DNA of 64,000 bases from contig CM034546.1 of assembly GCA_020055645.1 (NCBI GenBank), positions 65,596,001 to 65,660,000 of the forward strand. The letters run 5' to 3'. The notes beneath the pieces were generated by a model. It saw nothing but the letters and a program-made list of their open reading frames with translations. It did no database searches and had not been told where the DNA came from. The DNA is from Tomocerus qinae. Taxonomy: Eukaryota; Arthropoda; Collembola; Entomobryomorpha; Tomoceridae. The position numbers were made by a program, and so were the translations under genes. Below are positions 1 to 64,000 of this stretch, one piece after another. The first letter of the stretch is position 1. The number at the start of each line of letters is the position of its first letter.

Positions 1-185
1 ATTCGATACAAATCATTATTGTCTTTTACTGCTTTCACTGAGAACCATTTTGATTGGCTACGTGGTAGAGCTGTTAACGCCAAACAACGATATTTCGTCA
101 TTTTGCAAATGACGCGTATGTGGAAAATCTGTATTATACAAAATCGAAAACACGGCACAATTTTCAAATTAAATGTTCTTCAATA
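1..185 (+). CDS. 3' end of an unidentified ORF of a third viral segment (partial)
   Basis: Frame 1 is open from the first base to a TAA at 183-185, giving about 61 codons rich in basic and aromatic residues. It runs toward the L terminus, in the same sense as the 164-residue gene of the other segments and opposite to the capsid gene. I do not recognise the protein. By position it could be the end of a non-structural (replication) protein, which is otherwise missing from the array, but no helicase or nuclease motif is visible in this short tail. A minus-strand frame from an ATG near 141 to the edge is also open for about 33 codons, so the coding strand is not certain. Confidence 0.35.
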
Positions 186-470
186 ATTAATAATTATTTT
201 GTGAAAATATTATATTAAAAGTATGATATTTCACAATAGATTGTAAATATCCAAAACCTAATTTTGTAAATATTTAGAAATATATTAAATGTTTCCTTAC
301 CAAATGTCCAGATAAATAATCCAATCAGAAATAACGCTATGATAAGACATATAATGTCCACCAAAGTATACATTCAATATCCAAAATGTGTAAATTGATG
401 GATTTTAAATGTTTTGAATAATTGTGAAGGATTATTGCGTATTATTATTTCGAAAAATTATTTGAAATAA
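186..470. other. AT-rich non-coding end of the partial viral segment
   Basis: No open frame of note. The sequence is very AT-rich and unlike the corresponding part of the other segments. Similarity to the other copies starts at about 471, so this stretch marks the partial segment as a distinct type, or as host DNA if the left boundary lies here. Confidence 0.4.
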
Positions 471-758
471 TATAATCTCTGGGAAACTTTAGGAGCTATT
501 GACACTTTGAAAGGCTGAGGGCAAATGAGCCTCCAAACCCCAACAACCTCCTTTTATAACCTTCTCCCAACGTTTCTCGGACGTCCTGAGAACCTGTTTG
601 TACCGCCGCTGGAGAAACCCTCGGGATTTTCCGTCAGCAGCGTCCGTCCTTGATAGAGGTCATTGATACACCCCAACGATTCTCCGACGTTCTGAGGCTC
701 CTTGAACAAGGTCAATGATCTTTGTGGGAGGGGGGGCAGCCCCCCAACCAGCTTTTAT
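471..758 (-). promoter_or_regulatory. L terminal region with inward-facing TATA box (partial segment)
   Basis: This block recurs at 2669-2957, 3247-3536, 5449-5738, 7650-7939 and, slightly shorter, 11563-11800. Read on the strand leading away from the palindrome it contains a TATA box (TATAAAA, here about 551-559), the only obvious core promoter in the block. On the capsid segment this promoter faces the capsid gene. On the other segments it points into the non-coding side, so its use there is doubtful. Confidence 0.55.
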
Positions 759-1047
759 AGGCCTCGGGACAAAACAGCTCAACACTGTTGCCTTTTTCTT
801 CCTTTTTCCACATTTCCCTGGGCCTAAAAGCCTCAAAAGAACCCAAACCTTCAACCAGAGCGTCGTCAGCAGCTGTTGGGGGTCGCTGGGGGGCCGCGTG
901 GCCCCCCAGCACGTGAACAACGACCCCCAACAGCTGCTGACGACGCTCTGGTTGAAGGTTTGGGTTCTTTTGAGGCTTTTAGGCCCAGGGAAATGTGGAA
1001 AAAGGAAGAAAAAGGCAACAGTGTTGAGCTGTTTTGTCCCGAGGCCT
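759..1047. repeat. Terminal palindrome 1 (centre 903, orientation A; L on left, R on right)
   Basis: Two arms of about 122 bp, starting AGGCCTCGGGAC on the left and ending with its complement on the right, flank a 45-bp centre at 881-925. The centre holds a GC-rich 11-bp cross-arm stem with a 4-nt tip and an unpaired spacer containing CACGTG. It would fold as a T-shaped hairpin of parvovirus type. In orientation A the GC-rich stem precedes the spacer on the plus strand. Confidence 0.85.
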
Positions 1048-1550
1048 AATAAGGGGGGTGGTGTGGCCACTCCCCTTACGAAAAGAAATGATATGTGTTT
1101 TTATGAAAATGAGGCTAATTTTTCAAAAAACAGCAGTGTCGTATTGTTTGGTGACGTCAGAATGGTTCTGAGGCGGCCATTTTGAATCCGGTGTCAAAAA
1201 TGAGGAATGTTTGTCCGTTAAGAAAATATGACGTTTTGAAATCGTTTGTGTCGAATGGGAGATATTAGTCTTTATTTGCAAAGAGAATTGTGAAGAGAAT
1301 CTTATTTATTTTCTGCCTGAGAACCGGTTTGGACTGCCGCTGCTGCCACTATATACAAGAGTTTTTGCAGAGCGGAGTGTAACAGAGCGGAGTGTGTAGT
1401 ATAAGAAGATCAGTAGCTATTGTGTAATCATTCTCTAGTCGTGCAATGCTCTGTGTGTACCTGTTGACTAATAGCTAGAGATCTATTGCTGGACTTTAAA
1501 AATGTAAATAAACAGAATGCTTTCTCGTTTTACTATGTCAGTGTATTGCC
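1048..1550 (+). promoter_or_regulatory. R terminal region and promoter of the Cys-rich gene
   Basis: This block recurs beside the R side of the other segments (4655-5159, 6856-7360, 9058-9572, and 9862-10204 on the capsid segment). It contains a perfect CRE/ATF site TGACGTCA at 1152-1159, a TATA-like TATATA at about 1350-1355, a tandem 15-bp repeat (AGAGCGGAGTGT core) after it, and an arthropod-type initiator TCAGT at 1410-1414. All face inward toward the two ORFs. Function is inferred from motifs only. Confidence 0.5.
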
Positions 1551-1745
1551 ATGCATTTTAACGGAGAATGCACTGGACGGTATTCTAAGGTGAAAATGGA
1601 GCGGGAATATGTTGATACATTGTTATTTGCAATGTATAAATACAATGCGATGCTTCTATTAGCTAACAATTGCCAAATAAATCTCCAACAACTTTTCCCT
1701 CTATTTCAATATGGTAAGATTGGTATTTATTATCTCATTTGGTAA
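1551..1745 (+). CDS. 64-codon ORF, segment copy 1
   Basis: ATG at 1551, stop at 1743-1745. It is conserved in all four copies of this segment with two residue changes that group copies 1 and 3 against 2 and 4. I do not recognise it. It may be a first exon. A strong donor-like site (ATG/GTAAGA) has its GT at 1714-1715, and a weaker one has its GT at 1742-1743. Only the weaker one would join in frame to an acceptor ending at 1954 just before the start of the next ORF. Independent translation is equally possible. Confidence 0.45.
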   Translation: MHFNGECTGRYSKVKMEREYVDTLLFAMYKYNAMLLLANNCQINLQQLFPLFQYGKIGIYYLIW

Positions 1746-1955
1746 TTATTTCATTGAATATTCACAAAATAAATTGTTATAATTCCAAATAATTATTATG
1801 AGAAACAAATAAGAATTTACCTTGGCACTCCAGTCTCACAGCTTTGGAAATAATTTCATTGATTATATCCAAAATGCCCTTTATAATTATTTAATTAATA
1901 AGTTTAAATAAACAAATAAAATATTCACATTACCTTGTTAATCCAGTCTCACAGT

Positions 1956-2450
1956 ATGGTCGCCGGTCGAGTGTGGACAGAAAGCCGCTGCTTTGCTCGT
2001 CAAAGGATCTGGAATTCTGAATGCGACCGAAAAGTCGACAGGTGGTACTTTGCTCCATGTATGAGCAATCCACAACATTTGTGCGATGGAACTTGCTCAC
2101 GGTATAGTTCCAACCCTTTAAATACTATCAGGGAGCTTCCGTTCTGGGATTCACCCACTAAACAATATTACTATCCTGCTACGCACCCAAACTGCAATTT
2201 GGATAGCGAGAATTTTATATTTTGCTGCGATACCCAATATTTTCCTGCCATTCAAGTAGGAAATGACCCCTGGGAATATCCACGATTTTGGCATATGAAA
2301 GATCGTTATTCATCTGGATATGATTTCATATCCTATGGACATGGGATAAAGTATTCTTCCCAATTTTTCTACCCTACCTCCGAAGACGCCACACGCATGG
2401 CATTGGAAACGTGTATGCAATCTGCATATAAAATTGAATATATTCCTTAA
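1956..2450 (+). CDS. Cys-rich 164-residue protein of unknown family, segment copy 1
   Basis: I place the start at the ATG at 1956, which has a good context (A at -3, G at +4). The frame is open upstream to 1935 without an earlier ATG. The protein is rich in Cys (9), Tyr and Trp. Cysteines fall near residues 12, 23, 35, 43, 47, 80, 90 and 91, including a CxxxC at 43-47 and an adjacent CC pair, which suggests a metal-binding or disulphide-bonded fold. No signal peptide is seen. It ends at TAA 2448-2450, and an AATAAA lies at 2462-2467. The protein is identical in all four copies. By position it takes the place of a non-structural gene. Densoviruses have small accessory NS proteins, but I cannot assign it to one. 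Confidence 0.7.
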   Translation: MVAGRVWTESRCFARQRIWNSECDRKVDRWYFAPCMSNPQHLCDGTCSRYSSNPLNTIRELPFWDSPTKQYYYPATHPNCNLDSENFIFCCDTQYFPAIQVGNDPWEYPRFWHMKDRYSSGYDFISYGHGIKYSSQFFYPTSEDATRMALETCMQSAYKIEYIP

Positions 2451-2957
2451 AAATGTGTAATAATAAAATGTTTGAAATCTAACAAAATTCTAATTATTTC
2501 CCATTGTTAGAAATATCAAGACTATAAGAAAACTGCATAATTTCATAAAATTATATTAAAATAATTTTGATAGAAACCGCTAGCAATAATTAATAAAATT
2601 ACTGCATTAGAAATTCTGAACTAATATAATTATCGGAGCACTTCTTAATATTATCACTTCTTAAATTAATATAATCTCTGGGAAACTTTAGGAGCTATTG
2701 ACACTTTGAAAGGCTGAGGGCAAATGAGCCTCCAAACCCCAACAACCTCCTTTTATAACCTCCTCCCAACGTTTCTCGGACGTCCTGAGAACCTGTTTGT
2801 ACCGCCGCTGGAGAAACCCTCGGGATTTTCCGTCAGCAGCGTCCGTCCTTGATAGAGGTCATTGATACACCCCAACGATTCTCCGACGTTCTGAGGCTCC
2901 TTGAACAAGGTCAATGATCTTTGTGGGAGGGGGGGCAGCCCCCAACCAGCTTTTTAT
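2451..2957. other. 3' tail and L region of segment copy 1
   Basis: An AATAAA polyadenylation signal lies at 2462-2467, followed by an AT-rich stretch to about 2668 and then the L region with its TATA box on the minus strand. No ORF of note. Confidence 0.5.
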
Positions 2958-3246
2958 AGGCCTCGGGACAAAACAGCTCAACACTGTTGCCTTTTTCTTC
3001 CTTTTTCCACATTTCCCTGGGCCTAAAAGCCTCAAAAGAACCCAAACCTTCAACCAGAGCGTCGTCAGCAGCTGTTGGGGGTCGTTGTTCACGTGCTGGG
3101 GGGCCACGCGGCCCCCCAGCGACCCCCAACAGCTGCTGACGACGCTCTGGTTGAAGGTTTGGGTTCTTTTGAGGCTTTTAGGCCCAGGGAAATGTGGAAA
3201 AAGGAAGAAAAAGGCAACAGTGTTGAGCTGTTTTGTCCCGAGGCCT
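2958..3246. repeat. Terminal palindrome 2 (centre 3102, orientation B; L on both sides)
   Basis: Same arms as palindrome 1 but the 45-bp centre (3080-3124) is the reverse complement. L regions lie on both sides, so this is a head-to-head junction, and copies 1 and 2 together form an inverted repeat of about 4.4 kb. Confidence 0.85.
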
Positions 3247-3754
3247 ATAAAAGCTGGTTGGGGGGCTGCCCCCCCTCCCACAAAGATCATTGACCTTGTT
3301 CAAGGAGCCTCAGAACGTCGGAGAATCGTTGGGGTGTATCAATGACCTCTATCAAGGACGGACGCTGCTGACGGAAAATCCCGAGGGTTTCTCCAGCGGC
3401 GGTACAAACAGGTTCTCAGGACGTCCGAGAAACGTTGGGAGGAGGTTATAAAAGGAGGTTGTTGGGGTTTGGAGGCTCATTTGCCCTCAGCCTTTCAAAG
3501 TGTCAATAGCTCCTAAAGTTTCCCAGAGATTATATTAATTTAAGAAGTGATAATATTAAGAAGTGCTCCGATAATTATATTAGTTCAGAATTTCTAATGC
3601 AGTAATTTTATTAATTATTGCTAGCGGTTTCTATCAAAATTATTTTAATATAATTTTATGAAATTATGCAGTTTTCTTATAGTCTTGATATTTCCTAACA
3701 ATGGGAAATAATTAGAATTTTGTTAGATTTCAAACATTTTATTATTACACATTT

Positions 3755-4249
3755 TTAAGGAATATATTCAATTTTATATGCAGATTGCATACACGTTTCC
3801 AATGCCATGCGTGTGGCGTCTTCGGAGGTAGGGTAGAAAAATTGGGAAGAATACTTTATCCCATGTCCATAGGATATGAAATCATATCCAGATGAATAAC
3901 GATCTTTCATATGCCAAAATCGTGGATATTCCCAGGGGTCATTTCCTACTTGAATGGCAGGAAAATATTGGGTATCGCAGCAAAATATAAAATTCTCGCT
4001 ATCCAAATTGCAGTTTGGGTGCGTAGCAGGATAGTAATATTGTTTAGTGGGTGAATCCCAGAACGGAAGCTCCCTGATAGTATTTAAAGGGTTGGAACTA
4101 TACCGTGAGCAAGTTCCATCGCACAAATGTTGTGGATTGCTCATACATGGAGCAAAGTACCACCTGTCGACTTTTCGGTCGCATTCAGAATTCCAGATCC
4201 TTTGACGAGCAAAGCAGCGGCTTTCTGTCCACACTCGACCGGCGACCAT
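3755..4249 (-). CDS. Cys-rich 164-residue protein, segment copy 2
   Basis: Identical in residue sequence to the copy at 1956-2450. The start is the ATG at 4247-4249. It is intact. Confidence 0.7.
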   Translation of the reverse strand: MVAGRVWTESRCFARQRIWNSECDRKVDRWYFAPCMSNPQHLCDGTCSRYSSNPLNTIRELPFWDSPTKQYYYPATHPNCNLDSENFIFCCDTQYFPAIQVGNDPWEYPRFWHMKDRYSSGYDFISYGHGIKYSSQFFYPTSEDATRMALETCMQSAYKIEYIP

Positions 4250-4459
4250 ACTGTGAGACTGGATTAACAAGGTAATGTGAATATTTTATTTGTTTATTTA
4301 AACTTATTAATTAAATAATTATAAAGGGCATTTTGGATATAATCAATGAAATTATTTCCAAAGCTGTGAGACTGGAGTGCCAAGGTAAATTCTTATTTGT
4401 TTCTCATAATAATTATTTGGAATTATAACAATTTATTTTGTGAATATTCAATGAAATAA

Positions 4460-4654
4460 TTACCAAATGAGATAATAAATACCAATCTTACCATATTGAA
4501 ATAGAGGGAAAAGTTGTTGGAGATTTATTTTGCAATTGTTAGCTAATATAAGCATCGCATTGTATTTATACATTGCAAATAACAATGTATCAACATATTC
4601 CCGCTCCATTTTCACCTTAGAATACCGTCCAGTGCATTCTCCGTTAAAATGCAT
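4460..4654 (-). CDS. 64-codon ORF, segment copy 2
   Basis: Same ORF as at 1551, with two substitutions (Leu to Ile and Gln to Lys in the middle of the protein) shared with copy 4. Open and intact. Confidence 0.45.
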   Translation of the reverse strand: MHFNGECTGRYSKVKMEREYVDTLLFAMYKYNAMLILANNCKINLQQLFPLFQYGKIGIYYLIW

Positions 4655-5159
4655 GGCAACACACTGACATAGTAAAACGAGAAAGCATTCTGTTTATTTA
4701 CATTTTTAAAGTCCAGCAATAGATCTCTAGCTATTAGTCAACAGGTACACACAGAGCATTGCACGACTAGAGAATGATTACACAATAGCTACTGATCTTC
4801 TTATACTACACACTCCGCTCTGTTACACTCCGCTCTGCAAAAAACTCTTGTATATAGTGGCAGCAGCGGCAGTCCAAACCGGTTCTCAGGCAGAAAATAA
4901 ATAATATTCTCTTCACAATTCTCTTTGCAAATAAAGACTAATGTCTCCCATTCGACACAAACGATTTCAAAACGTCATATTTTCTTAACGGACAAACATT
5001 CCTCATTTTTGACACCGGATTCAAAATGGCCGCCTCAGAACCATTCTGACGTCACCAAACAATACGACACTGCTGTTTTTTGAAAAATTAGCCTCATTTT
5101 CATAAAAACACATATCATTTCTTTTCGTAAGGGGGAGTGGCCACACCACCCCCCTTATT

Positions 5160-5448
5160 AGGCCTCGGGACAAAACAGCTCAACACTGTTGCCTTTTTCT
5201 TCCTTTTTCCACATTTCCCTGGGCCTAAAAGCCTCAAAAGAACCCAAACCTTCAACCAGAGCGTCGTCAGCAGCTGTTGGGGGTCGTTGTTCACGTGCTG
5301 GGGGGCCACGCGGCCCCCCAGCGACCCCCAACAGCTGCTGACGACGCTCTGGTTGAAGGTTTGGGTTCTTTGAGGCTTTTAGGCCCAGGGAAATGTGGAA
5401 AAAGGAAGAAAAAGGCAACAGTGTTGAGCTGTTTTGTCCCGAGGCCTA
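5160..5448. repeat. Terminal palindrome 3 (centre 5304, orientation B; R left, L right)
   Basis: Head-to-tail junction between copies 2 and 3. Its flanks are the same as at palindrome 4 but its centre (5282-5326) is inverted relative to it, so the two form a matched flip/flop pair. One base is missing in the right arm. Confidence 0.85.
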
Positions 5449-5955
5449 TAAAAGCTGGTTGGGGGGCTGCCCCCCCTCCCACAAAGATCATTGACCTTGT
5501 TCAAGGAGCCTCAGAACGTCGGAGAATCGTTGGGGTATATCAATGACCTCTATCAAGGACGGACGCTGCTGACGGAAAATCCCGAGGGTTTCTCCAGCGG
5601 CGGTACAAACAGGTTCTCAGGACGTCCGAGAAACGTTGGGAGGAGGTTATAAAAGGAGGTTGTTGGGGTTTGGAGGCTCATTTGCCCTCAGCCTTTCAAA
5701 GTGTCAATAGCTCCTAAAGTTTCCCAGAGATTATATTAATTTAAGAAGTGATAATATTAAGAAGTGCTCCGATAATTATATTAGTTCAGAATTTCTAATG
5801 CAGTAATTTTATTAATTATTGCTAGCGGTTTCTATCAAAATTATTTTAATATAATTTTATGAAATTATGCAGTTTTCTTATAGTCTTGATATTTCCTAAC
5901 AATGGGAAATAATTAGAATTTTGTTAGATTTCAAACATTTTATTATTACACATTT

Positions 5956-6450
5956 TTAAGGAATATATTCAATTTTATATGCAGATTGCATACACGTTTC
6001 CAATGCCATGCGTGTGGCGTCTTCGGAGGTAGGGTAGAAAAATTGGGAAGAATACTTTATCCCATGTCCATAGGATATGAAATCATATCCAGATGAATAA
6101 CGATCTTTCATATGCCAAAATCGTGGATATTCCCAGGGGTCATTTCCTACTTGAATGGCAGGAAAATATTGGGTATCGCAGCAAAATATAAAATTCTCGC
6201 TATCCAAATTGCAGTTTGGGTGCGTAGCAGGATAGTAATATTGTTTAGTGGGTGAATCCCAGAACGGAAGCTCCCTGATAGTATTTAAAGGGTTGGAACT
6301 ATACCGTGAGCAAGTTCCATCGCACAAATGTTGTGGATTGCTCATACATGGAGCAAAGTACCACCTGTCGACTTTTCGGTCGCATTCAGAATTCCAGATC
6401 CTTTGACGAGCAAAGCAGCGGCTTTCTGTCCACACTCGACCGGCGACCAT
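5956..6450 (-). CDS. Cys-rich 164-residue protein, segment copy 3
   Basis: Identical in residue sequence to the copy at 1956-2450; start ATG at 6448-6450; intact. Confidence 0.7.
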   Translation of the reverse strand: MVAGRVWTESRCFARQRIWNSECDRKVDRWYFAPCMSNPQHLCDGTCSRYSSNPLNTIRELPFWDSPTKQYYYPATHPNCNLDSENFIFCCDTQYFPAIQVGNDPWEYPRFWHMKDRYSSGYDFISYGHGIKYSSQFFYPTSEDATRMALETCMQSAYKIEYIP

Positions 6451-6660
6451 ACTGTGAGACTGGATTAACAAGGTAATGTGAATATTTTATTTGTTTATTT
6501 AAACTTATTAATTAAATAATTATAAAGGGCATTTTGGATATAATCAATGAAATTATTTCCAAAGCTGTGAGACTGGAGTGCCAAGGTAAATTCTTATTTG
6601 TTTCTCATAATAATTATTTGGAATTATAACAATTTATTTTGTGAATATTCAATGAAATAA

Positions 6661-6855
6661 TTACCAAATGAGATAATAAATACCAATCTTACCATATTGA
6701 AATAGAGGGAAAAGTTGTTGGAGATTTATTTGGCAATTGTTAGCTAATAGAAGCATCGCATTGTATTTATACATTGCAAATAACAATGTATCAACATATT
6801 CCCGCTCCATTTTCACCTTAGAATACCGTCCAGTGCATTCTCCGTTAAAATGCAT
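6661..6855 (-). CDS. 64-codon ORF, segment copy 3
   Basis: Identical to the ORF at 1551-1745. Confidence 0.45.
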   Translation of the reverse strand: MHFNGECTGRYSKVKMEREYVDTLLFAMYKYNAMLLLANNCQINLQQLFPLFQYGKIGIYYLIW

Positions 6856-7360
6856 GGCAATACACTGACATAGTAAAACGAGAAAGCATTCTGTTTATTT
6901 ACATTTTTAAAGTCCAGCAATAGATCTCTAGCTATTAGTCAACAGGTACACACAGAGCATTGCACGACTAGAGAATGATTACACAATAGCTACTGATCTT
7001 CTTATACTACACACTCCGCTCTGTTACACTCCGCTCTGCAAAAAACTCTTGTATATAGTGGCAGCAGCGGCAGTCCAAACCGGTTCTCAGGCAGAAAATA
7101 AATAAGATTCTCTTCACAATTCTCTTTGCAAATAAAGACTAATATCTCCCATTCGACACAAACGATTTCAAAACGTCATATTTTCTTAACGGACAAACAT
7201 TCCTCATTTTTGACACCGGATTCAAAATGGCCGCCTCAGAACCATTCTGACGTCACCAAACAATACGACACTGCTGTTTTTTGAAAAATTAGCCTCATTT
7301 TCATAAAAACACATATCATTTCTTTTCGTAAGGGGGAGTGGCCACACCACCCCCCTTATT

Positions 7361-7649
7361 AGGCCTCGGGACAAAACAGCTCAACACTGTTGCCTTTTTC
7401 TTCCTTTTTCCACATTTCCCTGGGCCTAAAACCCTCAAAAGAACCCAAACCTTCAACCAGAGCGTCGTCAGCAGCTGTTGGGGGTCGCTGGGGGGCCGCG
7501 TGGCCCCCCAGCACGTGAACAACGACCCCCAACAGCTGCTGACGACGCTCTGGTTGAAGGTTTGGGTTCTTTTGAGGCTTTTAGGCCCAGGGAAATGTGG
7601 AAAAAGGAAGAAAAAGGCAACAGTGTTGAGCTGTTTTGTCCCGAGGCCT
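7361..7649. repeat. Terminal palindrome 4 (centre 7505, orientation A; R left, L right)
   Basis: Head-to-tail junction between copies 3 and 4. The centre at 7483-7527 is in the opposite state to palindrome 3 in the same context. One base differs between the arms. Confidence 0.85.
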
Positions 7650-8157
7650 ATAAAAGCTGGTTGGGGGGCTGCCCCCCCTCCCACAAAGATCATTGACCTT
7701 GTTCAAGGAGCCTCAGAACGTCGGAGAATCGTTGGGGTGTATCAATGACCTCTATCAAGGACGGACGCTGCTGACGGAAAATCCCGAGGGTTTCTCCAGC
7801 GGCGGTACAAACAGGTTCTCAGGACGTCCGAGAAACGTTGGGAGGAGGTTATAAAAGGAGGTTGTTGGGGTTTGGAGGCTCATTTGCCCTCAGCCTTTCA
7901 AAGTGTCAATAGCTCCTAAAGTTTCCCAGAGATTATATTAATTTAAGAAGTGATAATATTAAGAAGTGCTCCGATAATTATATTAGTTCAGAATTTCTAA
8001 TGCAGTAATTTTATTAATTATTGCTAGCGGTTTCTATCAAAATTATTTTAATATAATTTTATGAAATTATGCAGTTTTCTTATAGTCTTGATATTTCCTA
8101 ACAATGGGAAATAATTAGAATTTTGTTAGATTTCAAACATTTTATTATTACACATTT

Positions 8158-8652
8158 TTAAGGAATATATTCAATTTTATATGCAGATTGCATACACGTT
8201 TCCAATGCCATGCGTGTGGCGTCTTCGGAGGTAGGGTAGAAAAATTGGGAAGAATACTTTATCCCATGTCCATAGGATATGAAATCATATCCAGATGAAT
8301 AACGATCTTTCATATGCCAAAATCGTGGATATTCCCAGGGGTCATTTCCTACTTGAATGGCAGGAAAATATTGGGTATCGCAGCAAAATATAAAATTCTC
8401 GCTATCCAAATTGCAGTTTGGGTGCGTAGCAGGATAGTAATATTGTTTAGTGGGTGAATCCCAGAACGGAAGCTCCCTGATAGTATTTAAAGGGTTGGAA
8501 CTATACCGTGAGCAAGTTCCATCGCACAAATGTTGTGGATTGCTCATACATGGAGCAAAGTACCACCTGTCGACTTTTCGGTCGCATTCAGAATTCCAGA
8601 TCCTTTGACGAGCAAAGCAGCGGCTTTCTGTCCACACTCGACCGGCGACCAT
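8158..8652 (-). CDS. Cys-rich 164-residue protein, segment copy 4
   Basis: Identical in residue sequence to the other three copies; start ATG at 8650-8652; intact. Confidence 0.7.
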   Translation of the reverse strand: MVAGRVWTESRCFARQRIWNSECDRKVDRWYFAPCMSNPQHLCDGTCSRYSSNPLNTIRELPFWDSPTKQYYYPATHPNCNLDSENFIFCCDTQYFPAIQVGNDPWEYPRFWHMKDRYSSGYDFISYGHGIKYSSQFFYPTSEDATRMALETCMQSAYKIEYIP

Positions 8653-8862
8653 ACTGTGAGACTGGATTAACAAGGTAATGTGAATATTTTATTTGTTTAT
8701 TTAAACTTATTAATTAAATAATTATAAAGGGCATTTTGGATATAATCAATGAAATTATTTCCAAAGCTGTGAGACTGGAGTGCCAAGGTAAATTCTTATT
8801 TGTTTCTCATAATAATTATTTGGAATTATAACAATTTATTTTGTGAATATTCAATGAAATAA

Positions 8863-9057
8863 TTACCAAATGAGATAATAAATACCAATCTTACCATATT
8901 GAAATAGAGGGAAAAGTTGTTGGAGATTTATTTTGCAATTGTTAGCTAATATAAGCATCGCATTGTATTTATACATTGCAAATAACAATGTATCAACATA
9001 TTCCCGCTCCATTTTCACCTTAGAATACCGTCCAGTGCATTCTCCGTTAAAATGCAT
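8863..9057 (-). CDS. 64-codon ORF, segment copy 4
   Basis: Identical to the copy-2 variant; open and intact. Confidence 0.45.
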   Translation of the reverse strand: MHFNGECTGRYSKVKMEREYVDTLLFAMYKYNAMLILANNCKINLQQLFPLFQYGKIGIYYLIW

Positions 9058-9572
9058 GGCAACACACTGACATAGTAAAACGAGAAAGCATTCTGTTTAT
9101 TTACATTTTTAAAGTCCAGCAATAGATCTCTAGCTATTAGTCAACAGGTACACACAGAGCATTGCACGACTAGAGAATGATTACACAATAGCTACTGATC
9201 TTCTTATACTACACACTCCGCTCTGTTACACTCCGCTCTGCAAAAAACTCTTGTATATAGTGGCAGCAGCGGCAGTCCAAACCGGTTCTCAGGCAGAAAA
9301 TAAATAAGAATCTCTTCACAATTCTCTTTGCAAATAAAGACTAATGTCTCCCATTCGACACAAACGATTTCAAAACGTCATATTTTCTTAACGGACAAAC
9401 ATTCCTCATTTTTGACACCGGATTCAAAATGGCCGCCTCAGAACCATTCTGACGTCACCAAACAACAAGACACTGCTGTTTTTTGAAAAACTAGCCAAAA
9501 TTAGCCTCATTTTCATAAAAACACATATCATTTCTTTTCGTAAGGGGGAGTGGCCACACCACCCCCCTTATT

Positions 9573-9861
9573 AGGCCTCGGGACAAAACAGCTCAACACT
9601 GTTGCCTTTTTCTTCCTTTTTCCACATTTCCCTGGGCCTAAAAGCCTCAAAAGAACCCAAACCTTCAACCAGAGCGTCGTCAGCAGCTGTTGGGGGTCGT
9701 TGTTCACGTGCTGGGGGGCCACGCGGCCCCCCAGCGACCCCCAACAGCTGCTGACGACGCTAGGTTGAAGGTTTGGGTTCTTTTGAGGCTTTTAGGCCCA
9801 GGGAAATGTGGAAAAAGGAAGAAAAAGGCAACAGTGTTGAGCTGTTTTGTCCCGAGGCCTA
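9573..9861. repeat. Terminal palindrome 5 (centre 9717, orientation B; R on both sides)
   Basis: Junction of segment copy 4 with the capsid segment, R against R. The right arm has a 2-nt deletion near 9761. Palindromic similarity continues through both R regions to about 9230 and 10204, where the coding parts diverge. Confidence 0.85.
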
Positions 9862-10204
9862 ATAAGGGGGGTGGTGTGGCCACTCCCCCTTACGAAAAGA
9901 AATGATATGTGTTTTTATGAAAATGAGGCTAATTTTGGCTAGTTTTTCAAAAAACAGCAGTGTCTTGTTGTTTGGTGACGTCAGAATGGTTCTGAGGCGG
10001 CCATTTTGAATCCGGTGTCAAAAATGAGGAATGTTTGTCCGTTAAGAAAATATGACGTTTTGAAATCGTTTGTGTCGAATGGGAGACATTAGTCTTTATT
10101 TGCAAAGAGAATTGTGAAGAGAATATTATTTATTTTCTGCCTGAGAACCGGTTTGGACTGCCGCTGCTGCCACTATATACAAGAGTTTTTTGCAGAGCGG
10201 AGTT
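9862..10204 (+). promoter_or_regulatory. R terminal region on capsid segment
   Basis: Same CRE and TATA motifs as at 1048-1550. Identity ends in the first copy of the 15-bp repeat at about 10204, next to a short GT run. Its promoter would fire toward the 3' end of the capsid gene, where no plus-strand gene is visible. Confidence 0.45.
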
Positions 10205-10283
10205 TGTGTGTGTGTATAAAGGAAGTATTATGTACAGAATACATACTTATTATATTTTACAGATTGACAGAGTACAGATCTAT

Positions 10284-11477
10284 TTACATTACTCTATTTA
10301 CCGTAAAGTTTTCGGAATTATTGTGATACATATTTTCTGCATTAAAAACATTAGCAGTGCCTTTGCTGTCACAATGGTCATGAGAAACGGCAATGGTGAT
10401 AGCTGTTTCGAACATTAGATCAACACACACTTTAACTTCACTAGTGAATAAATCCATTAGATCACATACTTTAATGTATGCAGGGGCATAGCTGGGTGGA
10501 TCCATAACAGCTTCAAGTTGTCGTGAATGATACCAGCGATTAGCATTTGTTCCAGGATCTGGTCCCAATCGATAATTATCAACGTTTATGGTGTTTAAAT
10601 TCTTAAATGGCGACACATCTGGTTTCCATTCTCCAGGAGTATCGCTTGTTTCATGTAATCCAGATCCTAGGTTAACCCATCCAGCAAAGAATTGTGGGGC
10701 ATTCTGAAATGGCTTTTCTAGATTTGTTATTATAGAATAACATCTTCCAGGTAAGGTAGCACCAGCTTCCCTCAATCGGCTGCTTTGGAATTCAATTCTG
10801 GGAAGAAAAGTTGGATAGCCTTTTGAGTTCATAATTTGGCTCATTTCTTTTTGATTGCTGTTATCAACAGCACTTCCGTTGTTCCAATATCTTGCTCTGT
10901 AACCAGGTAGCAATCTGTTATTACGGATAAATCCCAAAGACACATTCATTGGGCCCCCAATAGTTCTAAAGTCGACATCAGTATTTTCCATCACAGTAAT
11001 GTTGGTTTTCATCATTTTCCAGCTCACATTAAGGATTTTAAATGCTGAGAATGCCTTCAGTATATTTCTTTCAGCAGAATCCGTGTAGAATTGCAAAGCA
11101 TTATCAGGAATTTCAAACCAATTTGAGTCAGATTTGTAATATCTTGGTGCTGCACTGCCTACTGTTGTACCAGCAACCCAGCCGTTGTCCTTGCAGCTTT
11201 TTAATCGCCAATAAGATCGGGATTTGAAATGTAGAGTGGTATTTAACATTGGCAGTGGTCTTAAAATAGTAGACACAACCGAAACATTAAAACCATTCAG
11301 ATTAGTTCCACCGCCTTTCCCTTTTGCATCGCGTTTAGTAACTTTGGTATCTTCAGGTCTTTCTTCTGTAGTGGGTGGTTTGGTTGTATTATCCTCAGCA
11401 GCATCGATTTCATCAAAAGTCCGCTTCAATTGTGGGTATCTTCGTCCATTAACCTCAGCAAGCGACTCAGAATCCAT
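10284..11477 (-). CDS. Parvovirus-type capsid protein (VP), 397 residues
   Basis: Intact ORF, ATG at 11475-11477, stop at 10284-10286. The first 50 or so residues are polar and charged. A Lys/Gly-rich stretch (GKGGG near residue 55) follows, matching the glycine-rich segment that precedes the jelly-roll core in parvovirus capsid proteins and lines the five-fold channel. The rest has the Asn/Pro/Trp-rich character of a jelly-roll capsid with long loops. No phospholipase A2 domain is present, and the length fits the short capsid proteins of Hamaparvovirinae-like viruses better than ambidensoviruses. The TATA box in the L region (about 11593-11600) lies about 120 bp upstream. The assignment rests on composition, glycine motif and the hairpin context, not on an alignment. 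No breaks are visible. Confidence 0.65.
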   Translation of the reverse strand: MDSESLAEVNGRRYPQLKRTFDEIDAAEDNTTKPPTTEERPEDTKVTKRDAKGKGGGTNLNGFNVSVVSTILRPLPMLNTTLHFKSRSYWRLKSCKDNGWVAGTTVGSAAPRYYKSDSNWFEIPDNALQFYTDSAERNILKAFSAFKILNVSWKMMKTNITVMENTDVDFRTIGGPMNVSLGFIRNNRLLPGYRARYWNNGSAVDNSNQKEMSQIMNSKGYPTFLPRIEFQSSRLREAGATLPGRCYSIITNLEKPFQNAPQFFAGWVNLGSGLHETSDTPGEWKPDVSPFKNLNTINVDNYRLGPDPGTNANRWYHSRQLEAVMDPPSYAPAYIKVCDLMDLFTSEVKVCVDLMFETAITIAVSHDHCDSKGTANVFNAENMYHNNSENFTVNRVM

Positions 11478-11562
11478 GATGATAATTAATTTCCAAAATT
11501 ATTAAATACTTGCAATAATTTCTGAAAATATCAATACTTGTTGTCTCTGCGAATACCAGACA

Positions 11563-11800
11563 GCAAATGAGCCTCCAAACCCCAACAACCTCCTTTTATA
11601 ACCTTCTCCCAACGTTTCTCGGACGTCCTGAGAACCTGTTTGTACCGCCGCTGGAGAAACCCTCGGGATTTTCCGTCAGCAGCGTCCGTCCTTGATAGAG
11701 GTCATTGATACACCCCAACGATTCTCCGACGTTCTGAGGCTCCTTGAACAAGGTCAATGATCTTTGTGGGAGGGGGGGCAGCCCCCCAACCAGCTTTTAT
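11563..11800 (-). promoter_or_regulatory. L terminal region, promoter of the capsid gene
   Basis: A TATA box on the minus strand (about 11593-11600) is followed by the shared sequence to 11563, where the segment-specific leader of the capsid gene begins. Shared with all other L regions except for the innermost 50 bp or so. Confidence 0.55.
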
Positions 11801-11993
11801 AGGCCTCGGGACAAAACAGCTCAACACTGTTGCCTTTTTCTTCCTTTTTCCACATTTCCCTGGGCCTAAAAGCCTCAAAAGAACCCAAACCTTCAACCAG
11901 AGCGTCGTCAGCAGCTGTTGGGGGTCGCTGGGGGGCCGCGTGGCCCCCCAGCACGTGAACAACGACCCCCAACAGCTGCTGACGACGCTCTGG
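11801..11993. repeat. Terminal palindrome 6, truncated at the host junction (centre 11945, orientation A)
   Basis: The left arm and the whole centre (11923-11967) are present, but only about 26 bp of the right arm remain before host ORC4 sequence starts at 11994. Integration breakpoints inside the terminal hairpin are typical of parvovirus DNA. Confidence 0.8.
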
Positions 11994-14661
11994 ATAGTAT
12001 TTGGCCCACCAGGGTGTGGCAAAACCACTGTAAGTTTCGTTACAATTTACTGTAAATTATTTTGCATTGTAAGATTAAGTTTTTGTTTAATTAGGTTTAT
12101 ATGACCTTGTTCCTAGCTGAAAATATTTTTTCATATATTGGCTGAATATAATTTAGTATTATAATGTACAATAAATGCTATATGATCTAACTTTTGTTAT
12201 TTGTAGCTAATTGAAGGAGTCGTTGCTAATCTTCATGAACAACATGAGGAGAAATTTTTTAATGGATGTGAAGTCGTGCGCTTAAATGGGTACATTTGTT
12301 CAACTTGGAAAAAGTCAGTACGAGAGATTTGCCATCAGCTAAAAGTAAAATCAATTTTGAAGGAAGATAACAATGACGGTGGAAGTGGTGAGTCAATTTG
12401 CAAAAGTGATGGTATGTTGCAGGAAATTCGTTCAGACCGCACATATGCAAATTGTAAATTGTCTACGATATTTGTGTTTTCAAAAACTAAAACTTCTCTT
12501 TTGAAAGAGCCCCGCGTAATTTAAATCCATCTAATGTACATGAAAGTACATTCGACATCCAAAAAGTTGTTTAGGCTACGTTTGTTAAAAATCAAAAATT
12601 GGTTTTTGAAACCACAATTATTCTAGGCATTTTGCATAATAGTATGTCTTGTATGTACATATTTCGTTTAAGTTTTATATTTAAAAAATTATTACATGAA
12701 TTTTATATGTTATTTTGGATGTATTACATTTGACGCTATTATATATTATATGGCTCCTGGTTTGTAGACGACCTTGGAAATGTATTTATTTTGTTGAAAG
12801 AAAGTTTTTATAAACTTAAAAAAGCTGTGGTTTTTATATTGGACAACTTGGAGTTATTTGTCGACGGGAATCAAATTTTGTTGTACAATTTATTCGACCT
12901 ATCATCTATAAACAGCACAATTCACATTTGTGTAATTGGTTTAACATGTCGCGTGGACGTTCTTGAGTTGTTTGAAAAACGAGTGAAGTCCAGATTTTCT
13001 CACCGTCAAATAAACCTCGTCAATCATTTTGATACTTTTGAGAACTACAGCCTTTGTGCTAAGAACTTACTGGAACACCCAAAGGTAAATTTTTATTAAC
13101 ATTTTTATAAACTTCTTTTTGAGATGACAAATTGTATTCAAATAAAATAACAAAATTGAAATAGGACGGAGCTTGGAATTTGGATGTACTGAAGATCTTT
13201 GAGTCTGATAAAGTAAAAAAACTGCTTAAAATGATGTATTTTAACAACAAATCTCTTGCAGATCTGGTAACATATCTGGTAAGATTCCACATTACTGAAT
13301 CCGCTTAAAAAAATTAAATATCTTAATTACCCTTACATAAAGTAGTCGACGAAAGTCATCAGCATCGGAGTTGTTTCAACTTCTATTCTAGATGTGTGTG
13401 TTAGGGGGAGAGCACAGCATCTACTATAGTAGTAGAGCTTTGCTACCGCTCAAGCCTGGGGTGGCTTACTTGCAGTGACTCCCGGACAACTTTACTGAGT
13501 GTACAGACTTACACGAAGAGACTTTGGTGAGGGGTACTGAACCATTATGTGGTACAGCCCTACACAGTCCCGTACTCTACCTATCTGTGCTTAGGTGGCA
13601 AGGTTAGGTGAGCTGACCACATTAGGTATGACAGTCATCGCAACCTCCCGCATCCCTTCGCATGTGCTCCTCAGTCCAGTATATCACTAGGTAAACTCGT
13701 AGTGTACACCTAACCAAGAGAGCAATCTGCACACTGCAGACAGGGTAAGGAAAGATAGTCATATTGTCACCAAGATAGGCAAATCAATGCTAATAACGAA
13801 TATACGGCAAAGATAGCTTCTCCCAATTCCAGACTAACTAACACACAACCTGAGGCGCTCTTAGGATTCGAACCCAAGATTGCAGACAGCCAGCCAGGTT
13901 TTTACACCATTAGACCGTCCTGTACGCCTATTCTAGATACTCAAACTGTCTCAAACTACTTGTTATCCTGTTAATTACGATTTGCAAAATTGATTTTTAA
14001 AAAAACTTGATAAGTTCTGTGCATTTATATAAAAAAGAATTTAACATTATTTTAGTATACGGTGCTACTGGTGACTGACCGGAATCTGAAAGTTGCAGAC
14101 TTCCAAACGGCATTTAAAAATATGTTTCCGCAGTCTTCTAAAGTTCAAATGGTATTAGATTTAGCTGTCACCGACCTACTTCCTGTAAGTTGTTTTCAAA
14201 AGTAGTAATGCAATTTTAAATTGTTACCATTTTCATAATTTTATTATTTCTTTCTTTGGATTTCAGTTGATTGCCATATATAAAAATATACAAAGTAACA
14301 CACAACGGGCAATGAAGCCTAAAGATTTATACAGCATTGTAGCCAAAATATCTTTACGATTTGGACTAAAACGAAAGGATTTTATGAACTCAGTGTCAAG
14401 AATCCATGTAAATGCCGTTATAAAAATTATGTTTAACAATTATTTACTTATTTGATTCCGAATTGATAATTAATGATATTTTGGTTTTTGATCACTATGT
14501 TACAGGAATTGAAACTGATAGAAACCATTGAAAGTACCCGAAGAGTGGGCGAAATTATTGACTTTGATACGAATTTCAAGACGAACATAAGCTATTTGGA
14601 ATTCAGAGAGATATGGTCTACTTACCCTAATCTTCCGACAGACTATTTGGAAATTTTGTAA
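11994..14661 (+). CDS. ORC4: Origin recognition complex subunit 4, 5'-truncated by viral junction
   Basis: ORC4 is an AAA+ subunit of the origin recognition complex, which binds replication origins in the nucleus and loads MCM helicase. Exons: 11994-12029, 12207-12387, 12768-13084, 13166-13279, 14056-14184, 14267-14407 and 14506-14661. All junctions are GT-AG and keep frame, giving 357 residues. Walker A (GPPGCGKT) is in the first visible exon. A Walker B-like FILDNLELF and the highly ORC4-specific GLTCRVDVLE...EKRVKSRFSHRQ stretch lie in exon 3. The winged-helix C-terminus ends at a natural stop. Compared with about 436 residues in human ORC4, only the 65 or so residues before Walker A are missing. 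They must lie left of the viral array or be lost. The exon abuts the viral palindrome directly. Other parts look fully functional. Confidence 0.88.
13340..13935 (-). repeat. tRNA-derived SINE-like insertion in ORC4 intron
   Basis: On the minus strand, 13922-13863 contains an A-box-like GGTCTAATGGTGTAA and a B box GGTTCGAATCC (13864-13873 reversed), the internal RNA polymerase III promoter of tRNA-derived SINEs. The GC content of this stretch is clearly above that of the intron around it. The ends are not sharp to me, and no target duplication was identified. Confidence 0.5.
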
Positions 14662-15341
14662 TTGTTATAATTGCTTTTCATATTAATCAATTTTTCACAC
14701 TTTCTCTTTTTCAGTAATTGACTTTAAATTGATTGCTAAATAGTTTTTAGGACACCGTTATTTACTACTAGTTACTGTAGTTATAGATGTTTAATAGGTA
14801 GATAAATACTTAAAAGGTTAGTATAAGTGTTTTTTCTAATAATTCTTTGCTTTTCTTATAACATGATACTCTGAATCTGATTTAGAATATAAATATAACA
14901 TTGTTTTATCGTTTATGACTAATTTCTGGGTACATGCTTTAACGTAGTGACCGTTGACTGTAGTTGTGGGCGATTTATAAGTAAAATGAAAATACATATA
15001 TGATATTACAATATTAAGAAAAGTAGTGCGTATGTTTATCAATATCATATATCATTTTTTGAATAAAATTTATTAACATGTCAATTTTTAGATCCACGTT
15101 TTACATGTTTGATAGTAAATATGTTTTAAATTACAATATTATTGCCTCAGAACACCATTCGTCCCTAAAGAGTGGGGAAAGCGTGCATTCACCCTCAGTT
15201 TGGTACAGTAAATGACCTACATCCTATCCCAGGCGTATGTGTATTGACCATTTGCTCTAACCAAACCGAAAGTGGATACAGGTTTTTCCATCTTTAAGAG
15301 ACGCATTAAGATAGTTTTTCAAACAATTTAAAATTTGTCCT
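14662..15341. other. Intergenic region
   Basis: The 3' flank of ORC4 and the 3' flank of the convergent receptor gene. A higher-GC stretch at about 15145-15305 looks like a degraded repeat. No supported gene. Confidence 0.4.
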
Positions 15342-17579
15342 CTAATGCCTCCCCAGCATTGGAAAAAGCTCGATTCCAAATGCTAAGATACCTGTGGTGA
15401 TGGCAATAAAATAAATATAGAATACAGATGCAATACTTGAATTGCTAAATGATTCATTTGTGTTCGAATGTCGAGAAAACTCTGAAAAATTCTGATTAAT
15501 TTTTAGATAGGTTCTGATTTCCTTTTCTTCAAAGTAGATATTCCACGTTTCAAAGAGCCAGTATAATCCTGAGCTCATTATGCTCTGCATTCTTAAATTC
15601 AAATGATACCTATTAAAATAATGTGGAATATCAAAGACACTTTGAAATTTAAGAATATTTTCAGTCTTTCTTTCGTAAACATTATTTAAAAACAAATATT
15701 TAGAGAAAATGTCCAACCAACCAGAGGGACCAACAAATGCACTGTTTTTGCAATTTTTCAAAAAATTGCGATTGATTGTAAAAAATGAAATTCGATTCTT
15801 TTGGTAATCACCAAAAGTGCCAATGAGATATCTAGAAGGAAATCCACGTAGAATTTTAAATGCGAAAAGTGAATTATGATCACTTTGATTCTTTTCTATA
15901 CGGATGTTGATTTCATTTTTATTAATTTTCACATCTTTAAAACTATGGATTAGCATTTCTTTGTTTGGGATATTCCAGCTATTAAAATTATCCAGTTGTA
16001 ACTTCATTTTCTGAAGATAATCTACTTTTAATTCACTCGTATCATTGCAAGATTTAAGGTTGGTTATATTATTTTGCCCAAATAATTGAAAATACTGTGA
16101 CAATTCTGGATCTGTACAAACAGGAAATAAAATGAGGTAAGTTGCATTAAAAATTCCTGGTCGAATGCCATCTGCTTTAGATAATTCCCAATTATCAATT
16201 TCGCTACTAAAAGCACTAATTGCGAAATTGTTTAGATCTTTATAACTAGTGTATTTACTTTCCATTTGCAATGGCGAAACCAATTGGCTGACAATTATAG
16301 ATTTATAAGCATTGCTAAGAATAAGTCCTGAAATTGTCCAAAGCCCAAATGTCATCACTAACTTCATTTTGTCCATCCGCTTGTCTCTTGATACTCCTTG
16401 CTCCAATAAAATTTGTAGGAATTGAAAAACTGCATTTGAAAACAAATACAAATTTTTTATCCACGGAGTAAATATCCCATAATTGTTTCCATTAAATGCC
16501 ACAGCCCTGCAAAATGATACCAGGGATAATAGAAACAAGGACAATATTATTAGTGTCCAACTTATTTTGTCAAATGGAACTAAATACATTTTCCAATTAA
16601 CATGTTTCTGCAATCCTGAGCAGGTAGCCCAATTCCAATTTTCTTCTCCAGTCGCTACATAAAGTAATGGATCGATAGATGATTTGTAAATGTGTTTTAA
16701 ATTAGAATCAATAGAATTGAGTAAGATTGTCCTAATTACATTCCTGAAACTTAATGACTGATTTTTTAATGGTGTGAATGGCGATATCTGTCTGTTGGTA
16801 CTGATATTGATTGAGATGTTGCTTTCATAAGAACTTAGAATTATTTTTCCCGTCTCATACTGTAATTCAGTGCATTTACTAATTTCGGGAAATTGTTTAA
16901 ATCGGTTCACGTAAATATATCTTTCAAACTCAAGTAATAAATCAGATGTCAAAATTTTGAATTGGGATTCCTTCAACAGAGCGATTGTGTCTTCACCTTC
17001 GTTGCAACTTATTAGACAAGTCTTGCAATACAAAGACATTTCCTTGATGGAGTATTCGCCTTTGGAATCTTTATCAATCGGTAGATAAATTGGATACACA
17101 TTTGGAGACAACATAAAATATCGAAGGATACCAAACATTAATGTTTGTGGAAGGATAACCAGTTCGATTCCGTAAGCACAAAATGACATCAAGGACGGAG
17201 AGTAATTGCCTGTCAAACAGCTCACTCCGTAAGTTAGGTAAGACTTTCCAATGTATTTCATGGTATCGATATCAAAGTTTTGGAAAATAGTAATTCTTGT
17301 GTAAGGGAGTATCCACTTCCTCCATTCTAAATGGATTTCCGATTTTGATTTTGATGCCTGTTCCAAGCTTGTTATCATAAGTGGTGAACGTATTTCCCCA
17401 AAATGAGACAGAAACGGAGCCGATGTATCATAATAAATTGAAACACTATAAAGTTCATTAAAAGATTCAATTATTTTATTTAAACCTTCTATTTTTATGT
17501 ATTCTTTTGTGACTGTTCTATTAACTTCACTGTATGCTAAAACTGTTCCTATAATCACAAATAAAAAATTCAACTTCAT
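15342..17579 (-). CDS. Divergent ionotropic receptor (IR), chemosensory type
   Basis: Intronless ORF of 745 residues starting at the ATG at 17579. A signal peptide covers about residues 1-16. The large extracellular ligand-binding region reaches to about 340, with many N-glycosylation sites. A first membrane helix lies at about 341-362 and a pore-loop region at about 375-395. A helix at about 405-432 has LSNAYKSIIVSQLVSP in the place of the SYTANLAAF gate motif of ionotropic glutamate receptors. The second ligand-binding half and a last helix at about 715-738 follow. Divergent insect-type IRs of the ligand-gated ion channel family sit in dendritic membranes of chemosensory neurons. The degenerate gate motif and single exon fit lineage-specific IRs. 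The ligand cannot be predicted. No breaks. Confidence 0.82.
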   Translation of the reverse strand: MKLNFLFVIIGTVLAYSEVNRTVTKEYIKIEGLNKIIESFNELYSVSIYYDTSAPFLSHFGEIRSPLMITSLEQASKSKSEIHLEWRKWILPYTRITIFQNFDIDTMKYIGKSYLTYGVSCLTGNYSPSLMSFCAYGIELVILPQTLMFGILRYFMLSPNVYPIYLPIDKDSKGEYSIKEMSLYCKTCLISCNEGEDTIALLKESQFKILTSDLLLEFERYIYVNRFKQFPEISKCTELQYETGKIILSSYESNISINISTNRQISPFTPLKNQSLSFRNVIRTILLNSIDSNLKHIYKSSIDPLLYVATGEENWNWATCSGLQKHVNWKMYLVPFDKISWTLIILSLFLLSLVSFCRAVAFNGNNYGIFTPWIKNLYLFSNAVFQFLQILLEQGVSRDKRMDKMKLVMTFGLWTISGLILSNAYKSIIVSQLVSPLQMESKYTSYKDLNNFAISAFSSEIDNWELSKADGIRPGIFNATYLILFPVCTDPELSQYFQLFGQNNITNLKSCNDTSELKVDYLQKMKLQLDNFNSWNIPNKEMLIHSFKDVKINKNEINIRIEKNQSDHNSLFAFKILRGFPSRYLIGTFGDYQKNRISFFTINRNFLKNCKNSAFVGPSGWLDIFSKYLFLNNVYERKTENILKFQSVFDIPHYFNRYHLNLRMQSIMSSGLYWLFETWNIYFEEKEIRTYLKINQNFSEFSRHSNTNESFSNSSIASVFYIYFIAITTGILAFGIELFPMLGRH

Positions 17580-18690
17580 TTTTGAATTTTCAAAATGTGT
17601 TGAGATATTTAAGATATATTTCTATACTATAGTAATTGGTAAAAACAATTTTACTTATAAAAATTAAATATTATCACACAGAAAACTAAGATATTATACA
17701 GTGACGGTAGACTTACTGACCTGCTAAAATCTTTAGGCACGTGTATACGCTATGTAGTTAACAAAATTATGTATAATCGATTTTTGAATGGAATTTACAG
17801 CAAGATTATTAAAATTTAAACGCATATGAGATAAAAGCGGCACTAGAAAATCCACTTAGAAATCAATAGGTTAGGAATATAATTTGTTTGTTTAAGGTGG
17901 TGGTGGTTTTGTACTAAAAGCTGTTGAGACGTAATTTCTAACCGAATATTAAATTTATGGGAGTTTATTGTTTATTATAATATAACCAAAAAATTATTAG
18001 AATATGGATACCTAGTCAAACACTTTAGAGTTGTAAAACAGTAAAAAGTTATAATCAATTTTATTTTCTAGAGATTAAAATTCTTATTAAAATGAATATA
18101 ATGTATTATTATATATACAACCTTTTTTGATGGTTTTACTATAAAATCTTTGACTATGAATCTATATTCTATATAATCTATAAATGCATTATTAGATAGT
18201 GGCTTCTTTACGTCTTCGTTTGATTTATGTATTTGGCATGTTAGTAATAAATTAATTTTCTCATTTTTGCTAAATAAAATTGCGTTAAAAATTCCTTGAT
18301 ACTCTTTAAGTAGTCATGATATATTTTAATATGACTTGAGATATTTGGAGGAACTTTGTAATATTTCTTAGGGGTAATATTCTCGATAGGTTCATCATGG
18401 AAAATACAAGCTGATAAATTGAGACAAGTAATGCCCTTCCTCAAGAAATAGTTTTCAAACAACTTAGTACGTAACAATAAAAACAAGGATATAGCTAAAT
18501 AATTAGAATTAAGCAAAAAATACAATAATAAAATAATACTTAATTAAGAACAAACATGCCAAAAATTGAAAAACTAGTATATATTTTTAATGTGATAACA
18601 ATGGTAAACCAAAATGTCTATTAAAAACAGATATACCAGATTAGAAATGACTAAAACATAAATATCAAGATGTTAGTATGAGAGAACGAA
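17580..18690. other. Intergenic region between IR and zinc-finger gene
   Basis: AT-rich. A minus-strand frame at 18241-18525 (94 codons) has no recognisable features, and I do not call it a gene. Nothing else seen. Confidence 0.4.
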
Positions 18691-21600
18691 TCAATCGCTA
18701 GTATCAGCATCAATATCCTTTGATTTTGATTCGTTTTCTCTTGCCTTGACTTTCTCATGCCATTTCATGTGACCACCGAGGACATCTTTCCGAGCAAATG
18801 TTTTTCCACAAACTTCACATACGAATGGCTTTTGACCCGAGTGCTTGGCTTCAATATGAAGATTAAGATGCTGCTTCAATCTGCATAAGTAGGGGCAAAA
18901 TTCGCACTGAAATTTCTTTTCTCCATGAACGACGTTCCAATGAGCTTTCAAGATGTCTTTTCCAGAAAAATATTTGTCACAAACATCACATTGATATTTT
19001 TTCTCAGAATGGACTCTATCTATATGAGCTTTCAGATTACGTTTGGTAGGAAATTTTTTGTCGCAATTTTCACAGGGAAATGGTTTTTCTCCTGTGTGTG
19101 TGCGCAGATGCTTATTAAGACTGAAACTTGAAGGAAAGGTTTTCTGACATAAATCACAAGAGTACTGTATTTCTTTGGTATGCACCACTTTGATGTGATC
19201 TCTAAGTCTAGTGTTATCATAGAATTTTCTCGTACAGAACTCATAGGTACATTGGTGTAAAGTTCCTTTATGCTTTTTTAAATGTACACGTAAATTGTCA
19301 GAACTTGCAAATTTCTTCCCGCACTCATCACAGGAAACAGGATTTCGGTGGACCCTGATAATATGTCTACTTAAATAAGACTGGCACTTGAATTTTGCAT
19401 CACATAAGGTACATGGAAATGGTCTATCATCACTATGAACAGATAGTTCATGTCGTTCCAGTTTACCTTTCAAATTGAAAGAAAGGTCGCAATGAGTGCA
19501 TTTGAACTGTTCGTCAGTCGAGTGAGTCTTCACATGGACTGCTATATACTTTTCAGTTTTAAATGTTTTGGAGCAAATGGGACATGGAAACGATTTTTCT
19601 TTCGGTTTTTCCTCAGTTTCAGTTTCAAGATATTGCTTGTGGCATTTGCTTAAATTGTCGTATTTATAATAACGTTTTTTGCAGACGTGACATTGAAATA
19701 GTTTTTTATTAATATGGCGTTTTTCTTTACTGTGGTAGTCTAGTTGATTTGATCTTGAAAATTCCAAACCGCATATGGCACAGGTAAAGCCTCGATAGTC
19801 CTTCCTTCTGAAATGATTGATAATGCAGCTGTCCCAAATGTTTTCCACGAAATGAATTTTCTTGCATCCAGTACATGGATATATTTTTCTTATCTTACTC
19901 TTGAAATGTGTCAACCGATGTCGCGTGAATTTCAGTTTGCTTGAAAACGTTTTAGAGCATAATGAACAATTATACTTTACTTTATTGTGCTTAGAATCAA
20001 CGTGTAGCTTCAGAGAAATCCTCCCAATAAATTTGTCATGGCAGGATTCACATTGAAAGGATTTTCCTGTATGTACTATCTTGTGTCGACTAAGATTCAG
20101 TTTACGAAAAAACGCTTGGTTGCAAATATCACATTTGTACAATTTTTCGGTGTGGGAATAACGGTGATGAATTTTCAAGATTTCTTTCGTCTTGAAAATC
20201 TTCGGACAAGATTTGCATCTGAAGGAACTTCTTTTGTGATAAAATTTTACATGGTTTTTCAATTCAGTTTGGTTAAAAAAGTTTTCAGGACAATTTTTAT
20301 CACATTTGAAGATTTTATTGTTGCTATGGCCTGACTTAGAACTGTGTGACTTCAACTTCTTCGTAAAGTTGAAAGATAATTTGCATGATTCGATTTGGCA
20401 TCTAAACCGTTTGGCTACTTCAAAAATTTTTGTCCTTTGGGAAGTTTTGAATTTAAGCTTTTCCTTCCTTCTATCCACTAATTTCTCGCTACTGGAAGCA
20501 TCTGAGTATTCGGAATCACTTTCGCTTTGACCGCTTAGAAATTCTGACGCCCATTTTCTGTCATCGCAGACATTTCTAACAGTCAAAACTGATTTTCTCT
20601 TAGACCGAGGACGATCTTCTCTTGCGCCTACAGTTTTAGTGCTTTCAAAAGGTTTTTGTGAATCGTTGACAATTGTTTTCATGGACGCACAAGCTGCCAG
20701 AGCAGCTTTTCTCCTAGGACGGGCACCTTCCTCCGATTTTGATGTTGTAGATACTTCTGAAGAACCTAACTCCAAACCTTTAAATAAAGTTAAACGTAAA
20801 TTGTAAACTTTTGACGATTAGAGCATTACATATTTACAAAAGAATCATTGTAAGTAGTAGTATTACGAGTAAGAATAATTTTCAGTTGCTTAAGATGGAT
20901 ATTTGGGTATTGAAGTGAGTAATCGTTAGCTCGAATATGATCGTTAGAATCTGAAATAATAAATAATAATACAGCATTAATTTAATAATTTCATACTTTT
21001 GTTATTATTATATAAGGACTTACATGAAATCGAGTTAGATAGTCTAAATGCTAATATACAAATTTAAAGACGGAAATTAAATAAATGGAAAGCAAAAAAT
21101 CTTTAAGCCACAAATTATTAATCATTATGACGTATACATTCAACATTATAACTATTAACAATATAATTATCAAACATCTTTTACCTTTTCTACAACAATT
21201 GGTTAACTCATTATCTTGATCTAGCACATCAAAGTCGTCATCGAACCCAAAATCAGCTTCGTTTTCCGCACTGTTATCCGTCAGTAAATCTGCATCTGTT
21301 ACTTCGTCAACGATATAGTCGTCTTCTTCTTTAATAATGTCAATATCATTGTCTGGTTCATGTATAGTTTTAGTAGTTTTTTCATCTTGCGACTTATCTG
21401 AATCATTTTCAGTGGTAAACAACAGCTTCAATTTGTTGTGACGACCAAGGACTTCACATGTAAAAGAGTTAATCACTTCTTGAACCGTGCTATGGAGTTT
21501 TTCAATCATTTCGTGAATTTTGAATATCTTTTCAATTGACGAATAGCACGAAAAGCAAACAGGTGAACTTCTTTGTTTGATAAAATTCCACTGAAAAACA

Positions 21601-21776
21601 CCTTCAAAAATTTCAGAGCTTAAATATTTTGAAACTTTGCCAAATACATTTTGCAGATGTTCCAACGCTCCATCATCACAGTTTATGTTTTTATCAGTGT
21701 ACGTCTGTAAACAGATTAAACAGACATCTTCTCCTTCGGACACTCCCGACGGTAAAGAAGCTATAGGTTCTTCCAT
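18691..21776 (-). CDS. ZAD and C2H2 zinc-finger transcription factor (two exons)
   Basis: Exon 1 is 21776-21185 and exon 2 is 20777-18691. The donor AAAG/GTAAAA and the acceptor TTTAAAG/GT are both phase 1 and rebuild one Gly codon, giving 892 residues. The N-terminus is a zinc-finger-associated domain (ZAD) with Cys19-x2-Cys22 and Cys74-x2-Cys77, the dimerisation module of arthropod ZNF proteins. An acidic region (about 140-195) and a basic Ser-rich linker follow. Then come about 19 C2H2 fingers, of which the seventh and ninth have lost a ligand. Several linkers are of the TGEKPF type. It is a nuclear DNA-binding regulator, probably a lineage-specific paralogue with unknown targets. Exon 2 alone has no ATG near its 5' end, which supports the splice. 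Confidence 0.87.
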
Positions 21777-22315
21777 TATTGTTGTCTACTCTCTACTATA
21801 CTGGTGGTCACGCACAGCTGACAGTGGCATACTCTGATACAAATTAAAATAAAAACATTGGAGTTTGTTTCAATTTCATGTTATGTTATGTTTTTTATGT
21901 TAAATTAATCAATATAATATATAGCATTTATTGCAAAAAAGTTCGAACAACACTTACCTTATAAAACAATGTAATAGTAAATAAACATTTTGAGACAATT
22001 CTGGTACACAAATGAAATATTTATGCCGACCTTCAAAAATGAAAATCAAAAGGGATAAAAACCAAACACACTATTAAATCATAAATAGACGGATAATAAA
22101 TAATTTATTTGCTTACTTCTGTCAGCTGCTGCTGAGAAGGACTTTCATAATATTTCCCTTTCCGCCTATTTAGATACCTAGATTGCCTTGACAGTATATA
22201 GTTACTTTTCCACCCCGATTCAACGGTTTGAGTTAGACCGTTGAAATTTTCAGGGTACATACAATCGTAAGGTACAAAGGAATGTCAGGTTCGTAAATTG
22301 GTAAGATGGGCCAAA
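21777..22315. other. Intergenic region upstream of the zinc-finger gene
   Basis: Contains the likely promoter side of the minus-strand zinc-finger gene. No gene or clear repeat seen. Confidence 0.4.
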
Positions 22316-22574
22316 CCCCCTGACAGGGGGAGGGGTTCAAAAATTAAAAATATCTAAAATTGACGTAACTTCGGTTTTATTCATCATAAAAAGTCGTGCA
22401 ATAGTTAGAATGAAAGCTGACATGTCCCAGGACACTGTTAAATAGGTTACAATCATCCCCTGACAGGGAAAGTGCGTGAAATGCATAAAAATAACTGAAA
22501 ATCGTTTCAGCCCCAGTTCTATTCGTACTACAAGGCAAGGTCGAGTAATGGCTCCATTGGAAGCCAACATGTCC
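22316..22574. repeat. Two imperfect tandem units of about 142 bp
   Basis: Units beginning CCCCTGACAGGG (about 22318 and 22460) both continue through an AAAAATA tract and a similar mid-part and end in (G)ACATGTCC (22432 and 22574). Divergence is substantial. Possibly a satellite or transposon remnant. Confidence 0.4.
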
Positions 22575-22784
22575 ACCGATTTCTTTTGTGGTTCTGCATT
22601 TAATTCCCACTTGAAACGATAATTGATATTAGTTTAATATGCAATTTTGAATTTTTACTTCGTCATTGATTTGGCGTTTTATTATATTAGGGTCATTTGC
22701 TGATGAATTTCGAAATCTACCTTTAGATAGGAGAGCAATCAATATCTTTTGATAAACTAAATATGAAAGTCATCTAGACGACTT

Positions 22785-24120
22785 TGGAAAAATTTTCCGG
22801 AGTCTTGGATTTGGTAGACCATTGAGGCTACTGATACAGCAATAGAGATGACCAAACCTGTCCCAGATACTTTGAATTCGTGGATGCTGACAGGATTTTC
22901 ACTGAATTCGGTGTTGGGAATCTGAATTACTCTCAACCCTCAAATGCTTGAAACATTTCGGCCATTTTTCATCTACTTGAATTTACCATTCTCAGTTGTA
23001 AAAGGGGAAATACATAATCTGCAAGTTCGTTTGCACAACTATTTATATGAAGAAATAACTGGAGTCGTAGTTGTTAAGAACGAAAAGAAGGAATTCAATT
23101 TCCTGGAAAGGAAAGCCATATTTGACACCTCGATACAGAAATATATAAATTTGTTGCCTCACGAAGTAACGTCAATGACAATTACAATAGTTCCAGTTAA
23201 AGAAGAAGAAATCAAATTAGAAGTCGAAGCTAGAACAACGATAGCCGGAGATGCAATTTCTCAAATCTTGACAGTAAAGCCACGTGGAGATAAAATATTG
23301 AAAAATACAGCCTTCTTGCTTGATATCCGACCTGGTATTCCAAAGACGATGCAATTGTCTCCAGTTTTCCACAAAATTAGAGTAGAGGGTAGGGACAGTG
23401 TAAGGTAGGTAAGTGTCCTTTTGACCTTTCTCAAAACAGTTAATTTTCCCGAGTATAGAATAACTATTGAGAAAGCTGTAGCATATCTTTGAAATCAACT
23501 TCCTGAGGTGGACGATCCTTATATCGTGTGTTATGCTTTACATTTAGCCAATAGTCAAAACAAAGATACAGCCTTTAAAAAGATGGAAAAGCCATCACAA
23601 AAATATGTATCTGGTGAGAAAGTTTTTTGGACGAACAAGATAAATAATAATTCCTTTAAAACTTCATTATCAAATATTTCGTGATCAGAAGAACAGTGTC
23701 CTGTTTTGGTGGAGATGACAGCTTATTGTTTATTACGTCTTAAGAGATGAAGTAATGGAAGGTAATAAAATTGTAAAATGGCTTGTGGCACAGCGAAATT
23801 TCAACGGTGGATTTCTGTCTACCCAAGACACAATTATTGGGTTGACTGATCTGGCAGAATATGAAAAGTTGCTCCGCAATCGTCGCGCACAGTCAAACTA
23901 TCAACTGCAAGTTATTCTAACCTACAAAAACGGAACACAGCTAGTTGATGTCACTGATGACAGCAAAATGGTTTGCAAGAACAAATTTACCGCCTGAGAC
24001 CACAGAAGTAACTTTTGGAAGGGGATTGGCTATGACTCAGCTCAATTGGAATTACTACCTAAACAGTGGAGTTGCATTGCAGTTGCAGGACCTTCATTTT
24101 CTATACCTCCACAGGTAACA
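22785..24120 (+). pseudogene. Alpha-2-macroglobulin / thioester protein (TEP) pseudogene
   Basis: Pieces in family order: an ESWIW...TLNSWMLTGFSL-type segment (about 22795-22925), FRPFFIYLNLPFSVVKGE with the following macroglobulin domain (22944-23405), PEYRITIEKAVAYL then LPEVDDPYIVCYALHLAN (about 23445-23690), and KIVKWLVAQRNFNGGFLSTQDT (23755-23995). The family's proteins are secreted protease traps or opsonins. Here in-frame stops interrupt the first and third pieces, reading frames shift between pieces, and the thioester motif (GCGEQ) with the region around it is missing. It is therefore not a working gene. No introns are evident within the surviving pieces. Confidence 0.75.
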
Positions 24121-26157
24121 ATTAGAACTTCTAAAATAAAACTATTGTTTAATATGAAAACGAAAATATGTTTCTTCCAATTTGGAATAAAATATTAAAT
24201 AAATGGTGAAAACGCGATAATATCTAGTGCGCTTTCAAAATAGTTAGGGGTGTTTAAGCACCGTAGCACCCCCGCCCCTAAATACGTCCTTAGTCCTTGA
24301 AGGCTATTTCGCCTACAAAGCAAAAAATGCACTAAGGCTATTTCGTGCACGAAAGAAATGCAATAATATACTGGAAAAACTTTTTTCAGCTTTCTTGTCA
24401 ATTTAACACTAATGCAATTGATCTGTAGCCTCGTAATATGTCTGTTGTCAATAGAAAGATGTTTTAAGTATTAGGCCATGTATTATGTAAGCACTCGACA
24501 AGGCACAAGCCTATGTTAACAATGGGTTATGGCTAGTACGTACTAAATTGGGATGAATTGGCATTAATTGGATTTAATAGCTGTTAAAAAATGGGTAATA
24601 CGGTTCATGTCAAGTAGGGACAGACTATATATCTTCTACGAGAAAAAATAATAGTTATTGCTTAAAAATATGTATGATTTATACGGGCTTAAATGAATTT
24701 AAAATCCTTGTCCATAAATATATGCATGCTTACATACCAACATTTAGTGTAATATTTAAAAATGAAACACATTGTGTGCAATTTTGGGGTGGCCACGCAT
24801 TCTGCTATCAAATCAATTACCTACCACATCAAGTCTATGTAAATAGAAAATTAAAAATTAGTAATGGGTTAATAAATGAATTTAATCAATTGGTTATTAA
24901 AGTTCATCTATAGATAAAAATTTAAACCAAAAAGTCATTAAAAAATTGATGCAATTGTAGTTAAATCAATAAGTGTATATGCATTACTGTTTAATGAGAC
25001 TAAATCCAATTTCAATTTCAACAAGTGGTCAAGCTTACCGTCCGTAATATTATAGCTATTATTAATATATATTATAGCACTGAACTAATACACAAGTAAC
25101 ACATTGTAAAAGTAATGTTATAAATAAATAAGAATCTAATACCCAGATACTCGGTTCAATTTAATTTTAATTTCCTCATTAAGTTGTATAAAATCCATAA
25201 CACTAAAACTTTTTACTGGTTACTGTAACTAAAACTATAAATCTTTTCAATACTTTCCAAAGTATTAACGGAAAAACTTTATAAGACGTCAATCGTAATG
25301 AGGCTCATTTCACTTCAGTAGGTAACTGAATTTCCAGAATTGAAGGATGGCCTCTGTTTGGTACATAATCTAATCAGGGCAACGTAGTCACAAAACTGTC
25401 CTTGTATTATATCTTTTCCAAAGTATCGAGTGTGCGCTAAATTAAATTTACTACCGTTTCTAATGGCATATTTACTGGATGTCGTCTTTTATATTCCGAC
25501 CTTTTCATGTCATTGCATTCAGTAATTGTACATGTATTTATATTATAGTGTTTACACGTGTTTATATGAAATGTAGGCAAGTACCTAAGTCATTAAGGAT
25601 AACATTATATTATTATTATGTTTCTGTATCAATAATTAATGCTAATTAGTAAACTAACTTCGGAGTAAAACCCCAAAGATAGGTTTATTCTAGTTATAAT
25701 GTATCATTACATTTATACTATTCTGCTAAACTCAATTTCGTCATACATAGTCATTAGCCTATCAGGTTATTAATTACATGTCTACGTGCATTTCATTTCT
25801 GCCTTGACATAGAAGTTGTGGTCACTAAACAAAATATTTCAAGTGGTTGATTCAATAACTCAGGGATAAATATGTTTACAATGGCGTAGAAAGTTAAGGA
25901 TAAACAAGAAGTACGTCCCGTCATAAAAGTTATAGTATGTATGGCCATACAAAAAATGCATAATTTTTGTGAGGTTTGAGCATTGAAGTTATTTTCCTGT
26001 AAACTTGCCTACTAACTCATCATACATTGCATTCTCCACAGTGTCATCCACAAAGTTGTAAATGGTCATTTCGATTACATCTTAATTATTATCCCTGCCA
26101 TTTTAATAAAGTGGTACACAATAGTACATAAAGGTGCACAAAAGATAACTAATTAAA
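24121..26157. other. Intergenic region
   Basis: AT-rich. At about 24240-24300 a stretch ending CCCCTAAATACGTCCTTA resembles the end of the MITE at 44771-44921. No supported gene. The last few hundred bases are the upstream region of the GPCR gene. Confidence 0.4.
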
Positions 26158-28421
26158 ATGGATACCATCAGTAGTACTTTAATTTTTACTATGACTCTCA
26201 CATTGTGTATTTGTGTCTTGGGACTTCTTGGAAATATCTTAAGTGTAATTACATTGATTCAGAAAGAAATGAGATCTGCCACAACATACTTTCTACTCGG
26301 ACTTTCGATCTCAGATATCCTACTCCTCACACTGAGTTTCATACGCACTCTGAATCACCTTTACCCTCTGTACCTGGACAGTTCTGTGGGCCTAATAACA
26401 TTCATTTTCTTATGGGATTGGATATGTAAGATTTGTAACATTTTTAAATCTATTTTATATTATCCATTACCTAATTACCTTCAGTTATTATAACCTACCA
26501 ATAATATTAAATTATTAATTATTACCTACGGACTTTGGGTTTATCTTTATGCTTATATTTGATTTTATAATGCAAAAGAATGAATGATGCTTTATTTTAA
26601 TCACATTTTAAAAATTTTATCTTGAATTACAAATCAAACTAATTATATTTACAAATCAGTTAAGTATTTATTTCTACTACAATAATAATAATTTTGAATA
26701 ACTAAAATTAGTAATCGTGGATAATGGGTACCGATACATTTGCCATTCATTAATTTATTACATATCAAATTTATTGTATAGTTATTGGCAATAATTATTA
26801 AAATTAAAAAAAATGGCCCTACAAGTATAATATTATCATACAAGTTGTGCACTCAGGAAACAATACAATATTACCACCCACCTTACCCACTTATTTGGCA
26901 CATAAATCTGTAAATAATATCCTCACATTTATTAGTCTCGGCTACTTGTTTACTTAGTAGATTTCATATTTCAGCGAAATTGGTAGGTTATCATACACCC
27001 ACGTAATTTTCACTAGGTATTAGGTAGTATAGTAGTGCAATATTTTCTGTCGTGTGTTGCATACCTACGAATACGTGCTCTTCGTTTCATGTAAACCACA
27101 TAAAAGTAGGAAAACCAATATGAAAAGGAAACCAAATGTTTTGCTTTCAGATGATCATTTCACCTATTCCCCATTAACCACATAAATAATTATTACACAG
27201 AAACTTTATCATGACATTGAATGCAGTGGGAAAGCATTAAGGAAAAATTATTATTATTATTCAATTAGCAGAGTTCAGATTTAGCCGGCCAAAACTATTT
27301 TGAGCCATTCACTCGGGAAAAAGGGGCAAAATGGTTAATGGGTAAGATGGACTTTTGCCCATTACTTTTGTAACTAAAGTCAAACTTTTTGCGTCAAATT
27401 TTGCATCATTTAGTGTATCTGTTAGCCCCATTTTGACCTTTGCCCATTTTCCCCACTAGCCACATCTCAATTTACCCGCCTACTAGCCATTATAACCTTC
27501 TAGCCACTACCCACTACCCACCGGCTAGTTAAACTCAGGCTAGTGATGCGATACAGATAGACATTGGGCACAAATTATTTATATGTTGTGTATTTACATT
27601 AAGGTACGAGTGGAACGAAATACTTTACCGTGGCCATTGCCTTGGAGCGTTACATAGCGATTTGCCATCCCTTTAAAGCTGTTGAATGGATTAGTGACAA
27701 ACGAGCAAAAGTTTATATGTTATGCACGTTTTTGTTCATCCTAATCTTAGCTAGCTGGAGTTATTTTTATTTCACGTATATGCAATCTTATGGATATGAT
27801 GTCTACGTAGCCATTGTACTCCATTTTTTGCCATTCCTGGTCGTACTGGTTTTCAACGTCCTCATCTATCTTGGGGTAACAGAATCAATTTACTTTAACA
27901 TTGTTTAAACGACCACTTTTAAAACGTGCTAAGTGCCACTACTTTTAAAAGTAGTTAATTAAATGCTAAGTTTAACAAAGTCTAACTTAAATGCTAAAAT
28001 ATAGAAAATTAAATAATAAAAAAAAATGCGTTAAAAATTTCAGCTGCGAAATTTCCAAAAATCTCGGAAAGAAATGACCTCGGCGGATGCCAGTTTAGTA
28101 GCAGTGACAAGAATGCTTCTCTGTGTCGTCTTTGTTTTTGGATTTTGTTACTCCTTCGAATTTATGCGAAGAATATTGAGTTATACTGGATACTTTGCTT
28201 CGAAGAAATATGAGTATTACGACTACACACTGAATCACTTGGCCGACATTTTCTACGTACTGAACTCGTCAGTCAACTTTATAGTTTACATTTTGATGGG
28301 AACAAAATTTCGAAATGAATTTATAATGCTAATGAAAGGTGTATTTAGGCGCTTCAGAAAGCCTTCTAGGGACAAAAATAGTCCAATTACTTCAAATGAA
28401 ACCTCATCATCTTCTTTTTAG
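26158..28421 (+). CDS. Class A (rhodopsin-like) peptide-type GPCR, FMRFamide-receptor-like
   Basis: Exons 26158-26425, 27604-27875 and 28044-28421. Junctions are GT-AG with phases 1 and 0, giving 305 residues. TM1 has the GN of GLLGNILSVITL. TM2 holds LGLSISDILLL. TM3 ends in ALERYIAICHPF (the DRY motif as ERY). TM5 is LHFLPFLVVLVFNVLIYL. TM6 follows a basic loop. TM7 reads LNSSVNFIVYILMG, the NPxxY variant seen in FMRFamide and related neuropeptide receptors. The receptor sits in the plasma membrane and couples to G proteins. It is short for the family: N-terminus, loop 2 and tail are minimal. The ligand is not predictable. Confidence 0.78.
27268..27545. repeat. Possible MITE in GPCR intron
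   Basis: Imperfect terminal inverted repeats (GAGTTCAGATTTAGCCGG on the left; CCGGCTAGTTAAACTC on the right) bound a C-rich segment with repeated TAGCCACTACCCACTACCC-like stretches. No convincing target duplication, so the limits are approximate. Confidence 0.35.
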
Positions 28422-29786
28422 CAAAATATTGACTTTATAATATTAGAAAATAACCTTTAAAAATGTAATAAAAATGTAAATATATGGATATTTTAATTTT
28501 TTCACAACTGATTGACTTTATGAAATACAGATTTATTATGGTTGGATTTTAAACTCAATTGCGTTCTACCCAGACACGTTTTAGAAATTAAATAAATATT
28601 CCCTAGATATAAAAAATATTGTATTTAAAAAACCATGAATTAATTAATAATTGTATTTTAAGTATAGGTTACCTAGATGATATTAAAATAGTCAGGGGTA
28701 TAGGTACTCTCGCTAGAGAGAGACGATGGACTACTCAAATTCAGAAAGATTTTCATGTGTGGATATTTTTTTGTCATTAGCCAATAAAATTACAAATATT
28801 CATAAAAAATTTTGTATGATTTTACAAACGATCCCAAGGGGTGACATTTATTAACATAGTGCGTTTTACTATACTCTGAACAGATTAAATAGCAACCATA
28901 TCCAGCTTGATTGAATGTGTGATATATTAAGGGCGGATTTGCTTTGAGTTCACTACATTTACATATTTAGTTGCCTTGTCTTTCAAAAACTGTGGTTGGA
29001 TAAATTACTTATCATATATTAATATGCTCTTCACTTGCGGCCAGACTAAAATGCCTCGTCTGCACCTTATTATGGAGCACCCTAGACACCATCATTATAA
29101 GTCTACTGCTATGTTTACATTATTTAGCTTGTTATTCCAACTTTTGTATTGGATTATTCTCAGATCAGTTAGGCAGACGGGTGGTGGAACTAAACAGCAG
29201 ACTTAATAAATAACAAAGTAAGAATAGGTTTACAAATAAACACATTATTAAGCTTCATTCATTCCAACATCCATGTCTGCCTTGGCTTATTCAATTGTCA
29301 TTTGCAATATTATAGCCCTCGTTATGTTTAAATAATTTAATTTTGAGGGACAAAGCGACGAAATGGGAGTGTCTGGCTCCAGTAGTAAAAACACATTCGC
29401 ATGAAAAACCTAATTTATAATTTAATATCTCATTTTCAAAGTAAAAGCACCTTAAACACGACTAGGAAATGAATACTACTTGTCTCGTTTCAACTAATTT
29501 AAATATGTAGAGCGACTTAAAGATTCATTTCAAAGCTGCCAAAGTAACTTGAGGAAAATCAATTTCCCATTTCAATAGTGACATTCCACCATCTATGTCA
29601 ACGAAAAAGTTGGTGGCCATTATCTATAAAATACAATTTTACAATATTGAAGCATTATAGTTAATAAAATGTACTGATAGTCGATAGTAACTGTACATGT
29701 ATTCATCTACTTTTGAATTTGACTTTATAGAATTACTATCAAATTCATAGGCAGAATGGTATTCACAACCCTTTTTCCACTTTACA
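28422..29786. other. Intergenic region with a duplicated block
   Basis: 29095-29400 is repeated with changes at about 38050-38935 (shared GATCAGTTAGGCAGACGGGTG and GACGAAATGGGAGTGTCTG). No gene supported; a 76-codon frame at 28976 is not convincing. Confidence 0.4.
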
Positions 29787-31179
29787 GAATTTCTCAAACA
29801 GATTGAAAACTGTTATTATTCCGAATGTAGCAAATTATTCTGGAAGTGAGATTTTAGATTGGATTGGTTTTTATTTTAACATGACATTGATTTACATCCC
29901 AATAATAATAAGTCGACGAAAACATTTTATACCACTTCACAGTCAACCATGTTAAAAGTGCAAAAAAACCTCACGTGGGCTTTCACATTTTACGAAGTGA
30001 TGCAATTCGTACTTTTTCTACGTTCCGAAGAGAATATTAACACTAACACCAAAGCTGTCATGTTTATACTTTTTGTGATAGCATACACGATATTTATAAC
30101 TCTTTTGCCCAATTTTCTGACTAAGACGTTAGAAATTGTACATGTTTTAAATCAGCTCAGTTTGAAAGGATACCCGGTTTTAAATGAAGGTAAATAAATT
30201 AATATTGAAATAGTTTAAAAATTATTCATAATAAGAATTCATACATCTTTTGTTTATACTCTTTAATGGTTAAGGTTGGCAGAAACCAGGAATCAAAACC
30301 TTCATTTATTGGGAAGTGGTATTATCGAAATGGCTTATAGGAAGCTACATCATTCCCATTTTAATGATTGAGTATTTAGCGGTTTACGTTATTGTGGGGA
30401 AACATGTCCTGGCGGATGTCATTAAAGATGTAGATTTATTCCATCTGGACAAATTAGAAAATCCGCTGAGGTTCATACAGTGTTGGTTCGTAGGTTCCCC
30501 AGGAATATTTTTACTAACCATCCTTGGTGCTCTGACTTTCACATATTCAACAAGAACGTGCTTGTATTTGCACATGATAAGGTAATCGTCACAATTAAAT
30601 AGAGATCCATTCCAAAAATAGCATAACAATTTTATTAATTTTTATCCTGCAAAATGGAAATCCAAATTTTAGTAAAGGATAATTTTATTGATTACATTTT
30701 TTAGAGAAAGTGAAAGAAGTCTGGAAGAAAAGATCAAGACGTTTAATGGCTTACGCATTCTAAATATATTACTCAATGATAGTCTTGTTCGTTCATTTGT
30801 CCCTTGTTTAATATATCTCTTGGTGATTGCATCCTCAATTTCTTTGTTTGCCCTAATGAAGCAAAATACAGAAGAAGTTGGCAACGTTGTATTTTTAATA
30901 GTATTATTTGTCTCTAGCACAATATTTACCATTTTTGTGTTGTTCTCGTACGCTCTGTGCTACAAAAGTTCCTCCGAAACTCTTAATGCTCTAAGTAGGA
31001 TGGAATTGCCAGTCGATGTTCATCGTAAGAAATATTGCCAGCAAATGATTGCCAGTACATCAGCCTTTGGTATTCGGTATGGAGTTTTTCAAGTAGTGAA
31101 ACTTAAACACACTTTGGATTGCTTTGACGCTGGTCTCAATATTGTAACATCCCTTCTAATTTCTTCCAATAGTTTATAA
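29787..31179 (+). pseudogene. Gustatory receptor copy 1 (divergent, frameshifted in exon 1)
   Basis: Exon 1 is about 29787-30189, exon 2 is 30275-30581, and exon 3 is 30705-31179. Intron phases are the same as in copies 2 and 3 (1 and 2), and exon 2 has the same 307-bp length. Residues clearly align with copies 2-4 (for example GFYFN, QFVLFLRSEEN, TRTCLYLHMIR, GIRYGVFQVVKLKHTLDC). In exon 1 the frame changes between the GFYFN part and the KTFYTT part (about 29895-29915), and the first 25 or so residues, including the ATG, are not found. Exons 2 and 3 are open. It is either a young pseudogene or a gene with an undetected extra 5' exon. Confidence 0.65.
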
Positions 31180-31337
31180 ATAATTTGTACAATTTCATTG
31201 ATTTTTTCCTGACGATTTTTACATTCCTCATTTTTAGCCACCAACAAGTGTATGAACCCATTTTGATGTATCTAGGCGTGTATACTATATATGTAGTCTA
31301 TATTCTACCTCGAAATTTTTCCGAAATACGCCAAAAT

Positions 31338-31692
31338 CAGGGTTGGCAAGTGAAATATTTCGCTTGAAATAAATAGAGAAATAAATGACTTTATTTCGCG
31401 AAATATTTCACTTCAGCTTTTGTTGAAAAGTGAAATTAATGAAATAAATACAACAAAGTGAAATAAACTCATTTATTTCACCTGTCTGAGGTGAAATAAA
31501 GTCATTTATTTCACTTGCCCAAGGTGAAATAAAGTCATTTATTTCACTTGAAAAGTGAAATAAATGCCCTATTTATTTCATTTTATTTCATTTATTTCAA
31601 TATATTTCTTTATTTCAATTAATTTCAATTAATTTCATTTATTTCACTTTTCAAGATAAAGTCATTGAAATGTGAAATAATTGCCAACCCTG
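31338..31692. mobile_element. Non-autonomous hAT element (MITE), 355 bp
   Basis: Termini CAGGGTTGGCAA and TTGCCAACCCTG are perfect inverted repeats of hAT type. They are flanked by an exact 8-bp target duplication GCCAAAAT at 31330-31337 and 31693-31700. The interior is made almost wholly of repeated GTGAAATAAA / TTTATTTCAC words in both orientations. Confidence 0.85.
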
Positions 31693-31700
31693 GCCAAAAT

Positions 31701-32932
31701 ATACGAAAGCAGATAAAATGGCAATTTTGGCATTTTAATTTTCTTCATCAAAAATATTTGATTTCTTAATGTTGTGGAAATAAGAAAAAGAAAACTATCT
31801 GAATTTTGACTTAACTAAAGGTTTAATTTCGTTAACAACTCAATTGAGATCGAATAGAGTGATATTTATTTATTGTTAAAGATTTTGTCGAATTGAGATG
31901 AACAAAATCTAAATGTGTAATGAAACCAGGGTTGTGGGTCGGGTTTTTTATGGGTTGGGGTTTTTTGGCAAAAAACCCACCCCGCTTCACTTAAAAACCA
32001 TGGGTCTATTGAGGTTTTTTTTACAAAACATACAATAATGTGCACTAGATAAGATAAGATGTCTAGATAAGCAAAAACTCATAATTTTCACATATTTCTA
32101 TTCAGAAATGTAAACAAATATATAATCAGGTGGAAACAAATTGTAGCTTCTACACTTTTACGTGCAATAATTGTTTCTTATAGAGATGACTAGGTTTATT
32201 ATATTAGCTTTATTTTATGTAAATTTTAATCGTTGTGAAGATTATATTGTTGTATACATTTTGCTCGATTTTAATTAACTCCTTACATTTTGAATTCATT
32301 GCTGTACTGCTTCACAATTAAAGCTCCAAATTAATGAAGGAATTTCAAGAAGTCAATTTAATCAGTAAAATATTATAATGAATAGTTATTCAGTAGTGTT
32401 ATCAAAGAGTAATAATAGTATAGATGTTCAAAAAAATTGCATGTTTGCTGTGTTAAAATATGTTAACAATCAAACTTTTTGTGTTTTAATTTTTGTTTAA
32501 TAGCAGTTGTAACATTACACAGATATGTTGTTATTGCCAGCTGCAGTTTTCTATATGGTATAGTTATAGTATATTATATGCTTGCATTTATGCCTATAGT
32601 TATATAAAAAACCATTAAACCCAAAAAACCCTAAAAAACCCGGATTTTTCGATACCTTGATGCAAACATTGTACTACTACTGATAACAACTTATGGTATA
32701 TGCCAATTTTTTAAATCACTATTCTACCCAAGTTGGAGTACCACAGAGGATAAAAATGGCAAAAAGGTTACTTTTCTGCCTTTTTGGGTGCCTTTTTGCG
32801 AAGCAAAATTAACAAAACGGTAACCTTTTTTGCCTTTTTGGTTATTTTGAATTAAATGAAATAAATTTAAATTTCTGTTTTACGGTATTACAGTCATAGA
32901 AAATGGCAATTTATGTCATGTAAATAGGAGGT
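31701..32932. other. Intergenic region with degraded repeats
   Basis: A hAT-like end (CAGGGTTGTGGGTCGGG) at about 31928 and AAAAACCC-rich sequence to about 32650 suggest a second degraded element. A stretch at 32745-32840 is rich in CCTTTTTGCC words. No gene. Confidence 0.35.
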
Positions 32933-34094
32933 TTGTAACAACCTCGAATTTAATTATATTTCAGCTTCACAGGTAGTGAATGTCATAGAGAAAAGGCAAA
33001 AAAGTACAGAAAGTACCTTTTTCATGCCTTGATGTACCAAATAGTAATAACATAATTGACGACAATTTTCATACTTATTTATTTAACCACAGCAATAATT
33101 GATGTTGACTACCTTTTTTACGGTATCGAAGAGGGATTTAGTTTCAAGTTTCAAGATGTAGATTTTCATGGTGGTTGACTGATAGAAAATCGAATTTGGA
33201 ATGTAGAATAAAAAAAACGCTTTGCAGCTCCGTAGATATTCATGTTATTTACAATTTATAAGGAAGCCAGTCGCTAATCTAGTTGCCTAGTTCTCCGATA
33301 ATACACTTACTGACTTACTAAATACTAAATGAATGCTTGTGGTTAAAGTTCTAGATAGGTAATGCATGTTATTACAAGAAATAGACGTAGAAAGTATTCG
33401 TTGTTGCCATGAATGTCCAGCATTTAAGATAATTATCCCCCGCTTTCGACTACAAACCATCTTGTTTTCTTCGGATTAAATATTATAAGACGTCTACTTA
33501 GTGATGATATATTTAAGATCATGAAGAATTAAAATGAAATTAAGGCAATGTCTAAGTTTGTCAAGTGTCATTCTATCAATAACTGGAATTTAAATTATGA
33601 TGCTTCTAAATCATGTACGTAAATTAGATTAGCGATACTTCTTGCCACTTATTATTCGTTGAGTCATGCATAGCGCGAGTGATCGGATATTCTAAAGTCG
33701 TCATTCTTCAATACGCAATATTGCCTGTATGGACTAGTTTTCATGACTGAATTGTTTACATTAGGTTTCTGTACCTATTTTAATGCTAAACTTTCAAATG
33801 ATTAAGTAACGTTTTTAAGTTCGTTGCTTCATACTATTTGTATATTCAAAAACCGTCATTCTTTAATAGCCAAGTCAATGCTGTCTATGGACATAAAAGA
33901 GATGGGCATGAATCAACATTTCCTTGGAATATCGAATATCTCGATTCATTAAGATAATGCATTTGTTAATCATATTTTCACTTTCAATAGTCATTTGCTC
34001 TTCTATTAGAATGTATGTATTAAGTAATGAGCCAACTTTGATTTGCGACTGCAGATTGATTCCGAAGAAAAATTATTCGCAATTTAAAATCTAC
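32933..34094 (-). repeat. Partial receptor-flank duplication block (block 1)
   Basis: Matches the sequence upstream of receptor copies 2, 3 and 4 (for example 43050-44160, 51660-52760, and reversed 59130-60275). Shared features include the ATGAATGCTT, GACGTCTACTTAGTGATGAT and CATGCATAGC stretches. It stops at about 34094, where the LINE begins. Confidence 0.65.
33108..33169 (-). pseudogene. Gustatory receptor exon-1 fragment (copy 5)
   Basis: From an ATG at 33167-33169 about 20 codons align with the first residues of copies 2-4 (MKI-I-LK-ETKS), then homology ends abruptly. The upstream sequence has the simple structure seen before copy 4. Confidence 0.6.
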
Positions 34095-37000
34095 AGCAAG
34101 CCGTACCATTCGTACCAGATTGGCGCGCGTTTTAGCGCAGCCTAAAGCTGTCTAATGTAGCACTACCTATTTTTTAGTAAAAATTGACGGAAAAGTAACT
34201 TTTTAACAGTAAAAACATTATAAATATATCCAGCAATCGTAGGTCTTACCAAATTCGATCGAAAACAGTAACCATTAACCACCTGGACGTCAAATAAGCC
34301 TAATTTTTATACTGGTTGATGGGCCTACACTTACACTTGTGTAGTAGGATTTGGTGATGGGGAAATTCACTGAACACGCCCGTCAATCTCGCACTTGATT
34401 CACCTATTGCAGGCAAGTAAATCACTAACCATACCACCATGGAAAATGAGAATAAAATAAAATATATATAACAATTGTTGCGAAGTCCAATCATCCTAAA
34501 TAAAACAAAAATTTGACAAAATGATTTTGAAATACTCGAGGGACCAACTTTACCGCCTAAGGGGAAACGTGAGAATACCACCGATTGAGACGAGAATCTA
34601 CAGACACAGAGGCACAAGAGCTGGGAAGGTAAACCAATGGAAGAAAACATACAAATGGGCACACCGCACATACGGACAACTCCAACGAGTGCCATGTTAC
34701 ACCCAAGTAAAAATAAATGCAGATAACAACTACACGTTTCCAAAAATATATTTAACAAACGCCACATCACTAAACAACAAGAAAAATGAACTGGAACTCC
34801 AAATGAATGAGAAGGAAGTAGAAGTGGCCATCATTACAGAAACCTGGGAACACGAAACATCCGATTTAAATATAAGCAATTACATCCGGTATGAAAACAA
34901 AAGACAAATCAAATCTGGAGGAGGAGTATCCATTTATGTCCACGAACATATTTCAAATAAACCATTTAGTGATATTATAGTCCCACCTAACATTGAAGCT
35001 GTGTGGGTATACTTACGACCCAAAAAGTTGCCAAAAGAAATATCCGGAATTGCAATTTGCGGGATCTACTATCCGACACCGACCGCTAAGAAAAATCTAA
35101 ACATCGAAAAAATCGAAGAACGTTGTTCATACACTGAGTTAAGGGAATTTATTTACTATGCTGTTGATAAGGTACGTACAAAAAACCCAAATACTGCAAT
35201 TATAATAGCTGGAGACTTCAATGATTTTGAGATTAAGAGTTTATGTAGTAATTGTAGCCTAACACAAATAATTAAGTTTTCAACGTTCTATAAGAATAAT
35301 GGTTCTATGTCTGCCCTTGACAAGGTTCTAACTAGTTTGCCACATATTTATAACAATGTACAGGCCCTCCCACCCTTGGGAAACTCAAGGCACATATCTA
35401 TTTTATGTCAACCAAACATTCTAAAATATTACCCAACCAAACCAAACAAAATTGTAAAATATAGGCCAATAACAGAGTCAGGCAAAAGGTTACTTGCAGA
35501 ATTATTAAGAAATGAAATATGGGAGGATGTACTTAACACTGAAGATGTCAATGAAAAAGCAATAATATTTTCTAGTAGAATTCAAGAATATTTCCAACAA
35601 TGCTTCCCACTTAAAACTAAAATCGTTAAAGACAATGACAAATTGTGGATGACTGGAAAAATTAAAAAACTTATCAAAAAGAAAAACGCATTCTACAAAT
35701 CTAATGACTGTAGGTGGAAAATAGTACGAAACGAGTTAAAAAGAGAAATTATATTAGCAAAACAAAGAATTAGATCCCAAAAATCTGAACAGATACTTAA
35801 TTACAACGGGTCGTGGTACAAATTAGTCCAAAATTTATGTAACGTTAAATGTGATCCTGGCGCTCTATTTAGTACAATAGCACTAATTGTTGACGAAGAT
35901 AACCCTCCAAACTTAAAGGAAACATTAAACATTGTAAATCAGCATCACACAAAAACAGCCAATACATATCCAGGGTTGCCACATGAATTTTTGCCAAAAA
36001 TAAGAATAGAATCTGCCCCACCTTCAGTAGTAACAGATTATGATGTATATCTGGCTATGCTTAAACTGAACCCAAAGAAATCAGTGCCACCAGACTCAAT
36101 ACCTATAAGTATAATAAGGGAATTCGCAATTGAAATATCTGGGATTGTAGCTCATATTATGAATGCAAGTTTTGATACGTGCATTGTACCCAGTGTTTGG
36201 AAAGAAGCAACAATCTCATCTTTACCCAAAGTAAAGTGCATTAAATCACTGGACGACCTAAGACCATTATCTATCACTAGTCCCTTTGCACACCTACTAG
36301 AAAACGTTATGTGTAACAGACTGAATAAAACACTTTTAAAAAACGTAAGCAATGACCAGTATGGTTCCCAAAAAGGTTGTAGCACTAGTCATTATCTTGT
36401 CAAATTAATGGAATATGTATTGTCAGCACTGGAAAAAACGGGTACAATAATAGTTCTGTATATTTTCGACATTTCCAAGGCCTATGAGCTCGTGGATCAC
36501 TCCTTGCTAATTAACTACTTATATAACGAATGTAAAGTGGATTTATTCACTATAATATGGTTCACAAGTTTTTTGAGCAATAGGACCCAAAGGGTAAAGT
36601 GTGGGAATAATATTTCTAATAGTCTTTCATGTAGTTGCGGGACGCCCCAGGGAACAAAATCCGGAGGCCTGTGTTTCGTTGCGCAAATTAACCCGGTCCT
36701 TAAAAAATTTGAGGAAAAATACAGTAAAGAAAATTTTTCCATCTATGGTTTTGTTGATGACACAACAGTAGCCGAAATAATAAAAAACAAAACTACACAG
36801 GGCCAATGCATGCTAAACGACATGGACAAATGGGTGAAAGAAAGAAACATGAAATTCAATCCCAAAAAGTGCGGGTTTATGGTTCTGGACTACTCCAAAG
36901 ACAAGACTGAAAGTGACTCTTGGCGTTTTGCAATAGACAAGGTAGAGATACGACGAATGACAAGTGTTACACTACTAGGTGTAACCATTACCGACAAATT

Positions 37001-37665
37001 AAAATATGACACCCATGTGGAAAACATCATTAAATATGCCTCATCAAAAATACATATTGTGCAAAAGCTAAAACGATATGGTTTTAGCGAAAGTGAACTT
37101 TTACATGCGTATAGATGCTATGTGAGACCAACACTCGAATATGCATGTGTAGTTTGGGGCCCATCACTAACCGTGACGCTTAGAGATGACTTAGAAAATG
37201 TGCAAAGAAGGGCATTCTCAATAATTAAGGGACAGAGAATAACAGAATCCAAGTACGACCAATGTTGCTCCCAATTAAATACAGAAAGGTTAGACCACCG
37301 CAGAAATATGCTGGTATTACGATTTGGCCTCCAGATAATAAATTCCGAGCGATTCAGGGATATTTTGCCACCTTTCTATACGGCAGAAACTAGACAAACG
37401 AGACAATCCAAAAAGTACTTACTTAAACCCCTGGGGGCAAAAATTAAAAAAAGATATGAAAATTCGTCGATCCCCCAAATTATAACAGTACTAAATAATA
37501 TGTATGACCAAGGTAAAATTCGTGTAAACAATAATCTAGTATATAGAATATAATTACTTTATAATAATACTGTAAATCTTTTAATCTCTCTGTATTCATG
37601 GTACTATTCCAGCTGTAAAGCTGCCTGTAACCTTTCTGAAAATAAATACATTACATTACATTACC
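34095..37665 (+). mobile_element. CR1/Jockey-type non-LTR retrotransposon (LINE)
   Basis: The 5' side starts where block 1 is interrupted at about 34094. The 3' end is a (TTACA)n run at about 37646-37665, the short tandem 3' tail typical of CR1-like elements. About 425 bp precede the ORF. Only the endonuclease/RT ORF is present, and no ORF1 was seen. Target duplication not identified. Confidence 0.75.
34521..37553 (+). CDS. LINE endonuclease and reverse transcriptase (ORF2)
   Basis: 1010 residues, no breaks. An apurinic-type EEP endonuclease lies at about residues 75-300: ITETW, GGGVSIYV, IIIAGDFND, and NSRHISI, where most relatives have SDH. The reverse transcriptase lies at about 500-770: LPKV...DDLRPLSIT, FDISKAYELVDH, GTPQGTKSGG, and the catalytic box as FVDD instead of the usual FADD. 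The C-terminal LLGVTITDKL and YVRPTLEYACVVWGP stretches are typical of the CR1/Jockey group. The protein nicks target DNA and copies the element RNA at the nick. An intact frame suggests recent activity. Confidence 0.88.
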   Translation: MILKYSRDQLYRLRGNVRIPPIETRIYRHRGTRAGKVNQWKKTYKWAHRTYGQLQRVPCYTQVKINADNNYTFPKIYLTNATSLNNKKNELELQMNEKEVEVAIITETWEHETSDLNISNYIRYENKRQIKSGGGVSIYVHEHISNKPFSDIIVPPNIEAVWVYLRPKKLPKEISGIAICGIYYPTPTAKKNLNIEKIEERCSYTELREFIYYAVDKVRTKNPNTAIIIAGDFNDFEIKSLCSNCSLTQIIKFSTFYKNNGSMSALDKVLTSLPHIYNNVQALPPLGNSRHISILCQPNILKYYPTKPNKIVKYRPITESGKRLLAELLRNEIWEDVLNTEDVNEKAIIFSSRIQEYFQQCFPLKTKIVKDNDKLWMTGKIKKLIKKKNAFYKSNDCRWKIVRNELKREIILAKQRIRSQKSEQILNYNGSWYKLVQNLCNVKCDPGALFSTIALIVDEDNPPNLKETLNIVNQHHTKTANTYPGLPHEFLPKIRIESAPPSVVTDYDVYLAMLKLNPKKSVPPDSIPISIIREFAIEISGIVAHIMNASFDTCIVPSVWKEATISSLPKVKCIKSLDDLRPLSITSPFAHLLENVMCNRLNKTLLKNVSNDQYGSQKGCSTSHYLVKLMEYVLSALEKTGTIIVLYIFDISKAYELVDHSLLINYLYNECKVDLFTIIWFTSFLSNRTQRVKCGNNISNSLSCSCGTPQGTKSGGLCFVAQINPVLKKFEEKYSKENFSIYGFVDDTTVAEIIKNKTTQGQCMLNDMDKWVKERNMKFNPKKCGFMVLDYSKDKTESDSWRFAIDKVEIRRMTSVTLLGVTITDKLKYDTHVENIIKYASSKIHIVQKLKRYGFSESELLHAYRCYVRPTLEYACVVWGPSLTVTLRDDLENVQRRAFSIIKGQRITESKYDQCCSQLNTERLDHRRNMLVLRFGLQIINSERFRDILPPFYTAETRQTRQSKKYLLKPLGAKIKKRYENSSIPQIITVLNNMYDQGKIRVNNNLVYRI

Positions 37666-37666
37666 A

Positions 37667-37735
37667 GAAGCTCGCCTGAGTAAAGTGGATCGTGTGCACA
37701 TTTTTGGTGGAATAATAATAGAAATAGATTTCAGT
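37667..37735 (+). repeat. Fragment of the 84-codon repeat family
   Basis: Resembles 57050-57118 (GAAGCTCGCCTGAGTAAAG... through GTGTGCACA and a GTAGAATAATGATGG-like stretch). It sits directly at the LINE 3' end. Confidence 0.5.
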
Positions 37736-40398
37736 TATAGTAGAAGTGGTTTAAATGTTTATACTGATTAGCTATCAATAGAAAACGCAATTTTAACTTT
37801 CAATGTTTCAATTACAGTAGAATGCATGTTAATTATCAAATACACACGGAGAAGTTGAAAGTAGATAATTGATTACGAAATTCAATAAAATTTCAAAGTT
37901 GGTTGACATTGGCTTTTAAATTTAACAAAAATCCAAATCTGTTAAAATTGACGGTAAAAATAAATGCTAAATCAATATATAATAAATATTGACTATCAAC
38001 CTACCTAACCTAACATCTAAGACACAATATTGTTAATTCTACTGTGTGTGATGCTTGCTATGCTTACATTATTTAGCTTGTTATTCCAACTTTAAAACTT
38101 TTGTATTGGATTATTCTCAGATCAGTTAGGCAGACGGGTGGCGGAACTACACTAACAGTAGACTAAATAAATAACAAAGTAAGAATAGGTTTGCCACTAT
38201 CAACAAATAAACACATAACTAAGCTTCATTTCTTCCATCATCTATATCTACAATGGTTTTGTTGTGTCGATTTAGACCCTTAGTTTCTTCTTTGACTGGA
38301 AAGTCGAAGGACCAGGCCGGTATTCAAATGAACAGTAGGGAATTTAACTTCTTTAAGTTTCAACAGTAATCAAATCAGATTTAATCATTTAATGTAATAT
38401 CGAACGGAAAGTGTCTGGTTTTATTTATTCAACTCAAATTTTCAATAACACAGCGTTCATGAAAAGTCATGGATTCTTGTATAGCACATGGATTATTCGA
38501 CATGAAATTCCAATAAGACATTAAAAGTTCTCAATTTAATATTCCCAATGTGGCAATGCTTTATTCAGCTAATACAAACCCAATATAAATATCCAGTGAT
38601 ATAACAAGACAAAACAAATAGCCTGCGCAAGGTAAATATAAACTAACCTAACCAGGAAGCCTTTTGTCATAATATTTCAAATAAAACTTTTTCCTCGATA
38701 ATGGCAGTGCGTTACCGTTACACTACCGTAACTATGGTCCCCTATTCGCGGTCCCTAACTGAGATACGAATGTTGGGATCAAAATGGCGTTTTATTCCCA
38801 AGAAAGAAAAAAATAATTTTTATCAGAAATATTACGGCAAAAGAGTACCTTCGTTATATATAATGATTAAATTATTTGATTTATAGGAACAAAGCGACGA
38901 AATGGGAGTGTCTGTCTCCAGTAAGACACCTTCACCCGAAAAACATAATTTAGTACTTAACGTGTCATTTATAAAGGTAAAACACGTTAACCACGTCAAT
39001 GATATGAAATGAATGATACTGCCTTATTTTTCCAGTTTAAATTAAATTAAATATGTAGAGCATCTTAAAGATTCACTCCATACTTGCCAAAAGTAGTGAT
39101 GTAATATATTATATTATTGACAAGCCGGTCACGGGGCCCAGGCCTTGTTGTAAATAAAACTAGTGAGTATAAAGACCAAATTGTATGATGGGCAAAAGCG
39201 AATCGTTTAATTTTGCATGTATATATCAAACGGAATAGTTAGCCACCCTTCACTATTTTGCCTCTTTTCAGAACTAAACGCTGATTTATAAAATTTTTGG
39301 TATAATTTCGAAATAAGCTAATATTAACCCAGAGTGTAGTATATTGTTTTATGTAATACGCATATCATAAGCGCTTTGGTATCAACTACCCTACCTACCA
39401 TACGTACAGACATATATATATATACATATATAAACAGGACAAATTTATTGCTTTATTAAGTCTACGATTACAATATAGAGATAACAATATTTATAAAAAG
39501 ATAAGTGCTGCCGGTTGGATCCTAGAAAGTCGATCTTGGTTATGGTGGGAGCATTTTCGGAGGCGACTATTGTTAAAAATTTAAAAATATGTAGGCACTT
39601 TTTTCCTAATTTTCTGCTTGGAGTTTTAATGTTGAATGTGGAGGTAAAGACTCACTTCATTTTTTGAAACTGAATTTGATCCATTACCGCTTCACTCTTT
39701 GAAATTCAACTTACCGGTGAGTCCTTGTTGATAACAGTGATGAAGTCAAAAAGTAATGGGTGGCAATACGCAGTTGACATATAAAATCACAAAATTTAGC
39801 AGCGATTTCATTTTCCCATTTACAATGTTGTCAAGAAACAAAAGCGAATCAAAATAGGAAAATATTAAATGGTGAGATCGGCTAAAAAAACAAAAACCTC
39901 ACCATCATATCTCACAGCATTGAAAATACCACACATTTAGTTGTCATGAAAGCGAAAGAGGAACTGCACACAAAGTCACTCACGACACTACACTATTATG
40001 AAATACATAGTAATAACATACCACAACTCACAACGCATACCTTCATTGTTAAATTTAGTGCATGGAGGTATGCGTTGGGGTACATTATTGAAAACATTAA
40101 TTTGATAAACGATAGTACATACATATTGACATAAATACCGACATTTCAAATTTCACCGCGTGACTCGAACAAGACGATTATATTTAGTAGTGATATTATA
40201 TCATATATGATAAGGTTATCAATACAGACAGGATATCATAATATCAATATCGCTGTATATCTTACATCCATATACATATCCAAACACGTAATATACACAT
40301 TAAACAAACATATTGAGGTGACAAAATAATAAAATATTCTAAGATATAATCCAAAATTTACACATGTAGACCAAGAATACCATAATTATATATTTCTT
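37736..40398. other. Intergenic region
   Basis: 38050-38935 is the second copy of the block at 29095-29400, expanded by an insertion. A short inverted repeat (CAACGCATACCT / AGGTATGCGTTG) lies at 40030-40078. The block duplicated with receptor copy 2 begins at about 40200. No gene seen. Confidence 0.4.
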
Positions 40399-43042
40399 CT
40401 ACAGGTTTTTAGAAGAAATTAGGAGTGATGTTACGATATTCAGACTAACATCATAGCAATCCAAAGTGTGCTTGTGTTTTACCGCTTGGAAAACCCCATA
40501 CCGAACACCAAAGGCTGGTGTACTTAACAGCATTTGCCTGCAATATTTTTTATTGTAATTTCCGACGGGTAATTCAATTTTTAATGCTTTCAGAGTATCA
40601 CTCGAACTTTTGTAACACAATGAACAAGAGAACATTGTAAGGGTGAGTGCAGTTGTACATGCGCAAGTTATCATTGCTAGCATAACTGCATGGGCTACAT
40701 TTTCTGTGTTGTGCTGTATAAGGGCAAACATAGACAATGATTGCACAGCCACAAAAAAATATACACAAGATGGAATGAAAGATCTGTTGAGACAATCATT
40801 GAATAATACATTCAAAATACGTAATCCATTAAAGGTCCTGATTTTTTCCTGTAGACTTGCTTCACTTTCCCTGAAAAAATTTTTACATTGTATATTACAA
40901 ATTTTACTAATAGAGACGAATATTGTTGTTCAATTTTAATCAGTCAATAGTAGACTGAAATTATTTGAAATAGGAAAGTAGAACTTTAGTGGACATTTAT
41001 AGTTCTGTTTTTCTGTGCACTTTATTATTGTCAACTAACATCTTTGGTCAAAAAAATTCATTTTTCTGTAATTCAGTGGCTATGTGAAATAACATTAAAA
41101 ACTCGGAATATGAAATAACTACGAAACTACTGGACCGATTTGGATGAAACTTGGAACAGAAGTCAACAATCGCGGTATCTCGGGCGTTATTTCAATTTGT
41201 GAAAAATTTGAATCTCTTCCCTTTCAAAATTACGAAATAAATTTCGAAATAGGCAGTTTTTCATGTAAGGAATTGTCTCACCAAAATTTTGATCGATTAA
41301 AAATAAAGCCCTTATAAAGTTATGGTTTATAGATGGAAAACATATTTCACAATTGTTGACCTCTACGAGATGTCAGAGGTCAAATTTTATTTGTCGTCGA
41401 AAAATATCGATGTGTCGTGTCGTTCGCAAGATAAAGATATGATAAAGGCCAAATATGTATCTGTTTTGGCAACCAATGAATGCATAGAGAGGTCAAAGGT
41501 AACAACTGTGAAAATGGGAATGTCTGATGCACAGGCTGGGCCACTAAGTAGTGCATCCGGCATTTGAGTAGGTACTAGCCAAACCCCATTTTCAACAAAG
41601 GCTTGTGCCTGCTTTCTCTGCTCAGCAATTGCTTACTGAAAAATGAATTTTTTTGACAAAAGATGTTAGTTGACAATAATAAAGTGCACCAACAATCAGT
41701 CTTAGTAAGCTCATTCACATCCACAATTAAGTGACCAGCTATGTACTCTAACCCATTTTGTCTACACCACTTTTTCAACAAAGTCATATTTGCAATCAAT
41801 TTTTGTTGGGAGCCTGGTATAATGCGTGTAAACAAAAATGATCTTTTCACGACCTTCCAATCTACTTCAAAAATGATTTTGTCACTATAGTCCTCCTAGC
41901 ATGTATAAATTCTGGGATGTGCTGCAAAAAAGCAGTACAGAACCAAAACCACGATCATTAGGCGACACAATATTCTAAAATTTTGAGCATTTATTCGAAA
42001 AAAAAACTAAAAATACTAATTTTTTTTGTTTGCTAACAGTGGTGTTGGCAAGAAAATACTTATTGTTGACAAAAAATAAAATAGTGTTGACAAACGGAGT
42101 CTTCGATATTTTTTGCTTTGTTAACAAGGTTATGGTAAATTTTATTTACAAAAATATGTTTTGGGGTACAAAAGTGGGAAAATGTATTACCTGATCATGT
42201 GCAAATATAAGCACGTCCTTGTTGTGTATGTCATAAGCACAGACCCGAGGAAAGTAAATAAGACTAGTCCTGGCACTGTTACGATCCAACATTGTACAAA
42301 TGTCGACAAACTGTCCAGTTTGATTAGATGGAATAATTCCAAACCTTTGACACTTTGCCCCACAACATGTTTTCCCAGAATGACATAATACAATAAATAC
42401 GAAACTAGGGTATTAGGAATAAAGTAGTTTCCTACCATTAATTTCGAAAAAACCACTTCCCAGAAAACGAAAGTTTTAATTCCTGATTTCTTCCATCCTT
42501 AAAAATTACAAAAGTATTACAATTTCTACCAATCAAGCCATATAATATTCTTTATTTTCATATTATTGACACAATTTTAACTTACCTTCATCAAGGATTG
42601 GGAATCCTTTCAGACATAGTTGATTTAAAACATGTACGATTTCAGAAGACTTTTTTATAAAATTATTGAAAATATTTGATAAAATTCCAATATTTAACAG
42701 ACACATCAGAATCAGTATAGCTTCGGTGTTGATATAATTTTCTTTGGAGCGAAGGAATAGTACAAATTGTATCGCTTCGAAAACCACCAAAGTCAATGTA
42801 AAATATTCAGTCACTCTTAGAAGATGGGATATTGGGGTTGTATAAAATGTTTTCACCGATTTGTTGTATTTGATTGGCAAGTATCGCTTTAAGATGTTGA
42901 AATAAAATCCAAGCCAATCTAAAATTTCATTTCCACAATAGTTTGTGAGATTTGGAATAATACTTATTTTAAATTTTATGAAGACCTTTTTTAAGATATC
43001 GAAGAAAGATTTAGTTTCAAATTTCAAGATGTTGAATTTCAT
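40399..43042 (-). CDS. Gustatory receptor copy 2 (7-TM chemoreceptor)
   Basis: Exons 43042-42586, 42497-42191 and 40870-40399. GT-AG junctions have phases 1 and 2, giving 411 residues without breaks. Hydrophobic segments fit the seven-helix gustatory receptor family: helices near YFTLTLVVFEAIQFVLFL, AILILMCLLNIGIL, LVSYLLYYVILG, WIVTVPGLVLFTFLGSV, FFVAVQSLSMFALI and VMLAMITCACTTALTL, then a C-terminal helix LNIVTSLLISS. The TYxxxxxQF end motif of many insect receptors is replaced by TSLLISS. These receptors act as ligand-gated cation channels in taste neurons. The second intron is enlarged by a TIR transposon (41020-41692). Confidence 0.8.
41020..41692. mobile_element. TIR DNA transposon in receptor intron
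   Basis: Terminal inverted repeats of about 52 bp (starting GTGCACTTTATTATTGTCAA, with the matching end at about 41690) enclose about 570 bp. The paralogous introns of copies 3 and 4 lack it. An 81-codon frame inside has no recognisable domain, so it is probably non-autonomous. Confidence 0.7.
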
Positions 43043-44770
43043 GGTGGTTGACTTTGTAACAACCTCGAATTTAATTATATTTCAGCTTCACAGTTAGTGA
43101 ATGTCAGAGAAAAGGCACAAAAGTTCAGAAAGTACCTTTTTCATGTCTTGATGTACCAAATAGTAATAAACATGTAGATATTTATAGTGGTTTACTGAAA
43201 GAAAATCGAATTTGGAATGTGGAATAAAACAGCGCTTTGCAGCTCCGTATAGATATTCATGTTATTTACAATTTATAAGGAAGCCAATCGCTAATCTAGT
43301 TGCCTATTTCTCCAATAGTACACTTACTCAATACTAAATGAATGCTTATGATTAAAGTTCTACATAGGTCATGCATGATATTACCGAAAAATAGACGTAG
43401 AAAGTATTCGTTGTCAGCATGAATGCCCAGCGTTTAAGATTATTATCCCCCGCTTCGGACTATAAACCATCTTGTTTTCTTCTGATTAAATATTATAAGA
43501 CGTCTACTTAGTGATGATATATTTAATTTAAGAGCATTGAAGAACTAAAATGAAATTAAGATAATTAGATAATGTCTAAGTTTGTCAAGTGTCATTCTAT
43601 CAAGAACTGGAATTTAAATTATAATGCTTTTAAATAATGTATATAAGTTAAGTTAGCAATACTTCTTGCAACTTATTATTCGTTGACTCATGCATAGCAA
43701 GAGTGATCGGATATCCTTAATTTGTCATTCTTCAATACGCAATACTGCCTATATGGACTAGTTTACATGACTGAAATGTTTACATTAGGTTTTTGACTTA
43801 TATACTTATAAGTTTATAAACAGTTGATAAACTTAATGCTAAACTTTCAAATGATTAAAAAAATGTTTTAAAGTTCGTTGCTTATTACTTGCTGGATATT
43901 CAAAAACCATCATTCTTCAATAACCAAATCAATGCCGTCCATGAACATAAAAGAGATGGGTATACGAATCAATATTTCCACGGAATATCAAATATCTCGG
44001 TTCATTAAGATAATACATTAATCGTATTAATCATGTCACATTAAACATCCAATAGTCATTAAATTTGCTCTTCTATTAGAATGCCTGTATTAAGTAATGA
44101 ACAAACTTTGATTTCCGACTGCAGATCAATTGCGGGGAAAACTAATCACAATATAAAATAATACTGAAAAAACTTGAAAACTCGCAATTATTTCAACTAA
44201 AAACAAGCTATCACTATCAATTAAATAACCCATTGCCATTGCCAGCGTAATGATATTGTATTTTTAAGCATATTATAACAAGAGAAGGTAATAATTCAGG
44301 CCGCCCATTATTATTATTATGAAAAATTACAGCAACAGTTACTCAAAGGTAATGTTAGTGATGTAATATTTACATAGCTATATTGTTATTGACTTGTTGG
44401 GATTGCATATTTAAAAATTGTGGATTTTGAATATGTTGGCATTTAGATTTGAGTGAAACTGAATTAAATATGAGCTAATCACAGAGTTAATCAAACAAGA
44501 CCTTTATTTTAAAAACAATAATGAAACTTTATGACAGTTCACGTACTACAAAGAGTTACAGCTTAAATGTTATTATGATTTAATTGTAATGTGAAATGTG
44601 TCTACGTAGCCTCATCTCCACTAGCCATAAAGTACACAATCTTAGGTAACTGTCACAACACGTTTAGGTAAATATATCTTTGTATCAGGGTGAAGTATAT
44701 TAATATTTTAATAGCACGGCTTTACTTTACATATCAACATCACCAAGGAATGGAACCCATACTCACTCTA

Positions 44771-44921
44771 AAGGACGTATTTAGGGGAAGTGCTAAAGCA
44801 CAGCCTAAGTTTCACAAAATACGCTAGAAACTTCCCCAAATAAAAAATATTTTTATGTATAAGAAAACTATTGTCGTGTGATTAAGCACCCCCTTAAAAT
44901 GTGTTATAGTTGCGCCCTTGT
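44771..44921. repeat. MITE, 151 bp, with 8-bp target duplication
   Basis: AAGGACGTATTTAGGGG ... GTTGCGCCCTTGT, flanked by TCACTCTA at 44763-44770 and 44922-44929. The copy in block 4 (about 58345-58512) keeps both repeats. The copy in block 3 is truncated by a deletion. Confidence 0.65.
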
Positions 44922-45425
44922 TCACTCTAGTTGCAATATTATATTATTTTGAAGAAAAAGCTGAAGGTGCTGACTTAATTATTATACCTGATATTTTACC
45001 CTGTGCTTTTGCTGGAAGTGGAAACATTCCGCATAGAAGCAGGCTGAGGCACCATTTCGACCAAAAAGTTAGAGCCTATTTTTGCTAACCGCTGCGCGCT
45101 GCTGTGGAGAATAAAAATATTTTTTAATTATTGTATTTACTAGTTAAATTTTCCTAAACGGTAATATTTCCATATTATCGTAGCGGAAAATATCATTAAA
45201 TTTAAAGTATCATATTTCTGCACTATACCATACTTTAATTTAAAGGCTCATTCATTTAAACTACCGGTTCATTAAAAAAAGTTGTTTAAAATTGAGATAA
45301 TTAATTGTTAATGATATTTATGAAAGTATTAAAATGAAATAAATTGTATGCCATTTCAGAAATAAATTACAGCGACTTCAATAATAAAAACCTCTTCCGA
45401 TTTTCAGTTTATAGCCTATTATGAC

Positions 45426-45930
45426 TGTGGAAATCTCCAGCATAATCGTATGTAAAATTGTGTGCTAGAATGCTTAGGATCATACGATGTCTCCTATCAT
45501 CTTTTCATGAACTTTTGTCCTACTTTTTCTGTAAATGAATGAACAGAAGTCCACTTCCAGACACCAAATTGCATAATTGGTACCTGGAAGCGGACTGTCA
45601 TTTCCAATGTATGAACTAAAGGTCGGACCCTATCTAGATTTGGAAAGCTAAGTATGTCAATGCTAGGTTATTTAAACCTGCGACTTACCTGTAATTTCAA
45701 TTCAGTCGACTCTGGTCTTTACCTGTATACACATCTCTCTTCTCTGTAAATAAACTATTTTAGAGTTATACGTTCTCTCTGACCACACAAGTCTCATTTC
45801 GCCCTTATCTAAAGTAGGCACATCTTTGACTTAGACTTTTTAACTCTCACATCTTCAAGAAATTCACCTCCTACCGATTCTCAAGAACTTGTGTTCTCAA
45901 TCACCCAGCAAAGGTTTTGCAAAATTGAGA
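45426..45930. mobile_element. LTR-like insertion (505 bp) with 5-bp target duplication
   Basis: Starts TGTGGAAATC and is flanked by ATGAC at 45421-45425 and 45931-45935. The paralogous sites in block 3 (about 53875) and block 4 (about 57858, reversed) are uninterrupted, so this is a clean insertion. An AATAAA occurs inside near 45748. Size, TG start and 5-bp duplication fit a solo LTR, but the 3' end is GAGA rather than CA. Confidence 0.65.
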
Positions 45931-46439
45931 ATGACGGCTTCAAATGTAACCGCTATAACCAATTCGTAGTTTTTAAAAACTCGGTAAATCCGGCTTAATT
46001 ATGTAACATATCCACCATTACAACGGGGACAATATTTTGGCAGTTTTGGTTAATTTGGGTACTACAGAACTGAATACCAACATGAATAATGAATACTAAA
46101 CTATGACATGGGTTACCAATAGTAAGTGGTAAATGCTATTTTGTACACTAGTTGGCACATATTCACTGACTGGGTACAGATGCACTGGCTAAGTGCAGAT
46201 ATACTGATTTGACTTGTAAATGGTTATTATGCCTTTAATTTGGGATTTTAGGGTGGGTAACTATTTTGATAGGTGGAACTAAGCATTTGGAGAGCCATAT
46301 TTTCACAAATTTATTTATTTAGTTCCCCAACTGGGAAATTATTGCGGTAAGGGGGACTAAATCGATTAATACGGTGTGTTGAATTACTGTATACTTTAGA
46401 AATTAAAATAAATCTACTTCCATCATTATTCTACCAAAA

Positions 46440-46655
46440 TTGTGCACACTGTCACCTTTACTCAAGCGAGTTTCCGTTACTGCTTGCTGTAGGTTTCTTC
46501 TAAATTTACTTCGTGTCGCAATGGCATCATATAGTTTAAATTATTTTTCTTTAAGCTTTTCAGATACAGATCCACTCCTCTATTGCCTTGTTCAGGCTCT
46601 CCCATGTCTTCTTCTTTGGCTTTTGATTTCAAGTTTACACGGAATGTCATTATGA
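46440..46655 (-). pseudogene. Broken copy of the 84-codon ORF family
   Basis: On the minus strand this matches the intact frame at 56508-56762, but small deletions shift the frame in the middle. Part of duplicated block 2. Confidence 0.45.
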
Positions 46656-46876
46656 ATAATTTTAACTAATTATTTTGATAAGTGTGATTACAAATCACTT
46701 ATTTAATTATATCTGAAACATTACAATTTTAGAAATTTGTTTAAAAAATTGGAGAATAATTCTACAGCTTAAAGATCTAAATTTCCCGCGAAAAAGGGAA
46801 CCTCGCAGTTCTTACGTGGTCATAATTAACAAAACAAGAAAATATTGTCTATCATATGAATAAAAAGAAAAAAATT

Positions 46877-46901
46877 GTTGTGTGTGTATGTGTGTGTGTG
46901 T
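46877..46901. repeat. (TG)n microsatellite
   Basis: An almost uninterrupted TG run of 25 bp with one A. Confidence 0.8.
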
Positions 46902-47146
46902 TAACATTTCAGAGCCTGAATTTGGCTCAGTGGCGTTGGAATGTTACAAACAAATCCAGGCTCTCAACACACACAAATCACACAAAACAATATCTCAGCT
47001 CATTCCACTTCTGCTGCTCTTCTCTCTCGAAGCAGGACAGAAGTGGAATCCAACGGAGCGAGAGAGAACCATTCCAGACTGGCACACACAGCCAAGTTTT
47101 GAAATGAAACGACTCTGCTCCTTCTGCTGTCCATTGTCAATGGACG

Positions 47147-47685
47147 TTTCTCACAACTCCAAGATAACACAGACTGGAGGCATTTCTATTCCTGTCCATG
47201 CTGATTTGGTGACCGTCCACCCTGTCTACTGTCCGTTGTGTCGTATCTTTTTGGGTAAGGAAATTTAGGGTGGGGTATTGTTGTCGTAGGACACGATACA
47301 CTATCCTCATGTAAACAGTAAATTATTGACTTTTGTCGAAGTCAGAGCGGTTGCCCGTAAGGTCTATGCTAAAACGGGCGACCGCTCTGACCGCGACAAA
47401 AGTCAACAATTTTACTATTTACATATAGCTCTACCAAATGCATTCTGTTTGCAACATACATTTTAGCACGCGTACTCAACTCTATAAATAATACAAGCTA
47501 TATTTTTTTTAGATTAACTTTCGAACTTCTCACAACTCCAGGATAACACAGACAAGTTTCGGAGGCATTTCTATTCCTGTACATGTAATTTGGTGACCGG
47601 CCACCCTGTCTACTGTCTACTTACTCTCCGTTGTGTCGTATCTTTTTTGGTAAGGAAATTTGGGGTGGGGTATTGTTGTCGTAGG
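47147..47685. repeat. Direct repeat pair (47147-47290 and 47527-47685) around a foldback element
   Basis: Both copies share TTCTCACAACTCCA, GGAGGCATTTCTATTCCTGT, GTCTACTGTC and GGTAAGGAAATTTAGGGTGG-type stretches. The second copy has a short internal duplication. Between them lies the foldback at 47311-47421. Confidence 0.65.
47311..47421. repeat. Near-perfect foldback hairpin
   Basis: Arms of about 48 bp (47311-47358 and 47373-47421) with a 14-nt loop and a few mismatches. The stem core is GTCAGAGCGG / CCGCTCTGAC followed by GCCCGT / ACGGGC, and the outer stem is GACTTTTGTCG / CGACAAAAGTC. Confidence 0.75.
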
Positions 47686-47844
47686 CGTCACACGGCGACA
47701 TTTCCTATACATTTCCATGGGGCAGAAAAATGTTTTAGACAAAATTATACGAATTAAATACAAATACGAACAAAATTTTTTGACATGTACTTTCACCATG
47801 GTAATGCCCCAAGCAAATGTATAGGAAAGTCGCCGTGTGACGTC
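47685..47844. repeat. MITE-like element with 40-bp inverted termini
   Basis: GGCGTCACACGGCGACATTT...ATGGGGCA at the left and its near complement TGCCCC...AAAGTCGCCGTGTGACGTC at the right enclose about 80 bp. No certain target duplication. Confidence 0.65.
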
Positions 47845-47990
47845 ATAAATCGGCTTACATACACAAAAATTCAGAAGTGCCTGGGAATTCCAAACCTATT
47901 TTACTTCTACTAGCCTTGCAAAATGCCTAGGGTATATGTAAAGTGGTGAGGCAATGATTTTTAACGATTTTGATTTTGATAGCCAATATT

Positions 47991-48200
47991 AAGGGTGGGT
48001 TCATGTTTTAAAATTTAAGGGTTGTTTCATATTTTAAATTTTAAGGGTGCGTCCATGTTTTAAAATTTAAGGGTGGGTTCATATTCTAAATTTTAAAGGT
48101 GGGTTCATTTTTTAAAATTTAAAGGTGGGTTCATATTTTAAATTTTAAAGATGGGTTCATTTTTTAAAATTAAAGGGTGGGTTCATATTTTCTATTTGTA
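47991..48200. repeat. Tandem repeat of about 27-bp units, seven or eight copies
   Basis: Unit GGGTGGGTTCAT followed by a TTTTAAAATTTAA-like tract, drifting from copy to copy, directly upstream of the Cys-rich gene. Confidence 0.8.
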
Positions 48201-48242
48201 TTTTAAATAAATTTTATATTTATTAATGATTATAGTGCTAAA

Positions 48243-48953
48243 ATGAGTTCCGAGAGAAAACGTGCCTGCGCGGGAAATTCTTTCCAAAGAAAAAAGGAAG
48301 AAATGATTTCTCTAAACGACTCAGATCCTGGAAAACTGCCAGTGTCAAAAAGTAAACGATTCTGCTACAATTGTAGGCTGGGCGTGCGTAATTATTACGT
48401 TGAAGGTTAAGCTAATTCAAGAAAAATGTTCTTTGTAATTTTAATTAACAAATCAAATAAATCATAACTGTAAATTAAAATTTAAAAATATAAATATAAC
48501 TTTTTGTGTAATTTTAGGAAAATGTACTAACTGCAAAACGGTCTTCGATCTCGAAATGCCAAAGTTAATTGGAAAGCCGGAAGAGGAATGGACCTAATGT
48601 GCTGGGTGTAAAATAGCCCCTGTTGAAAGTACGTACATGTGTTGTTTAATTTGCAACACCCCGACTGCTGCGGGGTTAATTATACTTGCATCTCATGCGG
48701 AACATCGGAAAAAGATGGAGGAAATGAAACTAAAGTTTCAGCAAGATCAAGAGAATCTGAAGCTTTCATTGCGGCAGGGAAAAAAAGGAGTATTGGAGAT
48801 ACTCCGTTGCCAAACGAAACCGCTCCGATGTCAAATGAAACTGCTTCATTGCCAATTGAGACAGCTCCGTTGCCGAAAGAAACCACTCTGTTGCCAAATG
48901 AAATCACGCCGTTGCCAAATGAAATCACGCCGTTGCCAAATGATACCGCATAA
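48243..48953 (+). CDS. Cys-rich small protein gene with C-terminal repeats (possibly decayed)
   Basis: A first exon from the ATG at 48243 ends at about 48405 in ...FCYNCRLGVRNYYVEG. After an intron ending TTTTAG at about 48517 the frame continues with GKCTNCKTVF. It then meets a TAA at about 48596, after which the same frame goes on with CAGCK and MCCLICNTP. The CxxC pairs (CYNC, CTNC, CAGC, CLIC) look like a zinc-binding domain. Further on, 24-bp tandem repeats (48803-48952) encode PLPNE(T/I)-type repeats in one frame and Cys-rich repeats in another. The family is not recognised. Because of the internal stop it is either a pseudogene or spliced differently from my model. Confidence 0.4.
48803..48952 (+). 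repeat. 24-bp tandem repeats, about six units
   Basis: Units around CCGTTGCCAAATGAAATCAC, the last two almost identical. They encode an eight-residue repeat. Confidence 0.75.
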
Positions 48954-49649
48954 AGCGCTGTTGTCTCATAAAGTATTCTGTGTAATGAAGTTTTTAATGA
49001 GAAAATAAATTTTTAATTGATGTATTTTAAAATTTTATGAAATTTCAAGCGCCCTGTTACTGCCCCGTCCGTAGGACGGGTAACCTTACTCGTAATTTAT
49101 AAGTTCCTTCGATTTATTTTATGTTGAGTTCGAAATATTAGCAATACTAGCAAAAAATGTGGAATAGAAATTTATGTTTGTGATTTTGTTTGTGAAGTTA
49201 AAAATTCGTGCTGTAATCTCTGTGTGCTAGGGAAATAATTGAATAACTTGTAGCAATAACTAGTATATAAATAATAATTCATGTGGTCAACTTAATACGT
49301 TAAAGACATATTATTATTCATCCGTTATTATAGATTAAACACTATCCAGAGGAGTATGAAAAGTCTCGAACCCCCTAAATTCCCAGAACAGAGCGATTGT
49401 TTTCATAAAAGGTCCAAAAATGTGTAATGATAAAATTATCATGATCATGACATTGAGGTAGTCTATTATATTATGGATATTATATTTTATATGATAAAAT
49501 TATCATAGAAAACAGGATATCATAACCTCGCTATATCTTACATATTATGAATATACAATAACATTGAGTTGACAAAATAATGAAATATTCTAAGATATAA
49601 ACCAAAAATTGTACTCCATACTAAAAATAGCACAAATTATGTTTTTCTT
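48954..49649. other. Intergenic region
   Basis: AT-rich. The block duplicated with receptor copy 3 starts at about 49450. No gene seen. Confidence 0.4.
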
Positions 49650-51657
49650 CTACATGTTTTTAGAAGAAATTAGGAGGGATGTTACTATATTCAGACTGGC
49701 ATCAAAGCAGTCCAAAGTGTGTTTGAGTTTTACCGCTTGGAAAACTCCATACCGAATACCAAAGGCTGGTATACTTAACAGCATTTGCTTACAGTATTTT
49801 TTATTATGATTACCGACGGGTAATTCAATTTTTAATGCTTTCAGAGTATCACCCGAACTTTTGTAAAGCAATGAACAAGAGAACAATGTGAAGATAAGTG
49901 CAATTATACATGCGCAAGTTATTATTGCTAGCATAACTACTTGGGCTACATTTTCTGTATTGTGCTGTATAAGGGCAAACATAGTAATTGATTGCACAGC
50001 CACAAAAAAATATATCCAAGATGGAATTAAAGATCTCTTGAGACAATCATTGAGTAATACATTCAAAATACGTAATCCATTAAAGGTCCTGATTTTTTCC
50101 TGTAGACTTGCTTCACTTTCCCTGAAAAACATTTTTACATTGTATATTACAATTTTTACTAATGGAGACGAATAATGGTGGTGAATTTTAATCAATCATT
50201 AGTAAAGATATACCATTAGTCAATCGTAATAATGGTTATCAACAATCAGTCGTAGCAACCTCATTCACATCCACAATTAAAGTTATCAGCTATGTGCCCT
50301 ACCACTTTTTGTATACACCGCTTTTTCAACAAAGTCTTATTTGCAATCAATTATTGTGAACATAAAATTAAAAAAGAATTTTGGGACCTTGGTATAATGT
50401 GTGTATACAAAAAATTATCTATTCACGAATTTCTAATCTACTTCAAAAATGATTTGGTTATCAGGCGTCCTAGCAATTCTGGGATGTGCTGCAAAAAGAG
50501 CAGTACAGAACCGAAAACACTATAGCTAGGATAATAATAAAACAAAAAAGATCATTAGGCTACACAATATTCTAAATGTTTAAACAATTATTCGAAAAAA
50601 ATTGAAATGACATGTTTTTATTGATTAACTTTACTAACAGTGGTAAGAAAATAATTATTGTTAACAAAAAATAAAATAGTATTGACAAACGGAGTTTTCG
50701 ATATTTTTTGCTTTGTTAACATGCTTACTTGATAAATTTGATTTGCAAAAATATTTTGTGGGGTGCACAAGTGGAAAAATTTAATACCTGATCATGTGCA
50801 AATTTAAGCACGTCCTTGTTGCGTATGTTCCTATTACTGCCCCGAGGACAGTAAATAAGACTAGTCCTGGCACCCCTACGATCCAACATTGTACAAATGT
50901 TGACAAACGTTCCGGTTTGATTATATTAAATAATTCCAAACCTTTGACACTTTGCCCCACAACATGTTTTCCCAGGGTTACATAAAACATTATGTACACA
51001 AATAGTGTATGAGGGATGAAGTAGTTTAGTACCATTAATTTCGAAAAAAACACTTCCCAGAAAACGAAAGTTTTAATTCCTGATTTCTTCCAACCTTAAA
51101 AATTACAAAAGTATTACAAATAATTGCATTATACCTAGGTTTTCTACCAATCAAGCCATATAATATTCTTTATTTTCACATTATTAACACAATTTTAACT
51201 TACCTTCATCAAGGATTGGGAATCCTTTCAGACATAGTTGATTTAAAACATGTACGATTTCAGAAGACTTTTTTATAACATTATTGAAAATATTTGATAA
51301 AATTCCAATAGTTAACAAACACATCAGAATCAGTATAGCTTCGGTGTTGATATTTTCTTTAGAGCGAAGGAATAGTACAAATTGTATCGCTTCGAAAACC
51401 ACCAAAGTCAATGTAAAATATTCAGTCACTCTTAGAAGATGCGATGTTGAGGTGGTATAAAATGTTTTCACCGATTTGTTGTATTTGATTGGCAAGTATC
51501 GCTTTAAGATGTTGAAATAAAATCCAAGAGAATCTAAAATTTCATTTCCACAATAGTTTTTGAGATTTGGAATAATATTTCTTTTAAATTTTATTATGAC
51601 CTTTTTTACGATATCGAAGAAAGATTTAGTTTCAAATTTCAAGATGTTGATTTTCAT
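49650..51657 (-). CDS. Gustatory receptor copy 3 (7-TM chemoreceptor)
   Basis: Exons 51657-51204, 51094-50788 and 50121-49650, with phases 1 and 2, give 410 residues without breaks. Very similar to copy 2 (same exon lengths apart from one codon in exon 1). The second intron is 666 bp and free of the TIR transposon. The C-terminus TSLLISSKNM is conserved. It shares its 5' flank with copy 2, so the two probably have the same promoter. Confidence 0.82.
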
Positions 51658-54260
51658 GGTGGTTGACTTTGTAACAACCTCGAATTTAATTATATTTCAG
51701 CTTCACAGGTAGTGAATGTCAGAGAAAAGGCACAAAAGTACAGAAAGTACCTTTTTCATGTCTTGATGTACCAAATAGTAATAAACATGTAGATATTTAT
51801 AGTGGTTTACTGAAAGAAAATCGAATTTGGAATGTGGAATAAAACAGCGCTTTGCAGCTCCGTAGATATTCATGTTATTTACAATTTATAAGGAAGCCAA
51901 TCGCTAATCTAGTTGCCTATTTCTCCAATAGTACACTTACTCAATACTAAATGAATGCTTGTGGTTAAAGTTCTACATAGGTCATGCATGATATTACCAA
52001 AAAATAGAAGTAGAAAGTATTCGTTGTCAGCATGAATGCCCAGCATTTAAGATTATTATCCCCCGCTTCGAACTATAAACCATCTTGTTTTCTTCTGATT
52101 AAATATTATAAGACGTCTTTAGTGATGATATATTTAATTTAAGATCATTGAAGAACTAAAATGAAATTAAGACAATGTCTAAGTTTGTCAAGTGTCATTC
52201 TATCAAGAACTGGAATTTAAATTATAATGCTTTTAAATAATGTATATAAGTTAAGTTAGCGATACATTCTTGCCACTTATTATTCGTTGACTCATGCATA
52301 GCAAGAGTGTTCGGATATTCTTCGTATTCATTCTTCAATACGCAATACTGCCTATATGGACTAGTTTACATGACTGAAATGTTTACATTAGGTTTTTGAC
52401 TTATATACTTATACGTTTATAAGCAGTTGATAAACTTAACGATAAACTTTCAAATGATTAAAAAATGTTTTAAAGTTTGTTGCTTCTTCGTAGCTGGATA
52501 TTCAAAAACCGTCATTCTTCAATAACCAAACAATGCCGTCCATGAATATAAAAGAGATGGGTATGGGAATCAATATTTCCACGGAATATCAAATATCTCG
52601 ATTCAGATAATACATTAATCGTATAATTAACATCGTACATCCAATAGTCATTAAATTTGCTCTTCTATTAGAATCCTTGTATTAAGTAATGAGCCAACTT
52701 TGATTTCCGAATGCAGATCGATTGCGGGGAAAACTAATCGCAATTTAAAATAACACTGAAAAAACTTGAAAACTAGCAAGTATTTCAACTAAAAATAAGC
52801 TATCACTATCAATTAAATGACCCATTGCTATTGCCAGGGTAATGATATTTGATTTTTAAGCATATTATAACAAGAGAAGGTAATAATTCAGGCCGCCCAT
52901 TATTATTATTATGAAAAATTACAGCAACAGTTACGCAAAGGTAATGTTAATGATGTAATATTTACATAGCTGTATTGTTATTGACTTGTTGGGATTGCAT
53001 ATTGAGAGATTGTGGATTTTGAATATGTTGGCATTTGAACTTGAGTGAAATTGAATTAAATATAAGCTAATCACAGAGTTAATCAAACAAGACCTTTATT
53101 TTTAAAACAATAATGAAACTTTATGACAGTTCAGGTACTACAAAGAGTTACAGCTTAAATGTTATTATGATTTAATTGTAATGTGAAATGTGTCTATGTA
53201 GCCTCATCTCCACTAGCCATTACATCTATAAATTACACAATCTTAGGTAACTGTCACAAAACCTTTAGGTAAATATATCTTTGTATCAGGGTGAAGTATA
53301 TTAATATTTTAATATCACGGCTTTACTTTACATATCAACATCACCAAGGAATGAAACCCATACTCACTCTAAAGGACGTATTTAGGGGAAGGGCTAAAGC
53401 ACAGCCTAATATTCCCAAAATACGCTAGAAACTTTCCCAAATTTAATAAAAAATATTTTTATGTATAAGAAAATGCTTAAATGTTATTATGATTTAATTG
53501 TAATAGTGTCTACGTAGCCTCATCTCCACTAGCCATTACATCGTGCGCGCTGCTGTGGAGAATAAAAATATTTTTTAATTATTGTATTTACTAGTTAAAT
53601 TTTCCTAAACAGTAATATTTCCATATTATCGTAGCGGAAAATATCATTAAATTTAAAGTATCATATTTCTGCACTATACTACACTTTAATTTAAAGGCTC
53701 ATTCATTTAAACTACCGGTTCATTAAAAAAAGTTGTTTAAAATTGAGATAATTAACTGTTAATGATATTTATGAACGTATTAAAATGAAATAAATTGTAT
53801 GCCATTTCAGAAATAAATTACAGCGACTTCAATAATAAAAACCTTTTCCGATTTTCTGTTTATAGCCTATTATAACGGCTTCAAATGTAACCGCTATAAC
53901 CAATTCGTAGTTTTTAAAACTCGGTAAATCCGGCTTAATTACGTAACATATCCACCATTACAACGGGGACAATATTTTGGCAGTTTTGGTTAATTTGGGT
54001 ACTACAGAACTGAATACCAACATGAATAATGAATACTAAACTATGGCATGGGTTACCAATAGTAAGTGGTAAATGCTATTTTGTACACTAGTTACTAGTT
54101 GGCACATATTCACTGACTGGGTACTGATGCACTGGCTAAGTGCAGATGGTATACTGATTTGATTTGTAAATGGTTATTATGCCTTTAATTTGGGATTTTA
54201 GGGTGGGGGACTGTTTTGATAGGGGGAACTAAGCATTTGGAGAGCCATATTTTCACAAAG
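51658..54260 (-). repeat. Duplicated 5' flank of receptor copy 3 (block 3)
   Basis: Corresponds to 43043-46310. A deletion and a small internal duplication occur at about 53470-53545, where a TTAAATGTTATTATG stretch is repeated and the MITE is cut. Block 3 stops at about 54260, before the 84-codon ORF part. Confidence 0.75.
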
Positions 54261-56404
54261 GACGAAATCCACATTTTTGTGTAATATTCGGCCCTACCTT
54301 AAAATAGGGACTGCAAAGGAATATGAAGTTGAAATTTTGCTGAGGTGTAGATTTAATTCCCTATTTTCAAAACATGCAAGAACCAGAGTGCTGCACCCTC
54401 CCAAACGAGAGATATTAATTATTTTGTAGGCACGGTTTTTACATGTAATTAATAGGGAAATAAAAATTTCTTAAAGAATTCGGTATAAAAACGGTATACT
54501 GCAAACTCCAAAAGATATGAAATTCGGGGACATAATTGATTATATATTGGAGCACATCATATGCAAAATCCAGCGTGCTGCACTTCCTACTTTCGACGTT
54601 TCAGCAACCGGAAGAACGTTTTTCGATTTTTATGCTACTTTCTTTGCTACCATAGAGTATGACGTCATATCTGATAAGGTTTTCTATGATGGTAACTATG
54701 GACATCTAATATGCAACAATCCTTTCTCGGCTGTTTGGGTCAACAATATTAATGTCACCAAAATTGCACTTTTTAACCAGCGGAGTCTACTTTATGCCTA
54801 CGTCGCTTGTCTGTCTGTCTAATTTTTAGTGCCTATAATAATCAAGTGTGTAAAATCGGTATTTTGTAAATTGTTTTTGAATAGTTCCATGATAAATTGG
54901 AATTGTCAAAAGTGTCTGGTTTTTGATTGTAAAAACATTTACACATCATTTTCTCAGCACTTTGAGGTTTGCAACCAAAAATAGTTTTCAGATTCGGAAG
55001 CTCGCAGCAAAATTCCCAAAATACGAATTACTATTAAATTCACAATATTTTGACAAAAATGCAAAACCCGCATCTATTCATTGTTATCTTTTTCCTTTTT
55101 CAGTCTTCTTTCTTTCCTTCGAATCGAACGAAATCGAATCACAAAAATTCGTTTTCGTAAATGGGGGTTTTGATGAAGGCTTTTACAGCCTTGTGTAAAA
55201 TGTGTACCAAGTGCCAAGGTAGGTAAAATTTTAGATTGAAGGGGACAACGACAAGGGTTGAGGCAATTTCATGCTCAAGAAACAGGAAACTGCAGGGGAC
55301 AAAGGGGAATATCCCCTCAATCGTGGTTGCAAAAAAATCGGTTCTTCAAGCATGAAATTGCCATTTGTCACATCACTTATGTTCTTGTCACAAATGGGGA
55401 TGTTGCTAGATGACAGCAAAGATTATGATAGAGGGTAAATATGAATCGAGATACTTTTTTGGAAATTCCCTGAGACCACTAGTCCTACAGTAAATTAAAA
55501 ATTCTTTTTTAAAAACTATTCTACAGTTATAAGGAATATTTCACATTATTTTGTTCGACATCGTTCGAAAATATCATCGGTTGAAATCAAATGTTTGTGT
55601 ACTTTGGGTATTTATAACCTCAAGTGAGAGACAAAAATGTGAAATTTTCCTTATAACTACTATCACCATTTTTAGCGGTTAACAAAGAGCTAAGACGCCT
55701 CCATTACAAGGGCATAGAGGGATATTCCCTGATTTTGCACCCGATTGGAATTCTACATATGATGTCACAGAGATGTAAGCACCTAAGACCAAGTAACAAT
55801 GATTATTTGGTTGAGTGGGGTGCCTACTTCCCTGTGGTAGTAAGTGGAATACGAATTGGGTGCAAAAATCAGGAAAACGCCTCCTATGTCTTCACCTTGT
55901 AGTGGTGTTGATGATGTAAAATGCGTTACTAGAACAACAAAATCGACGCATCTTGGTGATGTATGTTAGGTAAAGCCTTGGGTAATGCCAATAATTAACT
56001 ACTTATTTTCAGCATCTTTCTGCAGCCAGTTTGAGGTGTGGGTGCATTCAGTTTGCTTTTAGCTGAGAAAAAGTCCGTGGTCACGGATACAGCCGCTGAT
56101 CCTCCATGTGCCTGCACTTAGTTTTCCTGTTCAAACTGGCTGCAGAAAGAGAGCAAAACATCCTATTGACTTCACCTAAAGGGGGAGGGACTGTCATAGT
56201 TACGTTCGAAACACATTGGTATAGTATGTGTACCAAGCAGGTTCGTCCCTTGTCGTTACCCATTTCTAAAATAAAAGATCTTGTTGCTATAGCCCAGAAT
56301 TTTGAAAATATGACGTCACTATTGAAATATCTGGGGCCGAGTACCCCTGATCTAATTTATATTCAAATTTTATGGCTGTGGGGCCGGGGTCACCGCGGAA
56401 ATCA
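54261..56404. other. Single-copy region between blocks, repeats only
   Basis: Frames at 54517-54822 (101 codons) and 54923-55198 (91 codons) have no recognisable domain. Inverted repeats occur at 55525-55660 (AAGGAATATTTCACATT type), 55725-55885 (CTGATTTTGCACCC with its complement) and 56012-56155 (CTTTCTGCAGCCAGTTTGA with its complement, about 19 bp). They look like nested MITEs. No gene called. Confidence 0.4.
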
Positions 56405-57215
56405 GATTTGGTTCTTTATTCATTTAGTTCCCCAAATGGGAAATTATTGCGGTAAGGGGGACTAAATCGATTAATACGGTGTGTTGAATTACTGTTTACT
56501 TTAGAAGTTAAAATAAATCTACTTCCATCATTATTCTACCAAAATTGTGCACACTGTCACCTTTACTCAAGCGAGCTTCCGTTACGGCTTGCTGTAGGTT
56601 TTTTCTAAATTTACTTCGTGTCGCAATGGCATCATATAGTTTAAATAAATTCATCTTTAAGCTTTTCAGATACAGATCCACTTCCACTCCTCTATTGCCT
56701 TGTTCAGGCTCTCCCATGTCTTCTTCTTTGGCTTTTGATTTCACGTTTACACGGAATGTCAACTATGAATAATTTTAACTAATTATTTTGATAAGTGTGA
56801 TTACAAATCACTTATTTAATTATATCTGAAACATTACAATTTTAGAAATTTGTTTAAAAAATTGGAGAATAATTCTACAGCTAGCTGTAGAATCAATCAA
56901 AAAATCAAAAGCCAAAGAAGAAGACATGGGAGAGCCTGAACAAGGCAATGAGTGGATCTGTATCTGAAAAGCTTAAAGATAAAATTATTTAAACTATATG
57001 ATGCCATTGCGACACGAAGTAAATTTAGAAAAAACCTACAGCAAGCAGTAACGGAAGCTCGCTTGAGTAAAGGTGACAGTGTGCACAATTTTGGTAGAAT
57101 AATGATGGAAGTAGATTTATTTTAATTTCTAAAGTATACAGTAATTCAACACACCGTATTAATCGATTTAGTCCCCCTTACCGCAATAATTTCCCAGTTG
57201 GGGAACTAAATGAAT
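56405..57215. repeat. Large inverted repeat with central palindrome
   Basis: The left arm (about 56420-56885) and right arm (about 56884-57210) carry the same sequence in opposite orientation: ACTAAATCGATTAATACGG and the 84-codon ORF region. They meet at ATTCTACAGCTAGCTGTAGAAT. The right arm lacks about 120 bp next to the centre. Confidence 0.75.
56508..56762 (-). CDS. 84-codon ORF of a repeated family, function unknown
   Basis: ATG to stop, hydrophilic, rich in Lys, Arg and Glu, with a predicted helical middle. It is the only intact copy; those at 46440-46655 and 56897-57120 are frameshifted and 37667-37735 is a fragment. No family recognised. It may be an exon remnant carried along by the duplications rather than a gene. 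Confidence 0.3.
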   Translation of the reverse strand: MTFRVNVKSKAKEEDMGEPEQGNRGVEVDLYLKSLKMNLFKLYDAIATRSKFRKNLQQAVTEARLSKGDSVHNFGRIMMEVDLF

Positions 57216-60200
57216 AAAATTGTGAAAATATGGCTATCCAAATGCTTATTAGTTCCCCCCTATCAAAATAGTTCCCCACCCAAAAAGCCCAAATTAAAGG
57301 CATAATAACCATTACAAATCAAATCAGTGAATCTGCACTTCAGTGCATCTGTACCCAGTCAGTGAATATGCGCCAACTAGTGTACAAAATAGCATTTACC
57401 ACTTACTATTGGTAACTCATGCCATAGTTTGGTATTCATTATTCATGTTCATGTTGGTATTCAATTCTGTAGTACCCAAACTAACCAAAACTGCCAAAAT
57501 AATGTCCCCGTTATAATGGTGGATATGTGGTATTTATAAGTGTTCAATTTGCCACCAATTTGTTGAATACCTTACCTTACATTTGGATGCCATTAGATAC
57601 CAAAAACCATCCAATACCTTGGTTAATTCTGTTTTGAGTGCATGGCAATGGCTACTGTAATTACATTACAGTGGATTTAATTTATGATTTAGTTTTTGAT
57701 ACTTATAATTATTTGTTAATTTTGTACTTTTATATCATGTGTAAAAAGTCTACAAGATAACTTTTTATTCCAGTTGCATGCATATAATAGTAATTAAGCC
57801 GTTACCGAGTTTTTAAAAACTACGAATTGGTTATACAGCGGTTGCATTTGAAACCGTCATAATAGACTATCAACAGAAAATCGGAAAAGGATTTTATTAT
57901 TGAAGTCGCTGTCATTTATTTCTGAAATGGCTTACAATTTATTTCATTTTAATACGTTCATAAATATCATTTACAATTAATTACCTCAAATTTAAACAAC
58001 ATTTTTTAATGAACCGGTAGTTTAAATGAATGAGCCTTTAAATTAAAGTATGGTATAGTGCAGAAATATGATACTTTAAATTTAATGATATTTTCCGCTG
58101 CGATAATATGGAAATATTACTGATTAGGAAAATTTAACTAGTTAATACAATAATTAAAAATACTTTTATTCTCCACAGCAGCGCGCAGTGGCTAGCAAAA
58201 ATTAGGCTCTAACTTTCTGGTCGAAATGGTGCTTCAGCCTGCTTCTATGCGGAATGTTTCCAGCAAAAGCACAGGGTAAAATATCAGGTATAATAATTAA
58301 GTCAGCACCTTCAGCTTTTTCTTCAAAATAATATATATTGCAACTAGAGTGAACAAGGGCGTAACTAATAACACATTTTAAGGGGGTGCTTAATCACACG
58401 GCAATAATTTTCTTATGCATAAAAATATTTTTTATTAAATTTGGGGAAGTTTCTAGCGTATTTTGGGAATATTAGGCTGTGCTTTAGCCTTTCCCCTAAA
58501 TACGTCCTTTAGAGTGAGAATGGGTTCCATTCCTTGGTGATGTTGATATGTAAAGTAAAGCCGTGATATTAAAATATTAATATACTTCACCCTGATACAA
58601 AGATATATTTACCTAAACGTGTTGTGACAGTTAACTAAGATTGTGTAATTTATAGATGTAATGGCTAGTGGAGATGAGGCTACGTAGACACATTTCACAT
58701 TACAATTAAATCATAATAACATTTAAGCTGTAACTCTTTGTAGTACCTGAACTGTCATAAAGTTTCATTATTGTTTTAAAAATAAAGGTCTAGTTTGAGT
58801 AACTCTGTGATTAGCTCATATTTAATTCAGTTTCACGCAAGTCCAAATGCCAACATATTCAAAATCCGCAATCTCTCAATATGCAATCCCAACAAGTCAA
58901 TAACAATATATAGCTATGTAAATATTACATCATTAACATTACCTTTGCGTAACTGTTGCTGTAATTTTTCATAATAATAATAATGGGCGGCCTGAATTAT
59001 TACCTTCTCTTGTTATAATATGCTTAAAAATCAAATATCATTACCCTGGCAATAGCAATGGGTCATTTAATTGATAGTGATAGCTTATTTTTAGTTGAAA
59101 TACTTGCTAGTTTTCAAGTTTTTTCAGTGTTATTTTAAATTGTGATTATTTTTCCCCGCAATCGATCTGCATTCGGAAATCAGAGTTGGCTCATTACTTA
59201 ATACAAGCATTCTAATAGAAGAGCAAATTTAATGAATATTGGATGTTTAATTAATGTGACATGATTTATATACGATTAATGTATTATCTGAATCGAGATA
59301 TTTGATATTCCGTGGAAATATTGATTCGTAAGTTCGACTTGTCGCTTCTGATTGTGTGTGTGGGGATAGGGTCGGCTCACATGGGGTGGCAGAAGAGCAG
59401 TTAATGACAGAGTCAAAAATAAAAAATACGGGGGCTGGTCTGTGTATAGGCATAAGCCTGAAAGCACTAAAGAGCTCTACTTTACTTTACTTTACTTTAT
59501 TGATTCGTATATACCCATCTCTTTTATGTTCATGGACGGCATTGCTTGGTTATTGAAGAATGACGGTTTTTGAATATCCAACTAGTAAGAAGCAACAAAC
59601 TTAAAAACATTTTTTAATCATTTGAAAGTTTAGCATTAAGTTTATCAACTGTTTATAAACTTATGAGTATATAAGTCAAAAACCTAATGTAAACATTTCA
59701 GTCATGTAAACTAGTCCATATAGGCAGATTGCGTATTGAAGAATGACGACATAAGGATATACGAACACTCTTGCTATGCATGAGTCAACGAATAATAAGT
59801 GGCAAGAAGTATCGCTAACTTAACTTATATACATTATTTAAAAGCATTATAATTTAAATTCCAGTTCTTGATAGAATGACATTTGACAAACTTAGACATT
59901 ATCTTAATTTCATTTTAGTTCTTCAATGATCTTAAATTAAATATATCATCGCTAAGTAGACGTCTTATAATATTTAATCAGAAGAAAACAAGATAGTTTA
60001 TAGTCCGAAGCGGGGAATAATAATCTTAAATGCTGGGCATTCATGCTGACAACGAATACTTTCTACTTCTATTTTTTGGTAATATCATGCATGACCTATG
60101 TAGAACCTTAACCACAAGCATTCATTTAGTATTGAGTAAGTGTGTTATCGGAGAAGTAGGCAACTAGATTAGCGACTGGCTTCCTTATAAATTGTAAATA

Positions 60201-60275
60201 ACATGAATATCTACGGAGCTGCAAAGCGCTGTTTTATTTTACATTCCAAATTCGATTTTCTATCAGTCAACCACC
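57130..60275 (+). repeat. Duplicated 5' flank of receptor copy 4 (block 4, inverted)
   Basis: Reverse-oriented counterpart of blocks 2 and 3. It lacks the 505-bp element of block 2 and the 140-bp insertion before the receptor start, but contains the SINE at 59331-59498 and some unique sequence at about 57530-57780. Confidence 0.75.
59331..59498 (+). mobile_element. Short SINE-like element with (ACTTT)n tail and 11-bp target duplication
   Basis: 168 bp, ending in four ACTTT units, flanked by ATTGATTCGTA at 59320-59330 and 59499-59509. Absent from the same place in blocks 2 and 3. The pentanucleotide tail resembles the 3' tail of the LINE at 37646, so a CR1-like partner could mobilise it. Confidence 0.75.
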
Positions 60276-62150
60276 ATGAAATTCAACATCTTGAAACTTG
60301 AAACTAACTCACTCTTAAATATCGTAAAAAAGGTCTTCATAAAATTGAAAAGAAATATTATTCCAAATCTCACAAATTATTGTGGAAATGAAATTTCAGA
60401 TTGGCTTGGATTTTATTTCAACATCTTTAACGGGTACTTGCCAATCAAATACAACAAATCAGTGAAAACATTTTATACAACCCCAATATCCCATCTTCTA
60501 AGATTGACTGAATATTTTACATTGACTTTGGTGGTTTTCGAAGCGATACAATTTGTACTATTCCTTCGCTCCAAAGAAAATTATATCAACACCGAAGCTG
60601 TTCTGATTCTGATCTGTCTGTTATACTTTGCAATTTTATCATATATTTTCAATCATTTCTTGGAAAAGTCTTCTGAAACCGTACATGTTTTATATCAACT
60701 ATGTCTGAAAGGATTCCCAATCCTTGATGAAGGTAAGTTAAAATTATGTTAATAATGTGAAAATAAAGAATATTATATAGCTTGATTAGTAGAAAAGTTA
60801 GGTATACGGCAAATATTTGTAATACTTTTGTAATTTTTAAGGTTGGAAGAAATCAGGAATTAAAACTTTCGTTTTCTGGGAAGTGTTTTTTTCGAAATTA
60901 ATGGTACTAAACTACTTCATCCCTCATACACTATTTGTGTATATAATGTTTTATGTAATCCTGGGAAAACATGTTGTGGGGCAAAGTGTCAAAGGTTTGG
61001 AATTATTCAATATAATCAAACTGGAAAGTTTGTCGACATTTGTACAATGTTGGATCGTAGGGGTTCCAGGACTAGTCTTTATTACTGTCCTCGGGGCAGT
61101 AATAGGAACATACGCAACAAGGACGTGCTTAAATTTGCACATGATCAGGTAATAAATTTTTCCACTTGTGCACCCCACAAAATATTTTTGCAAATCAAAT
61201 TTATCAAGTAAACATGTTAACAAAGCAAAAAATATCGAAAACTCCATTTGGCAACACTATTTTATTTTTTGTCAACAATAATTATTTTCTTACCACTGTT
61301 AGTAAAGTTAATCAATAAAAATAAGTCATTTCAGTTTTTTTCGAATAATTGTTTAAACATTTAGAATATTGTGTAGCGTAATGACCTTTTTTGTTTTATT
61401 GTTATCCTAGCTATAATGTTTTCGGTTCTGTACTGCTCTTTTTGTAGCACATCCCAGAATTGCTAGGACGACTAATAACCAAATCATTTTTGAAGTAGAT
61501 TAGAAATTCGTGAACAGATAATTTTTTGTATACACACATTATACCATGGTCCCAAAATTATTTTTTAATTGTATGTTCACAATAATTGATTGCAAATAAG
61601 ACTTTGTTAAAAAAGCGGTGTAGACAAAAAGTGGCTGGGCACATAGCTGATAACTTTTATTGTGGATATGAATGAGTTGCTACGACTGATTGTTGATAAC
61701 CATTATTACGATTGACTAATGGTATATCTTTACTAATGATTGATTAAAATTCACCACCAATATTCGTCTCTATTAGTAAAAATTGTAATATACAATGTAA
61801 AAATGTTTTTCAGGGAAAGTGAAGCAAGTCTACAGGAAAAAATCAGGACCTTTAATGGATTACGTATTTTGAATGTATTACTCAATGATTGTCTCAAGAG
61901 ATCTTTAATTCCATCTTGGATATATTTTTTGTGGCTGTGCAATCAATTACTATGTTTGCCCTTATACAGCACAATACAGAAAATGTAGCCCAAGTAGTTA
62001 TGCTAGCAATAATAACTTGCGCATGTATAATTGCACTTATCTTCACATTGTTCTCTTGTTCATTGCTTTACAAAAGTTCGGGTGATACTCTGAAAGCATT
62101 AAAAATTGAATTACCCGTCGGTAATCATAATAAAAAATACTGTAAGCATA
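60276..62150 (+). pseudogene. Gustatory receptor copy 4 (frameshifted and disrupted)
   Basis: Exons 60276-60732, 60842-61148 and 61814 onward have the same junctions and phases as copies 2 and 3. Exons 1 and 2 are open. In exon 3 a T run at about 61924-61930 is one base shorter than in copy 3, which shifts the frame. The rest of the exon is homologous to about 62150, where a hAT element replaces the last 35 or so codons including the C-terminal helix. Confidence 0.8.
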
Positions 62151-64000
62151 GTTTCGAGTGGGAAATGAAAGAAGTCGGACATTTCCCATTTCCCAGTGGG
62201 AAAAGTGGGAAACAAAAAGGCCTAGTGGGTGGGAAAATGGGAAATACAAAAATTAAGTGGGAAATGAAACTTTAACACACAGAGAGCGTAAAATCTGTGC
62301 GTTTAAGGAAAGAAGAGCATATTTTATCCTCATTTCATGTAATCATTAGGTGATGCTTTTATTTGTATGGGTGTGCACGGATTAATATAAAGGTAATATA
62401 TATACCTAAGCAATTATTATATTAATAGCTATTTTAAAATCAATTCTTTGGGATTCATGCTATACTTATAATTTTATTAGTACAATGATTGTAATATTAA
62501 TACTGAATTAATACGTTTATAATAATTTGGTTTGTTACAGTTGACAAGATTATTGTTTTGCATTTCTGTTGTTTAAATTGTGGTAAATAGTACACAGCAT
62601 TTTTGCCTTATCAATACCAAGTCTGTTACGGGTCTTAGATAAAATCTTGCTCATTGTAGATAGTTTCCTTTCTAGTCCAGCAGAACTTGAAGGAAGTCGA
62701 AACAAACTATCCAAAATATCCAAGAGCTCTTTCGGAATACTTGCGTTTCCTTGAGACACAGCAAGCCACCATTTTAAAGGGGGCATTATATTGCAAATTT
62801 CATCTTTAAGAAAAGACTCCGAAAACATTTCTGCATCTTTCAGACTTAATCCAGAGGCTACCACAACAAAATAATCTTGTTTATTGCAAAGCCATCTTCG
62901 TCCACGCTCTAACATTTCCTTTGTCAAATTTTTACCTTCAAAAACGTATAGATTAACTTTAACTTAATATCGTAACTGATATCCACAATTATTTAATTCT
63001 TACCTTTATACTTAGGATGAAACATATATGCAACAATAGCAAAATCCGTTATTCCAAGTCCTATATTCTTCTTAAAAACTTCCGATTCAGATTTTGCTCC
63101 TAAAGAGGTTTTGAGTTTCAGCCAGCAGTCTACAGCATCTGCTAAAGTAGATCTTTCGTGCTGCACCTAATTTAGGAAAACGAGTTTTATTAATTCAAAA
63201 ACGTATTAATTTACAACGTTATTTTTAGAAAGCCATTAATTTGAGATAAAACATAAAAGACAAGACATTGTTATAGATTACCGAATCCAGTTTCTCAGCT
63301 ATTGGAGTAAGTTGTTGGGTAACCGATAGAAGTTCATCATAAAGTTGGTTGCTTTTTATGATGGTTAATATTTCTGAATTCATTTGACATTCTTCCATTC
63401 GACTTATTTGTAAATACTTAGGTTGATTTGCCAAGAAAGATTCGAATGTGTCAATTTGACTATTCCAACGTGTATCCCCGGGATAATTGGCCGTAATCCT
63501 TTAATCTTTTTTAAGGCGGCAGAAGGGAAGTCATGATTGCGAAAGTAGTTTTGCACCCTAACTACTTCGTTTTTTAATATTTCTGGAGTCAATCCTTTTC
63601 CAACCAGATTCATAAGATGGGCGTTGCATCCATATACATATAAATCCGGTCGTTTTTCTTTTAACTTTCGTTGCATTAATCTCATTGTGGAGCAGTTGTC
63701 AGTTACACAACCAATAACAATTGCACCAAACTCTTCTTCTACGTTTTTAATAACAGTTTCTAGCAGTCCAAGGCAGAATTCAGCCGTTTTTTTGTTTGTA
63801 TCTGAACTCATTGCGTCGTAAAAGTATGTATTTTCTCCTGTGTGAATGGTGTGGACAATAAGTTGATCATTGTGAAGTGCAGTCCAGCCGTCCTGAGCAA
63901 TAGTTACTTTTTTTCCCGGCTAACTCCTTTTTGTGTGTCGTTTTCGTCTCATTGTAAATCGATTTTAGCAACTTGTTGCCAATCACTTCGTGTGAGGGGG
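62150..64000 (-). mobile_element. hAT transposon, left end at 62150, right end outside window
   Basis: Homology to receptor copy 3 stops after ACTGTAAG, and the element then starts with CATAGTTTCGAG. Transposase exons lie on the minus strand. If it is a hAT element, ACTGTAAG should recur as an 8-bp target duplication beyond the right edge. Confidence 0.7.
62550..64000 (-). CDS. hAT-family transposase, C-terminal part (partial, several exons)
   Basis: From the right edge toward the left: a frame with TIAQDGWTALHNDQLI and VIGCVTDNCSTMRLM...YGCNAHLMNL, the catalytic-region signature of hAT/DUF659 transposases (about 63930-63480). Smaller exon-like parts follow (about 63430-63225 and 63170-63005, the latter ending at a GTAAGA donor). 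A last exon (about 62930-62550) holds SSSAGLERKLSTMSKILSKTRNRL, the C-terminal dimerisation domain. Exact joins were not resolved. No definite stop was seen inside these parts, so it may be recently active. The N-terminus is outside the window. Confidence 0.72.

Follow-up and report, generated by a model that had tools for sequence, protein, structure and literature searches.

Why should units of almost the same length, lying end to end in a chromosome of the collembolan Tomocerus qinae, carry different genes between shared ends? The units make up an array partly covered by the window, i.e. the whole stretch of DNA analysed (64,000 nt; contig CM034546.1, 65,596,001 to 65,660,000). The array is 19.9 kb long, originates 7.9 kb left of the window, and consists of nine joined units, 2162-2228 bp from joint centre to joint centre: seven Cys-rich units, one putative capsid unit and one unit of a third kind. 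All lengths of about 2.2 kb are measured in this way; with complete hairpins on either side, a monomer would reach about 2.5 kb. Joint centres in the window fall at 903, 3102, 5304, 7505, 9717 and 11945. The outermost ones coincide exactly with the span (903..11945) which an earlier note on this DNA had assigned to a candidate multipartite parvovirus, and the set delimits, as proposed there, four Cys-rich units of 2199, 2202, 2201 and 2212 bp, and one capsid unit of 2228 bp. The earlier note had counted five units of two kinds; the array has nine, and positions 1-903 of the window are the right end of a third kind. Unit length is kept within 2162-2228 bp despite main ORFs spanning 351 to 1194 nt. 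In this assembly the array is embedded in host DNA, and interrupts a coding exon, which we take to be part of ORC4. The exon starts on the opposite side of the array (L021, 5899-6075), and resumes at 11994..12029 on the + strand (IVFGPPGCGKT).

The ends common to all units are palindromes folding into a T, about 300 nt in size and alike at both unit ends. The hairpin DNA folds at -196 kcal/mol, with a z of about -40 against 100 shuffles, and is therefore not a product of chance. The asymmetric loop is oriented one way in four of ten joints and the opposite way in the other six, and the occurrence of two loop orientations is the mark of hairpin transfer. The eight inner joints comprise three L|L, two R|R, and three L|R or R|L junctions. 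Hairpins are found at the R|L joint at 750..1048 (centre 903, loop orientation A), at the R|R joint at 2952..3255 (orientation B, a T fold with one 12-bp ear), and at the L|L joint at 9572..9861 (centre 9717, orientation B). The right outer hairpin (11792..11993, orientation A) has its second arm cut off at 11993. Hairpins are predicted to be structurally able to prime rolling-hairpin replication, the evidence being of structure and not of replication. Adjoining the hairpins are regions specific to the L or the R end; inspection by eye points to a TATA-like box in each of them. Measured from the joint centre, thus counting half a hairpin, the capsid and the third unit have an L-side stretch of 485 nt and an R-side stretch of 384 nt in common; for the capsid and the Cys-rich units the shared stretches are about 470 nt (L) and about 370 nt (R). 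Between these ends capsid and Cys-rich units have no same-strand similarity at E 1e-4, and the claim that units share the terminal hairpin and the L and R ends, and differ in their interiors, holds.

The first Cys-rich unit of the window (903..3102, + strand, 2199 bp) runs L to R, and hosts at 1956..2450 (+ strand) an ORF for a protein of 164 aa with 9 Cys. The other three run R to L on the - strand, at 3102..5304 (2202 bp, ORF at 3755-4249), 5304..7505 (2201 bp, ORF at 5956-6450; this unit is bounded by L|R joints) and 7505..9717 (2212 bp, ORF at 8158-8652). The ORF does not differ among the four units. Compared to the copy at locus L025 over 393 nt, it exhibits nine changes, every one of them synonymous and at codon position 3. 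Database rows for the Cys-rich protein are all weak (conglutin, E 0.11 and 0.82, and pleckstrin, 0.62, in PDB; DUF6322, E 0.23, in Pfam). An upstream ORF in the unit (1551-1711), with a splice-like end, has 4 changes, split evenly between codon positions 1 and 3.

The capsid unit (9717..11945, + strand, L to R, 2228 bp) contains an ORF of 397 aa read R to L (10284..11477, - strand), hereafter VP. Array and L027 copies differ, over 575 nt, by 8 synonymous and 5 non-synonymous changes; a short VP piece of 89 nt in L023 adds 3 and 3. VP is a putative capsid protein on account of its sequence kinship to an ORF located in VP position in L140, an ambisense, monopartite element of 4439 bp found in the same genome (C1:33613500-33623400). 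L140 has terminal inverted repeats of 179 nt and an NS1 ORF (4e-20 against Parvo_NS1), and holds relatives of the VP ORF and of the ORF of the third unit in opposite orientations. VP and the L140 ORF align with 48.1 bits, against a maximum of 25.8 in 500 shuffles (7e-10 pairwise, 1.1e-4 in the whole-genome search). VP found no match in Pfam or among PDB sequences up to E 10, none in a set of 5.8 billion proteins (0 matches among 1857 candidates up to E 10), and none in IMG/VR or phage records; two weak PHROGs matches (E 0.079 and 0.091) were left unused, and a single-sequence AlphaFold model, with a mean pLDDT of 31.5, was unusable. The L140 ORF in VP position likewise has no relative among 6662 candidates up to E 1, no Pfam match, and two weak rows in PDB (E 0.92 and 0.99). 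None of these comparisons revealed the single jelly-roll typical of capsid proteins in Parvoviridae.

The third kind of unit is 2162 bp long; its R-side end occupies 1..903 of the window (+ strand), the remainder lies to the left (L022, about 6742-8905), and its ORF reads R to L. This ORF is related to an NS-side ORF of L140 (40.0 bits, the best of 500 shuffles scoring 26.6). Change counts between loci (1 and 7; 1.5 and 11.5) give no sign of purifying selection, and the candidacy of the ORF as a conserved protein was dropped, the counts being without constraint. An overlapping + strand ORF gave a weak DUF454 row in Pfam (0.28). The arrangement of the third unit recurs in L024 and L026. Outside the array, copies reside at six more loci, mostly partial, which brings the unit copies counted to 16 at seven loci, at least five of them partial. 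Genome searches with the hairpin, L and R sequences retrieved Cys-rich, third and VP kinds only, among at least 17, 14 and 13 candidates, respectively. L141 keeps the L-to-VP arrangement, with a spacer identical at 71 of 93 positions, gap-free, and 73 of 99 aligned positions (of 115) at the VP 3' end; its hairpin arm is hardly preserved (of 131 positions, 75 align and 40 are identical). As judged from these sequences, the L-VP joint is old.

We read the array as a germline-integrated concatemer in which no fewer than three genome segments of a parvovirus-like, multipartite virus are joined, and give this reading a probability of about 0.6. Each segment would be linear, about 2.2 kb from centre to centre, with the same T-shaped hairpin at both ends; a capsid gene would lie on one, the Cys-rich protein on another, and an accessory ORF of the NS side, intact or as a remnant, on a third. 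Replication would proceed by the rolling-hairpin mode, NS1 acting on the common hairpin; segments would be packaged one per particle, the capsid imposing a length limit, and the concatemer may have been end-joined into a break in the exon. The complete multipartite virus is something we infer, because the NS1 helicase is in none of the 16 unit copies, and an NS1 segment, if existing, either was not integrated or was missed. The proposal of the earlier note is sustained by the common hairpin ends, the two loop orientations, the three near-equal kinds of unit, the constraint acting on two ORFs, arrangements repeated in separate insertions and the kinship of the capsid ORF to L140. It is weakened by the lack of any NS1-bearing unit with these ends among the genome matches scored, by the lack of free molecules in IMG/VR, and by the endogenous, i.e. 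integrated, state of all copies seen. L140 was the only match to Parvo_NS1 among at least 12 scored candidates of the genome, and its NS1 has no relative in IMG/VR. Two degenerate Walker A patterns retrieved 6 and 111 stretches from the same collection. That the lineage has at least four equal segments of ~2.2 kb packaged apart, the one with NS1 not being integrated here, is a tentative extension, which we hold at slightly less than even odds.

The missing NS1 could also mean that units are not segments of one genome, but satellites which travel with a helper parvovirus and depend on it for NS1. The seemingly unconstrained ORF of the third unit, and the presence of the NS1-bearing L140 in the same genome, fit this scenario. 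Yet a constrained capsid gene of their own (8:5 changes) is hardly expected of satellites, and L140 is not an obvious helper, since its DNA does not significantly resemble that of the array, ends included. We regard satellites as unlikely.

L140 also bears on the hypothesis that units are defective genomes, generated by internal deletions from one monopartite parvovirus of 4-6 kb. Defective parvovirus genomes retain their ends, and in L140 a single genome of 4.4 kb accommodates both NS1 and VP. The earlier note had named a single genome of 4-6 kb with both genes contiguous as the finding that would speak against divided segments. L140 answers to this by half: the genome fits, but is that of a distant cousin without significant DNA similarity, and array units do not look like products of simple deletions inside such a layout. 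Deletions of one parent need colinearity inward from each end. Next to R, both in the array and in L027, the capsid unit parts from the shared sequence at Rsub position 229, whereas the Cys-rich and third units stay together for about 59 nt beyond this point, and then diverge. Moreover, the third ORF has the same direction as VP in the array, and the opposite one in L140. The age of the L-VP joint, and the evolution of two ORFs under constraint, add to making deletion derivatives improbable.

Inverted ends, and multiple copies at several loci, are features shared with transposable elements. As no target-site duplication was seen at the two ends of the array, none of the four unit ORFs scanned exceeded the Pfam family cut-off, break points in the hairpin vary among the array and other loci, and the capsid ORF is kin to the VP-position ORF of L140, we consider a transposable element with palindromic ends a very improbable source. 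An assembly artefact from co-sequenced viral DNA is hardly credible: palindromes are difficult to assemble, and the interruption of an exon whose left part has one match in the assembly should be harmful, but the exon is in frame once host flanks are joined without the array (by itself, one chance in three), and diverged or truncated copies at six further loci imply true integration of such segments.

Integrants and concatemers of adeno-associated virus (AAV) resemble the array in the T-shaped hairpin with two loop orientations, the mixed joint types and the truncated ends at insertion sites. AAV is monopartite, and has rep together with cap, unlike the array. L140 resembles the array in an ORF related to VP in VP position, in a relative of the third ORF and in inverted terminal repeats, and differs in being monopartite and ambisense, and in having an NS1 ORF. 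The genome of the Acheta domesticus segmented densovirus (AdSDV) is divided between two molecules, 3316 and 3332 nt long; their hairpins, 208 and 220 nt in length, are not arranged as inverted terminal repeats, one segment carries NS1/NS2, and a PLA2 ORF resides on the vp segment (PMC10267136). AdSDV and the array both feature linear near-equal segments, T-shaped hairpins, which in AdSDV are identical at corresponding ends of the two segments, and capsid ORFs of comparable length (378 aa in AdSDV, 397 aa in the array). Compared to that account, array units are shorter (2.2 kb), come in three kinds, and end on either side in one and the same hairpin; they include a Cys-rich gene, no NS1 was detected in them, and none of their four scanned ORFs scored above the Pfam cut-off. 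Vesanto virus of Drosophila, which is bidna-like, has as many as twelve segments, 3.3-5.8 kb in length, and PolB homologues reside on some of them; the likeness lies in the presence of more than two small segments, and of inverted terminal repeats, many of which are similar between segments (PMC8363768). A few of the segments could be dispensable or of satellite nature, and the portion of that report considered makes no mention of a flip/flop hairpin (PMC8363768). The forecast that such a virus would be new or very rare needs tempering: multipartite relatives have been published, with larger segments (PMC10267136, PMC8363768), and the array virus would be a new variant beside AdSDV and Vesanto virus.

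Genome division has been described in very few cases among linear ssDNA animal viruses. If the four-segment reading is true, segments would be smaller and more numerous than in the hairpin-ended parvoviruses found in the literature, and three or more near-equal small segments built on one hairpin would represent a third architecture. The route from a monopartite ambisense to a multipartite parvovirus would then be open to study, aided by a monopartite cousin, L140, with related capsid and NS-side ORFs in the same genome.

Chromosomal copies of several segments, at different degrees of divergence, make segment evolution traceable, and joints with both loop orientations would be a fossil of hairpin transfer. 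Identical changes in both hairpin arms are the expected outcome of copying one arm from the other. In a multiple alignment, changes against the array found in both arms and in one arm number 6 and 5 in L023, 8 and 21 in L026, 2 and 5 in L025, and 2 and 1 in L024. A pairwise arm alignment, which had given 2 and 12 for L023, 6 and 24 for L026, 2 and 5 for L025 and 2 and 1 for L024, was rejected because gaps were misplaced. In L026, 21 of the 29 changes are confined to one arm, an excess which fits decay after insertion.

In the 334-Mb assembly the window corresponds to C1:65596001-65660000, and a genome search with the hairpin arm revealed that the array of parvovirus-like units begins 7.9 kb to its left and covers 19.9 kb (C1:65588075-65607993). 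Ten hairpin joints set off nine units of 2212, 2190, 2208, 2162, 2199, 2202, 2201, 2212 and 2228 bp. The five units reported in the earlier note were exact, coordinates included, and the pattern noticed there, equal-sized segments sharing their termini, is confirmed and enlarged to nine units and to a third unit kind. Seven units are of the Cys-rich kind, with an ORF of 164 aa and 9 Cys, and one carries the putative capsid ORF. The remaining unit, of 2162 bp, resides mostly left of the window (6742-8905 of the left-hand locus L022, plus window 1-903). It has its L third in common with the Cys-rich units and a different interior, with an ORF akin to an NS-side ORF of L140, a separate element of the same genome.

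Every joint is a palindrome with an asymmetric centre. Both L and R ends have these arms, which extend over 131-139 nt; end-specific sequence follows. Folded as DNA, the 304-nt joint takes the shape of a T bearing a single 12-bp ear, at -196 kcal/mol (z about -40). The asymmetric loop is oriented one way in 4 of the 10 joints, the other way in 6. From left to right, the joints read host-R, L-L, R-R, L-L, R-L, R-R, L-R, L-R, L-L and R-host. Rolling-hairpin replication of parvoviruses gives rise to L-L and R-R joints; L-R joints require recombination or end joining in addition.

L140 (C1:33613500-33623400) holds the sole scored Parvo_NS1 match in the genome. The element is 4439 bp long (L140 3227-7665; C1:33616726-33621164) and ambisense, and is bounded by perfectly matching inverted repeats of 179 nt. 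NS-side ORFs lie on the plus strand, and an ORF of 617 aa occupies the capsid position on the minus strand. Searches with the NS1 ORF gave 4e-20 for Parvo_NS1 and about 1e-11 for structures of Rep40/Rep68; no database relatives were found for the 617-aa ORF. By eye, the ORFs flanking the element resemble reverse transcriptase. The capsid ORF of the array is related to the 617-aa ORF in pairwise comparison (7e-10 over 107 positions; 48.1 bits, where 500 shuffles reach 25.8 at most), and finds it at 1.1e-4 in a whole-genome search. The third ORF matches an NS-side ORF of L140 at 40.0 bits (shuffle maximum 26.6); the match is spread over two frames, perhaps owing to a splice or a frameshift. At the DNA level, no significant similarity of the array to L140 was found (best E 1.8). 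In its capsid and NS-side ORFs, as well as in its hairpin ends, the virus of the array is parvovirus-like.

The genome was also searched with hairpin, L and R queries, and the best candidates were scored. Among these, at least six further loci host unit copies. The third kind occurs at L024 (97% over most of the interior) and L026 (79-93% by region), and has the same layout at three loci, the array included. Two partial Cys-rich units joined across an L-R joint reside at L025 (97% in 984 nt of core). Capsid units are represented by an R half at L027 (98%) and an L end at L023 (about 91%). The most diverged copy found, 72% alike, consists of the L end and the capsid 3' end only (L141 4329-4859; C1:26855328-26855858). 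Little of the hairpin arm survives here (40 of 75 aligned positions, of 131). In the spacer that separates the L region from the stop codon of the capsid ORF, 71 of 93 positions are conserved, ungapped, as are 73 of 99 aligned positions of the capsid 3' end, which indicates that the L-capsid arrangement is old, and no fresh deletion. Array and six loci together provide 16 unit copies: nine Cys-rich, three of the third kind and four capsid. Five or more of the 16 are partial. The same change is found in both arms 6 times in L023, 8 in L026, 2 in L025 and 2 in L024, suggesting that these copies stem from viruses in which one arm still served as template for the other. Changes in one arm only (5, 21, 5 and 1, respectively) fit decay.

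The Cys-rich ORF differs from L025 by 9 synonymous changes, all at codon position 3, and no non-synonymous ones over 393 nt (77 and 316 sites). For the capsid ORF, the 575 nt compared with L027 (127 and 446 sites) contain 8 synonymous and 5 non-synonymous changes, and the 89-nt piece of L023 has 3 of each. On these counts, two of the three unit kinds look as if they had evolved as coding segments between insertions. The third ORF shows no sign of constraint (1 synonymous and 7 non-synonymous changes against L024, 1.5 and 11.5 against L026), nor do the other reading frames of the unit show a clear one; this kind may be a functional segment or may have degenerated.

Genomes that arise by deletion from a single parent are necessarily colinear with it, and with each other, from each end to the break. 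Simple internal deletions of one linear parent would not yield the nested pattern of sharing seen here unless further rearrangement is added. On the R side the capsid unit diverges at Rsub position 229, both in the array and in L027, while Cys-rich and third units stay alike over a further 59 nt or so before they separate. On the L side about 470-485 nt from the joint centre are common to all three kinds, and Cys-rich and third units remain alike to about 740; another block of similarity between them reaches about 920. Moreover, third and capsid ORFs have the same reading direction in the units, whereas they are convergent in L140. The arrangements are old and two of the ORFs show coding constraint; taken together with this, stable segments are the better reading. 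Units are nearly equal in length although their main ORFs range from 351 to 1194 nt, which suggests a length limit, as the earlier note had proposed.

The candidate multipartite virus of that note is partly supported: separate hairpin-ended segments are the likelier reading, but an NS1 of their own was not found, none of the 16 unit copies (at least five partial) showing the helicase. Either an NS1 segment exists but is not integrated, or it is kept from the germline, or the units depend on a helper. No free molecule of these units was found in IMG/VR, a collection that is a weak test for such viruses.

Divided hairpin-ended DNA viruses are already known; the form met in the array would be new among them. 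AdSDV, a parvovirus, has a bipartite genome: the two segments measure 3316 and 3332 nt, and their T-shaped hairpins agree exactly at corresponding ends (PMC10267136). Vesanto virus possibly comprises as many as twelve segments, of 3.3-5.8 kb (PMC8363768). A gall aphid genome contains 115 parvovirus-like sequences, mainly VP1, with no non-structural genes detected (PMC10759679), a precedent for endogenous copies without NS genes. Among the listed titles and openings of abstracts from the literature searches, with most subscription papers outside their reach, no parvovirus was seen that has three or more segments, or segments of 2.2 kb.

The left joint adjoins position 6075 of L021, the locus at the array start, and the right joint stops at window 11993. 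No target-site duplication was seen at the two host junctions. The array interrupts, within a coding exon, a gene located at L021 5899-6075 and window 11994-13280; from its exons, we take this gene to be ORC4. Joining the host flanks keeps the reading frame (...NGLQDS/IVFGPPGCGKT...), an outcome expected by chance alone in one case in three. Since the assembly yields a single match to the left portion of this exon, the assembled haplotype should be without a working copy of this gene. The insertion is probably young, in agreement with the 0-0.3% differences of the seven Cys-rich units of the array from unit 1 in a 1144-nt core, and perhaps heterozygous.

Directly before the Cys-rich ORF lies a tandem duplication of about 105 bp (window 1738-1841 and 1843-1954), 71% alike, with splice-acceptor-like ends, found also in the other Cys-rich units matched. 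Farther upstream, an ORF at window 1551-1711 ends in a splice-donor-like GTAAG and is possibly a first exon; by eye, the corresponding frame of the third unit stops early.
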